A stretch of DNA of 64,000 nt from Flavobacterium silvisoli (lineage in GTDB: Bacteria; Bacteroidota; Bacteroidia; Flavobacteriales; Flavobacteriaceae): contig NZ_SJPE01000001.1 in the NCBI RefSeq assembly GCF_004329815.1, forward strand, positions 186,001 to 250,000. Direction: 5' to 3'. Below the pieces are notes generated by a model. It was not told the DNA's origin, did no database searches, and saw only the letters and a program-made list of their open reading frames with translations. The translations under genes and the position numbers were made by a program. Of this stretch, positions 1 to 64,000 are shown piece after piece; the stretch's first letter is position 1; each line of letters opens with the position of its first letter.

Positions 1-1
1 G

Positions 2-1036
2 GTAACTGTGTACAACAAAAGCAACAGCGGTTTGGAAACTATATTTCCTACTGATGCTCAAGACTCCAACATCCGAATTGAACAAAGTGTTTACGACAGA
101 GCCGGAAACTTATGGATGACGAACGGCTTGGTCAAAAACGCCCTAAAAGTTCTCAAAACAAACAATCAGTGGCAGTCCTACGACATGACTACAATTTTAG
201 ATAATTATTTTAATGCTCGTTTCGGAAGAATGGTCATCGACAAAAGCGGAACCAAATGGATTTGCACTTCAAAAGATGGTGTAGTCGCCTTTAATGAAAA
301 CGGAAATATCTTCAAAAAAATAACCATGGGGGAAACTTCGGGAAATCTTCCGATAGAAGACGTAAGAGCAATAGCCATTGACAATAGAAACCAACTCTGG
401 ATAGGAACCCGTCAAGGGCTGAGAGTACTGCCGAGTGTCAACAGTTTTACATCAGACGAACAAATGAAAGCCAATGCCATCATTATTTTAGAGGATGGCT
501 TGCCGCAAGAACTGTTGTACGAACAATTCATAACCGATATCGTGGTGAACGGTTCCAATCAGAAATGGATAGGAACAGCCGATTCAGGTGTTTTCCTTTT
601 TTCTTCCGACGGACAGCAGACTCTTTATCACTTCACCAAAGACAATTCACCCCTGCCCAGTAACGTCATCAATGACATCGACATCAATGCAACTACAGGA
701 GAAGTGTTTTTTGCGACCGATAAAGGTATGGTTTCTTTTCAGGGAACTGCTACCAGACCGGCTGATGATTTAAGCGGTGCTTATGTGTATCCCAATCCGG
801 TACGCCCGGGGTTTACCGGTACTGTAAAAATTGCCGGGTTGATTTCAAAAGCTAACATCAAAATCACCGACATAGAAGGCAACCTGGTATACGAAACTAC
901 GTCTGAGGGCGGAACGGTTGAATGGGACACTACTGCTTTTGGCAAATATAAAGTAGCTTCAGGTGTTTACATGATTTTCATTGCCGGAGAAGATGGCACC
1001 GAAACCAAAGTTAAAAAAGTGATGATAATCAGATAA
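2..1036 (+). CDS. porZ: PorZ-like type IX secretion protein, 3' part only
   Basis: The frame is open from base 2 with no convincing start, so the gene begins before the window. The visible 340 residues hold several beta-propeller blades of the two-component-regulator-propeller type, each with a G/N-x-x-W-x-x-T signature (GNLWMTN, TKWICT, QLWIGT, QKWIGT). An approximately 85-residue C-terminal domain follows, starting YVYPNPV and ending KKVMIIR, the form of a type IX secretion sorting domain. PorZ is a surface protein that works with the PorU sortase in attaching A-LPS to T9SS cargo. A different propeller protein with a sorting domain is the alternative; the PorZ call rests on architecture and the adjacent recO. 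Confidence 0.7.
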   Translation, partial: VTVYNKSNSGLETIFPTDAQDSNIRIEQSVYDRAGNLWMTNGLVKNALKVLKTNNQWQSYDMTTILDNYFNARFGRMVIDKSGTKWICTSKDGVVAFNENGNIFKKITMGETSGNLPIEDVRAIAIDNRNQLWIGTRQGLRVLPSVNSFTSDEQMKANAIIILEDGLPQELLYEQFITDIVVNGSNQKWIGTADSGVFLFSSDGQQTLYHFTKDNSPLPSNVINDIDINATTGEVFFATDKGMVSFQGTATRPADDLSGAYVYPNPVRPGFTGTVKIAGLISKANIKITDIEGNLVYETTSEGGTVEWDTTAFGKYKVASGVYMIFIAGEDGTETKVKKVMIIR

Positions 1037-1099
1037 ATTACGAGCTATGTTTACGAGCCATTAATTCGTAATTCGTAATTCCAAATTCGTAATTACCTC

Positions 1100-1813
1100 A
1101 TGTTAGTCAAAACCAAAGCCATTGTCATTTCTTCCCTGAAATATCAGGAAAAAAGCCTGATCGTTAAATGCCTGACACTGTCAGACGGAGTAAAAAGCTA
1201 CTTTGTGCCCAGCGCATTTTCGACCAAAAAATCCAATCAGAAAATAGCCTATTTTCAGCCTTTAACACTACTCGAAATAGAAGCCAATCACAAAAACAAA
1301 GGCACCCTTGAACATTTCAAAGAAATCAAACTGGCGCATGCCTATCAGACCATTTCAAGGGATATTGTCAAGAGTACTATCGTTATTTTTCTTTCCGAAA
1401 TGCTACACCACAGCATACACGAAGAAGAAAAAAACGAAAACCTGTTCCTCTTTTTAGAATCGGCTTTGCAATGGCTCGATACACACGATAACACGGCCAA
1501 TTTTCATTTACTCCTGCTGCTGGAGATGACCAAATTTCTTGGTTTTTATCCCGACATTACCGCTGTGGAAAATCCCTTTTTTGAACTGAAAGAAGGTGTA
1601 TTTACGACTGCTATATCAACCAGTTGTCTGAACGAACACGAAACCCATTTATTCAAAAGACTCATTGGTTTAAAATTTGACTCCGACCAAAAAATATTTG
1701 CCGGCATAGAACGACAAATTTTGCTTAAAATTCTGCTCGACTATTACGCCAGTCACCTCGACGGATTTAAAAAACCCAAATCACTCGAAGTTTTAAAAGA
1801 GGTATTTGCTTAA
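1100..1813 (+). CDS. recO: DNA repair protein RecO
   Basis: A 237-residue protein of normal RecO length. The N-terminal part (MLVKTKAIVISSLKYQEKS, then a strand-rich stretch to about residue 80) matches the RecO OB fold, and the rest is helical. RecO acts with RecR and RecF to load RecA on SSB-coated single-stranded DNA and anneals complementary strands. The Cys4 zinc motif found in some RecO proteins is absent, which is common in this family. It lies 63 bp after porZ on the same strand; no terminator is visible between them, so readthrough is possible. Confidence 0.9.
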   Translation: MLVKTKAIVISSLKYQEKSLIVKCLTLSDGVKSYFVPSAFSTKKSNQKIAYFQPLTLLEIEANHKNKGTLEHFKEIKLAHAYQTISRDIVKSTIVIFLSEMLHHSIHEEEKNENLFLFLESALQWLDTHDNTANFHLLLLLEMTKFLGFYPDITAVENPFFELKEGVFTTAISTSCLNEHETHLFKRLIGLKFDSDQKIFAGIERQILLKILLDYYASHLDGFKKPKSLEVLKEVFA

Positions 1814-1907
1814 TTTTTAAGTAAAAGTCCATTCTCTTTTGTCTATTTTCTGTGCTCTTTTATCAAAATTCCTTACTTTCGCAGACTGATTTAAGAAAAC
1901 GACAAAA

Positions 1908-4900
1908 ATGAGTACTAAGTTTACTGAATACAAAGGACTTGACCTGCCAACCGTAGCGTCTGAAGTTCTTGATTTTTGGAAGAAAAATAACATCTTTGAA
2001 CAAAGCATCACTCTGCGTGAAGGAGCTACCCCGTATGTGTTTTTTGAAGGCCCTCCTTCTGCTAATGGGTTACCCGGCATTCACCACGTAATGGCGCGCG
2101 CCATTAAAGATATTTTTTGTCGTTACAAAACCCAAAAAGGGTTCCAGGTAAAACGTAAAGCCGGATGGGATACGCACGGTTTACCCGTTGAATTGGGCAC
2201 CGAGAAAGAATTGGGCATTACCAAAGAAGACATCGGAAAAACCATTTCCATCGAAGAATACAACGAAGCGTGTAAACGAACCGTGATGCGTTATACTGAC
2301 GTGTGGAATGACCTAACCGAAAAAATGGGGTATTGGGTAGATATGGAAGATCCATACGTAACCTACAAATCCAAATACATGGAATCGGTTTGGTGGTTGT
2401 TGAAGCAAATCTACGACAAAGGCTTGTTGTACAAAGGCTACACCATCCAGCCATATTCACCAAAAGCCGGAACAGGTTTGTCTTCGCACGAAGTCAACCA
2501 ACCGGGAAGTTATCGCGATGTGACTGATACAACAGTGGTGGCACAATTCAAAACAAAACCGGAAACGTTGCCAAGTTTCCTTCAGGGATTAGGTGATATT
2601 CACATGTTGGCCTGGACGACTACGCCATGGACGTTGCCAAGTAATACCGCTTTGACCGTCGGACCAAAAATTGAGTATGTTTTGGTAAAAACCTTTAACC
2701 AATATACGTTCGAACCGGTTAATGTGATATTAGCTAAAAACTTAGTTGGAAAACAATTCGCCGGCAAATACTTTGTGGCCGAAAACGATGACGATTTCAC
2801 GAACTACAAAGCCGAAGACAAAAAAATCCCCTACCAAATCCTAACCGAATGCAAAGGAAAAGATTTGGTTGACATTCGTTACGAGCAATTGATGCCATTG
2901 GCTTTACCGTATCAAAATCCCGAGAATGCCTTTAGGGTAATTGCAGGTGACTTTGTTACTACTGAGGACGGAACGGGTATTGTGCACACCGCGCCGACGT
3001 TTGGGGCCGATGATGCCAAAGTAGCCAAAGAAGCGACTCCTGAAGTACCGCCCATGTTGGTTTTGGATGCCAATGGCAATCCTGTTCCTTTGGTAGATTT
3101 GCAAGGTAAATTCATTCAAGGTTTGGGTGATTTATCAGGTAAGTATGTGAAGAATGAATATTACGATGCAGGAACCGCACCGGAGCGTTCGGTAGATGTA
3201 GAAATTGCCATCCAATTAAAAGAAGAAAACAAAGCGTTCAAAGTTGAGAAATACGTGCACAGTTACCCACACAGCTGGCGTACCGACGAACCGTTGTTAT
3301 ATTATCCGCTAGATTCCTGGTTCATCAAAGTGACTGATGTTAAAGAACGCATGTTTGACCTAAACGAAACCATCAACTGGAAACCCAAAGCCACCGGCGA
3401 AGGCCGTTTTGGGAACTGGCTGAAAAACGCCAACGACTGGAACCTGTCCCGCTCCAGATACTGGGGGATTCCGTTGCCAATTTGGCGCACCGAAGACAAG
3501 CAGGAAGAAATGATTATCGGTTCGGTAGAAGAACTCTATAACGAAATTGAAAAAGCGATTACCGCCGGTGTAGAAACTACCAATCCGTTCCAAGGTTTTG
3601 AGATTGGAAACATGAGTGAGGAAAACTATGATTTGGTGGATTTACACAAAAATGTAGTCGATAACATCACACTTATTTCCCCATCAGGAAAACCAATGAA
3701 GCGCGAAAGTGATTTGATAGATGTTTGGTTCGATAGTGGTGCCATGCCGTATGCGCAGTGGCATTACCCGTTTGAAAATAAAGACAAAATTGACCAAAAC
3801 AAAGACTTTCCGGCCGATTTCATTGCCGAAGGGGTTGACCAAACCCGTGGTTGGTTTTATACACTACACGCTATCAGCACCTTAGTTTTCGACAAAATTG
3901 CTTATAAAAATGTAGTATCAAACGGTTTGGTTCTCGACAAAAACGGCCAAAAAATGTCCAAACGTTTGGGCAACGCCGTTGATCCGTTTGAAACACTCAA
4001 AGAATACGGCCCGGATGCGACCCGTTGGTACATGATTGCCAATGCGAATCCATGGGACAACTTAAAATTTGATATCGAAGGCGTGGCCGAAGTAAGACGT
4101 AAATTCTTCGGAACCTTATACAACACCTATTCATTCTTTGCTTTGTATGCCAATATTGACGGTTTTAAATATGCTGAAGCAGAAGTACCACTGGCCGAAA
4201 GACCGGAAATTGACCGTTGGATTTTATCCGAACTGCATACCTTAATTAAGATAGTTGACGAAGCTTACGCTGATTACGAACCAACCAAAGCCGCTCGTGC
4301 AATTTCTGATTTTGTTCAGGAGAATTTGAGCAACTGGTACGTGCGTTTGTGCCGAAGAAGATTCTGGAAAGGCGAATACGGCACTGATAAAATTGCAGCG
4401 TATCAAACTTTGTATACTTGTTTGTTAAACGTAGCGAAATTATCGGCACCTATTGCTCCGTTCTTTATGGATAACTTGTACAGAGATTTAGTCAACGCCA
4501 CTGGAAGCGAGGATTTTAGCAGCATTCACCTGGCGAAATTCCCGGTTTCGGTTGAAAACTTTGTTGATAAATCGTTAGAGAGCAAAATGATGAAAGCCCA
4601 AACGGTTTCTTCACTGGTTTTATCGCTTCGCAAAAAGGAAATGATAAAAGTACGCCAACCGTTGCAAAAGGTACTGATACCAGTACTTGACGACCATCAG
4701 CGTGCTGAAATTGAGGCGGTTTCCGACCTGATAAAAGCCGAAGTAAACGTCAAAGAAATTGAACTTTTAGACGATGCATCCGGTGTTTTAGTGAAGCAGA
4801 TTAAGCCCAACTTTAAAGCCTTAGGTCCTAGATTCGGCAAAGACATGGGATTGATTTCCAAAGAGATACAAAATTTAACTCCTGAACAAATCAACGAACT

Positions 4901-5309
4901 GGATACCAAAGGTGAGCTGACGCTTGTTATTTCAGGAAAAAGTATAATTTTATCATTAGAAGATGTTGAAATTTCGTCTCAGGATATTCCGGGATGGTTG
5001 GTAGCCAATGCCAATGGTATTACTGTTGCGTTAGATATTACCCTTACCGAAGAATTGAAAAATGAAGGTATTGCGAGAGAACTGGTAAATCGAATTCAGA
5101 ATATTAGAAAAGACAGCGGATTTGAAGTTACCGATAAAATTAAAGTTCAATTACAGCACAACCCTGTATTAGCCAAAGCAATTCAAGAGAACGAAAACTA
5201 CATCAAATCGGAAACATTGACTGAAGATTTGGTCTTGGAAAATGAAATTCCGAATGGTTCTGAAATAGAATTTGACGAGATAAAAACAAGAATATTAATT
5301 TCTAAATAA
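1908..5309 (+). CDS. ileS: Isoleucyl-tRNA synthetase
   Basis: A 1133-residue class I synthetase charging tRNA-Ile. The HIGH-type signature is GLPGIHH near residues 54-60, and the KMSKS loop reads KMSKR at residues 682-686 (QKMSKRLGN). The editing domain lies between (about 200-400) and the anticodon-binding region follows about residue 730. The length above 1100 and KMSKR place it in the longer, eukaryote-like IleRS clade, a clade known to be less sensitive to mupirocin; that phenotype is inferred. An imperfect -7 element (TACTTTCG, 1874-1881) lies 26 bp before the start. The next gene follows after 12 bp, so the two probably share a transcript. Confidence 0.97.
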   Translation: MSTKFTEYKGLDLPTVASEVLDFWKKNNIFEQSITLREGATPYVFFEGPPSANGLPGIHHVMARAIKDIFCRYKTQKGFQVKRKAGWDTHGLPVELGTEKELGITKEDIGKTISIEEYNEACKRTVMRYTDVWNDLTEKMGYWVDMEDPYVTYKSKYMESVWWLLKQIYDKGLLYKGYTIQPYSPKAGTGLSSHEVNQPGSYRDVTDTTVVAQFKTKPETLPSFLQGLGDIHMLAWTTTPWTLPSNTALTVGPKIEYVLVKTFNQYTFEPVNVILAKNLVGKQFAGKYFVAENDDDFTNYKAEDKKIPYQILTECKGKDLVDIRYEQLMPLALPYQNPENAFRVIAGDFVTTEDGTGIVHTAPTFGADDAKVAKEATPEVPPMLVLDANGNPVPLVDLQGKFIQGLGDLSGKYVKNEYYDAGTAPERSVDVEIAIQLKEENKAFKVEKYVHSYPHSWRTDEPLLYYPLDSWFIKVTDVKERMFDLNETINWKPKATGEGRFGNWLKNANDWNLSRSRYWGIPLPIWRTEDKQEEMIIGSVEELYNEIEKAITAGVETTNPFQGFEIGNMSEENYDLVDLHKNVVDNITLISPSGKPMKRESDLIDVWFDSGAMPYAQWHYPFENKDKIDQNKDFPADFIAEGVDQTRGWFYTLHAISTLVFDKIAYKNVVSNGLVLDKNGQKMSKRLGNAVDPFETLKEYGPDATRWYMIANANPWDNLKFDIEGVAEVRRKFFGTLYNTYSFFALYANIDGFKYAEAEVPLAERPEIDRWILSELHTLIKIVDEAYADYEPTKAARAISDFVQENLSNWYVRLCRRRFWKGEYGTDKIAAYQTLYTCLLNVAKLSAPIAPFFMDNLYRDLVNATGSEDFSSIHLAKFPVSVENFVDKSLESKMMKAQTVSSLVLSLRKKEMIKVRQPLQKVLIPVLDDHQRAEIEAVSDLIKAEVNVKEIELLDDASGVLVKQIKPNFKALGPRFGKDMGLISKEIQNLTPEQINELDTKGELTLVISGKSIILSLEDVEISSQDIPGWLVANANGITVALDITLTEELKNEGIARELVNRIQNIRKDSGFEVTDKIKVQLQHNPVLAKAIQENENYIKSETLTEDLVLENEIPNGSEIEFDEIKTRILISK

Positions 5310-5321
5310 TTACGAAAGATT

Positions 5322-5702
5322 ATGGTAGAAGAAAAATTAAGATACTCGGATGCTGATTTAGCTGAGTTCAAGGAAATTATTTTAGCAAAGATTGAAAAAG
5401 CCAAAGCCGATTTGGACCTTATAAAAAGCGCTTATATGAACGACTTAAACAACGGCACCGACGATACCTCGCCCACGTTCAAAGCGTTTGAAGAAGGCAG
5501 CGAAACCATGTCGAAAGAAGCGAACTCACAATTAGCTATTCGCCAAGAGAAATTCATCCGCGATTTAAAAAACGCATTGTTCCGCGTTGAGAACAAAACC
5601 TACGGGATTTGTAAAGTAACCGGAAAATTAATTTCTAAGGAAAGATTAAAAATCGTACCTCATGCTACCATGAGCATTGAAGCTAAAAATTTACAGCGAT
5701 AA
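5322..5702 (+). CDS. TraR/DksA-family protein lacking the zinc cysteines
   Basis: A 126-residue protein with a coiled-coil-like N-terminal half (residues 1-75, charged, with DLAEFKEIILAKIEKAKADL) and a C-terminal DksA-type finger at about 95-120. The finger keeps the fold-like sequence YGICKVTGKLISKERL but only one of the four zinc cysteines (C99 region), so it probably binds no zinc. DksA proteins enter the RNA polymerase secondary channel and tune transcription with ppGpp; whether this form does so is unproven. It is 12 bp downstream of ileS, followed by a strong terminator, so it is likely cotranscribed with ileS. Confidence 0.85.
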   Translation: MVEEKLRYSDADLAEFKEIILAKIEKAKADLDLIKSAYMNDLNNGTDDTSPTFKAFEEGSETMSKEANSQLAIRQEKFIRDLKNALFRVENKTYGICKVTGKLISKERLKIVPHATMSIEAKNLQR

Positions 5703-5720
5703 CAACTTTACTACAAATAA

Positions 5721-5752
5721 AATAACGCTCCTGAACGGAGCGTTATTTTTTA
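5721..5752 (+). terminator. Intrinsic terminator after ileS-traR/dksA
   Basis: An 11-bp perfect stem (AATAACGCTCC with GGAGCGTTATT) around a 5-nt loop, followed by a T run. It ends the ileS unit and separates it from lspA. Confidence 0.9.
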
Positions 5753-5763
5753 GAAAAAAATAC

Positions 5764-5771
5764 TATTTTTG
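5764..5771 (+). promoter_or_regulatory. -7 promoter element of lspA
   Basis: TATTTTTG matches the Bacteroidota -7 consensus TAnnTTTG, 18 bp before the lspA ATG. No clear TTG is seen at the usual distance upstream. Confidence 0.6.
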
Positions 5772-5789
5772 CGCATCAAAATCAGAAAA

Positions 5790-6413
5790 ATGTCATTACG
5801 AAATTCCGTTTTAATCATTGCAATTATTCTATTGGTTGACCAGTTTACCAAAATTTATATCAAAACGAATTTCGCTCTTAACGAAGAAATTTTTGTTTTC
5901 GATTGGATGCGTATTCATTTCATAGAAAATGAAGGTATGGCTTGGGGAGCCAGAATTCCCGGGGTATACGGTAAACTGATCCTAACGGTTTTCAGAATTG
6001 TGGCAATTTTTGGTATTGGCTACTGGCTCTACGATTCGAGCCGCAAACACAGCTCCAACTATCTGATGGTGGCCATTGCTTTAATCTTTGCCGGAGCAGC
6101 CGGAAACATTATCGACTCGGTGTTTTACGGGGTAGTATTTGACGACAGTTACGGGCATTTGGCTACGGCATTCTCAGACAACCCTTATGGCACTTGGTTT
6201 CACGGAAAAGTAGTTGACATGTTGTACTTTCCCATCTGGGAAGGGCAATTGCCTAAATGGTTGCCTATTTGGGGCGGAGAGGACTTTAAATTCTTCAATG
6301 CCATTTTCAACATAGCCGATATGGCCATTTCAACGGGAGTGGGTATTTTGATTGTTTTCAACAAAAAGGCTTTCGCCAAAAAAACACTTATCGAAAGTCA
6401 TACACAGTCATAG
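5790..6413 (+). CDS. lspA: Lipoprotein signal peptidase (signal peptidase II)
   Basis: A 207-residue integral inner-membrane aspartic protease that cleaves prolipoprotein signal peptides before the lipidated Cys. Two catalytic Asp motifs are visible: GNIIDSV near residue 113 and FNIADMAIS near 180. Four hydrophobic segments are present. It is longer than the E. coli enzyme because of an extra extracytoplasmic segment between the two Asp motifs (about 120-165), as is usual in Bacteroidota. I chose the ATG at 5790 over the TTG at 5769 because the latter lies inside the -7 element. The 3' end overlaps the convergent folate gene by 26 bp. Confidence 0.95.
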   Translation: MSLRNSVLIIAIILLVDQFTKIYIKTNFALNEEIFVFDWMRIHFIENEGMAWGARIPGVYGKLILTVFRIVAIFGIGYWLYDSSRKHSSNYLMVAIALIFAGAAGNIIDSVFYGVVFDDSYGHLATAFSDNPYGTWFHGKVVDMLYFPIWEGQLPKWLPIWGGEDFKFFNAIFNIADMAISTGVGILIVFNKKAFAKKTLIESHTQS

Positions 6414-6954
6414 GCGTCACGCAATAATCCAAACGGATATCACTTAGAAAAACATCTTCAATTAGTGCTTCGGGTTCAAAGAAAGACAACCCTATTTTCA
6501 CCACATCGGGCTTGCATTTCGACAAAAAATTATCGTAAAATCCTTTGCCATACCCTACCCTGTTCCCTTTTGTGTCATAGGCCAGCAAAGGCACAAAAAC
6601 CACATCAATTTTTGAAACCGGCACTTCTATCCCATCAACAGGTTCATAAATATGATATTCGTTTTTCCTGAATTTAGTATTATCAGTCAAAAGATAGTGT
6701 GTCATTTCGCGGGTTTCGAAATTGCTTTTGGCCACTACAATTTCTTTGTCTTTTCCGGCTAAAATTTGGAGTATGAATTCGGTATCCACTTCTTTTTGCT
6801 CTTCAATGGTCAGAAACAGGTGAAAATAAGTCAACTCCCAAATATCGAGCTGTAGCAAACGATTGGCAATAGCCATGCTCTTGTCATCGAGTTCCTCAGG
6901 GGTTAATTTACTTCTGAGTTCTTTGTATTTTTTGCGCAGGTCTTTTTTAAGCAT
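6388..6954 (-). CDS. 5-formyltetrahydrofolate cyclo-ligase
   Basis: A 188-residue member of the MTHFS/YgfA family, which converts 5-formyl-THF to 5,10-methenyl-THF using ATP. The N-terminus (KKDLRKKYKELRSKLTPEE) carries the basic nucleotide-binding helix, and the hallmark GKGFYD loop is present (VGYGKGFYDNFL, about residues 133-144). Its start overlaps the stop of the upstream PLP decarboxylase by 8 bp, which implies translational coupling. Its 3' end overlaps lspA tail to tail by 26 bp. Confidence 0.92.
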   Translation of the reverse strand: MLKKDLRKKYKELRSKLTPEELDDKSMAIANRLLQLDIWELTYFHLFLTIEEQKEVDTEFILQILAGKDKEIVVAKSNFETREMTHYLLTDNTKFRKNEYHIYEPVDGIEVPVSKIDVVFVPLLAYDTKGNRVGYGKGFYDNFLSKCKPDVVKIGLSFFEPEALIEDVFLSDIRLDYCVTPMTVYDFR

Positions 6955-8185
6955 AAACAGTGGCTTTCAAATCGTGTATAAAAGTAGTCAAATGTTCTAC
7001 TTCTACATGATCCATCAGCACAATTTTGTACCAGTCGTTATTGCCGTGGTGGCGTTGCGGCACCAAATCGTACTTTTCGGCCAATGCTGCTGAAATGTGC
7101 TCCGCTTTGATGGTCACTATGTTCATAAACGGCTCGCGGAAATACGCAATGCCCAACTCATCTAATTGCCTGCACAAAAATTGGGTTCGCATTTGCAACA
7201 CGCTTACTTTTTCAAACCAGCCGTTAGGACCATAGGTAAACAATATCATCCAAACAGCCACTGCATTGGCTCCGCTGCGGCTGCCGCATAAGGTCAAATC
7301 CATGCCTTCTACATATTCGGCTTCTTTGGTCAGCACGTTTTCGATATAGCCTTTGCGGCAAATGAAAATTCCGGTACCATAAGGTGCCTGTAGCATTTTA
7401 TGCGCATCAATGGTAATTGAACTGATTTTAGGATTGCTGAAATTAATGACCGAATGCTGGTTGCTGAACGGGTATACGAAACCGCCATAGGCTCCATCAA
7501 TATGAAGTTTATACGCTACCTCGTGCTTTTCTAAAACCTCAATATAATCTTCGGGATTATCGACTGAACCGAACATGGTCGTTCCCATATTGGAGATGAC
7601 AATAAAATACTTCTTCCCGGCTGCTTTGGCTTTTTTCACCATCAGTTCCAATTGTACTTTATCCATCGCTCGGGTATTGAAATCTACGGGAATTTTCAGC
7701 CAATCCAACTGCAGTAAATTAGCCGCTTTCGGAATAGAATAATGAGTATCCTCAGAAGCTACAATGACTATTTCGTCGCTTTTGGCATCATAATTATTCA
7801 TGAAATAATTGCGAAACATCCAAATGGCCTGTATGTTGGCTTCGGTACCGCCGGGTGATATGTATCCGTCAAACGAATTGGGTTCGGCTTTAAAAATATC
7901 TACCGCAATAACATTCAGCACCTCGCGTTCTATTTCATGCGTGCCCTGAAAAGCTCTTTCCGAAGCTCCGAAAGTGTGACATCCTATATTATTGGGATTG
8001 GCGACATAGGTTTGCAATATGGGAGCATCTTTCAAAAAAGGCGCATCGTCATTAAAAACTTTATCATCCAGTTTTGAGGCAGGATATCCGAGTGCTCTGT
8101 CTTTTGAAAAATTAATATTTTCAAGCAATGCCTTTTGAATTCTGTACTTGCGCTCATTGGGGGCTAATTTTTTCCAATAGTTCAT
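6947..8185 (-). CDS. PLP-dependent group II decarboxylase
   Basis: A 412-residue fold-type I PLP enzyme related to glutamate, aromatic-amino-acid and histidine decarboxylases. The Schiff-base lysine is in TIDAHKMLQAPYGTG and the cofactor Asp/His region is in LHIDGAYGG. The substrate cannot be read from sequence; the family includes glutamate and aspartate decarboxylases and sphingosine-phosphate-lyase-like enzymes. I start it at the ATG at 8185 (MNYWKKLAPNERKYR): the 22-residue upstream extension is not homolog-like and overlaps the promoter (TAGTTTTG on the minus strand, 8201-8208). It is divergent from uvrC and coupled to the folate gene downstream. Confidence 0.85.
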   Translation of the reverse strand: MNYWKKLAPNERKYRIQKALLENINFSKDRALGYPASKLDDKVFNDDAPFLKDAPILQTYVANPNNIGCHTFGASERAFQGTHEIEREVLNVIAVDIFKAEPNSFDGYISPGGTEANIQAIWMFRNYFMNNYDAKSDEIVIVASEDTHYSIPKAANLLQLDWLKIPVDFNTRAMDKVQLELMVKKAKAAGKKYFIVISNMGTTMFGSVDNPEDYIEVLEKHEVAYKLHIDGAYGGFVYPFSNQHSVINFSNPKISSITIDAHKMLQAPYGTGIFICRKGYIENVLTKEAEYVEGMDLTLCGSRSGANAVAVWMILFTYGPNGWFEKVSVLQMRTQFLCRQLDELGIAYFREPFMNIVTIKAEHISAALAEKYDLVPQRHHGNNDWYKIVLMDHVEVEHLTTFIHDLKATVYA

Positions 8186-8200
8186 ACCTGTAAATTTTGC

Positions 8201-8208
8201 CAAAACTA
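8201..8208 (-). promoter_or_regulatory. -7 element for the PLP decarboxylase operon
   Basis: TAGTTTTG on the minus strand, 15 bp before the ATG at 8185. A TTG lies 14 bp further upstream, shorter than the usual spacing. Confidence 0.5.
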
Positions 8209-8278
8209 ACACATCGCAAGACCAAAAAACATGATAAATGTTAGGCAACACCTCTCTTGCTTTTACAGCAATTTCAAT

Positions 8279-8286
8279 TAACTTTG
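8279..8286 (+). promoter_or_regulatory. -7 element of uvrC, implying a very short leader
   Basis: TAACTTTG matches TAnnTTTG and ends only 5 bp before the uvrC ATG at 8292, so the predicted transcript starts at or next to the start codon. Confidence 0.55.
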
Positions 8287-8291
8287 TTTTT

Positions 8292-10091
8292 ATGGAAACC
8301 CCCTCAATAGCACTTCAGCTTCAAACACTGCCCGATAGCCCCGGGGTATATCAGTATTATGATAAAGAAGGCAAGATATTGTATGTGGGCAAAGCCAAAA
8401 ACCTGAAAAAACGGGTAAGCTCGTATTTCAATAAAGTGCATGACAATGCCAAAACCAATGTGTTGGTCAAAAAGATTGCAGAGATAAAGCACATTGTCGT
8501 TTCTACAGAAGCCGATGCGCTTTTGCTGGAAAACAACCTCATCAAGAAGCTGCAGCCACGGTACAACGTAATGCTCAAAGATGACAAAACCTACCCTTGG
8601 ATTTGCATCAAAAAAGAACCGTTTTCGCGAATATTCCCCACCCGAAGAATGGTCAAAGACGGCTCTGAATATTTTGGCCCGTATACCAATTTTAAAACGG
8701 TGAACACCATTTTAGACATGATTAAGGAGCTTTATCCGTTGCGTACCTGCAATTATGATTTAAGCGATGCCAACATCAAATCGGGCAAATACAAAGTGTG
8801 TTTAGAGTATCATATTGGCAACTGCAAAGGCCCTTGTGAAGGTTATGAACCATTGGCGCATTACCAAAAACAAGTAGATGCCATCCGCGAAATCCTGAAA
8901 GGCAATTTCAAAGACAGCTTGCGCGATTTCAAGAAAATGATGCAGGATTTGGCTGCCGAAATGAAATTTGAAGCCGCACAAAAAGTAAAAGAAAAAATCG
9001 AAACCCTCGAAAATTACCAGTCGCGCTCCACCATTTTAAATCCGAAAATTTCTAATGTGGATGTGTTTTCGATAGTATCTGATGAAGCTATGGCCTATGT
9101 CAACTTTTTGCAAATAGCCCACGGAGCCATCATTCGCTCGCATACACTGGAAATCAAAAAGAAACTGGATGAAACCGATGAGGAGTTATTAGCCCTTGCG
9201 GTTATTGAATTGAGAGAGCGTTTTCATCTGACCACCAAAGAAATCATACTGCCTTTTGAATTGGATTTTGGCGATAAAATAAAAGTAACGGTACCACAAC
9301 TGGGCGACAAAAAACAGATTTTGGAATTATCGCAACGCAACGCCAAATACCAACGACTGGAACAACTCAAACAAATTCAGATTGTTGACCCTGAGCGGCA
9401 TACCAACCGCATCATGGCGCAGATGCAAAAAGACTTGCGCCTTCCCACAGAGCCGCGCCACATTGAATGTTTTGACAACTCCAACATACAGGGAACCCAT
9501 CCGGTTTCGGCCTGCGTGGTGTTTAAAGACGGAAAGCCCAGCAAAAAAGACTACCGTCATTTCAACATCAAAACCGTGGAAGGCCCCAATGATTTTGCCT
9601 CTATGGAAGAAGTAGTGTACCGCCGCTACAAACGGATGCTCGACGAAAACCAACCCTTGCCACAGTTAATCATCATTGATGGCGGAAAAGGCCAATTGTC
9701 CTCGGCCTTAAAAAGCATTGATGATTTAGGTTTGCGCGGCAAAGTAGCCATCATAGGCATTGCCAAAAGACTCGAAGAATTGTTTTATCCGGGTGATTCG
9801 GTGCCGTTGTATTTAGACAAAAAATCGGAAACACTCAAAATCATTCAGCACTTGCGCAACGAAGCCCACCGTTTCGGCATTACGCACCATCGCGACAAAC
9901 GCAGCAAATCAGCATTGCAAACCACCATAGAAACCATTCCCGGCATAGGCGAAAAAACTATGTTGGCACTCATCAAACACTTCAAAAGTGTAAAAAGATT
10001 GAAATTAGCCACCGAAAAAGAAATTTCTGAGGTTGTAGGTGCTTCAAAAGCCAAAAAAATTTCCGAATTTTACAACATCAGTAAATCCTAA
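8292..10091 (+). CDS. uvrC: Excinuclease ABC subunit C
   Basis: A 599-residue nuclease that makes the 3' and 5' incisions in UvrABC nucleotide-excision repair. It has an N-terminal GIY-YIG nuclease domain (SPGVYQYYDKEGKILYVGKA, about residues 16-36), a UVR motif (about 200-240), a UvrC RNase H-like endonuclease domain (IECFDNSNIQGTHPV near 390, IIDGGKGQL near 460) and a C-terminal helix-hairpin-helix (TIPGIGEKTMLAL). The first in-frame ATG at 8238 would add 18 unrelated residues upstream of the -7 element, so 8292 (METPSIALQ) is preferred. The next gene starts 8 bp downstream. Confidence 0.96.
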   Translation: METPSIALQLQTLPDSPGVYQYYDKEGKILYVGKAKNLKKRVSSYFNKVHDNAKTNVLVKKIAEIKHIVVSTEADALLLENNLIKKLQPRYNVMLKDDKTYPWICIKKEPFSRIFPTRRMVKDGSEYFGPYTNFKTVNTILDMIKELYPLRTCNYDLSDANIKSGKYKVCLEYHIGNCKGPCEGYEPLAHYQKQVDAIREILKGNFKDSLRDFKKMMQDLAAEMKFEAAQKVKEKIETLENYQSRSTILNPKISNVDVFSIVSDEAMAYVNFLQIAHGAIIRSHTLEIKKKLDETDEELLALAVIELRERFHLTTKEIILPFELDFGDKIKVTVPQLGDKKQILELSQRNAKYQRLEQLKQIQIVDPERHTNRIMAQMQKDLRLPTEPRHIECFDNSNIQGTHPVSACVVFKDGKPSKKDYRHFNIKTVEGPNDFASMEEVVYRRYKRMLDENQPLPQLIIIDGGKGQLSSALKSIDDLGLRGKVAIIGIAKRLEELFYPGDSVPLYLDKKSETLKIIQHLRNEAHRFGITHHRDKRSKSALQTTIETIPGIGEKTMLALIKHFKSVKRLKLATEKEISEVVGASKAKKISEFYNISKS

Positions 10092-10099
10092 CGCCTTTT

Positions 10100-12313
10100 A
10101 TGAAAAAAACAATTGTTGCACTTCTCTGTCTTTTTTTGCTTCAGATTGTTTCGGCGCAGGAGCCCGTTACCCAAAAGAGACCCAAAATCGGATTAGTACT
10201 CAGCGGAGGCGGAGCTAAAGGATTTGCTCACATCGGGGTTTTAAAAGCACTCGAAAATGCCGGGGTTAAAATTGACTACATAGGCGGAACAAGTATGGGA
10301 GCCGTAGTGGGCGGATTGTATGCTACAGGTTATAGTGCTTCGCAGATTGACTCTATTTTTTACAATACCGATTTTGACGAATTGCTACAGGATTACATTC
10401 CGCGTTCTTCTAAGAGTTTTTATGAAAAACGAAACGATGAAATGTATGCGCTTTCGTTGCCCTTCGATAAACTGAAAATAGGAATCCCAATTGCGCTTTC
10501 CAAAGGGATGTACAACTACAATTTGCTTTCCAAACTAACCCACAAGGTACGACACGTTAAAGATTTTAATAAACTTCCCATCCCGTTTTTATGTGTCGCT
10601 ACTGATATTGAAAAAGGCGAACCGGTAGTATTACAAAGTGGTTATTTGGCGCAGGCTATGTTGGCCAGTTCTGCATTTCCATCATTATTTGCTCCGGTAG
10701 AAATTGACGGTAAACTACTGATTGACGGCGGTGTTGTCAACAACTATCCGGCGGAAGAAGTGCGTAAAATGGGAGCCGATATCATTATTGGGGTAGATGT
10801 GCAAGACGATTTGAAAGACCGAAAATCACTGAAAGATGCTACCCGCATTTTGGTACAAATCACCAATTTGGACATGATTAAAAAGATGAAGGAGAAAATC
10901 AAAATCACCGACATCTACATCAAACCCGATATTTCCAACTACGGAGTGATTTCATTTGATGAAGGTCAGGAAATCATCAAAAAAGGTGAAGAGGCGGCCA
11001 TGCTTCAAATAGAGGCCATCAGCAAATTGGCAGACCCTTCACAGCCCTATCATCTCAACAAATTCAAAGTGCAGCAAGACACTTTACAACTAAAAAGTAT
11101 CAGCATAAACAAGTTGGACAATTACACCAGAGCCTACATTTTGGGAAAACTTCGATTCAAAAACGGCTCTGTCATCAAATACAATGATTTAAAAAAGGGA
11201 ATTAACAATATCAACGCTACACAAAACTTCAGCCGCATCAGCTATACTTTAGAACCTTACCAGGGTGGTGATGAATTGCAACTAAACCTGACCGAAAACC
11301 CTGTTAAAACTTTCCTGAAATTCGGTCTTCACTACGACGGTTTATACAAAAGTGCCATTTTGGCCAATATCACACAAAAGAAAACCCTGTTTAAAAACGA
11401 TGTGGTTTCTCTCGACGTGGGTCTTGGTGACAATATCAGATACAATTTAGACTATTACATCGACAATGGTTTTTATTGGAGCTTTGGTCTGAAATCGCGC
11501 TACAACACCTTTAACAGGAATGTTCAAACCGATTTTAAAAACGGAGAATTACTGACACAGTTGGGCCTCAACAGCATCAATATTGACTTTTCCGATTTGA
11601 CCAATCAGGCTTATATGCAAACCGTTTTTATTCAGAAGTTTCTAATCGGAGCCGGTGTAGAGTATAAGTATTTAAAGATTAAATCGGATAATTTAGGAAC
11701 CATATCTCCAACCTTTGAAAAAAGCGACTACCTGAGTATTTTTGGTTATGCCAAATTTGACTCTTTTGACAATAAACTTTTTCCGAAAAAAGGCTGGTTT
11801 TTTACCGGAGATTTACAGTCATTCCTGTATTCTTCGAATTACACCAACGAATTCCACCGCTATTCTATAGCCAAGGGCGAAATTGCTTTTGCCAAAACCT
11901 TTTACAAAAAATTTACACTAAAAATGCAGTCCGATGCCGGATTTGTCATTGGTAAAGACAGTGTTCATTTCTTCGATTTTATTTTGGGAGGCTATGGGTT
12001 TAATGCCGTCAATAACTTCAAGCCTTTCTACGGTTATGATTTTCTGAGTGTTTCTGCAGACAGTTTTATCAAAGGCTGCATCACACTCGACTATGAGATT
12101 TACAAAAAAAACCACATCAATTTTGCCGCCAACTATGCCAATATTGAAGATGACCTGTTTAAAAACGGCGATTGGTTTTCAAAACCCAAATACAATGGAT
12201 ATGCCATCGGGTATGCATTGGAGTCTGCTGTGGGACCCATAGAAATAAAACATACTTGGTCTCCGGAACAGAGCAAAGGCTATACTTTTATCAGTATTGG
12301 ATTTTGGTTTTAA
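10100..12313 (+). CDS. Patatin-like phospholipase with POTRA and outer-membrane barrel domains
   Basis: A 737-residue protein with a signal peptide (MKKTIVALLCLFLLQIVSAQ). The patatin domain (about 30-225) has the oxyanion loop SGGGAKG, the nucleophile motif GTSMG and the catalytic DGGVVNNYP. A POTRA-like segment follows (about 320-400), then a long beta-strand-rich C-terminal barrel of the bacterial surface antigen (BamA/Omp85) type ending in IGFWF with a terminal aromatic. The layout matches PlpD-type type Vd proteins, in which the barrel anchors or exports the lipase. The substrate is unknown. It follows uvrC by 8 bp and may be cotranscribed. Confidence 0.9.
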   Translation: MKKTIVALLCLFLLQIVSAQEPVTQKRPKIGLVLSGGGAKGFAHIGVLKALENAGVKIDYIGGTSMGAVVGGLYATGYSASQIDSIFYNTDFDELLQDYIPRSSKSFYEKRNDEMYALSLPFDKLKIGIPIALSKGMYNYNLLSKLTHKVRHVKDFNKLPIPFLCVATDIEKGEPVVLQSGYLAQAMLASSAFPSLFAPVEIDGKLLIDGGVVNNYPAEEVRKMGADIIIGVDVQDDLKDRKSLKDATRILVQITNLDMIKKMKEKIKITDIYIKPDISNYGVISFDEGQEIIKKGEEAAMLQIEAISKLADPSQPYHLNKFKVQQDTLQLKSISINKLDNYTRAYILGKLRFKNGSVIKYNDLKKGINNINATQNFSRISYTLEPYQGGDELQLNLTENPVKTFLKFGLHYDGLYKSAILANITQKKTLFKNDVVSLDVGLGDNIRYNLDYYIDNGFYWSFGLKSRYNTFNRNVQTDFKNGELLTQLGLNSINIDFSDLTNQAYMQTVFIQKFLIGAGVEYKYLKIKSDNLGTISPTFEKSDYLSIFGYAKFDSFDNKLFPKKGWFFTGDLQSFLYSSNYTNEFHRYSIAKGEIAFAKTFYKKFTLKMQSDAGFVIGKDSVHFFDFILGGYGFNAVNNFKPFYGYDFLSVSADSFIKGCITLDYEIYKKNHINFAANYANIEDDLFKNGDWFSKPKYNGYAIGYALESAVGPIEIKHTWSPEQSKGYTFISIGFWF

Positions 12314-12401
12314 ATGGGTTGACAATCAGAATAAAATTTATTTTTGTTCGATTTAAACATAAAAAACTATATTTGAAAATCTATTAACTAAACTCTCTTT
12401 T

Positions 12402-14039
12402 ATGTCGATTTGGAAAAGAAAACCCTTAAATCAACTACTTTCTGAAGCAGATGAATCTGAAAAAGGACTCAAAAAAACACTAACCGCTACCGGTCTAACG
12501 GCCTTGGGTGTAGGAGCCATTATTGGTGCCGGATTATTTTCGATAACCGGTATGGCGGCTGCACAAAATGCCGGTCCGGCCATCACCATTTCATTTGTTG
12601 TGGCAGCATTGGGTTGTGTTTTTGCAGGCTTGTGTTATGCTGAATTTTCATCCATGATCCCCGTAGCCGGGAGTGCTTACACTTATTCCTTTGCCACTAT
12701 GGGTGAGTTTATTGCCTGGATTATCGGTTGGGATTTGGTGTTGGAATATGCCGTTGGTGCGGCGACTGTTTCTATCAGTTGGTCGCGGTATCTGACCAAA
12801 TTTCTCGACGGTTATGGCATTCATCTTAACGAGCAATTTACTCATTCTCCTTTTGAAGGCGGGCTGATTAATATTCCTGCTGTGCTTATCGTGATGGTGA
12901 TGTCCCTTATCTTAATGAGAGGAACAAAGGAATCGGCTTTTGTCAACGGATTGATTGTTTTGTTGAAAGTATCAGTTGTTTTAGTATTCATAACTTTGGG
13001 ATGGCAATACATAAAACCCGAAAACTTCACTCCTTACATTCCTGAAAACAAAGGCGCTTTCGGAGAATTCGGTTTTAGTGGAATCATCCGTGCCGCAGCA
13101 ATTGTTTTCTTTGCCTACATCGGATTTGATGCGGTTTCTACTGCTGCACAGGAAGCAAAAAATCCAAAGAGAGACATGCCTATCGGTATATTGTTATCCT
13201 TAGGAATTTGTACGGTATTATATATTTTATTTGCCCATGTCATGACCGGTGTAGTTAACTATACCGCTTTTGCCGGTGCTGACGGAATTGCTCCGGTCGC
13301 TATTGCAATTGACCATATGGGTGTTGCCGATGCTTCCGGAATGATTACTCCGGCCTATCCTTGGCTGAACAAAGCTATCATTTTGGCCATTTTAGCCGGG
13401 TATGCTTCAGTTATTTTGGTAATGTTGATGGGACAAAGTCGTGTTTTCTTCTCTATGAGTAAAGACGGTTTAATGCCTAAAGTATTTTCAGAAGTACATC
13501 CAAAGTACAGAACTCCGGCCAAAAACAACATGTTGTTCATGCTGATTGTTAGTTTGTTTGCGGCTTTTGTTCCGGCGAGAGTTGTAGGCGAAATGACGAG
13601 TATCGGAACTTTGTTTGCTTTTATTTTAGTTTGTTTGGGCGTATTGGTCATGAGAAACAAAATGCCCGAAGCACCAAGAGCATTCCGTACACCTTTGGTA
13701 CCATTGGTTCCTGTTTTGGGTGTTATGGTATGTTTATTCATGATGGTATTCCTGCCTTTAGACACTTGGATCCGATTAATCGTATGGATGATGATTGGTT
13801 TTGACATCTATTTGTATTACGGTATGAAAAACAGTGTTTTAAACAAAGGAACATTCGACAATAAAAGCTATAAAACCGTAGCATTGTCAGGATTAGGAAT
13901 GGTAGTTGCTTTATTGATTGTGGCTGTTATTCACCACTCAAATGAAGCTGTTGATGATCATTTTCTATATTATTTCTCAATAGGCTTCTCAATACTGCAT
14001 GCGGTAATTTACTTTTTGAGTTTGAAAAAATCCAAATAA
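12402..14039 (+). CDS. APC-family amino-acid permease
   Basis: A 545-residue inner-membrane transporter with about 14 hydrophobic segments. The family motif GVGAIIGAGLFSITG lies in the first helix (about residues 36-50), and FFAYIGFDAVSTAAQEAKNP, typical of the cationic amino-acid transporter branch, is near 235-255. The likely role is proton-coupled uptake of amino acids; the substrate is not decided by sequence. It lies 88 bp after the patatin gene and is closed by a strong terminator at 14065-14106. The aromatic amino-acid catabolic genes downstream may hint at the substrate, but they belong to a separate transcript. Confidence 0.9.
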   Translation: MSIWKRKPLNQLLSEADESEKGLKKTLTATGLTALGVGAIIGAGLFSITGMAAAQNAGPAITISFVVAALGCVFAGLCYAEFSSMIPVAGSAYTYSFATMGEFIAWIIGWDLVLEYAVGAATVSISWSRYLTKFLDGYGIHLNEQFTHSPFEGGLINIPAVLIVMVMSLILMRGTKESAFVNGLIVLLKVSVVLVFITLGWQYIKPENFTPYIPENKGAFGEFGFSGIIRAAAIVFFAYIGFDAVSTAAQEAKNPKRDMPIGILLSLGICTVLYILFAHVMTGVVNYTAFAGADGIAPVAIAIDHMGVADASGMITPAYPWLNKAIILAILAGYASVILVMLMGQSRVFFSMSKDGLMPKVFSEVHPKYRTPAKNNMLFMLIVSLFAAFVPARVVGEMTSIGTLFAFILVCLGVLVMRNKMPEAPRAFRTPLVPLVPVLGVMVCLFMMVFLPLDTWIRLIVWMMIGFDIYLYYGMKNSVLNKGTFDNKSYKTVALSGLGMVVALLIVAVIHHSNEAVDDHFLYYFSIGFSILHAVIYFLSLKKSK

Positions 14040-14064
14040 TTTTCGAAACATATTATTACAGAAT

Positions 14065-14106
14065 AAGGATTAAAGTGAATCATAAAACGCTTTAATCCTT
14101 TTCTGT
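14065..14106 (+). terminator. Intrinsic terminator after the permease
   Basis: An 11-bp stem (AAGGATTAAAG at 14065-14075 with CTTTAATCCTT at 14090-14100) followed by T-rich sequence. Confidence 0.85.
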
Positions 14107-14195
14107 TTTTTGTAAAATTTGAAAAATTATCATTTTCAGCGTTCCTTTTTTTACGATATTTGTTAGGTGAAAAAATGGGATAATTTATTAGCACA

Positions 14196-14322
14196 TTTAA
14201 AATTCCTCATCAAGAGAAATCCTGAGTGAGGCCACTTCTTTTATGAATAATTTCGGATTTGAATTTATTTTCACCCGAGGCCAACGCCTCAATTGAGCGA
14301 AGCTGAATTATCTCATTTTAAA
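14196..14322 (+). promoter_or_regulatory. Structured 5' leader before hmgA, candidate cis-regulatory RNA
   Basis: The 302-bp gap between the permease and hmgA holds several inverted repeats nested inside a closing stem. The closing stem is TTTAAAAT (14196-14203) with ATTTTAAA (14315-14322). Inside are a hairpin CCTCATCA/TGA-G-TGAGG (14205-14231, one bulged G) and a hairpin GAGGC-CAAC-GCCTC (14277-14290). The leader ends 19 bp before the hmgA ATG. The shape is riboswitch-like, but I recognise no known class and the closing stem is AT-only, so it could be chance. No convincing -7 element was found upstream of it. Confidence 0.35.
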
Positions 14323-14341
14323 ATTATCAAAGTAAAAAACT

Positions 14342-15499
14342 ATGCCATTATATCATAAACTAGGAAACATTCCTCCCAAAAGACACACCATTTTCCGAAA
14401 ACCCAACGGTAATTTGTACTATGAACAATTGTTCGGAACGGTAGGCTTTGACGGAATGTCGACCAATTCATATCACGAGCATCGACCAACTCAGGTCAAA
14501 GAAATTCGCAATCAATACAGCATTGCACCAAAAGTTTCAAAAGCGAACAACATTCAGTCTTACCGACTGAGAGGCTTTCAGGTGAACCCCGAAAACGATT
14601 ACTTAGAAAGTCGAAAAATAGTACTGACTAACTCCGATTGTCATATAGTTTTAGCTGCGCCAAAACATTCTACAAAAGAATATTTCTATAAAAATACCGA
14701 TTCCGACGAGTTACTTTTCATCCATCGCGGTAGCGGAAAATTGAGAACCATGTTAGGCAACCTCGATTTCAAATACGGTGACTATCTGTTAATACCGCGA
14801 GGCATCATTTATAAAATTGATTTTGACACCGAAGACAATCGCTTGTTTATTGTTGAATCACACCGCCCGATTTACACCCCGAAAAGGTACAGAAACTGGT
14901 TCGGACAACTTTTGGAACATTCTCCTTTTTGCGAACGCGACATCCGCAGACCACACGAATTGGAAACCTACGACGAAAAAGGTGAATTCATCATCAAAGT
15001 CAAAAAGAAAGATGAAATTTTCGAGATGGTTTATGCCACCCATCCTTTTGACGTGATTGGTTATGACGGATATAATTATCCTTATGCTTTTTCCATTCAT
15101 GATTTTGAGCCCATAACCGGAAGAATTCATCAACCGCCACCAGTACATCAAACGTTTGAAACTGATGCTTTCGTGGTGTGTTCTTTTGTACCGCGTTTGT
15201 ACGATTACCATCCCGAGGCCATTCCGGCACCATACAACCACAGCAATATTGATTCTGATGAAGTACTGTATTACGTGGATGGCGACTTTATGAGCAGAAA
15301 TGATATCGAAGCCGGACATATTTCGTTACATCCGGCCGGAATTCCGCACGGACCGCATCCGGGAGCCGTTGAAAGAAGCATTGGCAAAAAAGACACTCAG
15401 GAATTAGCCGTCATGGTAGACACTTTCAAACCGCTTATGGTTACCGAAGAAGCGATGAAAATTGCCGATGACAAATACTATCAATCCTGGTTAGAATAA
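14342..15499 (+). CDS. hmgA: Homogentisate 1,2-dioxygenase
   Basis: A 385-residue non-heme iron(II) dioxygenase that opens the ring of homogentisate to maleylacetoacetate in tyrosine catabolism. It has a cupin fold with the N-terminal signature YHKLGNIPPKRHT, and the C-terminal metal region contains HPAGIPHGPHPG and PAPYNHSNIDSDEVLYYV. It is slightly shorter than the vertebrate enzyme (about 445) and typical of the bacterial short form. The next gene, hppD, makes its substrate and starts 54 bp downstream, so the two probably form one operon. No fumarylacetoacetase is in the window. Confidence 0.95.
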   Translation: MPLYHKLGNIPPKRHTIFRKPNGNLYYEQLFGTVGFDGMSTNSYHEHRPTQVKEIRNQYSIAPKVSKANNIQSYRLRGFQVNPENDYLESRKIVLTNSDCHIVLAAPKHSTKEYFYKNTDSDELLFIHRGSGKLRTMLGNLDFKYGDYLLIPRGIIYKIDFDTEDNRLFIVESHRPIYTPKRYRNWFGQLLEHSPFCERDIRRPHELETYDEKGEFIIKVKKKDEIFEMVYATHPFDVIGYDGYNYPYAFSIHDFEPITGRIHQPPPVHQTFETDAFVVCSFVPRLYDYHPEAIPAPYNHSNIDSDEVLYYVDGDFMSRNDIEAGHISLHPAGIPHGPHPGAVERSIGKKDTQELAVMVDTFKPLMVTEEAMKIADDKYYQSWLE

Positions 15500-15553
15500 A
15501 AAAATAAACACAACTTTGGGAAATTACAGTCCCGCTAATATAATTTTAATACT

Positions 15554-16714
15554 ATGTCAAAAGAAATAAAATCCGTTGAATACGGACTTGAAAAAATATT
15601 TGAAGGAGCACAAGACTTCCTTCCGCTTTTAGGAACTGATTACGTAGAGTTTTATGTAGGCAATGCCAAACAGGCAGCTCATTTCTACAAAACAGCTTTC
15701 GGATTTCAATCACACGCTTACGCCGGATTAGAAACCGGATTAAAAGACAGAGCATCCTATGTGTTAAAACAAGATAAAATCCGCTTGGTATTAACCACCG
15801 CTTTGAACAGTAATTCTCCTATTGGCGAACATGTAAAAAAACACGGTGACGGTGTGAAGATTGTTGCCCTTTGGGTTGAAGATGCAAGATCTGCTTTTGA
15901 AGAAACTACAAAACGCGGAGCCAAAGTATTCATGGAACCAACCGTTGAAAAAGACGAACACGGAGAGGTTGTACGCGCCGGAATTTATACGTATGGAGAA
16001 ACCGTTCACATGTTTGTAGAACGTAAAAACTATAACGGAGCTTTTTTACCGGGATACAAAGAATGGAAATCCGACTATAATCCGACACCTGTAGGGTTAA
16101 AATACATTGATCACATGGTTGGAAACGTAGGCTGGAACGAGATGAATACCTGGGTAAAATGGTACGAAGATGTGATGGGGTTCGTGAATTTCCTTTCCTT
16201 TGACGATAAACAAATTACTACTGAATATTCTGCTTTGATGTCAAAAGTTATGAGCAACGGAAACGGAAGAATCAAATTCCCAATCAACGAACCGGCAGAA
16301 GGAAAGAAAAAATCACAAATTGAAGAGTATCTTGATTTTTACGAAAGCCCGGGAGTGCAGCATATCGCCGTTGCAACTGATGACATTCTGAAAACAGTAG
16401 CCGAAATGAGAGCACGAGGTATTGAATTTCTCACTACTCCCCCACAGGCTTATTATGATGCCATACCGGAAAGACTGAAAGACCACATGAGTAAATTTAA
16501 AGAAGATATCCATGAACTTCAAAAGTTGGGTATTATGATAGATGCCGATGACGAAGGATACCTGCTTCAAATTTTCACAAGACCTGTTGAAGACCGACCT
16601 ACTTTATTTTTTGAAATCATTCAAAGAATGGGTGCGCGTGGTTTTGGCGCCGGAAATTTTAAAGCCCTTTTCGAATCAATCGAAAGAGAGCAAATGTTAC
16701 GAGGAACACTGTAA
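15554..16714 (+). CDS. hppD: 4-hydroxyphenylpyruvate dioxygenase
   Basis: A 386-residue Fe(II) enzyme converting 4-hydroxyphenylpyruvate to homogentisate. It is built of two vicinal-oxygen-chelate (glyoxalase-like) domains. The C-terminal half has the iron ligands in YIDHMVGNV, GVQHIAVATDDI and a Glu in the FFEIIQRMGARGFGAGNFKALF region. The N-terminal half (DYVEFYVGNAKQAAHFY) lacks the iron site, as is usual. It sits downstream of hmgA in pathway-related order; no terminator is visible directly after it. Confidence 0.96.
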   Translation: MSKEIKSVEYGLEKIFEGAQDFLPLLGTDYVEFYVGNAKQAAHFYKTAFGFQSHAYAGLETGLKDRASYVLKQDKIRLVLTTALNSNSPIGEHVKKHGDGVKIVALWVEDARSAFEETTKRGAKVFMEPTVEKDEHGEVVRAGIYTYGETVHMFVERKNYNGAFLPGYKEWKSDYNPTPVGLKYIDHMVGNVGWNEMNTWVKWYEDVMGFVNFLSFDDKQITTEYSALMSKVMSNGNGRIKFPINEPAEGKKKSQIEEYLDFYESPGVQHIAVATDDILKTVAEMRARGIEFLTTPPQAYYDAIPERLKDHMSKFKEDIHELQKLGIMIDADDEGYLLQIFTRPVEDRPTLFFEIIQRMGARGFGAGNFKALFESIEREQMLRGTL

Positions 16715-16796
16715 AAATATCATTTTATTAAATATTATTTAAAACTAAACCTCAAAAAGAACTATATTTTATTAATTTAATGTTAAAGTTGGTTTT

Positions 16797-16832
16797 TTTG
16801 TTGTAATTCCGCAACAAATGTAATTATCTTTG
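16797..16832 (+). promoter_or_regulatory. Promoter with an overlapping inverted repeat
   Basis: A -7 element TATCTTTG (16825-16832) has a TTG at 16801-16803, spacing 21 bp. A 7-bp perfect inverted repeat TTTGTTG-N8-CAACAAA (16797-16818) covers the -33 region and could be an operator. The predicted start is near 16840. Confidence 0.55.
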
Positions 16833-16839
16833 CAGTATA

Positions 16840-16950
16840 AAAAATGAGGGGTGGTTCCCTCAACTTTTTGGATAAATTTTCATAATTTATAGTTTTTTGG
16901 TTGGTTAATAGCATAAAAACTCAGTCATTAATTTGACTGGGTTTTTTTGT
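16840..16950 (+). ncRNA. Candidate small RNA between hppD and the DUF3108 gene
   Basis: The 290-bp gap after hppD holds no convincing protein gene. Downstream of the promoter at 16825-16832 come three hairpins: GAGGG-GTGGTT-CCCTC (16846-16861), an AT-rich stem AAATT/AATTT (about 16874-16890), and a terminator stem ACTCAGTC/GACTGGGT (about 16919-16942) followed by seven Ts. Promoter, compact structured body of about 110 nt and own terminator fit a free small RNA. I do not recognise the family. A 13-codon ORF inside it (16844-16885) has no coding signature. Confidence 0.5.
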
Positions 16951-16963
16951 TTTAATACTTTTG
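16932..16963 (+). promoter_or_regulatory. Promoter of the DUF3108-kynA unit
   Basis: TTTG at 16932-16935 and TACTTTTG at 16956-16963, spacing 20 bp. The -33 box lies inside the terminator stem of the candidate small RNA, so the terminator and the promoter share sequence. Confidence 0.65.
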
Positions 16964-17004
16964 GAACGAATATTGCAATCACGGTATAAAAACAAATAAA
17001 AAAA

Positions 17005-17781
17005 ATGAAAAAGTATTTCTTCTTATTGTTGCTTTTTATCACCGTAAGTTTCGACACTCAAAAACCTGATGCTTATGATGTTGGCGAATGGTTCAAATTC
17101 AGAATTCACTACGGATTCATAAATGCCGGCTATGCTACCCTCGAAATTAAAGAAGCCGTAAAAGACAACAAAAAAGTATATCACGCCATAGGCAAAGGAT
17201 ATACCGTTGGAATGTCGCGTCTTTTTTTTAAAGTAGACGATAACTACGAAAGCTATTTCGACAAACAAACCAACAAACCTTACCAATTCGTTAGAAAAAT
17301 AGATGAAGGCGGCTACACCAAAAACCAAGAAGGCTTTTTTAACCAGGATGCAAACAAGGTACTTGTAAAAGATTATAAGAATAAAACAGAAAAAACGTTT
17401 TCAGTAACCGAAAATGTTCAGGATATTGTTTCAACTTTTTACTACCTGAGAAACCATCCGAGTGTTGACAAATTAAAAGTCGGTGAGTCAGTAATGGTAG
17501 ACATGTTTTTTGATGATGAGATTTATAAGTTTAAGTTAAAATTTATAGGTAGAGAAGATTTAAAAACTAAATTTGGAACTGCTCCAACCATGATTTTCAG
17601 GCCCATCGTTCAATCGGGAAGAGTCTTCAAAGAAGAAGAAAGTTTAACCGTTTGGATTTCAGATGATGACAATAAAATACCATTGCGAATAAAAGCCAGT
17701 TTGGCTGTCGGCTCTATAAAAGCTGACTTAGACGGATTCAAAGGATTAAAAAATCCGTTTATGGTAAAATTAAAAGACTAA
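17005..17781 (+). CDS. DUF3108 domain protein, exported
   Basis: A 258-residue protein with an N-terminal signal peptide (MKKYFFLLLLFITVSFDTQ) and a single DUF3108 domain over the rest (GEWFKFRIHYGFINAGYATL near 28-47, LTVWISDDDNKIPLRIKA near 215-232). The family is periplasmic or outer-membrane associated and of unknown function, with a beta-rich fold. Its stop overlaps the kynA start (TAATG), so the two are translationally coupled, although a functional link is not obvious. It has its own promoter at 16932-16963. Confidence 0.85.
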   Translation: MKKYFFLLLLFITVSFDTQKPDAYDVGEWFKFRIHYGFINAGYATLEIKEAVKDNKKVYHAIGKGYTVGMSRLFFKVDDNYESYFDKQTNKPYQFVRKIDEGGYTKNQEGFFNQDANKVLVKDYKNKTEKTFSVTENVQDIVSTFYYLRNHPSVDKLKVGESVMVDMFFDDEIYKFKLKFIGREDLKTKFGTAPTMIFRPIVQSGRVFKEEESLTVWISDDDNKIPLRIKASLAVGSIKADLDGFKGLKNPFMVKLKD

Positions 17782-18710
17782 TGAATACTAAAACAACACA
17801 AACTGAAGAATTACTCGATGCTTTGGAGCAAAAATTCCAAGCCATCAATCAAAAAACCGATACCCATCTTGAAGGCCTTTTGTGGTCAAAACCAATTACA
17901 TATTGGGACTACATTCAAACAGATGCACTGTTAAATTTACAAACCCAGAGAACACTTTTGCCTGACGAAATGGTTTTCATCATGTACCATCAGGTTAATG
18001 AATTATTGTTTAAAATGATTCTTTGGGAAATCAAACAACTTTGTCACACCGATAAGCCTAAAACAGACTTTTTCACTGAAAAACTCCGTCGAATCAGTCG
18101 CTACTTTGACATGCTTACCACTTCATTTGACATTATGGGAGATGGTATGGAAGTAGAACAATACATGAAATTCAGAAACACATTGACTCCTGCCAGCGGT
18201 TTTCAAAGTGCTCAATACCGTTTAATAGAGTTTTCTTCAACCGATTTAATCAATCTAATCGATTACCGTTTCAGAGCTACCATAGACAGAAACACCCCTT
18301 ATTCTTACGCGTTTGAACACCTGTATTGGCAGGCAGCCGGGAAAGACCATACGACTGGAGAAAAATCATACCTGATTTTAGAATTTGAAAGAAAATATCG
18401 TGAAGAGTTTCTTCGTTATATGGAAGAATACAATACCATTAACATTTGGCAAAAATTCAAACAATTGCCTGAAACCGATCAAAAAGATGAAAATCTGGTA
18501 CAAGCCATGCGTCATTATGACCGTACGGTAAACATTACCTGGGTAATGGGGCATTTGAATGCAGCCAAAAAATACATCGAAAGCGGCCAAGGTTCAGGCG
18601 AAGCTACAGGAGGCAGTGATTGGAAAAAATACATGCATCCAAAGTACCAAAGAAGAATATTTTTCCCTGAACTGTGGAGTGAAGAAGAATTGAAAAACTG
18701 GGGTGAATAA
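17781..18710 (+). CDS. kynA: Tryptophan 2,3-dioxygenase
   Basis: A 309-residue heme dioxygenase that converts tryptophan to N-formylkynurenine, the first step of the kynurenine route. All-helical, with family signatures TYWDYIQTDALLNLQ, MVFIMYHQVNELLFKM, FRNTLTPASGFQSAQYR and the late GQGSGEATGGSDWKKYM. The length is normal for the bacterial tetrameric enzyme. It is coupled to the DUF3108 gene by a 1-bp overlap and is followed after 26 bp by the M23 peptidase. No other kynurenine-pathway gene is in the window. Confidence 0.95.
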   Translation: MNTKTTQTEELLDALEQKFQAINQKTDTHLEGLLWSKPITYWDYIQTDALLNLQTQRTLLPDEMVFIMYHQVNELLFKMILWEIKQLCHTDKPKTDFFTEKLRRISRYFDMLTTSFDIMGDGMEVEQYMKFRNTLTPASGFQSAQYRLIEFSSTDLINLIDYRFRATIDRNTPYSYAFEHLYWQAAGKDHTTGEKSYLILEFERKYREEFLRYMEEYNTINIWQKFKQLPETDQKDENLVQAMRHYDRTVNITWVMGHLNAAKKYIESGQGSGEATGGSDWKKYMHPKYQRRIFFPELWSEEELKNWGE

Positions 18711-18736
18711 ACCGGCACTGCATAAAAATAAAACGT

Positions 18737-19963
18737 TTGAAAAAAATACTCCTCATATTTTTTGCTTTAGCAACATTAATATCTTGTGATAAAACCGAAA
18801 AAAAATCGGTCAAACCTCATAAGAGTATGCCGCTTACCGTCGACTTTGGATTTAAATTGAATGATTACAACATTGTTGAAGACACTATTCAGTCCGGAGA
18901 TACATTTGGCAGTATTTTAGAAAAACAAAATCTGAACGGTAATCAAGTTTACGACATCGTTGCCAAAGTGAAAGACACTTTTGATGTGCGCTCCATCCGA
19001 AAAGGAAAACCTTTTCTTTTGCTGCGTACCAAAGATAAAACCAACAAACTTCAGGCATTTATTTACCAACCCGATCGGCTGAATTATTACATTGTTGACT
19101 TGAGAGATTCGGTCGTGGCACATAAAAGAACAAGACCGGTAAAATTTGTCACCAAAACAATAGCTGGTGCTTTAAATGGTTCGCTTTCGGAAACGCTTCA
19201 AAACTTAAAAGTTGATCCGGCTCTGGCACCTAAAATCGCCAAAATATACGCTTGGTCCATCGACTTCTTCAAACTGCAAAAAGGCGACAAGTTTGCCATG
19301 ACCTTTACCGAAAGATTCATTAATGACACTATTTATGACGGCGTCGACAGTTTAAAGGCAACCTATTTTGAGTACAAAGGCAAAAAAATATATGCCTTCC
19401 CATTTTCTCCTGACGGCAGTACCGGAAAACAACAATATTTTGACGAAGAAGGAAAAACTCTGAAAAACTTCTTCCTGAAAGCCCCGTTAAAATTTGTAAA
19501 CATCACATCGCGATACACCAAAAGTCGCTTCCATCCGGTGCAAAAAATATGGAAAGCTCACAACGGAACGGATTATGCAGCTCCTACAGGAACGCCAATC
19601 ATGACCACCGCTTCGGGAGTAGTTGAACAAGCCGGATATACTGCCGGTAACGGAAACTTCGTCAAAGTAAAACACGACCGAACGTACTCGACTCAGTATT
19701 TACACATGTCAAAAATCTTAGTGCGTCGCGGGCAACGGGTAACACAAGGACAAATTATCGGAAAAGTAGGAAGCACAGGCTTAGCCACAGGACCACATGT
19801 TTGCTATCGTTTCTGGAAAAACGGTGTACAGGTGGATGCGCTTCGTTTGAATTTGCCAACTTCAACTCCTATGGACTCTAAACTAAAACCAAAATTCATG
19901 GAACAAATGCTTCCGTTGAAAAAAGTGCTGGATAGTGTCTCTGATGTAAAATTCAGAAAGTAA
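18737..19963 (+). CDS. M23-family metallopeptidase, lipoprotein
   Basis: A 408-residue putative peptidoglycan endopeptidase. It starts at a TTG (18737), giving a clean lipoprotein signal (MKKILLIFFALATLISC, lipobox LISC). The C-terminal LytM domain has the first zinc ligands as H275-x3-D279 (AHNGTDYAAPTGTP). The second motif, usually HxH, reads H354-V-C356 (GPHVCYRFW), so the usual zinc-ligand His is a Cys. A LysM-like or coiled segment precedes it (about 50-90). The likely role is cell-wall remodelling in the periplasm. Cys can bind zinc, so activity is not excluded. Confidence 0.88.
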   Translation: MKKILLIFFALATLISCDKTEKKSVKPHKSMPLTVDFGFKLNDYNIVEDTIQSGDTFGSILEKQNLNGNQVYDIVAKVKDTFDVRSIRKGKPFLLLRTKDKTNKLQAFIYQPDRLNYYIVDLRDSVVAHKRTRPVKFVTKTIAGALNGSLSETLQNLKVDPALAPKIAKIYAWSIDFFKLQKGDKFAMTFTERFINDTIYDGVDSLKATYFEYKGKKIYAFPFSPDGSTGKQQYFDEEGKTLKNFFLKAPLKFVNITSRYTKSRFHPVQKIWKAHNGTDYAAPTGTPIMTTASGVVEQAGYTAGNGNFVKVKHDRTYSTQYLHMSKILVRRGQRVTQGQIIGKVGSTGLATGPHVCYRFWKNGVQVDALRLNLPTSTPMDSKLKPKFMEQMLPLKKVLDSVSDVKFRK

Positions 19964-20031
19964 TTCTCAATATAATTACTAACTACAACGTTAGCGTAAA
20001 ACATTCCGTTTTTTTAAGCCGTCAATAGTTG

Positions 20032-20039
20032 TAAATTTG
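20032..20039 (+). promoter_or_regulatory. -7 element of pgi
   Basis: TAAATTTG, 18 bp before the pgi ATG. Confidence 0.55.
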
Positions 20040-20057
20040 TTATTCAAACGTAAAAAA

Positions 20058-21701
20058 ATGGCATTACCTGATACGAATCCTACCAGCACTCATGCTTGGC
20101 AAAAATTACAACATCATTTTTCGCAAGTGCAAAATGTTTCAATGTCTGAGATGTTTGCCGGTGATAATACCAGAGCGGAAAAATTTCATATTCGGTGGAA
20201 TGATTTTTTAGTTGATTATTCCAAAAACAGAGTGAATCAGGAAACTCTGCAATTACTGCTGGAATTAGCCTATGAGGCAAACCTAAAAGAAGCGATAATT
20301 GAATATTTTAGCGGAGGTAATATCAACCGAACAGAAGACAGAGCCGTTTTACATACCGCCTTGAGAGCGCCTAAAAATAAAAGTGTTTTAGTAGATAGTA
20401 AAAACGTAATCCCGGAGATTTTTGAAGTAAAAAACAAGATAAAACATTTCACTGGTGAAGTAATTTCGGGGCAAAGAAAAGGACACACCGGTAAACCCTT
20501 TACTGATATAGTTAATATTGGAATTGGAGGTTCAGACCTGGGACCTGCCATGATTGTTGAAGCATTGCAATTCTATAAAAATCATCTGAATGTACACTTT
20601 GTCTCTAATGTAGATGGCGACCATGTAAATGAAATTATTAAAAAAATAAATCCGGAAACCACCCTTTTTGTAATCGTTTCTAAAACATTCACTACTCAAG
20701 AAACTCTTACTAATGCAGAAACCATTCGTTCTTGGTTTTTGAAATCGGCTACACCACAAGACATAGCCGAACACTTCGTTGCAGTTTCTACCAACATTGA
20801 AAAAGTAACCCAATTTGGCATCAATCCCGACAATATTTTTCCGATGTGGGATTGGGTTGGCGGCCGTTTTTCGCTTTGGAGTGCGGTGGGTTTATCCATA
20901 AGTTTAGCGGTTGGTTTCGGTCATTTTGAAAATCTTTTAAACGGCGCACATGAAATGGATGAACATTTCAAAAACGAAGCCTTTGATAAAAATATTCCGG
21001 TTATTTTAGCATTGCTCAGCATTTGGTACAATAATTTTTACGGAGCCGAAAGCGAGGCAATAATTCCTTACACGCAATATTTGCAAAAGTTGGCCCCCTA
21101 TCTGCAGCAGGGCATTATGGAAAGCAATGGTAAGAGCATTGGCCGTGACGGAAAACCGGTAAATTACCAAACAGGAACCATCATTTGGGGAGAACCGGGA
21201 ACCAATTCCCAACATGCTTTTTTTCAGTTAATGCATCAGGGAACTAAGTTGATTCCGACTGATTTCATTGGATTCATCAAACCGTTGTATGGCAATGACG
21301 AGCATCACAACAAGTTGATGTCTAATTTTTTTGCCCAAACTGAAGCCTTGTTAAACGGAAAAACAGAAACACAGGTAAAAGCAGAAATGGAAAAACAAGG
21401 AATTCCTGCTGAAACGGCTTCTTTCTTACTACCATTCAAAGTATTCTCCGGCAACAAACCTACTAATACCATTTTAATCCAAAAGTTGACACCAAAATCA
21501 TTAGGTTCCTTAGTGGCTATGTATGAGCATAAAATCTTTGTGCAGGGTATTATTTGGAACATTTTCAGTTACGACCAGTGGGGCGTTGAACTGGGAAAAC
21601 AATTGGCTAATTCTATTTTAGACGAAATCGATTCGGGTGTTGTGAAAAAGCATGACAGTTCGACCGAATTCCTTTTAAATCATTTTTTGAGCAACAAATA
21701 A
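20058..21701 (+). CDS. pgi: Glucose-6-phosphate isomerase
   Basis: A 547-residue cytosolic enzyme interconverting glucose-6-P and fructose-6-P, of the long form also found in E. coli. Signatures: [12 protein letters not shown] (about residues 155-166), [14 protein letters not shown], the PGI motif [15 protein letters not shown], and [11 protein letters not shown]-like [11 protein letters not shown] near the C-terminus. I start it at the ATG at 20058 ([14 protein letters not shown]): the upstream TTG at 20037 lies in the -7 element. A terminator follows immediately. Confidence 0.97.
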
Positions 21702-21715
21702 TTGTTATTTAACAG

Positions 21716-21743
21716 AAAACCTCATCGCCAAGTGAGGTTTTTT
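21716..21743 (+). terminator. Intrinsic terminator after pgi
   Basis: A 9-bp stem (AAAACCTCA with TGAGGTTTT) around an 8-nt loop, then Ts. Confidence 0.8.
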
Positions 21744-21757
21744 CATGCCTTTTTCTC

Positions 21758-21765
21758 TATATTTG
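21758..21765 (+). promoter_or_regulatory. -7 element of the small membrane-protein gene
   Basis: TATATTTG, 20 bp before the ATG at 21786. Confidence 0.55.
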
Positions 21766-21785
21766 TTATTCCAAAACAAAATACC

Positions 21786-22208
21786 ATGTACCACTTTATT
21801 CAAAAATTCCACTCGGGTTGGGCGTATATTGCGCTGTTATTATTAGTTGTTGCTGTTGTCAATTCGTTTATAGGAATGTCATCTCAAAAGGAGTTTACTG
21901 CAAAAGACCGTAAAATAGCACTCTTCGGACTAATTGCTACACACATACAACTATTGGTTGGATTAATTCTTTATTTTGTCTCTCCCCTGGGCTCTGAATC
22001 GTTTGGACTTATGAAGGACGCCGCTTTAAGATTAACATCTTTAGAACATCCGCTAACAAATATCGTTGCCATAGTATTAATCACCATCGGTTGGTCAAAA
22101 CATAAAAAAGCGGAAAACAGCGTTTCAAAGTTCAAGTCAATTGCCATTTTATATGGACTGGGGTTGCTTTTAATTCTGAGTAGAATTCCATGGAACCTTT
22201 GGTTCTAA
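21786..22208 (+). CDS. Four-helix integral membrane protein, possible cytochrome-b-like
   Basis: A 140-residue protein with four hydrophobic helices (about 9-32, 45-66, 87-106, 118-138). His residues near or in helices (HFIQKFHSGWAY, THIQLLVG, EHPLTNIV) make heme binding possible, which fits annotations of related Flavobacteriia proteins as cytochrome b, but no formal motif settles this. The longer frame from 21702 is rejected because it runs over the pgi terminator and the -7 element. It is flanked by terminators on both sides, so it is monocistronic. Confidence 0.65.
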   Translation: MYHFIQKFHSGWAYIALLLLVVAVVNSFIGMSSQKEFTAKDRKIALFGLIATHIQLLVGLILYFVSPLGSESFGLMKDAALRLTSLEHPLTNIVAIVLITIGWSKHKKAENSVSKFKSIAILYGLGLLLILSRIPWNLWF

Positions 22209-22218
22209 GTAAAAAGTA

Positions 22219-22242
22219 AAAGTCCTGCAAAGGGCTTTTTTT
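22219..22242 (+). terminator. Intrinsic terminator
   Basis: Stem AAAGTCC with GGGCTTT (one G-U pair), then a run of Ts; ends the small membrane-protein gene. Confidence 0.7.
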
Positions 22243-22283
22243 ATCAAGGTATGGTTTTTGCAAAACCTGTTGTACAAATTAAA

Positions 22284-22856
22284 ATGCTCCGTATGAATAC
22301 CAAAATAGTCCCTTTCTTTTCTTCTTTAGTTCTTCTGATTTTTTCCGCTTCGTTATGGGCTACAAACCCACCGCAACAGAAAGAAAAGAACAAACCAAAG
22401 GCGAAAGAAACCGCAGTTGCACCAAAAGAAAGTAAAGACAAGACCAAAGCCGCAACACTTCCGTTGACCAAAGTAGACACACTAAAAAATAAAGCGCTGG
22501 CAGAAATTCCGCAAGTAACCGACTCGTTGAAAACGGAAATGAACTTAAAGTTTAAATTCTACAAAAAAAATGCTCACGCTTCTTATTACGCCCAAAAATT
22601 CCATGGCAAAAGAACGGCAAGCGGAATTCGATTTGACAATACTAAATACACAGCCGCACATAAAAAACTGCCTTTCGGCACTAAAGTAAAAGTAACGAAT
22701 GAAGCCAACGGAAAATCGGTAATCGTAGAAATTACAGATCGTGGCCCTTTCTCTAAAGTACGTGAAATCGATTTATCCAAAAAAGCTTTTATGGAGTTGG
22801 TTGACAATAAAAATTCGGGGGCCGTAATTGTAAAACTGGAAGTGGAAGATAAATAA
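22284..22856 (+). CDS. RlpA-like double-psi beta-barrel protein, exported
   Basis: A 190-residue exported protein. After the signal peptide (MNTKIVPFFSSLVLLIFSASLWA) comes a Lys/Pro-rich linker (about 30-90) and a C-terminal RlpA/DPBB domain: HASYYAQKFHGKRTASG, LPFGTKVKVTN, ITDRGPF and REIDLSKKAF. RlpA proteins bind or cleave denuded peptidoglycan strands at septa; the aspartate of TDRGPF and HG-type residues are kept, but lytic transglycosylase activity is unproven here. The start could be 22284 or 22293; the ATG at 22251 probably lies inside the promoter (TATGGTTTTTG). It ends 1 bp before the convergent CYTH gene. Confidence 0.85.
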   Translation: MLRMNTKIVPFFSSLVLLIFSASLWATNPPQQKEKNKPKAKETAVAPKESKDKTKAATLPLTKVDTLKNKALAEIPQVTDSLKTEMNLKFKFYKKNAHASYYAQKFHGKRTASGIRFDNTKYTAAHKKLPFGTKVKVTNEANGKSVIVEITDRGPFSKVREIDLSKKAFMELVDNKNSGAVIVKLEVEDK

Positions 22857-22857
22857 A

Positions 22858-23325
22858 TTACCAGCTTCTGAAAGGATGACGGCTTAAATAGGCGTTGTAA
22901 AATCGCTCATCATTAGTAACCTCCTGCCCCAACCAGTGAGGTTTTACAAAAAATTCATCTTCTGATTGCAGTTCAATTTCTGCTAAAATCAAACCTTTAT
23001 TTTCACCATCAAAAACATCTACTTCAAAAAGGTGTTTGCCGATTTTTATTTCATAACGGGTTTTTTCAATAATTCCTTCTTCACAAAGCAAAAGCAATTT
23101 GTCTGCATCGGCTATTGGTATTTCGGTTTCCCACTCAAAGCGGGTTGTACCGGTTTCGTTGCCTTTTCCTTTGATGGTTAAATACCCTTTATTGCCGTTA
23201 ATTCTGACTCGAACTGCGCGTTCCGGATTTGAATTTAAATAGGCCTGTACTATTCGTTTTTCAACAAAAACTTCTTTCAAAAAATCATTCGAAAGGACTA
23301 AAAACTTTCTTTCTATTTCTATCAT
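22858..23325 (-). CDS. CYTH-domain phosphohydrolase or cyclase-like protein
   Basis: A 155-residue single-domain CYTH (triphosphate tunnel) protein. The signature EIERKF at residues 3-8 is intact, and the alternating charged strands that line the tunnel are present (RAVRVRINGNKGYLTIKGKG, TRFEWETEI, KTRYEIKIG, FEVDVFDGENKGLILAEIEL). Family members hydrolyse inorganic triphosphate or thiamine triphosphate or make cAMP; bacterial proteins this short are most often tripolyphosphatases. It is divergent from dinB across 40 bp. The ATG at 23325 is used because the frame's TTG extension is only three residues. Confidence 0.85.
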   Translation of the reverse strand: MIEIERKFLVLSNDFLKEVFVEKRIVQAYLNSNPERAVRVRINGNKGYLTIKGKGNETGTTRFEWETEIPIADADKLLLLCEEGIIEKTRYEIKIGKHLFEVDVFDGENKGLILAEIELQSEDEFFVKPHWLGQEVTNDERFYNAYLSRHPFRSW

Positions 23326-23353
23326 CACACACAAAATTTATCGAAAGATACTA

Positions 23354-23361
23354 TAAATTTG
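23354..23361 (+). promoter_or_regulatory. -7 element of dinB, implying a leaderless mRNA
   Basis: TAAATTTG ends 4 bp before the dinB ATG, so the predicted start point falls at the initiation codon. Confidence 0.5.
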
Positions 23362-23365
23362 TGAC

Positions 23366-24448
23366 ATGGCGGAACCGATTTCTTATCGAAAAATTATTCA
23401 TATCGACATGGATGCCTTTTATGCTTCGGTCGAACAAATGGACAATCCTGAGTTGAGAGGAAAACCTCTGGCTGTGGGCGGAAGTGAGGTTCGCGGTGTG
23501 GTATCGGCGGCAAGTTATGAAGCGCGTAAATTTGGGGTTCGCAGTGCTATGAGCGGCATTCAGGCCAAAAGAAATTGTCCGGATTTAATTTTTGTCCGAC
23601 CGCGTTTTGACCGTTACAAAGAAATTTCAAAAAAGATTCGGAAAATTTTTCACGAGTACACTGATTTGGTCGAACCTCTGTCGCTGGATGAAGCGTATTT
23701 GGATGTTACTCAAAATAAAAAAGGGAATCCCAGTGCCACCTTGATTGCCCAGGAAATCAGAAAACGCATCTTTGAAGAAGTTGGTTTAACCGCCTCTGCC
23801 GGTATTTCGGTTAATAAATTTGTGGCCAAAATTGCCAGCGATTACAACAAACCCAACGGACAGAAAACGGTAAATCCGGAAGAAGTTGAGTCTTTTTTAG
23901 AAAATCTCGACATCAAAAAATTTTACGGTATCGGAAAAGTAACCACCGAAAGAATGTACCATTTGGGGATTTTTACCGGAAAAGATTTGAAATCAAAATC
24001 GAAAGAATTTCTGGAGGAGCATTTCAGCAAAAGCGGATTGCATTTTTACAACATTGTCAGAGGCATTCACAACAGCTCGGTAAAACCTAACCGTATAGCC
24101 AAATCGGTAGCAGCCGAACACACGTTCAATGAAAACCTGACTTCAGAAATATTTATGGTGGAAAAACTGGAGCGCATAGCAGGTGAGCTGGAAAAGAGAT
24201 TGAAGCGATACAACATTTCCGGAAAAACCGTAACGTTAAAAATTAAATACAGCGATTTTACGACACAAACCCGAAGCAAAACACTGCCTTACTTCATCTC
24301 TGATAAAGGATTGCTCTTAGAGACTGCTAAGGAGCTTTTGTTTCAGGAACGAATGAAGGAGTCAGTTCGATTACTCGGCATCTCGTTAAACAATTTAAAT
24401 ACCGAAATAAAGAAAACGGTTGTAGTGCAATTGAAATTTGAATTTTAG
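23366..24448 (+). CDS. dinB: DNA polymerase IV
   Basis: A 360-residue Y-family translesion polymerase. Catalytic motifs: HIDMDAFYASVEQ (residues 12-24) and LSLDEAYLDVT (near 108-118), with the steric-gate region YEARKFGVRSAMSG. Little-finger domain at about 240-345. The C-terminus lacks an obvious QLxLF-type beta-clamp peptide; the last residues are VVVQLKFEF, where QLKFEF could serve. It is transcribed alone between a divergent CYTH gene and a bidirectional terminator. Expression after DNA damage is expected from the family, but I saw no LexA-type palindrome. Confidence 0.96.
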   Translation: MAEPISYRKIIHIDMDAFYASVEQMDNPELRGKPLAVGGSEVRGVVSAASYEARKFGVRSAMSGIQAKRNCPDLIFVRPRFDRYKEISKKIRKIFHEYTDLVEPLSLDEAYLDVTQNKKGNPSATLIAQEIRKRIFEEVGLTASAGISVNKFVAKIASDYNKPNGQKTVNPEEVESFLENLDIKKFYGIGKVTTERMYHLGIFTGKDLKSKSKEFLEEHFSKSGLHFYNIVRGIHNSSVKPNRIAKSVAAEHTFNENLTSEIFMVEKLERIAGELEKRLKRYNISGKTVTLKIKYSDFTTQTRSKTLPYFISDKGLLLETAKELLFQERMKESVRLLGISLNNLNTEIKKTVVVQLKFEF

Positions 24449-24453
24449 TCATA

Positions 24454-24481
24454 AAAAAACCAGCTTTAAAAGCTGGTTTTT
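24454..24481. terminator. Bidirectional terminator between dinB and the BI-1 gene
   Basis: A stem (AACCAGCTTT with AAGCTGGTT) flanked by A-rich and T-rich tracts on both sides, so it can end both convergent transcripts. Confidence 0.85.
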
Positions 24482-24497
24482 CGATTTGAAAATCTTT

Positions 24498-25262
24498 TTA
24501 TTTTTTAGAAAGCTTAGAAAGTAGTCTTAAGAATTCGATGTACAACCAAACCAGTGTAATCATCAATCCCATAGCTCCGTACCACTCCATGTATTTTGGC
24601 AATTTATTTTGTACTCCTTTTTCAATTTGGTCAAAGTCTAAAAATAAATTCAAAGCCGCAACTACTATTACAAAAGCACTGATTCCGATACTCATCATTG
24701 AGTTACCATAATGAACCGGCTGGAAACTGGTAAACATTGCCAACAACCAAGAGATCAAATAATAGGTTGCAATAGCTAATGTAGCCGCAATAACAACCGA
24801 TCTGAACTTATCGTTCACTTTTACAATTTCGTATTTGTACAAACCAAAACAAACCATAAACGTTACAAAGGTGCAGCTAACAGCTTGTATAACAATACCC
24901 GGATACATGATTTCAAAAATAGACGAAATTCCGCCAATGAAAAGCCCTTCGAATATGGCATAACCCGGCGCTAAAAATCCCGAATTTTGCGGTCGGAATG
25001 TAGCAATTAAAACCAAAATCAAACCAACAATAGCTCCGCCAATGGTCAATACTATTGGATTTTGTCCGTTGTAAGTCATGGTCCAAGTTATGGCTGCACT
25101 GGCAATCAACAAAATCAACATCAGGAAACTTTTGTTGATGGTACCCGAAACCGTCATGGTTTGATTGTAATCAATAATTACCGCTTCGTGGGTTGTATCC
25201 GCTGTGTTACGGGCGCTTTCCGTAAACGATTTTGATTTGAAAAATGGATTGTTTGAATTCAT
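24498..25262 (-). CDS. Bax inhibitor-1/YccA-family membrane protein
   Basis: A 254-residue protein with seven hydrophobic segments after an approximately 40-residue cytosolic N-terminus. The family pattern is present, with a helix carrying FEGLFIGGISSIFE and a late FLDFDQIEKGVQNKLPKYMEWYGAMGL, where the conserved acidic residues act in the pH-sensitive calcium leak known for bacterial BI-1 homologs. Here the function is inferred from family only. It is downstream of pyk by 29 bp on the minus strand and closed by the bidirectional terminator at 24454-24481. Confidence 0.88.
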   Translation of the reverse strand: MNSNNPFFKSKSFTESARNTADTTHEAVIIDYNQTMTVSGTINKSFLMLILLIASAAITWTMTYNGQNPIVLTIGGAIVGLILVLIATFRPQNSGFLAPGYAIFEGLFIGGISSIFEIMYPGIVIQAVSCTFVTFMVCFGLYKYEIVKVNDKFRSVVIAATLAIATYYLISWLLAMFTSFQPVHYGNSMMSIGISAFVIVVAALNLFLDFDQIEKGVQNKLPKYMEWYGAMGLMITLVWLYIEFLRLLSKLSKK

Positions 25263-25291
25263 ATTATTTTTTTGCTTTAAATATAATAAAA

Positions 25292-26722
25292 TTATTCTAT
25301 TTCTGATACTCTTAATGTATTTACCATCCCTTTATCAGCTACCGGCATCGCCGCCAAATTAATCAGCATGTCTCCTTTTTTTACATACCCTTTTTCTTTG
25401 GCCATTTGGTTGATGTCTTCTACTGTGTCGTCAGTACTTACAAACTTGTCATAATAAAAAGCATTCACTCCCCAAAGTAAGTTCAACTGGGTCAAAATCC
25501 TTCTGTTAGAAGTGTACACCAAAATATGGGCTTGAGGTCTCCAGGCAGAAATCTGAAAAGCCGTATAACCGCTGTTGGTCAGCGTTGAAATAGCTTTGGC
25601 TTTTATGTCATTGGCCATAGTAGCCGCATGGTAACAAATAGACTTGGTAATAAAGCGCTTGGTTCTGACATGAGGCGGATTTTGAGGCACTACAATGAGT
25701 GGAGAATCCTCAACCGCTTCAATGATTTGGGTCATCTTTTCGATAACCTCTACGGGATAACTACCCACCGAAGTTTCGCCCGAAAGCATCACGGCATCTG
25801 CTCCATCCATAACTGAATTTGCTACATCATTTACTTCAGCCCGGGTTGGTGTTAAACTGGTAATCATGGTTTCCATCATTTGCGTAGCAACGATTACCGG
25901 AATTCTTGCTGTTTTAGCTCTGTGAATCAATTTCTTTTGAATCAAAGGGACTTCGTGCGCCGGAATTTCCACTCCCAAATCACCGCGAGCCACCATCAAT
26001 CCGTCACAAAAAGCAACGATTTTATCGATGTTTTCAACCGCTTCTGGCTTCTCGATTTTAGCAATAATCGGAATTTTATGGTCGGAATGTTTGGCAATTA
26101 AATCTTGTAATTCTTCCAAATCTTTGGGAGTTCTCACAAAGGAAAGCGCTATCCAGTCTACTTTTTCATCTATGGCAAACAATGCATCTTTAATATCCTT
26201 TTTGGTCAATGCCGGCAAGGATACTTTGGTTTGCGGCAGGTTAACTCCTTTCTTAGATTTTAACGGACCGCCCTGAATCACCTTACAAACAACTTCGGTA
26301 GTACCGTTAGTTTCCAAAGCTTCAAAAATCAACTTACCATCATCTAACAAGATTCGTTCTCCCGGATTTACATCTTTAGGAAAAGACAAATAATTCATAT
26401 AAACCCGTTCCTTGGTTCCCGGAACATCTTCGGCGGTTTGAAAGGTAATGATATCCCCGGGCTTTACCACCACATCCTCTTTCATCACCCCAACACGCAA
26501 TTTGGGACCTTGTAAATCGGCCAAAATAGCTGTGGTATACCCGAACTCTTCGTTCAGTGCTCTAATAATATCGATTCTTTCTTTTACGTCAGTGTAATCA
26601 GCGTGAGAGAAATTAATGCGAAATACATTCACACCGGCATCTATCATTTCTTTAATTACTTCTCTCGAACTACATGCAGGCCCCAGCGTGGCTACAATCT
26701 TAGTTTTTTTTCTCGTTGGCAT
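25292..26722 (-). CDS. pyk: Pyruvate kinase
   Basis: A 476-residue glycolytic enzyme making pyruvate and ATP from phosphoenolpyruvate and ADP. Signatures: KIVATLGPACSS (N-terminus), the active-site block PIIAKIEKPEAVENI with its catalytic Lys, and VARGDLGVEIP, VIVATQMMETM and DGADAVMLSGETS. Domain order is A-B-A-C, with the C-terminal allosteric domain at about 350-476. It starts 5 bp after the IPExxxVDY gene, so the two form an operon; the same pairing is known in related genomes. Confidence 0.97.
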   Translation of the reverse strand: MPTRKKTKIVATLGPACSSREVIKEMIDAGVNVFRINFSHADYTDVKERIDIIRALNEEFGYTTAILADLQGPKLRVGVMKEDVVVKPGDIITFQTAEDVPGTKERVYMNYLSFPKDVNPGERILLDDGKLIFEALETNGTTEVVCKVIQGGPLKSKKGVNLPQTKVSLPALTKKDIKDALFAIDEKVDWIALSFVRTPKDLEELQDLIAKHSDHKIPIIAKIEKPEAVENIDKIVAFCDGLMVARGDLGVEIPAHEVPLIQKKLIHRAKTARIPVIVATQMMETMITSLTPTRAEVNDVANSVMDGADAVMLSGETSVGSYPVEVIEKMTQIIEAVEDSPLIVVPQNPPHVRTKRFITKSICYHAATMANDIKAKAISTLTNSGYTAFQISAWRPQAHILVYTSNRRILTQLNLLWGVNAFYYDKFVSTDDTVEDINQMAKEKGYVKKGDMLINLAAMPVADKGMVNTLRVSEIE

Positions 26723-26727
26723 TCTAT

Positions 26728-27216
26728 TTAAAAAATTAAATTATTTTTCGATTTTATTTTTTCAGCTTCAACAGTGTATACTGTTGTAACCCTTTCAATT
26801 TTCTTGATGCAATTTGCAATTTTCGCAACGTCTATCGTATCTTCCGCATTTTCTATTTTTAAAAAGTAATCCACTTTTTTAAACTCGGGTATCAAATAAA
26901 TTTTGGTCGAAAATTTACTGCTGACATCCGCAAACAAGCCTTCATTACCGGCTGATGACGCAACTAAAACATCATTTTGATTTTGAATCAGATTCCAGAA
27001 AATATCCTTCTTTTCATCTTCAAAAATAAACCTAGTAAATTGGGTTTCTCCTTCTCTATTGCTGATGTGGATATTGCAATTGCTCTTTTTTAAATTAATC
27101 GGAAGCTGTTGATTAATGTAATAAGCCAATCGGTAATCCTCTAATGGTGAATGAATAGCAATTAGCTGATAATCTATTTCGTCAAACTCATCCCAATGCA
27201 ATTTGTGAATGGCCAT
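26728..27216 (-). CDS. IPExxxVDY-family protein
   Basis: A 162-residue cytosolic protein named after its motif, seen here as LIPEFKKVDYFLKIE (about residues 115-129). The function is unknown; the family is restricted mainly to Flavobacteriia and its gene is regularly next to pyk. The start at 27216 (MAIHKLHWDEFDE) is chosen over the TTG at 27225. A -7-like TATATTTA on the minus strand (27235-27242) and a palindrome at 27247-27259 lie just upstream. Confidence 0.88.
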   Translation of the reverse strand: MAIHKLHWDEFDEIDYQLIAIHSPLEDYRLAYYINQQLPINLKKSNCNIHISNREGETQFTRFIFEDEKKDIFWNLIQNQNDVLVASSAGNEGLFADVSSKFSTKIYLIPEFKKVDYFLKIENAEDTIDVAKIANCIKKIERVTTVYTVEAEKIKSKNNLIF

Positions 27217-27246
27217 ACCTTGCAATTTAAGTTGTAAATATAGTGT

Positions 27247-27259
27247 ATCTGTTACAGAT
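27247..27259. promoter_or_regulatory. Palindrome in the IPExxxVDY-pyk promoter
   Basis: A perfect inverted repeat ATCTGT-T-ACAGAT, 5 bp upstream of the likely -7 (TATATTTA, minus strand). Its position between -7 and -33 would suit a repressor. A second imperfect repeat (TCGCTAAG/CTTAACGA, 27262-27287) lies next to it. Confidence 0.35.
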
Positions 27260-27329
27260 TATCGCTAAGTGAGGATTGCCTTAACGATATTTTATGAACG
27301 AAAACGTTGTAGCCTTTTGGGACGCTGTT

Positions 27330-28070
27330 CTATTTTTTATTAATTTTTTCCTGAAATGCAAAATAAGCGCGTTGGGAAGCCTTTTCTTCTGCTTTCTTTT
27401 TCGAGGTTGCGCGGGCTTTGGCAACTACTTTATCATCAATACTCAGGCGAACGCCAAAAAACTTTTGCCCATCATTGCCGTTATCATCAAAGACATCATA
27501 ATGGAATGACTTTTTTTCTTTTTGGCACCATTCAATTAGCAAACTTTTATAGCTGATGACTTTACCTTCCAGTTTTTCGATATCTACATAAGGTGTGATA
27601 ACACTTTTCTGGATGAATTTTTCACAAAAGTCATAGCCTTTATCTAAAAAAATAGCACCCACTAAAGCTTCAAAAATATTGCCGTGTATGTTCTCGCCAA
27701 AATGTTGGGTAGGGACTTTACTTTCAACAAATCGGATTAAATTTAAGTCTCGTCCCAACTCATTTAAATGCTCACGGCTCACAATTTTGGAACGCATTTT
27801 GGTTAAATAACCTTCGTCTCCAGCTGGGGCTTTATTGTACAAATGGGCTGCAATTACAGCGCTCAACATGGCATCTCCCAAAAATTCCAAACGTTCGTAG
27901 TTCATGGGGTTTCCTTTCAAATCCGTGCGGTTGGTAGAACGGTGAGTGAACGCTTTTTCGTAGTAGATGATGGTTTGGGGCCTAAAACCTATAACTTTTT
28001 CAATTTCTTTAAAAAAAATCCCGTCCTCAGTTGAACGGGAATTTTTAAATATTTTTTTTAGAATTTTCAT
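27330..28070 (-). CDS. rnc: Ribonuclease III
   Basis: A 246-residue double-strand-specific endoribonuclease acting in rRNA and mRNA processing. The RNase III signature ERLEFLGDAMLSAVI is at about residues 59-73, with the second metal-binding Asp/Glu region in NIFEALVGAIFLDKGYD. A double-stranded RNA-binding domain fills about 170-240 (SYKSLLIEWCQKEK, ARATSKKKAEEKASQRA). It starts 7 bp after fabF, so they are cotranscribed, an arrangement common in bacteria. Confidence 0.96.
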   Translation of the reverse strand: MKILKKIFKNSRSTEDGIFFKEIEKVIGFRPQTIIYYEKAFTHRSTNRTDLKGNPMNYERLEFLGDAMLSAVIAAHLYNKAPAGDEGYLTKMRSKIVSREHLNELGRDLNLIRFVESKVPTQHFGENIHGNIFEALVGAIFLDKGYDFCEKFIQKSVITPYVDIEKLEGKVISYKSLLIEWCQKEKKSFHYDVFDDNGNDGQKFFGVRLSIDDKVVAKARATSKKKAEEKASQRAYFAFQEKINKK

Positions 28071-28077
28071 CTAAAGT

Positions 28078-29331
28078 TTAGTCTTCTAATTTTTTGAATA
28101 ATACGCAAGCGTTATGGCCTCCAAAACCAAAGGTGTTACTCATTGCTACCTTAACCTCTCTTTTTTGAGCTTTATTCAAAGTCAAATTCAAACTCGGGTC
28201 AATATTTTCGTCTACCACTTTATGGTTAATGGTTGGAGGAACGATTCCGTGTTTCATAGCCAAAATAGAAGCAATTGCTTCAATAGCTCCGGCAGCACCC
28301 AATAAGTGTCCGGTCATCGATTTGGTTGAATTAATGTTGATGTTTTTAGCATGGTCACCAAAAACAGCACTAATAGCTTTCAACTCAGCCACATCGCCTA
28401 ACGGCGTTGAAGTTCCATGGGTGTTGATGTGGTCAACATCCGTTGGTTTCATTCCGGCATCATTCAAACAGTTTTGCATTACAGCTATTACACCTATACC
28501 ATCCGGATGCGGAGCTGTTAAATGGTAAGCATCTGACGACATTCCGCCTCCGCCGATTTCACAATATATTTTAGCACCGCGGGCTTTGGCGTGTTCGTAT
28601 TCTTCTAAAACTAAAGCACCGGCACCTTCTCCTAAAACAAAACCGTCACGCGTAGCATCAAAAGGTCTTGATGCTGTTTCCGGACTTTCATTTCGGGTAG
28701 ACAAAGCCTGCATAGAGTTGAATCCTCCCATACCGGCAATAGTTACAGCAGCTTCTGAGCCTCCAGAGATGATCACATCACACATGCCTAAACGGATGTA
28801 ATTGAAAGCATCTATAAGGGCGTTGGCTGAAGAAGCACAAGCCGAAACTGTAGTATAATTAGGTCCCATAAACCCATTGCGCATTGAAATGTGAGCAGGG
28901 GCAATATCGGCAATCATTTTCGGAATAAAGAATGGATTGAATCTTGGTGTCCCGTCTCCTTTGGCATAACTGATGACTTCCTCCTGGAACGTTTCGAGTC
29001 CGCCAATCCCGGCACCCCAAATCACTCCCACACGGTGTTTGTTAACGTTGGTATCGGTAATTCCTGCATCTTTAATGGCTTCTTCACTGGCTGCAATAGC
29101 ATATTGAGCAAATTTGTCCATTCTGCGGGATTCTTTGCGATCCATGTAGGCTTCGATATTGAAGTTTTTAACTTCGCAGGCAAATTTTGTTTTGTGTTTT
29201 TCAGTATCGTAATAAGTTATGGGAGCCGCGCCACTTTTACCATTTACCAAGCCATCCCAATATTCTTCGATTGAATTTCCGATGGGCGTCAATGCACCTA
29301 AACCTGTTACTACAACTCGCTTTAATGCCAT
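28078..29331 (-). CDS. fabF: Beta-ketoacyl-ACP synthase II
   Basis: A 417-residue condensing enzyme of fatty-acid elongation that joins malonyl-ACP to acyl-ACP. The Cys-His-His triad is visible in SACASSANALIDAF, NTHGTSTPLGD and STKSMTGHLLGAAGA. The preceding acpP gene encodes its carrier protein but is separated by a terminator at 29467-29499. A -7 match for fabF itself (TAACTTTG, minus strand, 29380-29387) lies about 50 bp upstream of the ATG, so it may be made both by readthrough and from its own promoter. Confidence 0.97.
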   Translation of the reverse strand: MALKRVVVTGLGALTPIGNSIEEYWDGLVNGKSGAAPITYYDTEKHKTKFACEVKNFNIEAYMDRKESRRMDKFAQYAIAASEEAIKDAGITDTNVNKHRVGVIWGAGIGGLETFQEEVISYAKGDGTPRFNPFFIPKMIADIAPAHISMRNGFMGPNYTTVSACASSANALIDAFNYIRLGMCDVIISGGSEAAVTIAGMGGFNSMQALSTRNESPETASRPFDATRDGFVLGEGAGALVLEEYEHAKARGAKIYCEIGGGGMSSDAYHLTAPHPDGIGVIAVMQNCLNDAGMKPTDVDHINTHGTSTPLGDVAELKAISAVFGDHAKNININSTKSMTGHLLGAAGAIEAIASILAMKHGIVPPTINHKVVDENIDPSLNLTLNKAQKREVKVAMSNTFGFGGHNACVLFKKLED

Positions 29332-29466
29332 AATGTGTTTTTTACTAGGTATTTAAACAAATAATACCCATGTTTTCTTCAAAGTTAAATCATTAAAGAG
29401 ACAAGGGTATTTCAATATTTTTTTGATTGAATGTCAATCAGTTTTACTCTTTTCAGTAAAAATAAT

Positions 29467-29499
29467 AAAAAACCCCGTGAAAAACTGGCTTCTCACGGG
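29467..29499 (-). terminator. Intrinsic terminator between acpP and fabF
   Basis: A 7-bp stem (CCCGTGA/TCACGGG); on the minus strand it is followed by GGGGTTTTTTATTATT-like sequence. Its place inside a functional operon suggests partial termination, which would raise acpP over fabF. Confidence 0.75.
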
Positions 29500-29509
29500 T
29501 GAATTATTA

Positions 29510-29746
29510 TTATTTTTTTGCTTCTTCGATGTAAGAAATAGCTTGACCTACAGTAGCAATGTTCTCTGCTTGGTCATCCGGAATTTGAATATCGAATTCT
29601 TTTTCGAACTCCATAATAAGCTCAACAGTGTCTAATGAATCAGCGCCTAAATCATTGGTGAAGCTTGCTTCTGTTACAACTTCGTTTTCGTCAACGCCTA
29701 ATTTGTCTACAATAATCGCTTTTACTCTTGATGCAATGTCTGACAT
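29510..29746 (-). CDS. acpP: Acyl carrier protein
   Basis: A 78-residue acidic protein that carries growing acyl chains on a 4'-phosphopantetheine arm. The attachment site is Ser37 in [10 protein letters not shown]. The four-helix pattern and length are standard. I start it at [17 protein letters not shown]; the 11-residue extension of the open frame is unlike ACPs. It heads the acpP-fabF-rnc cluster, with a promoter at 29777-29784. Confidence 0.97.
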
Positions 29747-29776
29747 AATTTCTAAATTTTTAATTTTAATTGTTGG

Positions 29777-29784
29777 CAAAAATA
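29777..29784 (-). promoter_or_regulatory. -7 element of acpP
   Basis: TATTTTTG on the minus strand, with a TTG 18 bp upstream (29803-29805). It gives a leader of about 25 nt. Confidence 0.65.
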
Positions 29785-29922
29785 AAAAACTTTATTTTAA
29801 AACAACCTTTTTGTTACTAAATGTGTTCACGAAATTAAAAAAATTATTTCAAAATCTTACACATACATGGTTTTAATTCGGGTAATTATTCTTTTTTTTG
29901 TACCATAAAATTGCCTTCCCCA

Positions 29923-30486
29923 ATGAAAAAAATCTTGCTTTTTGCTTCAGGCACCGGTTCCAATGCAGACAACATTATTCAGTTCTTTAAAAACCAAAAA
30001 GAAGCGACTGTTATTGCTGTTTTTTCAAACAATCCCGAGGCCAAAGTTTTAGCAAAAGCACAGGCCCATCAAGTCCCAACTTGGGTTTTCAACAGAGTTG
30101 AATTAAACGAAGGCAGCGTACTGAACAAAATCAAGGAATTGCAACCCGATTTGATCGTACTCGCCGGTTTTTTATGGAAAATGCCCGAAGCAATTGTTCA
30201 CGAATTCCCGAACAAAATCATCAATATTCATCCTGCATTATTACCAAAATACGGCGGCAAAGGGATGTATGGCATGAATGTGCACAAATCTGTTTTAGAA
30301 AATAAAGAACACGAAACCGGTATCACCATTCATTATGTAAACGAACACTACGATGAAGGCGAATTCATATTCCAAACTGCTGCCAACATCGAAAATTGCA
30401 AGACTCCCGAAGAGATTGCCGCCAAAGTTCACGAATTAGAACATGAATATTTCCCGAAAGTAATTGCCCAGATCCTGAAACCCTGA
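29923..30486 (+). CDS. purN: Phosphoribosylglycinamide formyltransferase
   Basis: A 187-residue folate-dependent enzyme of purine synthesis (GAR to FGAR). N-terminal Rossmann motif KILLFASGTGSNADNII, formyl-folate and catalytic region INIHPALLPKYGGKG with the active His, and the later Asp in YVNEHYDEGEFIF. The start at 29923 is preferred to the TTG at 29911. It is followed after 8 bp by rnhA and is divergent from acpP. Confidence 0.95.
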   Translation: MKKILLFASGTGSNADNIIQFFKNQKEATVIAVFSNNPEAKVLAKAQAHQVPTWVFNRVELNEGSVLNKIKELQPDLIVLAGFLWKMPEAIVHEFPNKIINIHPALLPKYGGKGMYGMNVHKSVLENKEHETGITIHYVNEHYDEGEFIFQTAANIENCKTPEEIAAKVHELEHEYFPKVIAQILKP

Positions 30487-30494
30487 CTCCAGAA

Positions 30495-30974
30495 ATGTCA
30501 CATCAAGTCCACATATACACCGACGGTGCTGCCAAAGGAAATCCCGGAAACGGAGGTTACGGTGTAGTAATGGAAATGGTTGGTACTCCGTACAGAAAAG
30601 AGTTTTACGAAGGGTTTCGCTATACCACCAATAACCGAATGGAATTACTGGCTGTAATCGTTGGTTTAGAAAAACTCAAAAACCCCAACATGAAAGTATT
30701 GGTAGTATCAGACTCTAAATATGTGGTGGATGCCGTTGAAAAAAAATGGGTCTTCGGTTGGGAAAAGAAAAATTTTGCCGGCAAAAAAAACCCTGATCTG
30801 TGGAAACGCTTCCTAAAAGTATATCGACAACATCAAGTGGATTTCAAATGGATTAAAGGTCACAACAACCATCCGCAAAACGAACGCTGTGATGAGTTGG
30901 CTGTTTATGCATCAAGTCTTCCAAAGCTGTCTGTGGATGCTTTTTACGAAACAGAAGAAAAAAAGCTGCTGTAA
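30495..30974 (+). CDS. rnhA: Ribonuclease HI
   Basis: A 159-residue nuclease that degrades RNA in RNA-DNA hybrids. The four carboxylates are present: Asp10 in YTDGAAKGNPG, Glu in NNRMELLA, Asp in VVSDSKYV and the last Asp in NERCDELA. The basic-protrusion region (KKWVFGWEKKNFAGKKNPDLW) is kept. Length is normal. It is close behind purN on the same strand, so it is probably cotranscribed. Confidence 0.95.
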   Translation: MSHQVHIYTDGAAKGNPGNGGYGVVMEMVGTPYRKEFYEGFRYTTNNRMELLAVIVGLEKLKNPNMKVLVVSDSKYVVDAVEKKWVFGWEKKNFAGKKNPDLWKRFLKVYRQHQVDFKWIKGHNNHPQNERCDELAVYASSLPKLSVDAFYETEEKKLL

Positions 30975-30979
30975 ATAAC

Positions 30980-31399
30980 TCAGATTAAAGATCCCAGTAA
31001 CCCTAAAATTCCAAAGAAAGCAACTCTCACCACTATATTTTTATAATAATCTGAGTGCTCACTCTCTTTTTGTTTGGTGAATTTTCGATAAGCAATAAAA
31101 GCTATCGGTAAGCAAGATATAATTCCAACACTCAAAACCATCATTGCTCCTGTCCAACTCATGAATTTGAATAAACAGCCTGTAACAAGTGTCGACAACA
31201 AAAATCCTGATAATATAGAAAACCCAACTGTTGTGTTGTCGATTTTCTTATGACTTAAAAAATAAAACCCTAAAGGAAAATAAAAGAATGAAATTGTCAT
31301 CATCGACAAAATGGTCAAGATATTCCCTCCCGGAATATGAAAAAATTTCAAAATCAATCCAATTATCACAATGACGGCCAATACTTTTTCTGTTTTCAT
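30980..31399 (-). CDS. Small membrane protein with two GldL-like helix motifs
   Basis: A 139-residue protein with four to five hydrophobic helices. Two segments, LKFFHIPGGNILTILS (about 18-33) and FKFMSWTGAMMVLSVG (about 77-92), resemble the helix signature (K-x-M-H-W-P-G) of the gliding-motility proton-channel subunit GldL. The cytoplasmic domain of GldL is missing, so this is at most a GldL-related small protein. I do not assign a function. It is convergent with rnhA and has no obvious -7 element. Confidence 0.6.
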   Translation of the reverse strand: MKTEKVLAVIVIIGLILKFFHIPGGNILTILSMMTISFFYFPLGFYFLSHKKIDNTTVGFSILSGFLLSTLVTGCLFKFMSWTGAMMVLSVGIISCLPIAFIAYRKFTKQKESEHSDYYKNIVVRVAFFGILGLLGSLI

Positions 31400-31444
31400 G
31401 CTGTATCTTGTTTTTTGTTAAAAACAAACCTACAAATTCCATCA

Positions 31445-31483
31445 AAACTTTGCAACTCTGAAACTTTGCAACTCTGAAACTTT
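31445..31483. repeat. 16-bp tandem repeat upstream of the PfkB kinase
   Basis: Two exact copies of AAACTTTGCAACTCTG plus the first seven bases of a third. Each copy contains an ACTTTGC block resembling part of a -7 element, directly before the real -7 at 31489. Confidence 0.8.
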
Positions 31484-31488
31484 AAACT

Positions 31489-31496
31489 TATCTTTG
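31489..31496 (+). promoter_or_regulatory. -7 element of the PfkB kinase gene
   Basis: TATCTTTG, 25 bp before the ATG. A second match, TAAATTTG, lies at 31503-31510. Confidence 0.55.
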
Positions 31497-31521
31497 CACC
31501 TTTAAATTTGAAACTCAGAGA

Positions 31522-32448
31522 ATGAACAAACTTTTAATAGTAGGAACGGTGGCTTTTGATGCTATCGAAACGCCCTTCGGAAAAACAGACAAAATATTAG
31601 GCGGAGCCGGAACTTTCATCGGTCTGTCTGCATCGCATTTTAACTTACAATCAGCTATAGTATCTGTAGTTGGTGATGATTTTCCACAAGAATACCTCGA
31701 TTTGTTGACGGCAAGAAACATCGATATTTCAGGTCTTGAAGTAGTAAAAGGCGGCAAAACATTTTTTTGGAGCGGACGTTACCACAACGACATGAACTCC
31801 AGAGATACTTTGGCTACAGAATTAAATGTATTGGCTGATTTCAATCCTATTGTTCCCGAAAACTTTAAAAACGCCGATGTGGTGATGTTAGGAAACTTAC
31901 ACCCTATCGTTCAGTCTAGCGTTTTAAACCAAATGACCCAAAAACCTAAATTAGTGGTATTAGACACCATGAACTTTTGGATGGATTGTGCGTTGCCGGA
32001 ATTATTAGACGTTATCAAACGCGTGGACGTAATTACCATTAACGATGAAGAAGCCCGTCAATTGTCAGGCGAGTATTCTTTGGTTAAAGCAGCTGCTAAA
32101 ATCCACACTATGGGCCCTAAATACGTGGTAATTAAAAAAGGAGAACACGGTGCTCTGATTTTCCATAACGAACACATCTTCTTTGCTCCTGCTTTACCTT
32201 TGGCAGATGTATTCGACCCAACCGGTGCCGGTGACACTTTTGCGGGTGGTTTTGCCGGATTCATTACTCAACAAGGCGACATTTCATTTGAAACGATGAA
32301 AACCGCTATTATTCAAGGATCTAATCTAGCTTCTTTCTGTGTTGAGAAATTCGGAACCGAGAGAATGCTCGAACTCACAAAAGAAGAAGTGAATCAACGC
32401 TTGAAACAATTCAGAGCTTTAACACAATTTGAAATAGAATTACAATAA
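31522..32448 (+). CDS. PfkB-family sugar or nucleoside kinase
   Basis: A 308-residue ribokinase-fold kinase. The C-terminal PfkB signature DPTGAGDTFAGGFAGF (about residues 232-247) holds the catalytic Asp and anion hole, and the N-terminal glycine pair is in LGGAGTFIGLSA. The substrate is not decided; adenosine, ribose and fructose-type kinases share this fold. It is followed by a terminator and then a PurF-type enzyme; the adjacency suggests, without proving, a role in nucleoside or ribose salvage. Confidence 0.85.
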   Translation: MNKLLIVGTVAFDAIETPFGKTDKILGGAGTFIGLSASHFNLQSAIVSVVGDDFPQEYLDLLTARNIDISGLEVVKGGKTFFWSGRYHNDMNSRDTLATELNVLADFNPIVPENFKNADVVMLGNLHPIVQSSVLNQMTQKPKLVVLDTMNFWMDCALPELLDVIKRVDVITINDEEARQLSGEYSLVKAAAKIHTMGPKYVVIKKGEHGALIFHNEHIFFAPALPLADVFDPTGAGDTFAGGFAGFITQQGDISFETMKTAIIQGSNLASFCVEKFGTERMLELTKEEVNQRLKQFRALTQFEIELQ

Positions 32449-32452
32449 CTTT

Positions 32453-32481
32453 ATGCCTCGATTCGTCGGGGCATTTTTTTT
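32453..32481 (+). terminator. Intrinsic terminator with a TTCG loop
   Basis: A 9-bp stem ATGCCTCGA/TCGGGGCAT (one G-U) closed by a TTCG tetraloop and followed by eight Ts; ends the PfkB gene. Confidence 0.9.
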
Positions 32482-32542
32482 ACACAACTACTAAAAACAA
32501 CTGAAGCTGAGACCATTCAGCCGAAACAACACAACTACTACT

Positions 32543-34441
32543 ATGAGCGACGCTATTAAACACGAATGTGGAATCGCCCTTTTACGATTAAAAAAACCGT
32601 TAGAATTTTACAAACAAAAATACGGCTCCGCTTTTTACGGCATACAAAAAATGTATTTGCTGATGGAAAAGCAACACAACCGGGGTCAGGACGGCGCCGG
32701 ATTTGCTTCGATTAAATTTGATGTCGAACCGGGAGAACGATACATCAGTCGGGTACGATCAAACAAAGCCCAGCCTATTCAGGATATTTTTGCCCAAATC
32801 AACGAACGCATTAACGAAGAACTGGAACATCATCCGGAGTACCACGAAAATGTACAACTCCAAAAAGACAACATTCCTTATATTGGAGAACTGTTTTTAG
32901 GACATGTGCGTTACGGAACTTTCGGCAAAAACAGTATTGAAAGCGTACACCCGTTCTTGCGTCAAAACAACTGGATGCACCGCAACCTCATCGTAGCCGG
33001 AAATTTCAACATGACCAATGTAACAGAACTGTTCAACAGCTTAGTCGAACTGGGGCAACATCCAAAAGAAATGGCCGATACGGTTACCGTAATGGAAAAA
33101 ATTGGGCATTTTCTCGACGATGAAGTAACCGATTTGTACCAAGAATGTAAAAATAATGGGTTATCCAAAAGAGAAGCCTCCCCGGTAATTGCAGAAAAAC
33201 TGGATTTAGTCAAAATATTAAAACGAGCTTCCCGCGGCTGGGACGGCGGCTATGCCATGGCTGGCTTATTGGGACATGGTGATGCTTTTGTTTTTCGTGA
33301 TCCTGCCGGAATTCGCCCTGCCTATTTTTACGAAGATGACGAAATTGTAGTAGTGGCTTCTGAACGACCGGTTATCCAAACCGTTTTCAATGTTCCGTTT
33401 GAAAAAGTACAGGAATTACAACCCGGTCATGCGATAATTATAAAGAAAAACGGCGCCATTTCAGAAAAAGAAATTATTACGCCTACGATAAAAAAAGCCT
33501 GTTCCTTTGAACGCATTTACTTTTCCCGTGGGAGCGATGCCGAAATTTATCAGGAAAGAAAAGCACTGGGGAGATTGATTCTACCAGCGGTTTTAGAGGC
33601 TATTGATAATGACACAGACAATGCCGTCTTCTCTTATATCCCAAACACCGCTGAAACCTCATTTTACGGCATGATTGAAGCGGCCAATGATTTTTTGAAC
33701 CACCGCAAAAATCAGTTTATCCTCGACAACAGAAAAACACTCACCAAAGAAAAATTGGAGGAAATCCTGTCGGTAAAAATAAGAACTGAAAAAATTGCCA
33801 TCAAAGATGCCAAACTCAGAACTTTTATCACAGAAGACAGCAGCAGAGATGACCTGGTAGCACACGTTTATGACGTAACCTATGGTGTAATTAAGCCCAC
33901 TGACAGCCTGATAATCATTGACGATAGCATTGTTAGAGGCACTACTTTAAAAATGAGTATCCTCAAAATGATGGATCATTTGAATCCTAAGAAAATTGTA
34001 GTGGTTTCTTCAGCTCCCCAAATTCGCTATCCGGATTGTTACGGCATTGATATGGCCAAGCTCGAAGGATTAATTGCCTTTCAGGCAGCGTTGGCTTTAC
34101 TAAAAGAAAAAAATCAATACCACATCGTGGATGAAGTTTATACCAAATGCAAAGCACAAGCGAATTTCAAAGACCATGACGTAATCAACTACGTAACCGA
34201 AATATACAAACCATTCACAGATCAGGAAATAGCCGATAAAATAGCAGAACTATTGAATTCGGGCGACATTAATGCCGAAGTAAAAATTATTTTCCAAAGT
34301 GTAGAAAATCTGCACAAAGCCTGTCCGAAAAATCTGGGCGATTGGTACTTTACCGGCGACTATCCAACACCGGGAGGTAACCGGGTTGTAAATAAGGCAT
34401 TTATGAATTTTTACGAGGGAAAAAATGCCCGGGCGTATTAA
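32543..34441 (+). CDS. Amidophosphoribosyltransferase-type enzyme, long form
   Basis: A 632-residue enzyme with an N-terminal class II glutaminase domain and a C-terminal phosphoribosyltransferase domain. The catalytic Cys is Cys9 (KHECGIALL), so an eight-residue leader must be removed, as in PurF. Other glutaminase motifs are HNRGQDGAGF and GHVRYGTFG. The PRPP loop is LIIIDDSIVRGTTLKMS. It is about 130 residues longer than E. coli PurF, with inserts at about 65-105 and 365-420 and a C-terminal tail. Whether it is the main PurF or a second paralog cannot be decided from the window. Confidence 0.88.
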   Translation: MSDAIKHECGIALLRLKKPLEFYKQKYGSAFYGIQKMYLLMEKQHNRGQDGAGFASIKFDVEPGERYISRVRSNKAQPIQDIFAQINERINEELEHHPEYHENVQLQKDNIPYIGELFLGHVRYGTFGKNSIESVHPFLRQNNWMHRNLIVAGNFNMTNVTELFNSLVELGQHPKEMADTVTVMEKIGHFLDDEVTDLYQECKNNGLSKREASPVIAEKLDLVKILKRASRGWDGGYAMAGLLGHGDAFVFRDPAGIRPAYFYEDDEIVVVASERPVIQTVFNVPFEKVQELQPGHAIIIKKNGAISEKEIITPTIKKACSFERIYFSRGSDAEIYQERKALGRLILPAVLEAIDNDTDNAVFSYIPNTAETSFYGMIEAANDFLNHRKNQFILDNRKTLTKEKLEEILSVKIRTEKIAIKDAKLRTFITEDSSRDDLVAHVYDVTYGVIKPTDSLIIIDDSIVRGTTLKMSILKMMDHLNPKKIVVVSSAPQIRYPDCYGIDMAKLEGLIAFQAALALLKEKNQYHIVDEVYTKCKAQANFKDHDVINYVTEIYKPFTDQEIADKIAELLNSGDINAEVKIIFQSVENLHKACPKNLGDWYFTGDYPTPGGNRVVNKAFMNFYEGKNARAY

Positions 34442-34495
34442 AATTTTAACATTTATTGAAGTTAAACGATTATTGTTGCCGTTTATCTGAATTTT

Positions 34496-34527
34496 TTGTT
34501 TTCTGATTTTCAACACACTTACATTTG
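34496..34527 (+). promoter_or_regulatory. Promoter of tandem small RNA copy 1
   Basis: TTG at 34496-34498 and TACATTTG at 34520-34527, spacing 21 bp. The -7 ends six bases before the conserved CATAG that begins the RNA. Confidence 0.7.
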
Positions 34528-34533
34528 TCAGAC

Positions 34534-34603
34534 CATAGCATTAGTAGGTTAAGTTTATGGTAGATTTGGGGCAAAAAGGGTGAAGTTTTACTTCACCTTT
34601 TTT
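34534..34603 (+). ncRNA. Tandem small RNA, copy 1 of 3
   Basis: A predicted RNA of about 70 nt. It starts at CATAG, carries a 33-base core (34542-34574) identical in all three copies, and ends in a terminator hairpin GGTGAAG-TTTTA-CTTCACC plus a T run. CCATA and TATGG at either end of the first 28 bases can pair. No ORF of useful length lies inside. Copies 1 and 2 are also alike upstream (shared TTTATCT and T-rich tract), so the promoter was duplicated with the RNA. Confidence 0.7.
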
Positions 34604-34690
34604 ATTTTATATCAATTCAAAAATCAGTAAAACTTTAACGATTTTACGTGCTGTTTATCTATTTTATTTTTTCCATGAGAATTACACTTA

Positions 34691-34698
34691 TACTTTTG
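34691..34698 (+). promoter_or_regulatory. -7 element of tandem small RNA copy 2
   Basis: TACTTTTG, again six bases before CATAG. A T-rich tract replaces TTG at the -33 position. Confidence 0.65.
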
Positions 34699-34704
34699 AA
34701 TCAC

Positions 34705-34774
34705 CATAGCATTAGTAGGTTAAGTTTATGGTAGATTTGGGGCAAAAAGGGTGAGGTTATGCTTCACCTTTTTT
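34705..34774 (+). ncRNA. Tandem small RNA, copy 2 of 3
   Basis: Lies 171 bp after copy 1 and has the same layout. The core is identical; the terminator stem is GGTGAGG-TTATG-CTTCACC, where an A-U pair of copy 1 has become G-U, a change that keeps pairing. Confidence 0.7.
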
Positions 34775-34881
34775 ATTTTATATCCGTCAGAAAATCAGTT
34801 AAAAAGACCCGTTTTACTCTCATTTGCTCATCATTCCAATATATTTTTAACAAAAATTATCTTTTTTTAATTTGATGTTAT

Positions 34882-34889
34882 TAGATTTG
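34882..34889 (+). promoter_or_regulatory. -7 element of tandem small RNA copy 3
   Basis: TAGATTTG, also six bases before CATAG; the third perfect TAnnTTTG at the same offset. Confidence 0.65.
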
Positions 34890-34895
34890 CCATAC

Positions 34896-34970
34896 CATAG
34901 TATTTAGTAGGTTAAGTTTATGGTAGATTTGGGGCAAACAGGTGGAAGCAATTCCGCCTGTTTATTTTTT
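34896..34970 (+). ncRNA. Tandem small RNA, copy 3 of 3
   Basis: Lies 191 bp after copy 2. The core is unchanged except for one added T and one C-to-T change near the 5' end (CATAGTATTTAG). The terminator is a different 12-bp stem (AAACAGGTGGAA with TTCCGCCTGTTT, one G-U). The stem sequence has been replaced while the stem is kept, which is strong evidence that each unit makes a terminated RNA. Confidence 0.7.
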
Positions 34971-34983
34971 ACAACACTCCACA

Positions 34984-35010
34984 AAAAAACCGACTGCTTT
35001 CACAATCGGT
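34984..35010 (-). terminator. Intrinsic terminator of the superoxide dismutase gene
   Basis: On the minus strand ACCGATTG pairs with CAGTCGGT (one G-U), followed by TTTTTTTG. The wobble pair forms only in the minus-strand RNA. Confidence 0.75.
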
Positions 35011-35034
35011 CTTTCTAATATTTAAAAAATATGC

Positions 35035-35643
35035 TTATTTCTCTGTAGCATATAATCTGGCTACTTCCGTCCAGTTGATTACATTAAAAAATGCTTCAAT
35101 ATAATCAGGTCTGCGATTTTGATAGTTTAAATAATACGCGTGTTCCCAAACATCCATTCCCAAAATTGGAAATCCGCCGCAACCTGTGTTCGGCATCAAC
35201 GGATTATCTTGGTTCGGAGTAGAGCACACCTCTAATTTTCCACCTTTATGCACACAAAGCCAAGCCCAACCCGATCCAAAACGCGTTGCTCCGGCCTTGG
35301 CAAATGCTGCTTTGAATTCCTCAAAAGATTTAAAATCTCTTTCGATAGCTTCCAGTAATTCTCCTGTTGGCATGCCTCCCGCATTGGGTGCCATGATTCT
35401 CCAAAACAAATTGTGATTGTAATGTCCTCCACCGTTATTGCGAACGGCCATATTAGTCATGTCCAAATTAATCAAGATGTTCTCTATTGTTTTCCCTTCC
35501 ATATCTGTACCGGCAATCGCCGCGTTCAAATTGGTCACATAAGCATTGTGATGTTTCGTATGATGAATCTCCATCGTTCTGGCATCAATATGTGGTTCTA
35601 ATGCATCGTAAGCATAAGGTAATTGTGGTAATTCAAAAGCCAT
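35035..35643 (-). CDS. Fe/Mn superoxide dismutase
   Basis: A 202-residue cytosolic enzyme dismutating superoxide to peroxide and oxygen. The metal ligands are in [12 protein letters not shown] (His), [10 protein letters not shown] (His) and the signature [11 protein letters not shown] (Asp and His). There is no signal peptide. Iron or manganese preference cannot be read reliably. It is monocistronic with its own promoter (35678-35685) and terminator. Confidence 0.95.
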
Positions 35644-35677
35644 AATATTTTTATTTAAGTTACTATTAAATTGAATT

Positions 35678-35685
35678 CAAATTTA
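35678..35685 (-). promoter_or_regulatory. -7 element of the superoxide dismutase gene
   Basis: TAAATTTG on the minus strand, 34 bp before the ATG. Confidence 0.5.
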
Positions 35686-35757
35686 TACATTTAACTTCGG
35701 AATCGGAAATACTATTTTCCAATTAACAAATAATTAAAATCAATTTTCCGATCAGGA

Positions 35758-35870
35758 TTTATCCCGAATGTATTTCAGGAGCTGTTTCCCGCTTTTCAAT
35801 ACAATCTTTTCCTTGTTTGGTAAAACAAGGAAAAGGATTTCCATTACAATCGGGGCTAGAAAAAGAAGCG
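35758..35870. repeat. REP-like hairpin element before the GNAT gene
   Basis: A 13-bp perfect inverted repeat, CTTTTCCTTGTTT (35806-35818) and AAACAAGGAAAAG (35823-35835), with loop GGTA. It sits between flanks reading GCTGTTTCCCGCTTTTCAAT and TCCATTACAATCGGGGCTAG. From memory, similar hairpins with these flanks recur between genes in Flavobacterium genomes, so I take it as one copy of a dispersed intergenic element. Only one copy is in the window. Confidence 0.5.
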
Positions 35871-35876
35871 TACACC

Positions 35877-36398
35877 ATGAATTTTAATCGGCAACCTACC
35901 CATTTACAAAACCAGTTACTCAAACTGATTCCGCTACAGCAAAGCAATTTCGAAGAACTGTACGCCGTTGCTTCCGATCCGTTAATTTGGGAACAACACC
36001 CTAACAGGCTTCGGTATCAGCGTGAAGTATTTCAAAATTATTTCGAAGGAGCCATGCAATCTGAAGGAGCCTTTTTAATTCGGGACACCAAAAGCAATGA
36101 AGTAGTGGGCAGCAGCCGATTTTATGATTACAACGAAAAAGAATCTTCCGTTTTAATCGGATATACTTTCATCGGTCGGAAATTTTGGGGTAACGGCTAC
36201 AACAAAGCACTGAAAGAACTCATGCTCCAACATGCGTTTCAGTTTGTTGACAAGGTCTATTTTCACATTGGTGCAACCAATTACCGCTCACAAAAAGCCA
36301 TCGAAAAAACAGGAGCCGTCAAAATAGACGAGTTTGAAGTCGAATATTACGGCGAAGACTCGAAACTGAATTTTATTTATATCCTAACAAAACCCTGA
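35877..36398 (+). CDS. GNAT-family N-acetyltransferase
   Basis: A 173-residue acetyltransferase of the RimJ/RimL-like branch. The acetyl-CoA-binding region is the stretch IGYTFIGRKFWGNGYNKALKELM (about 100-122; the usual Q/R-x-x-G-x-G/A is relaxed to RKFWGNG), followed by HIGATNYRSQKAIEKTGAV, typical of this branch. The acceptor is unknown. The start at 35877 excludes 20 residues that would be encoded by the REP-like element. Its stop overlaps the next start (TGATG), so it is coupled to the AddA-like gene. Confidence 0.85.
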   Translation: MNFNRQPTHLQNQLLKLIPLQQSNFEELYAVASDPLIWEQHPNRLRYQREVFQNYFEGAMQSEGAFLIRDTKSNEVVGSSRFYDYNEKESSVLIGYTFIGRKFWGNGYNKALKELMLQHAFQFVDKVYFHIGATNYRSQKAIEKTGAVKIDEFEVEYYGEDSKLNFIYILTKP

Positions 36399-39300
36399 TG
36401 CAAAAACCAGCTTTCTCCATATACGATGCTTCGGCCGGTTCGGGCAAAACCTATACCTTGGTCAAAGAATATTTAAAAATCATTCTGCTTTCTAAAAAAC
36501 CCGATGCCTACCGCAACATTCTGGCCATTACCTTTACCAATAAAGCGGTACACGAAATGAAAAGCCGTGTTGTGGACAGCCTTTCCGAATTTGCCCGCGA
36601 GAATCCGTCTGACAAAGCCTTGCAACTCATGAAAGACATTCAGGCAGAAACCGGGTTGTCTTTGGCTACCATTACCGAAAAAGCAAAAAACATCATCAAA
36701 AACCTGATTCACAATTATGCCGCTTTTGACATTTCAACCATCGATAAATTTACCCATAAAGTCATTCGTGCTTTTGCTCACGATTTGAATTTACCGATTA
36801 CTTTTGAGGTTTCACTCGACACCGAAAGCCTTCTAAACGAAGCCATTGATGCCCTCATAGCGCAAGCCGGAGAAGATGAAACGCTGACCAATTTACTCGT
36901 CGATTTTACAATGGAAAAAACCGATGACGATAAAAGCTGGGACGTGTCACGCGACATCATGGAAACCGGAAAACTGATTTTGAACGAAAACAATCGGGAA
37001 GAAATTGCGCACTTTAACAACAAAACCATAACCGAGTTCATCAACATTAAAAACAAACTCACCGAGCTAAGTGCCGAAATTGAAGCCGAAACCATTGCAT
37101 TGGCAACCGAAGCATTGCTATTGATTGAAAATAACGGCATTGACATCAAATCCTTTTCAGGCAGTTATTTCCCCAAACACCTCATGAGTATTCAGGAAAA
37201 AAAATTCAATCCGGCTAATAAAACCTACCACGAATTTGACGATATCAAAATCAACAAAACAGCTCCGGACAGAGCAATTATAGAAACCCTTATCCCTAAA
37301 CTGCTTGAAATCTTAGCTTCGATTTATAAAAAATTCGAGAAGAAAAACTTTTACGAAGCCTTTCTCAAAAATATCACGCCACTCTCGTTGCTCAATACCG
37401 TCAGCCACGAACTGGCCAAAATCCAGAAAGAACAAAATGTACTTTCGATAGCTGAGTTTAACAAAGTGATTAACGAACAAATCCAAAATCAACCGGCACC
37501 TTTTATTTATGAACGTTTGGGCGAAAAATACCGCCATTTTTTTATAGATGAATTTCAGGACACTTCTGAAATGCAGTGGCAAAACCTGATTCCGCTTATT
37601 GACAACGCCCTGGCAAGTGAAGATTTGAATGGTGAGCGGGGTTCATTGCTGATTGTGGGCGACCCGAAACAATCCATTTACCGATGGCGTGGCGGAAAAG
37701 CAGAACAATTTATCGAGTTGAGCAAAACCAAAAATCCGTTTGTCAATCCGGATAAAGCCTTGTTTTCATTGGGCACAAATTACCGCAGTTATTCCCAAAT
37801 CATCGATTTTAATAATGCGCTTTTTGGCTTTTTGGCTCATGAATTTTCAAATGAAGATTACAAAGATTTATATCAAAATCACAGTTACCAGCAGCAAAAT
37901 GATAAAAAAGGCGGATACGTTTCAATTTCCTTTGTACCAAAAATTGACAAAATCGCTTTGGATGACGAAGAAAGTCCGGAAAAGAACGAATTATATCTTC
38001 AATCAACGCTGCAAACCATTCAAAAAGTCAGACAACAGGGATTTCGTTTTAAAGACATTGTAGTACTGACCCGAAAAAAAGTACACGGGACCGAAATAGC
38101 CAATTACCTGACCGAAAACGGCATTCCGATATTGTCATCCGAAAGTTTATTACTCAACGCTTCTTCAGAAGTTCAAAGCATTGTGAACGTCCTGCGTTAT
38201 TTGAAAAACAACAACGATTTGCAGTCAAAAGCCAGGTTTCTTTACTATTTGGCCTCGCAGCAGGACAAATGGGACATACACGATTTTATTGCCAAGGGTA
38301 TGGAGCAAAATGGAGAACGAGACTTTCAGGACTGGTTACGCCACTTTGAAATCGATTTTTCCTTTGAACACATTCGAAAAAAATCATTGTATGAAGCCTG
38401 TGAAATCATCATAGCCAAAATGATTCCCACGACAAAACGAAACGCTTACGTACAGTTTTTTCTGGATATTGTTTTGGAACGCGATGTAAAAAACCAAGCC
38501 GGGATTTCGGATTTTCTGTACTATTGGGATATGAATTCCGAAAAACTGAGCATTCCTGCTCCCGAAGGTAACGACGCCGTTCGCATCATGACCATTCACA
38601 AATCAAAAGGATTAGAATTCCCGGTGGTGATTTTTCCGTTTGCCGAAGAAGACTACAGCAAAGGCCCTCGCGAAAAGATGTGGCTCAATGCCGATGAAGA
38701 TGTGGTTGGTTTGCCAAAAGCTTTGGTAGACAAAAACAACAAGGTTGAAGCTTACGGAGCAGAAGCTTCTTTGGTGTACCAACAAAAAAAACAGGAAGAA
38801 TTGCTCGATAACATCAATGTGTTGTATGTGGCACTCACCCGGGCGGAAGAACAATTGTATATCATTTCAGGAATGAATATCGGGAAAAACGGAAACCTTC
38901 CGAACAATATGTCGTCGTTTTTCATTCGGTATTTAGAATCGGTTGGTAATTTTAATGAAACGGTTTTGGACTATTCATTTGGCAAAGCCGAAAAAAAATC
39001 CGTAACCCGCGAGGTGCAAAACAATACGAAAACCATTCCGCAATTATCGGCTGTATTGAATCCGAAAAACATCAAAATTGCCCAAAAAGAAAGTTTGATG
39101 TGGAATACCAAACAACAAAAAGCCATCGAGTTTGGAAATGTTTTACACGAAATTTTATCCTTCGTAAATACCAAAGACAATATCGAATTGGCATTAACCA
39201 AAGCCATTGAAAACGGACTAATCATAACAATCCAAAAGACAGAAGTGGAAAAAACGATACAGGAAATCGTCAATCATCAGGATTTACAGTTGTTTTTCTC

Positions 39301-39547
39301 AGCTCACAATACGGTTTTAAATGAAAAGACCATTATTCAAAAAGAAGGTAATTTGGTCAAGCCCGACCGAATGGTCCTCAGCCAAAACAAAGAAATCTAT
39401 CTGCTCGATTATAAAACCGGTGCACATCAGACCAAATACACCACACAATTAGAGAATTACCAAAATGCAATAGAAAAAATGGGCTTTAAAGTGACTAAAA
39501 AAGCATTGGTTTACATTGGAGAACATTTGGAAATCGTAAATTTGTAA
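36398..39547 (+). CDS. AddA-like UvrD-family helicase-nuclease
   Basis: A 1049-residue SF1A helicase with a C-terminal RecB-type nuclease. Motifs in order: Walker [10 protein letters not shown] (residues 10-18), [13 protein letters not shown] (Ia), [13 protein letters not shown] (II), [19 protein letters not shown] (III), [17 protein letters not shown] (V), [16 protein letters not shown] (VI). Near the C-terminus come GNVLHEI and LLDYKTG, the PD-(D/E)XK nuclease motifs. It should process double-strand breaks for RecA loading, together with the AddB-like protein at 42380. kbl and ompA lie between the two. Confidence 0.9.
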
Positions 39548-39600
39548 ACGCAAAAAGCAGTACAATACAAACAAAAAATAACAAAACCACAACGATCAAC

Positions 39601-40794
39601 ATGTACGGAAAAATTCAGCAGCACCTGCAAAAAGAACTGGATACCATCGAACAAAACGGTATTTTCAAAAAAGAAAGAATCATTACTTCACCACAAGGAG
39701 CGGAAATCACTGTAAACGGCGAAACGGTTCTGAACTTTTGCGCCAACAACTATCTGGGATTATCGTCGCACCCCGAAGTGATTCAGGCCGCTAAAGACAC
39801 GTTGGATTCGCACGGCTTCGGAATGTCCTCGGTTCGTTTCATTTGCGGTACTCAAGATATTCACAAAACGTTAGAGAAAAAGATAGCCGATTTCTACGGC
39901 ACTGAAGATACTATTTTGTATGCAGCGGCTTTTGATGCCAATGGTGGTGTCTTTGAACCTTTGTTGGGAGAAGAAGACTGCATCATTTCCGATAGTTTGA
40001 ACCATGCTTCTATTATTGACGGAGTGCGTTTGTGCAAAGCTGCACGATACCGCTACGAAAATTCAAATATGGAAGACTTGGAAAACCAATTGAAAAAAGC
40101 TGTAGAAGCAGGACATCGTTTCAAATTAATCGTTACCGATGGTGTGTTCTCTATGGACGGATTGGTAGCGCCATTGAATAAAATTTGCGACTTGGCCGAC
40201 AAATATGATGCATTGGTCATGGTAGATGAATGCCACGCGGCCGGTTTTATTGGTGCCACCGGAAAAGGAACTCTGGAAGCCAAAGGCGTGATGGGAAGAG
40301 TAGACATCATAACCGGAACCTTAGGAAAAGCCTTAGGTGGTGCTATGGGTGGCTATACTACTGCCAAGAAAGAAGTGATTGAAATTTTACGTCAGCGTTC
40401 ACGCCCGTACTTGTTCTCCAATTCATTGGCTCCGGCTATTGTTGGAGCGTCCCTAAAAGTTTTTGAACTTTTGGAAAAAGACACTACCCTACGCGATAAA
40501 CTGGAGTGGAATACCAATTATTTCAAAGCGGGCATGAAAGCAGCAGGCTTTGACATCATTGATGGTGATTCAGCCATAGTACCGGTAATGCTTTACGACG
40601 CCAAGCTGTCACAAGTCATGGCCGATGAATTATTAAAAAAAGGAATCTATGTGATTGGGTTCTTCTATCCGGTAGTTCCGAAAGACAAAGCGCGCATCAG
40701 AGTACAATTGTCTGCGGCACATACTAAAGACCATTTAGACCAAGCAATAAAAGCATTTACCGAAGTGGGAAAGATGTTAAATGTTATTAAGTAA
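39601..40794 (+). CDS. kbl: Glycine C-acetyltransferase (2-amino-3-ketobutyrate CoA ligase)
   Basis: A 397-residue PLP enzyme of the alpha-oxoamine synthase family that splits 2-amino-3-ketobutyrate with CoA into glycine and acetyl-CoA in threonine breakdown. The PLP lysine is in [14 protein letters not shown], and the cofactor motif is [12 protein letters not shown]. Length and N-terminus ([20 protein letters not shown]) match Kbl rather than serine palmitoyltransferase. No threonine dehydrogenase is adjacent. Confidence 0.94.
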
Positions 40795-40856
40795 ATCATT
40801 GATTTTCAAAATTCACTCAAAAGATTACATAATTACCATATTTTAACCATAACATT

Positions 40857-40886
40857 TTGATATTATACTAATAGGTATTACTTTTG
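40857..40886 (+). promoter_or_regulatory. Promoter of the ompA-like gene
   Basis: TTG at 40857-40859 and TACTTTTG at 40879-40886, spacing 19 bp; a near-consensus promoter suited to an abundant outer-membrane protein. Confidence 0.75.
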
Positions 40887-40922
40887 CTCTATTATAATTA
40901 TTATAATCTAATCAAATTAAGT

Positions 40923-42317
40923 ATGAAACATCTTAACAAATTATTCGTTGTTATGCTCATGTTGGCTGGGTTCAGCTCACAAGCTCAAGACAGCAACAAT
41001 CCTTGGGCGATTTCGTTTGGGGTTAACGCAGTAGATACAAGAGTAAGTGCTGCATCAAAATTGGAGGATCAATTCTCTCAGTATTTTAATGCTAAGGATA
41101 ACTGGAACATCCTTCCTTCTGTATCTTTCGTAAACGTATCTAAGTACGTTGGTAGCAATTTCTCATTCGGAGTTACCGGATCAGTTAACAAAATTACTAA
41201 ATGGGTAAACCCAAGAGTAAATAACGGTCCGTACACTGTTGATAATCCTGGCGACTTGAACTATTATGCAGTTGATGGTGTAATCAACTATAGTTTGATG
41301 AGTTTGATTAAATCAAAAACTATTGATCCTTCTATCCACATTGGTGGTGGTTATACTTGGATTGGTGATGATTTACACGCAGGTACATTAAACGGTGGTC
41401 TTGGATTGACTTACTGGTTTACTGAAACTGTAGGTTTATCTGTTCGTTCTACTTACAAACATTCTTTCGAAGATGTACGTGCAGATATGCCTTCTCACAT
41501 GCAACACTTTGCCGGTCTTGTTTTCAAATTCGGTGGAAAAGATACTGACGGTGACGGAATCTACGACAAAGACGACGCTTGCCCTGAAGTAGCTGGTTTG
41601 AAACAATTCAACGGATGTCCTGATACTGACGGTGACGGAATTGCTGACAAAGACGACGCTTGTCCTGAAATTGCAGGTCCTGCTGAATTCAACGGATGTC
41701 CTGATACTGACGGTGATGGTATAGCTGATAAAGATGATGCTTGTCCTGAAGTAGCCGGTTTAAAATCATTAGGCGGATGTCCTGATGCTGACGGTGATGG
41801 TATTACTGATAAAGCTGATAAATGTCCGGATGTAAAAGGTCCAAAAGAAAACGGTGGTTGTCCTTGGCCAGACAGAGATGGTGACGGAGTATTAGACAAA
41901 GATGACAAATGTCCGGATGTAAAAGGAACTGCTGCTAACAACGGTTGTCCTGAAGTATCTGACGAAGTGGTAAAAAGATTAAACGACTACGCTAAAACAA
42001 TCTTGTTTAACTCAGGTAAATCAACTTTCCAACAACAAACTTACCCAGTGTTACAATCAATTGCCGGAATCTTAAAAGAATACCCTTCTGCTAAGTTCAG
42101 CATCGAAGGTCACACAGATAGCGATGGTAAAGATGCTGCTAACCAAAAATTGTCTGAGGACAGAGCTGCAGCCGTTAAAAATTACTTAATCGAAAACGGT
42201 ATCGCTGCTTCAAGATTATCTTCAGTAGGTTACGGTGAGTCAAGACCAATTGACACTAACAAAACTAAAGCTGGTAAAGCAAACAACAGAAGAGTTGAAG
42301 TGAAATTAGTAAAATAA
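40923..42317 (+). CDS. OmpA-family outer-membrane protein with thrombospondin type-3 repeats
   Basis: A 464-residue protein: signal peptide ([22 protein letters not shown]), an N-terminal beta-barrel (about 25-205), five calcium-binding TSP3 repeats of the form D-x-D-G-D-G-x-x-D-K-x-D-x-C-P (about 210-340) and a C-terminal OmpA peptidoglycan-binding domain (about 350-464; [19 protein letters not shown] and NNRRVEVKL). It links the outer membrane to the cell wall and is typically among the most abundant Flavobacterium proteins. Start at 40923 (the open frame's 13 extra residues are not a signal peptide). Strong promoter and terminator make it monocistronic. Confidence 0.95.
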
Positions 42318-42336
42318 TTTCTCTCAAAATATTTCT

Positions 42337-42367
42337 AAAAAACGCTCCGAAATTCGGGGCGTTTTTT
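42337..42367 (+). terminator. Intrinsic terminator after the ompA-like gene
   Basis: Stem AAAACGCTCCGAA with TTCGGGGCGTTTT (one G-U), nearly no loop, then Ts. Confidence 0.88.
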
Positions 42368-42379
42368 TATTTTTATGGT

Positions 42380-45139
42380 ATGTCAAAACCAACGTTTCTC
42401 CACCAACTGGCTCAGGAAATTTTAAAAAACCATTCCAATACCCTACTGGATTTGATTGTTGTTTTACCCAACAAAAGAGCTAAAGTATTCTTACTGGAAG
42501 AATTCAAAAATCTGGTGACCACCAACTGTTTTGCACCCGAAATCATCAGTATTGAAGAATTTGTTCAGAATATTGCAGGCATTCGCAGTATCGACAGTGT
42601 AGAGGTGCTTTTTGAATTTTACGAAGTATATCTTGCTGTAACAGAAAAAGACAATCAGGAATCTTTTGAAACATTTGCCAATTGGGCTAAAACACTATTA
42701 CAGGATTTTAATGAAATTGACCGCTATTTACTCGATCCTAATCACGTTTTAAAATACCTCGAGAACATTAAAGAAATCGAACACTGGTCTGTTGACATCA
42801 ATAAAAGAACCGAACTGATTGACAACTATTTGTCCTTTTGGAAAAAACTACCACATTATTATCATTCTCTCTATCAATACTTAGTTGGCAAAGGAATTGG
42901 CTATCAAGGATTAATTTACCGCGAGGCAGTAGAAAACCTCAACCATTTTTCCGAAAACAACCACAACCGATTTGTATTTGCCGGATTTAATGCGCTCAAT
43001 CAGGCTGAGGAAAAAATTATTCAACACCTCTTGGCTCAGGATAGCGCAAAAATATACTGGGATATAGATGAAAGTTTACTACACGATACCTTCCACGATG
43101 CGGGACTATTTCAACGCAAATTTAAATCGGATTGGATCTATTACAAAACCAATCCTTATGAATGGATAGTTTCTGATTTTAGCGAAACCAAAAACATTGA
43201 GATTATTGCCACCTCAAAGTCAATCGGACAAGCTAAAATAGCCGGAAGCATCATTGAAAAACACGCACAGGAAAACGGTTCAAATCTACAAAACGTAGCC
43301 TTAGTACTCGGAGAAGAGAACCTGCTACTACCCGTACTGCATTCGTTGCCCGATTGTGTTGCTGCCCTCAATATCACTATGGGGTTTTCCAGCAAAAACA
43401 ATCCGGCACAACTGCTCTTGGCCAAATTGTTCAAACTCCACAGCAATGCCCTGGCCCGAAGTGTTGATAATTATGTGCTCTACTACAAAGACGTGTTAGA
43501 TATACTGACGCATCCGCTAATCGAAACATATGTGAAAGCGGATGAGTTAGTCTTTAAAATAAACAAAAACAACTATTCCTTTATAACCCATAAAAAACTT
43601 TACGAGCTCCACCCAAATGGCAATGAGTTGTTTCAATTATTGTTTCAAAAATGGGATGGCAGCGCCGTAAGTGTTTTAGAAAATCTGGCTCAAATTTTAC
43701 TTAAAATCAAAGACAGCCTGAGCTATGAAAATGAGGAAGAAAAAATCACCAATGCTTTTGTATATTCGATATATAAAGTCATAAACAAAATGACTTCTTA
43801 CTTTGATGCCCATCGCGCTATTGACGATATTAAAACACTGCACGCTATTTACAAACAAGTCATTGATGTAGCCGAAGTATCGTTTGAAGGTGAACCATTA
43901 ACCGGTTTACAAATCATGGGTGTTTTGGAAAGCAGGGTACTCGATTTTGAAACGGTAATCATTACTTCGGTAAACGAAGGAAAGTTTCCGGCGGGTAAAA
44001 GCACCAATTCGTTCATTCCGTATGATGTGAAACGTGAACTGGGATTGCCTACTTACAAAGAAAAAGACGCTATCTACACCTATCACTTCTATCATTTACT
44101 GCAGCGTGCCAAAAACATCTATCTGATTTATAATGCCGACAGTGAAGGTTTTGATGCCGGAGAAAAAAGTCGCTTCATTACCCAATTAGAAGTCGAAAAA
44201 AGGCCAAACCACCACCTTACTTTTCAGTATTTTAATGCCGATGTTCCAAATGTTGCCTATGAACCTATAGCAGTTCCAAAGACGGAAAGTGCCTTAGAGC
44301 GACTGCGTGAAATAGCCGACAAAGGATTCTCTCCATCTTCGCTAACCACATACATTCGCAATCCGATACAGTTTTATTTCCAAAGAGTTTTGCGCATTTC
44401 CGAAACCGATGAGGTAGAAGAAAACATTGCTGTAAATACTCTGGGAACCATCATTCATGGTGCTTTAGAAGAGTTATACAAACCTTTCATAGGCAGAATT
44501 TTGACCGTTGAGGATCTGAAAATCTGTATGAGAAAAATTGATGCCGAAGTAGCCACCCAATTCAAAGAAGTGTACAAAGAAGGTGAAATCAAAAAAGGAC
44601 GCAATCTGTTGGCCTTTGAAGTAGCCAAACGCAACGTGCTGAACTTTCTCAAACTGGAATTAGAAGCACTGGAAAAAGGAGATGAAGTACAACTGATAGC
44701 GTTAGAAGCAACTTACGAACGCGTTTTGGAAGATTCCCGTTTGCCTTTTCCTGTATTGATTAAAGGTAATGTGGACCGAATTGAACTGCGCAACGGAAAA
44801 ATCAGAATCATTGATTACAAAACCGGAAAAGTAGAACAAAAAAACGTCACTTTAAAAGATTGGAACGGTTTAACCAAAGACATCAAAAACGACAAAATCA
44901 TTCAGGTATTGGCTTATGTTTTCATGTATGAACTTGAGGCAAAAGGGCGCGAGATAGAGGCCGGAATCATATCGTTTAAAAATTTAAAAGCCGGTTTTCT
45001 ACCGTTTCAGTTTAAATCGGAAAATGAAAAAGAAGGCATCATTTCGGGTGAAATTATGAAAGACTACTTAGAGCAAATTGTGCTGCTGCTTCAGGAGATT
45101 TTTGATACAAATGTTGCGTTTGAAGAAAAGAGCAATTAA
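42380..45139 (+). CDS. AddB-like PD-(D/E)XK nuclease
   Basis: A 919-residue partner of the AddA-like helicase. The N-terminus (LIVVLPNKRAKVFLLEEF) matches the inactivated helicase half of AddB, without a Walker A. The C-terminal RecB-type nuclease has HGALEELY and IRIIDYKTGKVEQ. In classical AddB a 4Fe-4S cluster is held by one Cys before the nuclease and three at the end. Here the first position reads YIRNPIQFYF (Asn for Cys) and the tail has no Cys, so the cluster is absent. It ends on the same bases as the convergent hydrolase (4-bp overlap). Confidence 0.85.
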   Translation: MSKPTFLHQLAQEILKNHSNTLLDLIVVLPNKRAKVFLLEEFKNLVTTNCFAPEIISIEEFVQNIAGIRSIDSVEVLFEFYEVYLAVTEKDNQESFETFANWAKTLLQDFNEIDRYLLDPNHVLKYLENIKEIEHWSVDINKRTELIDNYLSFWKKLPHYYHSLYQYLVGKGIGYQGLIYREAVENLNHFSENNHNRFVFAGFNALNQAEEKIIQHLLAQDSAKIYWDIDESLLHDTFHDAGLFQRKFKSDWIYYKTNPYEWIVSDFSETKNIEIIATSKSIGQAKIAGSIIEKHAQENGSNLQNVALVLGEENLLLPVLHSLPDCVAALNITMGFSSKNNPAQLLLAKLFKLHSNALARSVDNYVLYYKDVLDILTHPLIETYVKADELVFKINKNNYSFITHKKLYELHPNGNELFQLLFQKWDGSAVSVLENLAQILLKIKDSLSYENEEEKITNAFVYSIYKVINKMTSYFDAHRAIDDIKTLHAIYKQVIDVAEVSFEGEPLTGLQIMGVLESRVLDFETVIITSVNEGKFPAGKSTNSFIPYDVKRELGLPTYKEKDAIYTYHFYHLLQRAKNIYLIYNADSEGFDAGEKSRFITQLEVEKRPNHHLTFQYFNADVPNVAYEPIAVPKTESALERLREIADKGFSPSSLTTYIRNPIQFYFQRVLRISETDEVEENIAVNTLGTIIHGALEELYKPFIGRILTVEDLKICMRKIDAEVATQFKEVYKEGEIKKGRNLLAFEVAKRNVLNFLKLELEALEKGDEVQLIALEATYERVLEDSRLPFPVLIKGNVDRIELRNGKIRIIDYKTGKVEQKNVTLKDWNGLTKDIKNDKIIQVLAYVFMYELEAKGREIEAGIISFKNLKAGFLPFQFKSENEKEGIISGEIMKDYLEQIVLLLQEIFDTNVAFEEKSN

Positions 45140-45921
45140 ACTTTCTTCAGAAAATCGAGGAAGACTTTGAGCAGTTCCTTTTGATTTTCGATATGGGACA
45201 TGTGACCATCAGGAAAAGTGGTGAGTCCAACAGGAGTCCCTTCTATCTGGTCTATATTATCTTCATAAATTAACACTCCGTCTTTTTTACCTAAGACCAA
45301 ATGCATCGGATAAGGTGCAAAATGCAGAATCACTTCGCGATCCTTGCGTATTTTCATTCCTTCTAACGCTGCTACTATGCCTTGCAAAGGAGTTTTCAGC
45401 GCTTGTGCTTTGACCCGCTCAATTTCAGCAGACAATCGCTCTCTGTTGTCTTCACTAAACAAATTAGCAATCGACATACTTACAAAACTGCTGTAATTTT
45501 GCTTAACACAGACAACAGCACGGTCTCGGTTACTTTTACGTTCATCGCTGTCAGCTCTTGAGGTTGAATTTAGCAAAAACAAACCTTTCATATGGTCAGG
45601 ATACATTTCGGCAAAAGCCAAGGCTACATAGCCACCCATCGAATGACCTACCAACACCACTTTGCGGATTTTGAGGTGCATCAGCAAAGCAAACAACATG
45701 TCTGCCTGATCTTCCATAGCATGAACATACCCCAAACACTCCGTTTGTCCGTGCCCCAGTAAATCAACGGTAATTATGCGGTACTTTTTTGAGAGTTCGG
45801 GCACAAAAGCTCCCCACATGGTCTGATTTTCCAGAAATCCGTGTAAAAACATAACCGCCGTGCCTTTACCTTGGTCGGTAAATGAAACTTTCGTGTTTTT
45901 ATAGATTATAGCTTTGTTCAT
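45136..45921 (-). CDS. Alpha/beta hydrolase
   Basis: A 261-residue hydrolase with the full triad setting: oxyanion loop HGFLENQTMW, nucleophile elbow VGHSMGGYVALAF, acid near LGKKDGVL and His in PDGHMSHIENQ. No signal peptide, so cytosolic. Substrate unknown; the family includes esterases and MhpC/BioH-like C-C hydrolases. I use the ATG at 45921 (MNKAIIYKNTKVSF) over the upstream one. It is downstream of the aminopeptidase gene but separated by a terminator. Confidence 0.85.
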   Translation of the reverse strand: MNKAIIYKNTKVSFTDQGKGTAVMFLHGFLENQTMWGAFVPELSKKYRIITVDLLGHGQTECLGYVHAMEDQADMLFALLMHLKIRKVVLVGHSMGGYVALAFAEMYPDHMKGLFLLNSTSRADSDERKSNRDRAVVCVKQNYSSFVSMSIANLFSEDNRERLSAEIERVKAQALKTPLQGIVAALEGMKIRKDREVILHFAPYPMHLVLGKKDGVLIYEDNIDQIEGTPVGLTTFPDGHMSHIENQKELLKVFLDFLKKV

Positions 45922-45984
45922 GAAAAATTTCTCCTTAATGGTCCAAAAATAGTATTTAGCCACGAATAGAAGAACAGTTGTTGA

Positions 45985-46014
45985 AAAATAAAACGGCTCA
46001 CTTTCGCGAGCCGT
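45985..46014 (-). terminator. Intrinsic terminator after the aminopeptidase gene
   Basis: Stem ACGGCTC/GAGCCGT followed on the minus strand by TTTTATTTTT. Confidence 0.75.
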
Positions 46015-46048
46015 CTTGTTTGCTGTTCATCTTTTATCTCCCCTCTGA

Positions 46049-47341
46049 TTAAGAATTCATAATCGATTCAATCTCGTCTACTTCTATCGGAATGTTACGC
46101 ATTAAATTGAAGGCTTCTCCTTTTTCCTGAATAACCATATCATCTTCAATACGGATTCCGAAACCTTCGGCAGGAATATAAATACCCGGCTCTACAGTAA
46201 AGACCATGTTGGCCTGCATCGGTTCGTGCAATAAGCCGTAATCGTGCGTATCTAACCCTAAATGGTGAGAAGTGCCATGCATAAAGTATTTTTTATAGAC
46301 GGGCCAATCAGGATTTTCGTTTTGCACATCGGCTTTGTCAATTAGACCAAGACCTAACAACTCTGAGGTCATTATTTTACCCACCTCAATGTGATATTGC
46401 TTCCAAAACGTACCCGGAACCAACATTTTAGTGGCTTCATTTTTAACTCTTAAAACAGCATTGTACACTTGTTTTTGTCTGTCGGTAAATCGTCCAGAAA
46501 CGGGAATCATACGGGTCATATCGCTCGAATAATTGGCATATTCGGCACCAACATCCAACAAAATCAAATCACCTGCTTTGCATTGTTGATTGTTTTCAAT
46601 GTAATGCAACACATTGGCATTGTTCCCCGAGGCAATAATCGGAGTATAGGCGAATCCTTTGGAGCGGTTGCGCAGGAATTCGTGTGCAAACTCAGCTTCA
46701 ATTTCGTATTCTGTCACATTCGGCTTCACAAAATTCAGTACCCTACGGAATCCTTTTTCGGTGATGTCACAAGCCTTTTGAATTAAATCAAGCTCTTCAC
46801 TTTCTTTGACTGAACGCAGTCTTTGCAAAATAGGGTTAGATTTTTCGACCTTATGCGCCGGATAATTTTCTTTCCACCATTTTACAAATCGGGCTTCACG
46901 GGTTTCGGTTTCTATAGTCGCGCGGTAATGTTCGTTGGTATTGATATACATCGTTTCGGCATAAGCCATTACCTCTTTCAGCGTTTTATGGAAATCCTGC
47001 AACCAAATCACCGATTTGATTCCGGATACTTCAAAGGCTCGTTCCTTGGTTAGTTTTTCTCCTTCCCAAATAGCAATGTGTTCGTTGGTTTCTTTCAGAA
47101 AAAGAATTTCTTTCAAATGTTCGTATGGCGCATCCGGAAAGAGCAATAAGATGCTTTCCTCCTGGTCTACTCCGCTCAAATAAAAAATATCCCGGTGTTG
47201 GGCAAAGGGCAACGTACTGTCGGCCGATACCGGATAAATATCATTGGAATTGAAAACAGCTACACTGTTAGGTTTCATTTGTGCCGTAAACTTTGCTCTG
47301 TTTTTAATAAACAAATTGCGGTCTATTTGATGGTATTTCAT
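46049..47341 (-). CDS. pepP: Xaa-Pro aminopeptidase P
   Basis: A 430-residue cytosolic M24B metallopeptidase that removes N-terminal residues before proline. The five dinuclear-metal ligands are seen in order: LDVGAEYANYSSDMTR (two Asp), HGTSHHLGLDTHDYG (His), VEPGIYIP (Glu) and GIRIEDDM (Glu). The N-terminal creatinase-like domain spans about 1-170. It has a -7 element at 47384-47391 and a terminator at 45985-46014. Confidence 0.93.
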   Translation of the reverse strand: MKYHQIDRNLFIKNRAKFTAQMKPNSVAVFNSNDIYPVSADSTLPFAQHRDIFYLSGVDQEESILLLFPDAPYEHLKEILFLKETNEHIAIWEGEKLTKERAFEVSGIKSVIWLQDFHKTLKEVMAYAETMYINTNEHYRATIETETREARFVKWWKENYPAHKVEKSNPILQRLRSVKESEELDLIQKACDITEKGFRRVLNFVKPNVTEYEIEAEFAHEFLRNRSKGFAYTPIIASGNNANVLHYIENNQQCKAGDLILLDVGAEYANYSSDMTRMIPVSGRFTDRQKQVYNAVLRVKNEATKMLVPGTFWKQYHIEVGKIMTSELLGLGLIDKADVQNENPDWPVYKKYFMHGTSHHLGLDTHDYGLLHEPMQANMVFTVEPGIYIPAEGFGIRIEDDMVIQEKGEAFNLMRNIPIEVDEIESIMNS

Positions 47342-47383
47342 GTTGTTGAATTTGAAAATTTGTTAATTTGAAAATTACTTTAC

Positions 47384-47391
47384 CAAAAGTA
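47384..47391 (-). promoter_or_regulatory. -7 element of pepP
   Basis: TACTTTTG on the minus strand, 42 bp before the ATG. Confidence 0.55.
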
Positions 47392-47427
47392 AGCATTAGT
47401 CAAAACTAAATTAGTAGCCAAATGGCA

Positions 47428-47991
47428 TTATTTTATGGTTTTCCTGATGCGGCTCATGTGTCGGGAAGAGATACCCAAAAAAGCCGCCAAATAATGCAAC
47501 GGAACTTCCTGCAGAAGTTGGGGTTCTGAGACTAATAGCTTTTTATAACGCTCTTCCGGAGTCAGGGTTAGTAAGTCTATTCGGTACTCATCAATGAGAC
47601 AGATTTGTTTTTCGAGTATACCGTAATACAACTGCGAAAAGGTATTACTGTTGGCTTTAAGTTTAATGAAATGTTCTAAATCAATGACCCACAGCACGCA
47701 ATCGGTTAGGGCTTTGATGCTTTTTCGGGAAGGGGTTTGGTGTAAGAAACTGTAGAGTGAGCTGGTGACCGTGTTTTTCAGGGCTATATAGGTCGTTTTT
47801 TCATCTCCTTCGACATCTACGGCGTGCTGCAAAATACCATTCTCAATGTAACAGAAATAACGACAGACTTCATCTTGTTTGACAAACATCTCGTGCTTTT
47901 TGAGATTCAGCTGGCGAAACGATTGGATGATCTCGGTTCTCTCTTTGGCAGAATCGTTGGGAGTGATTGCTGTAATAAAGTGGACAAACAT
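47428..47991 (-). CDS. Crp/Fnr-family transcription regulator
   Basis: A 187-residue regulator: an N-terminal cyclic-nucleotide-binding-type barrel (about 20-120) and a C-terminal winged helix (VPLHYLAAFLGISSRHMSRIRK, about 163-184). The barrel lacks the G-E-x-x-x-x-R-x-A cAMP signature, so the ligand is probably not cAMP, and there are no Fnr-type Cys clusters. Proteins of this short Bacteroidota type often control a divergent neighbour. The gene diverges from the lipoprotein gene at 48105, and palindromes lie between the two promoters. Confidence 0.88.
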   Translation of the reverse strand: MFVHFITAITPNDSAKERTEIIQSFRQLNLKKHEMFVKQDEVCRYFCYIENGILQHAVDVEGDEKTTYIALKNTVTSSLYSFLHQTPSRKSIKALTDCVLWVIDLEHFIKLKANSNTFSQLYYGILEKQICLIDEYRIDLLTLTPEERYKKLLVSEPQLLQEVPLHYLAAFLGISSRHMSRIRKTIK

Positions 47992-48013
47992 TTTTGAACT
48001 ATTTTGCGTAAAT

Positions 48014-48021
48014 CAAATGTA
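48014..48021 (-). promoter_or_regulatory. -7 element of the Crp-family gene
   Basis: TACATTTG on the minus strand, 22 bp before the ATG. Confidence 0.55.
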
Positions 48022-48039
48022 ATAAAAATACATTTTTGC

Positions 48040-48067
48040 CGTTAGTTGTAACGTAAATGAATTACAA
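48040..48067. promoter_or_regulatory. Overlapping palindromes between the Crp-family gene and a lipoprotein gene
   Basis: CGTTA-GTTG-TAACG (48040-48053) has the 14-bp, N4-spaced form of Crp/Fnr sites. TTGTAA-N10-TTACAA (48046-48067) overlaps it. The first is centred about 40-50 bp upstream of both predicted starts, where Crp-type activators usually sit. Confidence 0.45.
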
Positions 48068-48081
48068 TCGTTTTGCATTTT

Positions 48082-48089
48082 TAACTTTG
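48082..48089 (+). promoter_or_regulatory. -7 element of the lipoprotein gene at 48105
   Basis: TAACTTTG, 15 bp before the ATG. Confidence 0.55.
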
Positions 48090-48104
48090 ACCAAACTTTA
48101 AACA

Positions 48105-48971
48105 ATGAAAAAAGCATATCTCCTTTTACTATTTGCGGCAGCCGCAATTCCGTTTTTCTCTTGCAGCGAAGAAAGCAGTAGTAAACCTATGTTGATTGTG
48201 AAATTTAAATTCGACCCGAATCAGATTCGCTTGAACAATTTGGGAGAACCATCCGTCATTCCCGATGGCAATGCCGCGCAGACCCCTGTCTTTAATACAA
48301 TAGGTTCGCATTATATTGAATTAGCGCCAAATGCCAACACGCAAATTGGAACCGGAACGATTATTTATCACGGAGCCGAAACCACATTAGGTGGAGCTAA
48401 CGCTATAGATTTCAGCAAAGAGAAAATTGTGGCGCAAGATGAAGTATTCATAAAAATTCCGTTAACCCAAGTAGCTAAAGGAAATTATGAATGGATTCGC
48501 GTTTCGTTGGCCTATCAGAATTACCAAATCAACATCAGAAATAACGGGGTTGATTATACAGGAACTTTAGCCAGTTTTGTCGGATTCAATACTTATCTGA
48601 CTTCGTTTAACATTGGCAACAGCATCTTTCCTGTAAACGGAAACCGCGAGCAAGGGTATTGGGCTTTTGCTTTGAACAATCAGCCTTATTCTTCTTCGGG
48701 ACAAGCACCAACCGGGGCTACAACCGTTCCGAATCCGTTGCATGCCACTTCGGGAATTCCGTTAAAATCGTGTGTGGTTACCGGAAAATTTGCTACTCCT
48801 TTGGCTATTACCGGCAACGAAACCAGCGATGTAACAGTGACCCTTTCCTTATCCATAAACCACAGTTTTGAGTGGCATGAGGTGAACGTCGACGGAAAAT
48901 TCGAACCTTCAGCAGGAGAAAATGTTGTAGACATGGGATTGCGCGGTTTAATTCCAAGTTATGTTAAATAA
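48105..48971 (+). CDS. Uncharacterised lipoprotein
   Basis: A 288-residue protein with a clear lipoprotein signal (MKKAYLLLLFAAAAIPFFSC, lipobox FFSC), then a beta-rich domain with several Asn/Gly/Thr-rich loops and one later Cys (LKSCVVTG). I do not recognise the family. It is monocistronic by position and divergent from a Crp-family regulator with a shared palindromic region, so regulation by that protein is likely. The serine-rich stretch after the lipid Cys (CSEESSSK) resembles surface-export signals described in Bacteroidota lipoproteins, so it may face outward; that is inference. Confidence 0.75.
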   Translation: MKKAYLLLLFAAAAIPFFSCSEESSSKPMLIVKFKFDPNQIRLNNLGEPSVIPDGNAAQTPVFNTIGSHYIELAPNANTQIGTGTIIYHGAETTLGGANAIDFSKEKIVAQDEVFIKIPLTQVAKGNYEWIRVSLAYQNYQINIRNNGVDYTGTLASFVGFNTYLTSFNIGNSIFPVNGNREQGYWAFALNNQPYSSSGQAPTGATTVPNPLHATSGIPLKSCVVTGKFATPLAITGNETSDVTVTLSLSINHSFEWHEVNVDGKFEPSAGENVVDMGLRGLIPSYVK

Positions 48972-49070
48972 TTTTGTTTAGGATTTCATGATCAAAATAG
49001 TCATTTAAGTCATTGATATTCAACAACTGTTAAACCCACTTTAAATTCATTATAAATTAGAACGAAAAGG

Positions 49071-49101
49071 TTGTAGTTAATAGCAAATAGGTGTATTTTT
49101 G
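49071..49101 (+). promoter_or_regulatory. Promoter of the sdhCAB operon
   Basis: TTG at 49071-49073 and TATTTTTG at 49094-49101, spacing 20 bp; 31 bp from -7 to the sdhC ATG. Confidence 0.75.
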
Positions 49102-49132
49102 TGTGATTTTTTTAAACAAATTATACACAATT

Positions 49133-49990
49133 ATGGCAAAATCTGCACTTTTAAAGTCATCTCTTGCAAAGAAATACTGGATGGCTCTTACAGGTTTATT
49201 TTTATGCTTGTTTTTAGCGGGTCACCTGGCAGGAAATCTTCAATTAATTTTTAGCGATGCATTGCATTTCAATCAGTATGCACTGTTTATGACCTCTAAT
49301 CCGGCGGTAAAAATTCTATCTTACCTCACTTACTTCTCTATTTTATTCCATGCTGTTGATGGGTTCTTATTAACCTATCAGAACGTAAAAGCAAGACCAA
49401 TTGGTTATGCTAAAAACAACCCAAGCGCAAACAGCAGTTTTTCATCCAGAAACATGGCTGTATTGGGAACCTTAATTTTGGTTTTCATTGTAACGCATAT
49501 GGTAAACTTTTGGGCTGTTATGCATTTTGACAAAAACATGCCATTACAAAGCATTACCGTAGAAGTAATGGGACAAAAACAAGAATTGTATGTTACCACT
49601 AACGGCGGTTACATGCCGGTGAGTCAGGTTGCCAAAAGCTATGAAGAAGCCATGAAAACCGGTGCTCAAACCTATATTGAACACAGAACTGATTTTTACA
49701 ACACACAAGCTCGTGTTAAAATTGGCGAAGGGTATAAAGATTTGCACAAAATCACCGTTGCCTTTTTCAAAGATGCTAAATTGGGCTTAATTGCGACTGT
49801 TCTTTACGTCATAGCTATGTTTGTGTTAGCCTTCCACTTGCTGCATGGATTCAGCAGCGCTTTCCAATCTCTGGGCTTAAACCATCCAAAATATACACCG
49901 GCAATCAAAGGTTTCGGGAAAGCCTTTGCCATTGTAGTTCCGCTACTGTTTGCTATCATTCCGGTTTACATTCATTTTTTCTTAAAATAA
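49133..49990 (+). CDS. sdhC: Succinate dehydrogenase cytochrome b subunit
   Basis: A 285-residue membrane anchor of complex II with five hydrophobic helices and His residues for two hemes (AGHLAGNLQL, ILFHAVDGF, VTHMVNFWAVMHF, AFHLLHGFSSAF). This is the single-subunit type B anchor used by Bacteroidota. The loop between helices 3 and 4 is unusually long (about residues 135-198; hydrophilic, with MGQKQELYVTTNGGYMPV and RTDFYNTQARVKIGEG); homologs as I recall them are about 60 residues shorter there. First gene of sdhCAB; sdhA follows after 18 bp. Start at 49133 (MAKSALLKSSLAKKYW). Confidence 0.93.
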   Translation: MAKSALLKSSLAKKYWMALTGLFLCLFLAGHLAGNLQLIFSDALHFNQYALFMTSNPAVKILSYLTYFSILFHAVDGFLLTYQNVKARPIGYAKNNPSANSSFSSRNMAVLGTLILVFIVTHMVNFWAVMHFDKNMPLQSITVEVMGQKQELYVTTNGGYMPVSQVAKSYEEAMKTGAQTYIEHRTDFYNTQARVKIGEGYKDLHKITVAFFKDAKLGLIATVLYVIAMFVLAFHLLHGFSSAFQSLGLNHPKYTPAIKGFGKAFAIVVPLLFAIIPVYIHFFLK

Positions 49991-50008
49991 TCAACATCAG
50001 TATAAATC

Positions 50009-52018
50009 ATGAAGTTAGATTCTAAAATACCAGAAGGTCATATTTCTCAAAAATGGACCGATTATAAAAACCATTTGAAACTGGTTGCACCTAACAACCG
50101 TCCAAAAATTGACATTATTGTAGTAGGAACAGGATTGGCAGGAGCCTCTGCGGCAGCCTCTCTTGGTGAAATGGGATATAATGTAAAAGCATTTTGTTTT
50201 CAAGACTCCCCGCGTCGTGCACACTCTATTGCCGCGCAAGGGGGTATCAATGCCGCCAAAAATTACCAAAATGACGGTGACAGTATTTACCGATTATTTT
50301 ACGATACCATCAAAGGTGGGGATTACCGCGCGCGTGAAGCAAACGTACACCGCTTGGCGGAAGTATCCGGAAATATTATCGACCAATGTGTAGCTCAAGG
50401 GGTTCCTTTTGCCCGTGACTACGGTGGATTATTAGACAACCGTTCGTTCGGGGGTACGCAAGTACAACGTACTTTTTATGCTGCCGGACAAACCGGACAA
50501 CAATTGTTGTTAGGCGCTTACTCTGCTTTATCAAGACAAATAGGATTGGGACGTGTTCAAATGTTCAACCGTCACGAAATGTTGGATTTAGTAAAAGTGG
50601 ACGGAAAAGCACGCGGTATCATTGCCCGTAACTTGGTTACCGGAGAAATCGAAAGACATTCGGCCCACGCAGTAATTATAGCATCAGGAGGATACGGAAA
50701 TGTGTATTTCCTCTCTACCAATGCCATGGGAAGTAACGTTACTGCCGGATGGAAAGTACACAAACAAGGAGCGGCTTTTGCTAATCCGTGTTTTGTTCAA
50801 ATTCACCCAACCTGTATTCCGGTACACGGAACCAACCAATCGAAGTTAACTTTGATGTCAGAATCATTGCGTAACTCCGGACGTATTTGGGTACCTAAGA
50901 AAAAAGAAGATGCGGAAGCGATTCGTGCCGGTAAATTAAAACCCACACAAATTGCCGAAGAAGACAGAGATTACTACTTGGAAAGACGTTACCCTGCATT
51001 TGGTAACCTGGTGCCTCGTGATGTGGCTTCAAGAGCTGCCAAAGAGCGTTGTGATGCCGGTTTCGGAATTGAAGCCAATGACACCAACGAAGGAGTATAC
51101 TTAGATTTCTCTACCGAAATTCAAAACAAAGGAAAACAAGCGGCTTACGCCAAAGGAAACCACAACCCTACACCGGAAGAAATCACCGCTCTGGGAAAAC
51201 AATGGTTGGAAGAAAAATACGGCAACCTGTTTACCATGTACCAAAAAATCACAGACGAGAATCCTTATGAGACTCCGATGAAAATATACCCTGCCGTTCA
51301 CTACACGATGGGTGGTGTTTGGGTAGATTACAACTTACAGTCTACCATTCCGGGTTGTTTCGTTGCCGGAGAAGCCAACTTCTCTGACCACGGAGCCAAC
51401 CGTTTAGGAGCCTCTGCTTTGATGCAAGGTTTGGCCGACGGTTATTTCGTATTGCCTTACACCGTTTCTGATTATTTGGCAGATGATATCCGTACCGGCA
51501 AAATCCCTACGAATACAGCCGAATTTGACGAAGCTGAAAAACGTGTGAAAGACAGCATCAACTTCTTCCTGAACAACAGCGGAACGAAATCGGTTGACCA
51601 TTTCCACAAAAAATTAGGTCACATCATGTGGAATAAAGTAGGTATGGGCAGAAACGAGCAAGGCTTAAAAGAAGCTATCGCCGAAATTGCTGCCTTAAAA
51701 GACGAATTCTACAAAGATGTTTTTGTACCGGGCAGTGCGGATGAATTGAATCCGGAATTGGAAAAAGCACTTCGTGTGGCTGACTTCATCGAACTGGGTC
51801 AATTAATGGCGATGGATGCACTGCAACGTAAAGAGTCTTGTGGAGGTCACTTCCGTGAAGAATACCAAGATGCTGAAGGAGAAACGCTTCGTGATGACGA
51901 AAACTTCAAATTTGTAGGCGCTTGGGAATACAATGGGGAAGACATCAGCAAAGAGATTCTTCACAAAGAAGAATTGAAATACGAGTTTATTAAAATAGCC
52001 GCTAGAAACTATAAGTAA
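50009..52018 (+). CDS. sdhA: Succinate dehydrogenase flavoprotein subunit
   Basis: A 669-residue catalytic subunit oxidising succinate to fumarate. FAD motifs: [19 protein letters not shown] (about 36-54) and the covalent-FAD His in [15 protein letters not shown]. Substrate-site and capping-domain sequences follow ([31 protein letters not shown]). Length fits the Bacteroidota type. It sits between sdhC and sdhB with short gaps in one operon. Confidence 0.97.
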
Positions 52019-52033
52019 TAGGAGATTAGGATT

Positions 52034-52795
52034 ATGAGTACAGCAAAAAACATCAATATAACCCTTAAGATTTGGCGTCAAAAAAACGCTAAATCCAAAG
52101 GAAGCATGGAAACATACAAACTGGATAATGTTTCTACTGCTAGTTCATTTTTGGAAATGTTAGACCAATTGAACGAGCAATTAGTGAACGAAAGAAAAGA
52201 GCCTGTCGCATTTGACCACGACTGTCGTGAAGGGATTTGCGGAATGTGCTCATTATACATCAACGGTCGCGCTCACGGACCTGATACCGGAATCACTACT
52301 TGTCAGCTGCACATGCGTATGTTCAACGACGGAGATACCATTTATGTAGAGCCTTGGAGAAGCCGAGCTTTCCCGGTAATTAAAGATTTAGTGGTAGACA
52401 GAAGTGCATTCGACAGAATTCAACAAGCCGGTGGTTTCGTTTCGGTTAACACCTCCGGAAACACTATCGACGCCAATGCAACCCCTATCAACAAGCACGA
52501 TGCAGACAAATCGTTTGAAGCGGCTGCTTGTATCGGTTGTGGTGCTTGTGTAGCTACGTGTAAAAATGGCTCTGCTATGTTGTTTGTAGGTGCCAAAGTA
52601 TCGCAATATGCTTTGTTGCCACAAGGAAAAGTAGAAGCTACGCAACGTGTTTTAAACATGGTCCGTCAGATGGATGAAGAAGGATTCGGAAACTGTACCA
52701 ATACCGGTGCCTGTGAAATTGAATGCCCGAAAGGAATTTCACTTGAAAATATTGCCCGCATGAACCGCGAGTATTTAAAAGCAAGTATCAAATAA
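52034..52795 (+). CDS. sdhB: Succinate dehydrogenase iron-sulfur subunit
   Basis: A 253-residue electron-transfer subunit. The 2Fe-2S ligands are in CREGICGMC plus the Cys of TTCQLH (about 60-95). The 4Fe-4S site is [11 protein letters not shown] (about 168-178) and the 3Fe-4S site [14 protein letters not shown] (about 219-232). It passes electrons from FADH2 to the quinone site in SdhC. Last gene of the operon, followed by a strong terminator. Confidence 0.97.
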
Positions 52796-52822
52796 ACTGA
52801 AATCAGTTGAAATTATATCAAA

Positions 52823-52851
52823 CGCACTCTATTTCAGAGTGCGTTTTTTTT
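52823..52851 (+). terminator. Intrinsic terminator of sdhCAB
   Basis: An 8-bp perfect stem CGCACTCT/AGAGTGCG with an ATTTC loop and eight Ts. Confidence 0.92.
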
Positions 52852-52853
52852 GC

Positions 52854-52861
52854 TATATTTG
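52854..52861 (+). promoter_or_regulatory. -7 element of the nitrilase gene, implying a leaderless mRNA
   Basis: TATATTTG starts right after the sdh terminator T run and ends three bases before the ATG at 52865. Confidence 0.5.
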
Positions 52862-52864
52862 AAT

Positions 52865-53629
52865 ATGAAAATTGCTTTAGTACAAACCTCACTTGTTTGG
52901 GAAAACCCCGTAGAAAACCGAAGCCATTTATCACAAAAAATAATGGGCTTTATGGAAGAGGTGGACTTAATCATTCTTCCGGAAATGTTTTCCTCAGGAT
53001 TTACAATGGATCCGAAGGCAGTAGCCGAAACCATGCAGGGAGAAACCGTTTTATGGTTACAACATTTGGCCAAAGCCAGAAACTGTGCACTTACCGGCAG
53101 CTTAGTCATTGAAGAAAACGGTAGTTACTACAATCGATTACTTTTCGTTTTTCCGAACGGCAACATACAAACCTACGACAAAAAACACTTGTTTACCTTG
53201 GCAGGAGAGCACCAACATTACACGGCCGGGCTAAATAAACTCGTTATTGAATACAAAGGATTTCGCATTTGTCCGCTGATTTGTTATGATTTGCGGTTCC
53301 CGGTGTTTTCCCGTAATACGGAAGATTATGATGTATTGCTTTATGTGGCCAATTGGCCTAAACCTCGCATAAGCGCTTGGGATATTTTACTAAAAGCACG
53401 CGCCGTGGAAAACATGAGCTACACCATAGGTGTCAACCGAATAGGAAGCGATCACAACAAACACCAATACATTGGACATTCCCAAGTGGTTGATTTTTTA
53501 GGCAATTATCTTCTAGAGCCACAGGAAGCCGACGCTGTGTTCATAGTGGAACTCGATAAAGCAAAACTGATGGAAATGCGCAATAAACTAGGTTTTTTAA
53601 ACGACAGGGATTATTTCGAAATTAGTTAG
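52865..53629 (+). CDS. Nitrilase-superfamily amidohydrolase, omega-amidase-like
   Basis: A 254-residue carbon-nitrogen hydrolase. The Glu-Lys-Cys triad is in LPEMFSSGF, YDKKHLF and PLICYDLRFPVF. Sequence type and length match the YafV/omega-amidase branch, which hydrolyses alpha-ketoglutaramate in metabolite repair. The start at 52865 (MKIALVQTSLVW) is chosen because family members begin this way. It overlaps the convergent Ig-like gene by 8 bp at the 3' end. Confidence 0.88.
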   Translation: MKIALVQTSLVWENPVENRSHLSQKIMGFMEEVDLIILPEMFSSGFTMDPKAVAETMQGETVLWLQHLAKARNCALTGSLVIEENGSYYNRLLFVFPNGNIQTYDKKHLFTLAGEHQHYTAGLNKLVIEYKGFRICPLICYDLRFPVFSRNTEDYDVLLYVANWPKPRISAWDILLKARAVENMSYTIGVNRIGSDHNKHQYIGHSQVVDFLGNYLLEPQEADAVFIVELDKAKLMEMRNKLGFLNDRDYFEIS

Positions 53630-55220
53630 TTCCTAAATCAAACGGTTGTTCCACATCCCAATTGGCACGCACATCAATCTGTTTAGGAAAGTAAATGACT
53701 TCTTCGGATTGGCGTTTTTCCATGAAACTCCCCGGATCCCATTCCTTATTCTTATTATCGTCATAAATAATTCGCAACGTATACAGTGCCGGTTCTAAGG
53801 CATCAAAAACAATAGTCGTATTTTGTTCTGTGTACTCACTTGCTTTTACGGTTCCGTCCTTATCGGTTAATTGCACTAATATAGGGAAACGTTTTACATG
53901 CTCTAAGAGAATCCTTAAATTACCATAGTCAGAAGCATTTTTAGTGTTGATGTTGTATTTAAGTGTGTCGTTTTTGGTGTCATAAAAATCTACTAAAGCA
54001 CCAGGCAGCAATGTAATTTTGTAGCGCTCTAATGGTTCTTTATTGAAATTTAAATACAGCTTTTGCTGAAAATCATCGTATTCAGTTTCAAAAGGAACAG
54101 CAAGTGAATCTTTATTGAAAATACTGATTTTCGACTTATCAAACTGAACCAAAGGCGTACTGCTGATCAAAGAAAAACGTTCTCTGAGCGGAAGATTACC
54201 GCTGAAATTAGTACTTACCGACAACGTATCAGCCTTAAGATTTTTCATTTTTACGGTAAATGATTTAATCCATTTGTCTTTTTCAGCTTCTACCGCTAGG
54301 GAATCAACCTTAAGTGGTTTGAACCAAATTTGCAGGGAATCTTTTTTAGGAAAACCGGTAACCAAGGACGGGATGATTTCGGTTCCGTTTTTTACTTTAA
54401 CTTTTACTCCTTTTGGATTACCCAGATATCCCATCAACATTCGGTTGCTTGAAGCCTGAGTAGGTTTAATAGCTTCAAAAGGGAGTCGTTCTTTAAACAA
54501 TTCGACTTCAAAAACGGTGTCATTCGGAATAGTGATGTACTCTTTTTGAAAACCTATTTTATCCGATTTAGGGTTGTATTTGTTATTACCGTTGTCTTTC
54601 AGGGCCACCAAAAGGTATTTTCCCGCTTTGATATTTTCCAAGGTAACAACCCTCAAACTGTCCAGCGTATTAGTAATGTATCGCGGAGTTTCCTTATAAA
54701 TGGTTGAATCGTTGAACTTTTCATTCACTTCATACAACATGACTGATACGAAATTATCCGTCTTTTTCTCCAAAGCATCTTTGACCTTAACCTTCAGTGC
54801 TAACGAATCGATATAGCTTCCGGTTGAAAACACAAATTTGTACTGTGACAGCGGATTGCCTTCGTTATTGTCTTCTATGCTTTGCCCGAAATTGAAACTG
54901 TAAGTCGTATTAGGCAGTAAAGTATCTTTAAGTCTGATTGTTACAACTTTGCTCGCAGTATAAGGCAGAATTTCCGGCTGATTTTTCATGGGAGGTGAAA
55001 CAATCAGCTGTTTATTGACGTTCTTTAGCTTGACATATTCATCAAAAACCAACTTGATTTCTTTACCGTTAAAATTGGTCGAAAGATTTTTGGGAAAACT
55101 GGCTTTCAAAACCGGTGCTATGGTGTCTTTTGCTCCTCCGGTAATACTGCCTCTTTTGGCACAACCTATGGTAAACAGCAACAAGAGTAAAGAAAAATAT
55201 CTGAAGTCAATTTTTGGCAT
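53622..55220 (-). CDS. Lipoprotein with a bacterial Ig-like domain
   Basis: A 532-residue protein with a lipoprotein signal (MPKIDFRYFSLLLLLFTIGC, lipobox TIGC). An N-terminal SbsA-type Ig-like domain covers about 30-130 (PVLKASFPKNLSTNFNGKEI, IKLVFDEYVKLKN, TTYSFNFGQSIEDNNEGN), followed by a long beta-rich region and a C-terminal part with LRIIYDDNKNKEWDPGSF. It is a common, uncharacterised Flavobacteriia envelope protein; the function is unknown. It is convergent with the nitrilase gene; comF is upstream after 74 bp. Confidence 0.85.
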   Translation of the reverse strand: MPKIDFRYFSLLLLLFTIGCAKRGSITGGAKDTIAPVLKASFPKNLSTNFNGKEIKLVFDEYVKLKNVNKQLIVSPPMKNQPEILPYTASKVVTIRLKDTLLPNTTYSFNFGQSIEDNNEGNPLSQYKFVFSTGSYIDSLALKVKVKDALEKKTDNFVSVMLYEVNEKFNDSTIYKETPRYITNTLDSLRVVTLENIKAGKYLLVALKDNGNNKYNPKSDKIGFQKEYITIPNDTVFEVELFKERLPFEAIKPTQASSNRMLMGYLGNPKGVKVKVKNGTEIIPSLVTGFPKKDSLQIWFKPLKVDSLAVEAEKDKWIKSFTVKMKNLKADTLSVSTNFSGNLPLRERFSLISSTPLVQFDKSKISIFNKDSLAVPFETEYDDFQQKLYLNFNKEPLERYKITLLPGALVDFYDTKNDTLKYNINTKNASDYGNLRILLEHVKRFPILVQLTDKDGTVKASEYTEQNTTIVFDALEPALYTLRIIYDDNKNKEWDPGSFMEKRQSEEVIYFPKQIDVRANWDVEQPFDLGTN

Positions 55221-55294
55221 AAAAGCGTTTTTTCAAAGCACAAAATAACAATTATATTTAGTGTGAATGAAATCTTTTTCAGGAAAGTTAACAT

Positions 55295-55978
55295 TTAACT
55301 GTGCGCCATAGCCATACAAACAATGCTGATTTTCGCATCCGGAATTTTGAGTAACGCCCTGCTGCAGGCTTCAAGTGTTGAACCGGTTGTAATCACATCG
55401 TCTATCAGCAAAAAATGTTTCCCGTGATGCAATTCCGAAAAATGAACATCAAAGACAGTTGAAATGACATCGGCTCTGCCCAAAAGATCTTTTTTGGTTT
55501 GCGTTTTGGTATGTAATTTTCGGTACAACAATTGGTCATTATAAGCAATGTTAAGTTGTGCCGATAGGGCTTTCCCAAATCCTTCAACCTGATTGTATCC
55601 ACGCTCCCGCAACCGTTTCTTGTGGAGCGGCACCGGTATAATGTAATCAATATTTTTAATGGATTCCAACCCCTTTAATTCTGACGCGTACCAATTCCCG
55701 ACGGTTTCACTGACGGCCTCTTGACCTTTGTATTTCAATTGGTGAATCATTTCCTGAACTATTCCTTTTTTATGAAAATAAAATAAAGCTGCGCCGAACT
55801 CCAGCGGAATCCTGCCATAGAACTTCTGCATCACTTCATTCTGCTTTATCAAATGATGATTTGTCAGCGGAATTTCATGCCTGCAAACCGTACAAAGCAC
55901 CTTTTCATCAGCCAGTAAAAATGCCTGACAACCGCTACATGCCCTTGGAAAAAACAAATTCAGAAGATGATTCCACAT
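55295..55978 (-). CDS. ComF-family phosphoribosyltransferase-like protein
   Basis: A 227-residue protein with an N-terminal double-CxxC zinc ribbon (CSGC and CTVC within the first 40 residues) and a C-terminal PRPP-binding loop (LLIDDVITTGSTLEACSRAL). ComF/GntX proteins act in DNA uptake or nucleotide metabolism; the exact role is unsettled. I start it at 55978 (MWNHLLNLFFPRACSGC); the frame extends 21 residues upstream without family features. Divergent from glyS across about 100 bp. Confidence 0.88.
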   Translation of the reverse strand: MWNHLLNLFFPRACSGCQAFLLADEKVLCTVCRHEIPLTNHHLIKQNEVMQKFYGRIPLEFGAALFYFHKKGIVQEMIHQLKYKGQEAVSETVGNWYASELKGLESIKNIDYIIPVPLHKKRLRERGYNQVEGFGKALSAQLNIAYNDQLLYRKLHTKTQTKKDLLGRADVISTVFDVHFSELHHGKHFLLIDDVITTGSTLEACSRALLKIPDAKISIVCMAMAHS

Positions 55979-56061
55979 AAAAAAGTTATTTTTCTTACAT
56001 AAAATTATAAAAATTTTAAATGCCAAGCGCTTTTTAATCATTTATTTAAAATCCGTTTTTA

Positions 56062-56069
56062 TATTTTTG
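56062..56069 (+). promoter_or_regulatory. -7 element of glyS with a very short leader
   Basis: TATTTTTG ends 7 bp before the glyS ATG, giving a leader of about 0-2 nt. Confidence 0.55.
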
Positions 56070-56076
56070 CATCATT

Positions 56077-57618
56077 ATGGCAAAACAAGAAGATATATTT
56101 AAGAATGTCGTTTCGCATGCAAAAGAATACGGATTTATTTTTCCGTCGAGCGAAATATATGATGGGTTGAGCGCGGTGTATGATTACGCGCAAAACGGAG
56201 TAGAATTAAAGAAAAACATTAGAGAGTACTGGTGGAAAGCCATGGTGCAGATGCATGAAAATATTGTCGGCCTTGATGCTGCAATTTTGATGCACCCAAC
56301 TACCTGGAAGGCTTCGGGTCACGTGGATGCGTTTAACGATCCGCTGATTGACAACAAAGACTCTAAAAAAAGATACCGCGCCGACGTGTTGATTGAGGAT
56401 TATGCCGAAAAATTAAACCTTAAGGCCAAAAAAGAAATCGAAAAAGCACGTGAACGATTTGGAGCTGCCTTTGACGAAGAGCAATACAAGACTACCAATC
56501 CGCGTGTGATGGAATATCTGGCTAAAGAGCGTGAAATTCTCGAAAGAATGGGTCGTTCTTTGGGCAACGGTGATTTAGAAGATGTCAAAAAACTAATCGA
56601 CGAATTAGAAATTGCCGATCCGGAAACCGGCTCACGTAACTGGACCGATGTGAAGCAGTTCAACCTAATGTTCGGAACCAAATTGGGAGCCTCAGCTGAA
56701 AACGCGATGGATTTATACTTGCGTCCGGAAACGGCACAAGGAATATTCGTAAACTTCTTAAACGTACAAAAAACAGGCAGAATGAAAATTCCGTTTGGTA
56801 TTGCCCAAACCGGAAAAGCCTTTAGAAACGAAATTGTGGCCCGTCAGTTCATCTTCCGTATGCGTGAATTTGAACAAATGGAAATGCAATTTTTTGTGAA
56901 ACCGGGAGAAGAAATGAAGTGGTACGAGTATTGGAAACAAACCCGTTTGAACTGGCATTTGTCTCTTGGTTTAGGCAAAGAAAACTACCGTTTCCACGAC
57001 CACGAAAAACTGGCGCATTATGCCAACGCCGCAGCTGATATTGAGTTTAATTTCCCCTTTGGTTTCAAAGAATTAGAAGGAATACACTCGAGAACCGACT
57101 TCGATTTAAAAGCCCATGAACAATATTCGGGTAAAAAACTGCAATATTTTGATAACGAAACCAATTCGAACTACGTACCTTATGTGGTGGAGACTTCCGT
57201 TGGATTGGACAGAATGTTCTTGGCAGTTTTTGCTACCGCTTTAAAAGAAGAAACTTTAGAAGACGGTTCAACCCGAACCGTTTTGCGTTTGCCAAGTGTA
57301 TTGGCACCAACCAAAGCTGCTGTTTTACCGTTGGTAAAAAAAGACGGCCTACCGGAGATTTCGAAAAAAATCATAGAAGATTTAAAATGGGATTTCAACG
57401 TAGCCTACGATGAAAAAGATGCGGTGGGACGTCGTTACCGCAGACAGGACGCACTGGGAACACCTTTCTGTATAACGGTAGATCATCAAACTTTAGAAGA
57501 CGAGACCGTAACCATTCGCCATCGTGACACCATGGCTCAAGACCGCGTAAAGATTTCCGAATTAAAAACCATAATCGGAAATGAAGTAGCCATGCGAAAT
57601 TGGTTGATGAAAATCTAA
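56077..57618 (+). CDS. glyS: Glycyl-tRNA synthetase, dimeric type
   Basis: A 513-residue class II synthetase of the alpha-2 (eukaryote/archaea-like) type. Class II motifs: motif 1 around FIFPSSEIYDGLSAVYDYAQ, motif 2 in IAQTGKAFRNEI and FRMREFEQMEMQFF, motif 3 in VVETSVGLDRMFLAV. RPETAQGIFVNF is the glycine-site loop. The anticodon-binding domain is at about 410-513. The start at 56077 matches homologs (MAKQEDIFKNVVSHAKEYG). Confidence 0.96.
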   Translation: MAKQEDIFKNVVSHAKEYGFIFPSSEIYDGLSAVYDYAQNGVELKKNIREYWWKAMVQMHENIVGLDAAILMHPTTWKASGHVDAFNDPLIDNKDSKKRYRADVLIEDYAEKLNLKAKKEIEKARERFGAAFDEEQYKTTNPRVMEYLAKEREILERMGRSLGNGDLEDVKKLIDELEIADPETGSRNWTDVKQFNLMFGTKLGASAENAMDLYLRPETAQGIFVNFLNVQKTGRMKIPFGIAQTGKAFRNEIVARQFIFRMREFEQMEMQFFVKPGEEMKWYEYWKQTRLNWHLSLGLGKENYRFHDHEKLAHYANAAADIEFNFPFGFKELEGIHSRTDFDLKAHEQYSGKKLQYFDNETNSNYVPYVVETSVGLDRMFLAVFATALKEETLEDGSTRTVLRLPSVLAPTKAAVLPLVKKDGLPEISKKIIEDLKWDFNVAYDEKDAVGRRYRRQDALGTPFCITVDHQTLEDETVTIRHRDTMAQDRVKISELKTIIGNEVAMRNWLMKI

Positions 57619-57640
57619 AAAAAAAATACCATAAGATAAA

Positions 57641-57672
57641 AACCCAAATTCTGTAGAGAATTTGGGTTTTTT
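57641..57672 (+). terminator. Intrinsic terminator after glyS
   Basis: A 12-bp perfect stem AACCCAAATTCT/AGAATTTGGGTT with a GTAG loop and Ts. Confidence 0.92.
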
Positions 57673-57763
57673 GTTTTTGTAAGTATTTATCCGAGCTAAA
57701 ATGCAGATATTAACAGGATTAGCGTTTCTGTCAACAATTTTAAACATTTTAAGCCCAAAAATC

Positions 57764-57818
57764 TACTTTCGTTATAACGAAAATCGAGACGTTTAATCGT
57801 TTTTATTTTCGTGCGAAA
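57764..57818. promoter_or_regulatory. Palindromes upstream of the LytTR regulator
   Basis: A 16-bp perfect palindrome TTTCGTTATAACGAAA (57767-57782) overlaps a possible -7 element TACTTTCG (57764-57771). A related TTTCG-TG-CGAAA lies at 57807-57818, centres 38 bp apart. Candidate operator pair for the regulator gene at 57916. Confidence 0.4.
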
Positions 57819-57855
57819 TTATTAATTGTAATCTTCGCGATGCAAAAATAGTTTT

Positions 57856-57879
57856 CCCCAAAACTACCAAAAATTTGAC
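57856..57879 (+). other. Candidate small RNA target in the LytTR leader
   Basis: This 24-base stretch, 36-60 bases before the ATG at 57916, can pair with the core of the tandem small RNAs at 34534, 34705 and 34896: 20 Watson-Crick pairs, 2 G-U pairs and 2 mismatches (A-A at 57863 and 57870). The longest uninterrupted runs are CCCCAAA and CTACCA. Confidence 0.4.
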
Positions 57880-57915
57880 TGATGATGCTTTCCCTAAATC
57901 AACGGAAAAGCGTTC

Positions 57916-58800
57916 ATGAGCCACACCTTTATCATCATTGATGACAACCAAGACGATGTCACGAAAACTTTGGCTATTGCTGAGCGTTTTCGCAATTTGT
58001 CTTACGTGGCTACTGCAAACAGCTATGACGAAGGGGTAAACTTAATTCTCGAACACCAACCTCATTTGGTTTTTCTTGAAATAGACCCAACTGATAAAAA
58101 AAGCAACCTTTCCTTATCGCTAATCAACGAATTGTATCGTTATTTGAGTGTGGTTCCGAAAATTATTGTAACTACTTCAAAAAAAGAATTGGCTTATGAA
58201 GCGCTGAAATACGAAGTCATCGATTATTTACTCAAACCCTTAGACATCAATGATTTCAGAAAAGCTATACTAAAATTTGATCGGGCCATAAAATCAGATT
58301 TGCCGCATTCAGAAGTAAAAAACCCGGCGGCCACTTTTGAAGTTTTAGACGAAACCGTTGCAGAACAACTTGAACAAGAGACCGAAAATGAAGTAACTGT
58401 AAGATCCGACTCGCCCAATGAAGGTCCTTCAGTGATTCAAAAGCAGCAATCGCTCATTATTTGTATTAAATCTTATGGCGATTACCGTTATATTGATTCT
58501 AACGACATTCTTTATTTTGAAGCCGACAACAACTCTACCGACATTCATCTCAACAACGGAGAAATGATTACGGCATTCAAAACACTGAAACATTTTGAAA
58601 CCGTACTGCCCCAATCCCAATTCCTCCGCATTCACAACAGTTATATCATTAATGTTGACCAGGTTTCTCGCATTCATACAGGAAACACTGTATGTTATAT
58701 CAAGAATTCCACCACCAAACTGCCGTTCTCAAAATCATATAAAGACAACGTAGACTTAATCATCAACCGCATTGCCGGGGGTAATTATTTGGAAATATAG
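57916..58800 (+). CDS. LytTR-type response regulator with Glu at the phospho-acceptor site
   Basis: A 294-residue protein: receiver domain (1-125), a Glu-rich linker (about 130-178) and a LytTR DNA-binding domain (about 180-285, with DILYFEADNNSTDIHL and FLRIHNSYIINVDQVSRI). The acidic pocket D9-D10, the switch Thr (VTTS) and the Lys of LLKPLD are kept, but the acceptor position is E55 (LVFLEID), where family members have Asp. Glu there often mimics phosphorylation, so the protein may be constitutively active. It is 33 bp before a second response regulator on the same strand. Start by homology; there is no SD sequence. Confidence 0.9.
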   Translation: MSHTFIIIDDNQDDVTKTLAIAERFRNLSYVATANSYDEGVNLILEHQPHLVFLEIDPTDKKSNLSLSLINELYRYLSVVPKIIVTTSKKELAYEALKYEVIDYLLKPLDINDFRKAILKFDRAIKSDLPHSEVKNPAATFEVLDETVAEQLEQETENEVTVRSDSPNEGPSVIQKQQSLIICIKSYGDYRYIDSNDILYFEADNNSTDIHLNNGEMITAFKTLKHFETVLPQSQFLRIHNSYIINVDQVSRIHTGNTVCYIKNSTTKLPFSKSYKDNVDLIINRIAGGNYLEI

Positions 58801-58832
58801 ACGAAAAATAATACATTTACCAAAACTTTTGT

Positions 58833-59489
58833 ATGAAAGTAGAGGTGTTTATAGTTGATGATCATCCGCCAATTATTGAGGGATATAAGTCGATATTGGC
58901 TCATAATCCTTATGGGTACATTGTTAATACTCAGGAAAAGTATAATTGTGAGGATGCTTACCATTTCATCACCAATACTGATAAAAGATTTGATTTGGTC
59001 TTTTTAGACATGACTTTACCACCTTATCCCGAAAAAGGTATTTTTTCAGGCCAAGATTTGGTAAAAGTAATCAGGCAATACATGCCCGGTACTAAAATTG
59101 CAATACTGACCTCGCACACCGAAGCAATTGTACTCCAGGACATCATTAAGGAGCAATATCCTAATGGACTGTTAGTAAAAAGCGACATTACCTCGAATGA
59201 TTTTCTGGAAGCTTTTGATAAAATTATCAGAGGTGAAATTGTTTACAGCCAAACGGCTAAATTTTTTAAAGACAACTTAAAAACAACCATAAAACCTTTG
59301 GACAGCTACAACAGAAGAATAATTCTTTTACTGTCAAAAGGTACCAAAACAAAAACCATTCAAGAAACGCTGCACCTATCTAAAAGCGCTATAGATAAAA
59401 GAAAAGTAGCGATAAAAGAGTTTTTGGGAATTGAAAAAGGTAATGATGAAGACATTCTGAGAGAGGCCAGAAAACAAGGCCTTATCTAG
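58833..59489 (+). CDS. NarL/LuxR-type response regulator
   Basis: A 218-residue protein with a receiver (1-125; acidic pair D9-D10, acceptor D59 in LVFLDMTLPP, Lys in LLVKSDI) and a C-terminal helix-turn-helix resembling the LuxR/GerE type (IILLLSKGTKTKTIQETLHL, SKSAIDKRKVAIKEFLGI). The acceptor is intact, unlike that of its neighbour. The likely partner is the HisKA_3-type kinase at 60202, because this kinase class normally pairs with NarL-type regulators. Regulon unknown. Confidence 0.88.
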   Translation: MKVEVFIVDDHPPIIEGYKSILAHNPYGYIVNTQEKYNCEDAYHFITNTDKRFDLVFLDMTLPPYPEKGIFSGQDLVKVIRQYMPGTKIAILTSHTEAIVLQDIIKEQYPNGLLVKSDITSNDFLEAFDKIIRGEIVYSQTAKFFKDNLKTTIKPLDSYNRRIILLLSKGTKTKTIQETLHLSKSAIDKRKVAIKEFLGIEKGNDEDILREARKQGLI

Positions 59490-59663
59490 AACAGAAACTA
59501 TAATTGACTATACAATTCCATTTAAAAAATCCATCCCTGTAGAATCTTAACAAAATGTACACTTTTTGTGTACCTGCAGATTTTCTTATCCTGTCTACTT
59601 TTACACCAGATACATTTATTTGTTAGCTAGGTATTTTTTTGAGACTTACCTGCTCATTTGATA

Positions 59664-59816
59664 TTGCGGCCTTTTCATTGAGTGGTATTTTTGAAACGGT
59701 AAAATGCAATAGAAATTTCTCTGTTTAGATTTCGATTTGTTAATAAACAGAGTATCATCAACAAATCAAAAAAATTAGCCCTGTTTTTGTTCTAACCGAC
59801 AAATTCAGGGTTTTTT
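59664..59816 (+). promoter_or_regulatory. Leader with promoter, exclusive hairpins and a terminator (attenuator candidate)
   Basis: This fills most of the 341-bp gap before the next gene. A promoter (TTG 59664-59666, TATTTTTG 59686-59693, spacing 19) is followed by hairpin A, CTCTGTTTA/TAAACAGAG (59719-59752). Alternative hairpin B is GATTTGTT (59734-59741) with AACAAATC (59760-59767). The terminator is CCCTG-tt-TTTGT with ACAAA-tt-CAGGG (59779-59810) and six Ts. A and B use overlapping bases, and AACAAA can also pair with the TTTGTT of the terminator. The terminator lies 14 bp before the next ATG. Either an attenuator or a free RNA of about 115 nt. Confidence 0.5.
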
Positions 59817-59830
59817 AATTACATATGCCT

Positions 59831-60205
59831 ATGAAGAAAATAATCGCAACTCTTGGAATTTCATTATTATCGCTCCTTTCATCAAACGCACAAAAGAAGG
59901 CTAATCCAGAACCCGACAACAAGGAAACAGTATTTGTGGTCATAAGATCACGAGAAGAATCAATAAAGTACACGTTTACATCTATCCGGGATTTTGAAGA
60001 GAATACGGGTAAAATTTTTGATGAAATAACACCCTACAGCTCAAAAAAATCAGAAAATAGCTGTAATATAGTGGTTGAAATTTCTTTGTCTGCTAAAAAA
60101 GGTGAAACGTCAAAAAACATCGCAGCATCGATTACAACGAATGATGAACAGATCAAAGTAGAAATAAAAAAAATATACGAAAATTTATTATTGGCCATTA
60201 AATGA
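59831..60205 (+). CDS. Small exported protein coupled to the TPR kinase
   Basis: A 124-residue protein with a signal peptide (MKKIIATLGISLLSLLSSNAQ, cut after Ala-Gln or nearby) and a mature part of about 100 residues rich in Lys, Glu and Ser with alternating strands (TVFVVIRSREESIKYTFTS, SCNIVVEISLSAKKGE) and a C-terminal amphipathic helix. I recognise no family. Its stop overlaps the kinase start (ATGA), so the two are made together, and a role as a periplasmic partner of the sensor is plausible. The in-frame ATG at 59825 would add two residues. Confidence 0.75.
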   Translation: MKKIIATLGISLLSLLSSNAQKKANPEPDNKETVFVVIRSREESIKYTFTSIRDFEENTGKIFDEITPYSSKKSENSCNIVVEISLSAKKGETSKNIAASITTNDEQIKVEIKKIYENLLLAIK

Positions 60206-62262
60206 TGAAAATAAAAATAGTCTTAGTCTGTTTCACTTTACTGATGTCACTTTACAGTTGTAATAAAAAAATTGATAGTGGAGATGATAATGTTGTCAAT
60301 GACACAGTCACTAAATATATCGATTTAGCTCTAAATGACACTATTGAATTTAACAAAAGAATAAAATACAATGACAAAGCCTATTCTTTGATTGATTTGG
60401 ATAAAAATGATACTACAGCAAGAAGACAAATGAATCAAATATGTTATGCATATTGCCTCTTCAATAAAAATGAAAAACTCAAATTAGCAGCTGAAAAATT
60501 AAAATCATCTTCTATAAAATATGGCGATACTGAAAGTCTTGCTGATGCCTACAGAAATTTGGGTCTATACTACATGTCAACATCTAATAACGAAAAAGCA
60601 ATTGACTACTTTTTTAAAGCAAAAAAAATATTCCTGTCGATTAATAAAATAGATAAAGTCCTTAAAACAATGGGGAATATTTCAATTACACAATCCTATG
60701 CTTGCGATTTTTTGGGCAGTAATAAAACAGCTATTGAAATGTTATCACTTGCAAAAGAAACAAATGCTAAAATCCATGAGTTTTTTTGCTATGTTAAAAT
60801 TGGCAATAATTTAAGTCTTCTAAATGATAATTTCGAAGCGATTAAATATTTTCAAAAAGCTGAAAAACTCGAATGCTCAACTTCAAAAAAGTACTCTCTT
60901 AATAATGATATAGCTTCATCTCTAATTAACATGAAAAAATACAATGAAGCAATGACATATATAAAAAAAAACTTAGATGATAAAAAAATATCATATATCA
61001 ATCCAACCAACTATTCTCTTTCACTTTCTTTATACAGCTACATTCAATTAAAAAAAAACAACTTTACAAATCTCAAAAAAAAACTGGATACAGCTGAAAA
61101 ACTATTTCTTCATTTTAACAGTGGCTTTGGAAGAAACTATAATCAGTCTTACTTATCAATGTATTACGAAAAAATAAATGACTCTATAAAGGCTATCGAA
61201 CATGCTAAAAAAGCTGTAGCCATATCAAAAAGTTACAAAAATCCAACAGACGTTTTGTTGTGTATGCAACAACTCATAAAAGTAGATAAAAAAAACGCTT
61301 CTGCAAATGCTATTGAGTATATCAGAATAAATGATAGTTTGCAAATAGCAGAAAGAAAATTTCGCGACAAATTTGCAAGAATTGCTTATGAAACTGATGA
61401 AATTATTCAACAGAAAAACAAAGCTATTCGGCAAAAATGGAACATTGCAGGTTTGGCATCACTTTTAATTCTGATTGGAGTGCTGTTTTTTATCATAAAC
61501 TATCTACAAACTAAACAAAAAAGAATGTTGTTGCTGCAGGACCAACAGAAGGCCAATGAACAAATTTATGATTTGATGTTGAATCAAAAAGAAAAAGAAG
61601 ACGAAGTCCGTGAACAGGAAAAAAAACGCATTGCATTAGAATTACACGACGGTATCATGAACAAACTGGCAAGCACACGGATGAATTTATCAGTACTGTC
61701 TCACAAATCAGACCAAGAAACGATAGATAGATGTATTAATTATGTCCATGAGATTTACAAAGTTGAACAAGAAATTCGTTCAGTTTCACACGAACTCCAT
61801 AAGGAAGTACTCCATAAGGAAGACAGTTTCATAAAACTTTTAGAAGATTTAATAAAAGAACAAAAGGTCAACAAAACAAACTATGAATTGGAATTGGATT
61901 CCGAAATCAACTGGAACAATATTTCCAGCAAAGTCAAAATGAACCTTTACCGTATAATTCAAGAGGCCTGCAACAACATCAATAAACATGCACAAGCCAA
62001 TCGGGCAACAATAACCTTCACTATTGATGAACCAAACATATACCTCTCCATAACAGATGATGGAATAGGCTTAGGAAACAAAAGAACTCCAAAAGGAATC
62101 GGAATTCAAAACATGAAACTGAGAGTAAAATCGCTGAGAGGCAAAATTAATTTCAGCTCAGGGAATTACTCGGGTACCACAATCAATATTTCCGTCCCAC
62201 TAAGAAAAAAAATTAAATCGATAATGGTTGTAGGGAAAAATAATACCAAGAGATCCACCTAA
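60202..62262 (+). CDS. TPR sensor histidine kinase with a lipoprotein-type signal
   Basis: A 686-residue kinase. The N-terminus has a lipobox (VLVCFTLLMSLYSC). Residues about 40-400 form degenerate tetratricopeptide repeats (for example ADAYRNLGLYYMSTSNNEKAIDYFFKA), placed outside the cytoplasm. A membrane helix follows at about 412-434, then a coiled coil, a HisKA_3 dimerisation domain with H482 in LELHDGIMNKLA, and a HATPase domain (N box near 590, NNINKHAQ; ITDDGIGLGN; KGIGIQNM). It should sense an extracytoplasmic cue through the TPRs and phosphorylate a NarL-type regulator, probably the one at 58833. Start at 60202 or 60205. Confidence 0.9.
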   Translation: MMKIKIVLVCFTLLMSLYSCNKKIDSGDDNVVNDTVTKYIDLALNDTIEFNKRIKYNDKAYSLIDLDKNDTTARRQMNQICYAYCLFNKNEKLKLAAEKLKSSSIKYGDTESLADAYRNLGLYYMSTSNNEKAIDYFFKAKKIFLSINKIDKVLKTMGNISITQSYACDFLGSNKTAIEMLSLAKETNAKIHEFFCYVKIGNNLSLLNDNFEAIKYFQKAEKLECSTSKKYSLNNDIASSLINMKKYNEAMTYIKKNLDDKKISYINPTNYSLSLSLYSYIQLKKNNFTNLKKKLDTAEKLFLHFNSGFGRNYNQSYLSMYYEKINDSIKAIEHAKKAVAISKSYKNPTDVLLCMQQLIKVDKKNASANAIEYIRINDSLQIAERKFRDKFARIAYETDEIIQQKNKAIRQKWNIAGLASLLILIGVLFFIINYLQTKQKRMLLLQDQQKANEQIYDLMLNQKEKEDEVREQEKKRIALELHDGIMNKLASTRMNLSVLSHKSDQETIDRCINYVHEIYKVEQEIRSVSHELHKEVLHKEDSFIKLLEDLIKEQKVNKTNYELELDSEINWNNISSKVKMNLYRIIQEACNNINKHAQANRATITFTIDEPNIYLSITDDGIGLGNKRTPKGIGIQNMKLRVKSLRGKINFSSGNYSGTTINISVPLRKKIKSIMVVGKNNTKRST

Positions 62263-62843
62263 ATGATGACAAGACATTTTGTCTTGTCCTAAATATTGCA
62301 AAGGCATAGATAAGCATACCAAAGGCATAGATAGTGTATGAGGAATGCATGAAAACATACTTTGAATAAAATTGGCATTTTCATCAACTCATAGTTTTAT
62401 AACCTATAAAAACTACAACCAAAATCTTATCGTAAATAAGCTTATTCAAAATATCTCATAGACATTCGTGATTCTGTTATCAAGAATCAGCTCCAGTATA
62501 AAAAGGATTATATGCTAAGATTGAGAATATCAGACCCTTCTTCACTTTACTATTGTGCACCCCACTTGTGCATTTCCCTTTCTGAATACCGGAAAACTAT
62601 TTTAAAAAACTCTTAAGAACCATTTTTTGTTGAAAAAACTCAAAAACCAAAAAACCATTCCCTCGTATTTGACACTCATTCACTATCAAACGACACCATT
62701 CTACCATAAACACCTCTAAATATAGGGCTTCCGAGAGACATCCTTTCTAGTTTTACATCGTGAAAGTGCAACAGCCTCAAATCAAACTGACTGCACACAC
62801 CACAAAAACGAAACAAAACATTAACAATAAAAAGTCTCAAATT
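62263..62843. other. Noncoding gap with repeats, upstream of the repeat-peptide gene
   Basis: This 581-bp stretch has no convincing gene. It contains a 9-bp hairpin GACAAGACA/TGTCTTGTC (62268-62288; possible kinase-operon terminator with few Ts), two exact copies of CAAAGGCATAGATA 21 bp apart (62299-62312 and 62320-62333), an inverted repeat TGATTCT/AGAATCA (62469-62489), a 12-base stretch TCTACCATAAAC (62700-62711) exactly complementary to the tandem small RNA core, and a poor -7 candidate TAGTTTTA (about 62747). No clean TAnnTTTG promoter for the downstream gene was found. Confidence 0.6.
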
Positions 62844-63107
62844 ATGAAAAAATTAGCAACAACTTTCGGCTTATTAGCACTAATGCTTATAGTTACATCA
62901 TTTACGACTCCAAGTGAGATTGGAGGTCAAGTAACTCCAAGACCTGTAACAAATGAGATTGGAGGTCAAGTAACTCCAAGGCCAGTGGCATTTGAAATTG
63001 GAGGTCAAGTAACTCCAAGACCTGTAACAAATGAGATTGGAGGTCAAGTAACTCCAAGACCTGTAACAAATGAGATTGGAGGTCAAGTAACTCCAAGACC
63101 AATATAA
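62844..63107 (+). CDS. Small exported protein of five 13-residue repeats
   Basis: An 87-residue protein: a signal peptide (MKKLATTFGLLALMLIVTSF, residues 1-20), a short TTPS spacer, then five tandem copies of EIGGQVTPRPVTN from residue 25 to the end. The second copy ends VAF and the fifth is cut to EIGGQVTPRPI. No Cys is present. I know no named family. A small exported protein made of identical units is the design of repeated peptide-signal precursors, though a structural or adhesive role is also possible. It lies between two TPR lipoproteins of sensor type and is closed by its own terminator. Start at 62844; the frame from 62760 has no signal peptide. Confidence 0.8.
   Translation: MKKLATTFGLLALMLIVTSFTTPSEIGGQVTPRPVTNEIGGQVTPRPVAFEIGGQVTPRPVTNEIGGQVTPRPVTNEIGGQVTPRPI
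62916..63104 (+). repeat. 39-bp tandem repeat coding for the peptide units
   Basis: Five units starting at 62916, 62955, 62994, 63033 and 63072 (last partial). Units 1 and 4 are identical, and unit 3 differs by one silent base. Unit 2 differs at its end (R-P-V-A-F). Near-identity at synonymous sites points to recent expansion or gene conversion, so copy number may vary between strains. Confidence 0.95.
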
Positions 63108-63132
63108 TTAAGAATCTTAAAAATACAAAAAA

Positions 63133-63162
63133 AGACTTTCAGTTAGCTGAAAGTCTTTTTTT
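63133..63162 (+). terminator. Intrinsic terminator after the repeat-peptide gene
   Basis: A 10-bp perfect stem AGACTTTCAG/CTGAAAGTCT with a TTAG loop, flanked by As and a T run. Confidence 0.92.
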
Positions 63163-63210
63163 TATTGATATTGTATTACTTTTAGTATTTTAGCAACTCA
63201 AATTTACATC

Positions 63211-64000
63211 TTGAGAAAAAAAGTAATCATATTAATTCCTTTCTTTTTATTTTTCTACAATTGCAATAAAAGCAATAAGGAAAATACTTCTCTAAAACCG
63301 ACTAAAGACAGCTTATCTATTTACCTATCTTCCCAACAAAACATTAAAATATCATTACAGGATAAATTAAAAAACAACCGAAAGGCTTTTTTAATTTTAA
63401 AGTTACAAGGAAACAATTTAAAAAACAGGGTTGATTTATTGAAAGTTGCTAAGAACTTTAAATTGTTAAATCAAAACACCGAGTTCTTAAAATCAATTAA
63501 TTATTTGATAGAAATATCATTATTGGCTAAAGACACTTCCTCTATTGCAAAATCATATAATGCTTTAGCTAACCATTATATAGATACTGGTAAAATTGAT
63601 AGCTCATACGTTTATTTTGTTAAAGCAGAAAAATTCTTCTTCAAAACAAAGGATAGTTTGAATCTTGGTAAAAATTATTTAGAAAAAGCTTATGTTCAAG
63701 TTAATATTGGTGATTTTTCAGGTTGTGAACAATCATCAAGTTTATCATTAAGATACTTGTCAAAATTTAAAGACTATTCAAAAGAATATTTTGCTTATAA
63801 TTTCATAGCGATAAGTTCAAACGAACTTAAAAATTATTCCAATGCGATAATATACCACAAAAAAGCACTTAACGTCGCATCAACAAAAAATTTAAACAGC
63901 GTAAACCATTATAAATCAGTCACATTAAACAATTTAGGAGTTGTTTATCAAAATTTAAACAATCATAAAGAAGCAATACTCAACTTTAATTTAGCTTTAA
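63211..64000 (+). CDS. Second TPR lipoprotein, 5' part only; probable sensor kinase
   Basis: The frame is open to the end of the window (263 codons). It starts best at a TTG (63211), which gives a lipoprotein signal ending in a lipobox (LFFYNC) like that of the kinase at 60202. The rest is TPR-like (AKSYNALANHYIDTGKIDSS, TLNNLGVVYQNLNNHKEAIL). By length, signal type and TPR layout it looks like a paralog of the kinase at 60202, but any kinase domain lies beyond the window. No clean -7 element is seen in the gap after the terminator. Confidence 0.75.
   Translation, partial: MRKKVIILIPFFLFFYNCNKSNKENTSLKPTKDSLSIYLSSQQNIKISLQDKLKNNRKAFLILKLQGNNLKNRVDLLKVAKNFKLLNQNTEFLKSINYLIEISLLAKDTSSIAKSYNALANHYIDTGKIDSSYVYFVKAEKFFFKTKDSLNLGKNYLEKAYVQVNIGDFSGCEQSSSLSLRYLSKFKDYSKEYFAYNFIAISSNELKNYSNAIIYHKKALNVASTKNLNSVNHYKSVTLNNLGVVYQNLNNHKEAILNFNLAL

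Follow-up and report, generated by a model that had tools for sequence, protein, structure and literature searches.

An exported repeat gene of Flavobacterium silvisoli as the probable precursor of the peptide ligand of an adjacent TPR histidine kinase

The yeast alpha-factor precursor consists of a signal peptide followed by near-identical peptide units with spacers. In Bacillota, the receptor of the RRNPP(A) systems is a cytoplasmic TPR protein that meets a re-imported peptide. Tandemly duplicated pheromone propeptides are described for RRNPP(A) Rap-Phr systems (PMC11343458, PMC5199041, PMC9765709). Pherotypes also occur in peptide-pheromone two-component systems such as ComCDE and Agr, those of pneumococci being the subject of two articles (PMC2751782, PMC5629823). 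Among the matches listed from the open-licence literature, consulted as partial texts, none described the locus considered here or assigned a peptide ligand to the extracytoplasmic TPR kinases of Bacteroidota.

The stretch of DNA analysed, referred to as the window, comprises 64,000 nucleotides of F. silvisoli. An initial annotation had placed a signal peptide and five near-identical units at 62844-63107, which reading of the open reading frame and Tandem Repeats Finder both confirm, and had set this gene between two TPR sensor genes. Both neighbours do encode TPR proteins; the downstream one, then called a TPR lipoprotein, is a complete histidine kinase gene (HK2) that is followed by a response regulator gene (RR2). 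The window gene is probably a precursor carrying several units of the peptide ligand cognate to HK2, with pherotype-like alleles. The features of the locus are listed below.

57916..58800, + strand: RR0, response regulator; Pfam Response_reg and LytTR DNA-binding domain
58833..59489, + strand: RR1, response regulator beside HK1; Pfam Response_reg
59825..60205, + strand: small exported protein, 126 aa, directly before HK1
60202..62262, + strand: HK1, TPR sensor histidine kinase; Pfam TPR, HisKA_3, HATPase_c
62656..62701, + strand: putative operator of three CATTC direct repeats, inside a conserved upstream block (alignment)
62748..62756, + strand: conserved TAGTTTTAC element (alignment)
62844..63107, + strand: precursor gene, 87 aa; ORF from ATG 62844 to TAA 63107
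62844..62912, + strand: signal peptide region (MKKLATTFGLLALMLIVTSFTTP), Sec-type by sequence; export predicted
62916..63104, + strand: five tandem units, the proposed ligand, the last one shortened (EIGGQVTPRPI)
63122..63166, + strand: terminator-like hairpin between the precursor stop and HK2; z = -5.2
63211..64000, past the window end, + strand: HK2, proposed cognate TPR sensor histidine kinase; TTG start; Pfam domains
L004:8260-8925: RR2, response regulator, directly after HK2

The whole HK2 gene (L004:6212-8263) encodes 683 aa with Pfam TPR, HisKA_3, and HATPase_c domains. The neighbours in the window locus are glyS (upstream), RR0, RR1, the small exported protein, HK1, the precursor, HK2, RR2, thiL on the opposite strand, lepA, and dusB, with a LolC/E-like gene farther on. 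The commonest order in relatives is glyS - RR0 - (RR1, HK1) - precursor - HK2 - RR2 - thiL, varying somewhat by lineage; the genes identified in them were those homologous to window genes, so that an extra gene could be missed. RR0 adjoins no kinase of its own and is full-length in 67 of the 77 loci that have more than 5.5 kb upstream of HK2. HK1 is an accessory kinase of the locus, full-length in 29 of 82 loci, and RR1 may be NarL-like, in line with weak NCBIfam matches of its homologue RR2. The 126-aa protein before HK1 has no family match in Pfam or NCBIfam. Proteins of this type, ~116-149 aa long and with a pattern like TYEFDS..DF.EN..KIL.EI, precede HK1 in several loci (L013, L033, L073, L078, and others), and this exported family is possibly a partner of HK1. 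A second family of ~132 aa (IKGGELLLSGLS...EIYKKGEYKFE) recurs near HK1 in L015, L018, L020, L022, L023, L030, and L090. Beside the window precursor gene, no AgrB- or ABC/C39-type processing or export gene, no other exporter or protease, and no immunity or peptide-transporter gene was seen. Elsewhere in the window, tandem 81-bp repeats at 41541-41864 code for D-rich units, which we take to be thrombospondin type 3-like.

The precursor consists of MKKLATTFGLLALMLIVTSFTTPS and the units EIGGQVTPRPVTN, EIGGQVTPRPVAF, EIGGQVTPRPVTN, EIGGQVTPRPVTN, and EIGGQVTPRPI. GGQVTPRP is identical across all five units, the residues after it vary, and the second unit has VAF in place of VTN. Tandem Repeats Finder gives the gene a period of 39, 4.9 copies, 90% matches, and a score of 324, the top of the eight rows in the window. 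Searched with a degenerate 32-base pattern of the unit, the 2.89 Mb genome yields three exact matches, every one inside the precursor gene, and a protein search of the same genome led to this single place. The window precursor has no match in Pfam or NCBIfam. Among relatives, 3-7 GG-anchored units are present in 77 of 82 precursors with a median period of 14 aa, and the five precursors without three units (L094, L103-L106) have fewer or degenerate ones. Within genes, the core (four anchor residues left out) has a constancy of 0.972 vs 0.896 for the spacer, as calculated from the 48 of 82 precursors with a usable, regular period (228 unit pairs). The last unit is commonly without a spacer; core length was set from the length of this unit, and the ending of the chain at the core is therefore partly a matter of definition. 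Over the 265 pairs whose RR2 identity is 0.85 or more, signal peptide identity is 95% and mean unit similarity 0.30. Read from its sequence, this anatomy is that of a multi-copy peptide precursor, which would be cleaved. It resembles the alpha-factor precursor in its signal peptide and spaced near-identical units, and differs from it in its bacterial setting beside a TPR kinase, as the yeast system is eukaryotic, with a GPCR receptor and known proteases. The layout of double-glycine bacteriocins, a single GG after the leader together with a C39 exporter, was not found here: the signal peptide is Sec-type by sequence, GG is present in every unit, and no such exporter was seen beside the window gene.

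The N-terminus of HK2 is lipobox-like in 80 of 85 sequences by a loose pattern. Hydropathy shows a strong transmembrane segment after the sensor in all five HK2 proteins inspected, and two of the five have an N-terminal hydrophobic segment as well. The lipobox-like start and the transmembrane segment after the TPR region together place the HK2 sensor outside the cytoplasm, as a predicted topology. A polytopic membrane sensor domain appears neither in the hydropathy of the five HK2 proteins nor in the modelled TPR superhelix. That AF2 model, of the sensor of a relative (L026), was built with 21 sequences and has a mean pLDDT of 88.8; its closest PDB folds by Foldseek are LGN and designed TPRs, followed by Rap receptors, several of them with pheromones. 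When the variable positions were related to the concave TPR face, a per-helix table, judged by eye, gave no clear helix A/B pattern. Over the first 22 sequences, identity per 25-residue block is 63-96% in the kinase region of HK2 (residues 476-675) but only 21-52% in its TPR region (26-375); RR2 is 87.5% and ThiL 91% identical. The locus is similar to RRNPP(A) systems, in which a small exported propeptide, sometimes with several pheromone copies, lies beside an allele-discriminating TPR receptor: HK2 has the TPR fold (Pfam, the L026 model, and the Foldseek matches to Rap), and the precursor is adjacent with predicted export. In contrast, the predicted extracytoplasmic TPR domain is here fused to a membrane histidine kinase in Flavobacteriaceae, and HK2, with its lipobox-like start, transmembrane segment, and HisKA_3/HATPase_c domains, is not a cytoplasmic HTH- or Rap-type receptor. 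LGN-type TPRs also outrank Rap in the fold search of the L026 model.

A scan of GTDB contigs gave 23 loci labelled Flavobacterium or Flavobacteriaceae; 80 further places matched by a precursor profile were read in larger stretches, with some species shared between them and the first 23, along with one further locus (L266). The profile matches 223 of 398 Flavobacterium genomes and 201 of the 333 good-quality ones; it includes the signal peptide, to which weak matches may therefore owe much. Among 397 genomes drawn from 237 genera of the family, it matches three, all Flavobacterium. Repeat genes occurring widely without TPR kinases had been named in the initial annotation as one finding that would speak against a ligand. 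No such pattern exists in the 104 relatives' loci (L013-L035, L071-L150, and L266, some species twice): a TPR histidine kinase gene lies directly downstream of the precursor wherever the contig continues, the contig ending first in L035, L083, and L113. The gap between precursor and HK2 is 27-273 bp with a median of 94 (n=81). For statistics, 103 loci and the window were reduced to 85 by removing HK2 duplicates and the seven without full-length HK2 (L021, L035, L077, L083, L113, L116, L150), and then to 82, window included, by leaving out L114, L125, and L140, whose precursors had been missed or wrongly assigned at extraction, though each has one. The precursors of L125 and L140 adjoin a more divergent TPR histidine kinase. 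RR2 is available for 79 of the 82 loci, ThiL for 74, and GlyRS for 58, and the L089 precursor was taken from an upstream Met, so that its mature region includes signal-peptide residues. One genome (G123, 76% complete) has two precursor loci, L266 and L147, with different units and each beside TPR kinases, the L266 precursor lying between TPR histidine kinase genes; these represent two systems, or two strains in one bin. In L077 (G155), HK1, HK2, RR1, and RR2 are broken into several frames and thiL, lepA, and RR0 are intact; sequencing errors are likely because other kinase matches in G155 also carry stops.

The identity of the unit and that of the HK2 sensor go together. At RR2 identities of at least 0.90, sensor identity is 83% in same-unit pairs (n=11, 0.61-0.99) vs 41% in different-unit pairs (n=83, 0.31-0.69), with 0.68 at middling unit distance (n=7); kinase identity in the same-unit and different-unit pairs is 0.91 vs 0.87. 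Given kinase and RR2, the residual sensor distance in 19 same-unit pairs (unit distance <0.2) is -0.286 against a permutation null of 0.002 +/- 0.020, with none of 2000 permutations as low, and it is -0.253 when ThiL is added. The kinase given RR2 shows no effect in same-unit pairs (p 0.11-0.14), and ThiL is slightly closer in such pairs than RR2 and kinase predict (p 0.008-0.029). Over HK2 residues 26-375 the same-unit advantage is about level, with 0.29-0.50 in each 25-residue block; it fades at the membrane segment and is 0.08 at residues 426-450. For 20 of the 42 same-unit pairs there are comparators with a different unit that are no more distant in RR2, ThiL, and kinase. The sensors are closer within the same-unit pair in 272 of 276 such comparisons, and in 18 of the 20 pairs they are closer than those of every comparator. 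With disjoint pairs the same-unit pair wins in 10 of 11, and L093/L142 goes the opposite way. In L020/L089 and L014/L081, distant lineages share nearly the same unit and also show raised sensor similarity. For HK1, the mean is 0.49 in same-unit pairs, of which there are only two, vs 0.41 in 226 different-unit pairs. In these sequence comparisons, the unit and the HK2 sensor covary while kinase and RR2 stay conserved.

Plain partial Mantel results are weak and unspecific. In 51 fully covered taxa, unit vs sensor has a rho of 0.095 (p 0.055) when kinase, RR2, ThiL, and GlyRS are controlled for, and of 0.085 (p 0.068) when RR2, ThiL, and GlyRS are, while unit vs kinase given sensor gives rho 0.214 (p 0.0005). 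We interpret this weakness as due to the saturation of most unit distances. The arrangement resembles ComCDE and Agr, where the signal gene adjoins a histidine kinase and a regulator, and where signal and sensor domain vary together with kinase and regulator conserved, the Mantel results being weak here. It differs from them in the absence of a polytopic receptor membrane domain and of an AgrB or ABC/C39 exporter beside the window gene, and in having a Sec-type signal peptide, a multi-unit precursor, and a TPR sensor in a Gram-negative member of Bacteroidota.

A further TPR kinase, encoded elsewhere in the genome of the window, served as a control with orthologues in nine other genomes (45 genome pairs). 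Mean sensor identity over these pairs is 0.374 for the control vs 0.378 for HK2, kinase identity is 0.700 vs 0.764, and the ratio of sensor to kinase distance is 2.34 vs 4.02. Among the close genomes G233, G288, and G141, the control sensor is 0.87-0.93 identical, whereas the HK2 sensor is 0.35-0.39 identical beside a kinase of 0.93-0.95. G211 and G233 show the opposite, with 0.44 for the control sensor (kinase 0.93), 0.88 for the HK2 sensor, and units alike. In its own right, the control family (L152-L160; G000:C23:61504-62394) has divergent sensor alleles with a conserved kinase in some genome pairs, and no small exported ORF was found upstream of it by a strict filter. As the control sensor is on average equally variable, a variable TPR sensor is not unique to HK2 and sensor variability by itself was not taken as proof.

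Individual pairs of loci show how units and sensors have moved. At fourfold sites, the L013/L073 sensors are 0.95 identical and their kinases 0.51, a clear case of a recent joint exchange of unit and sensor, ending near the membrane segment. L078/L033 have 0.96 in the kinase and 0.35 in the sensor, with different units. In L123/L130 and L014/L081, silent sites are saturated (about 0.4) in both sensor and kinase and the units are alike; yet the sensor proteins (0.75 and 0.63) are more similar than the kinases (0.66 and 0.55), which suggests old pairs held by selection. Among the eight same-unit pairs compared at silent sites, sensor similarity is above kinase similarity in four (L123/L130, L014/L081, L013/L073, L086/L118) and not in the other four (L020/L089, L026/L078, L032/L033, L025/L028).

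Beyond Flavobacterium, HK2 homologues (E <1e-50) are present in 71 genomes, the window's own among them, out of 120 sampled from as many genera of Flavobacteriaceae, and in a class-level draw 6 of 198 genomes match HK2 at 1e-40, all of them Flavobacteriaceae. A small ORF with a signal-peptide-like start lies directly upstream in 28 of 29 HK2 homologues (26 by the strict filter); these 29 are the best-matching HK2 loci from other genera, and some may be HK2 paralogues. The same filter (strict counts in brackets) finds such an ORF before 3 (0) of 39 control TPR kinases, 8 (0) of 81 RR2, 8 (2) of 74 ThiL, 6 (0) of 57 GlyRS, 3 (2) of 25 LepA, 4 (0) of 68 RR0, and 13 (3) of 27 HK1 genes. The forms found at the precursor position in other genera are mostly single-unit and lipoprotein-like: 25 of the 28 small ORFs have a lipobox-like Cys, and 10 have TGG near the end (e.g., APVTGGQHGD, APFTGGQIDER). 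L250 has three copies within the gene, and L256 and L259 have three gene copies. Nine small ORFs have family matches only below curated cut-offs. In Flavobacterium genomes that the profile does not match, 12 of 15 HK2-like genes also come with a small ORF of this kind, and its C-terminal peptides are different ones. The window precursor may be read as the multi-unit, non-lipidated form of a family-wide ligand precursor. In L214, L215, and L217, two differing small exported ORFs precede one TPR histidine kinase and have similar endings (TPLVIIIKRD and TPIIIIKRD types), which would make the C-terminal peptide the part that functions; one small exported ORF of L215 ends in NPIIVSKKD.

The control region of the precursor gene has its own conserved features. 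The three CATTC repeats start at 62656, 62677, and 62697, with spacings of 21 and 20 bp. At least one CATTC pair at 19-23 bp, always 20 or 21, is present in 45 of 82 loci, and at least two pairs in 12 of 82; no pair at 26-30 bp occurs in the 82 loci. The sequence ATTTGNNNNTCATTCACTNNCAAACG occurs once in the window's genome at up to three mismatches, and in each of the 12 genomes searched the upstream block finds its best match at the promoter of the precursor gene. The element TAGTTTTAC is possibly a promoter -7 region of the Bacteroidota type. LytTR-type regulators such as AgrA and ComE have sites made of direct repeats ~21 bp apart, and the putative operator, with CATTC repeats 20-21 bp apart and the LytTR protein RR0 encoded nearby, resembles them in its spacing. 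With a conserved upstream block and a terminator of its own, the precursor gene is likely to be under feedback on ligand production, for which RR0 (LytTR) and RR2 are candidate regulators.

The proposal that the repeat is the ligand of extracytoplasmic TPR sensors finds support in the covariation with the HK2 sensor and the constant adjacency, and its partner is corrected to the downstream HK2-RR2 pair. The way the sequences have evolved gives good support for the repeat protein as the specific partner of the TPR sensor of HK2. The main rival reading accepts this partnership and makes it cell-autonomous: the repeat protein, or the small lipoprotein-like protein of other genera, would stay in the periplasm of its own cell and bind the TPR sensor, serving it as co-sensor, brake, or tether for the envelope state, and compensatory drift would make unit and sensor coevolve in the absence of any intercellular signal. 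Adjacency and covariation are equally expected from it, the lipobox-like ORFs of other genera (25 of 28) may be membrane-anchored, and no exporter was seen beside the window gene. However, private drift hardly explains the joint exchange between species in L013/L073 or the nearly identical units of distant lineages with raised sensor similarity (L020/L089, L014/L081), and the multi-unit precursors and the duplications in L250, L256, and L259 suggest dosage of a small ligand. This rival is accordingly regarded as rather unlikely, though it deserves serious attention.

Mere linkage of the repeat gene and the sensor on recombined DNA, with no functional coupling, could also make them alike. The genes are adjacent, L013/L073 is a recent shared transfer, and the flanks are closer in same-unit than in different-unit pairs (13 vs 236 pairs; 0.89 vs 0.80 in the 150 bp upstream, 0.81 vs 0.72 in the next 150 bp, and 0.87 vs 0.72 in the intergenic part). 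However, the same-unit advantage shows no steady decay along the 1.1 kb of the sensor and fades at the domain boundary. The signal peptide, which lies between the upstream DNA and the units, is conserved in both kinds of pairs (nucleotides 0.91 vs 0.87), and in L123/L130 and L014/L081 sensor identity exceeds kinase identity despite the saturated silent sites, which makes linkage a very improbable explanation. A structural protein of the envelope, or one for adhesion or phage reception, whose variation serves escape and which the kinase only regulates, would, like the window gene product, be exported, repetitive, and variable between species. It is set low because it would not account for a unit that predicts the TPR sensor of HK2 but not the kinase domain; the protein is also very small, and mostly single-unit, lipoprotein-like forms stand at the same place in other genera, so that we give this reading little credence. 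Scarcely any probability is assigned to a secreted bacteriocin- or microcin-like peptide with the sensor as its immunity or self-detection protein. A short, exported, variable peptide with a cognate partner and a GG motif suits this reading, but no immunity or peptide-transporter gene was seen beside the window gene, GG recurs in every unit in place of a single leader site, and the window precursor matches no Pfam or NCBIfam family.

The reading as a peptide ligand of HK2 leads to the following scheme. The Sec-type signal peptide would export the precursor to the periplasm, where the TPR superhelix of HK2 would recognize the repeated cores (GGQVTPRP), either cut out or still in the chain. HK2 would then relay the signal through its transmembrane helix and HisKA_3/HATPase_c kinase to RR2 and on to output genes, and RR0 or RR2 may exert the feedback on ligand production. 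Unit and TPR sensor would form a specificity pair with many alleles, or pherotypes, that switch together between species. It is plausible that the precursor is cut, released, and acts between cells.

The broadest form of this reading is a family-wide intercellular peptide signalling in Flavobacteriaceae, in which an exported precursor of one or several units would be paired with a TPR histidine kinase whose sensor is extracytoplasmic. Within Flavobacterium, it would comprise dozens of pherotypes, with peptide and sensor passed on together as a cassette and the kinase and regulator left where they are, and would permit kin-specific communication. The considerations for and against this broad form are about evenly balanced. 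If true, it would bring peptide signalling to a group for which the literature searched, seen in part, describes none. TPR histidine kinases of the HK2 type are frequent in Flavobacteriaceae, and no ligand for them was found among the matches listed from these partial sources. As the synthetic unit can be read from the genome, each species offers a directly testable ligand-receptor pair. If confirmed, the system would represent allelic peptide signalling with TPR recognition in Gram-negative Bacteroidota, and would be a source of natural, possibly orthogonal peptide-kinase pairs.
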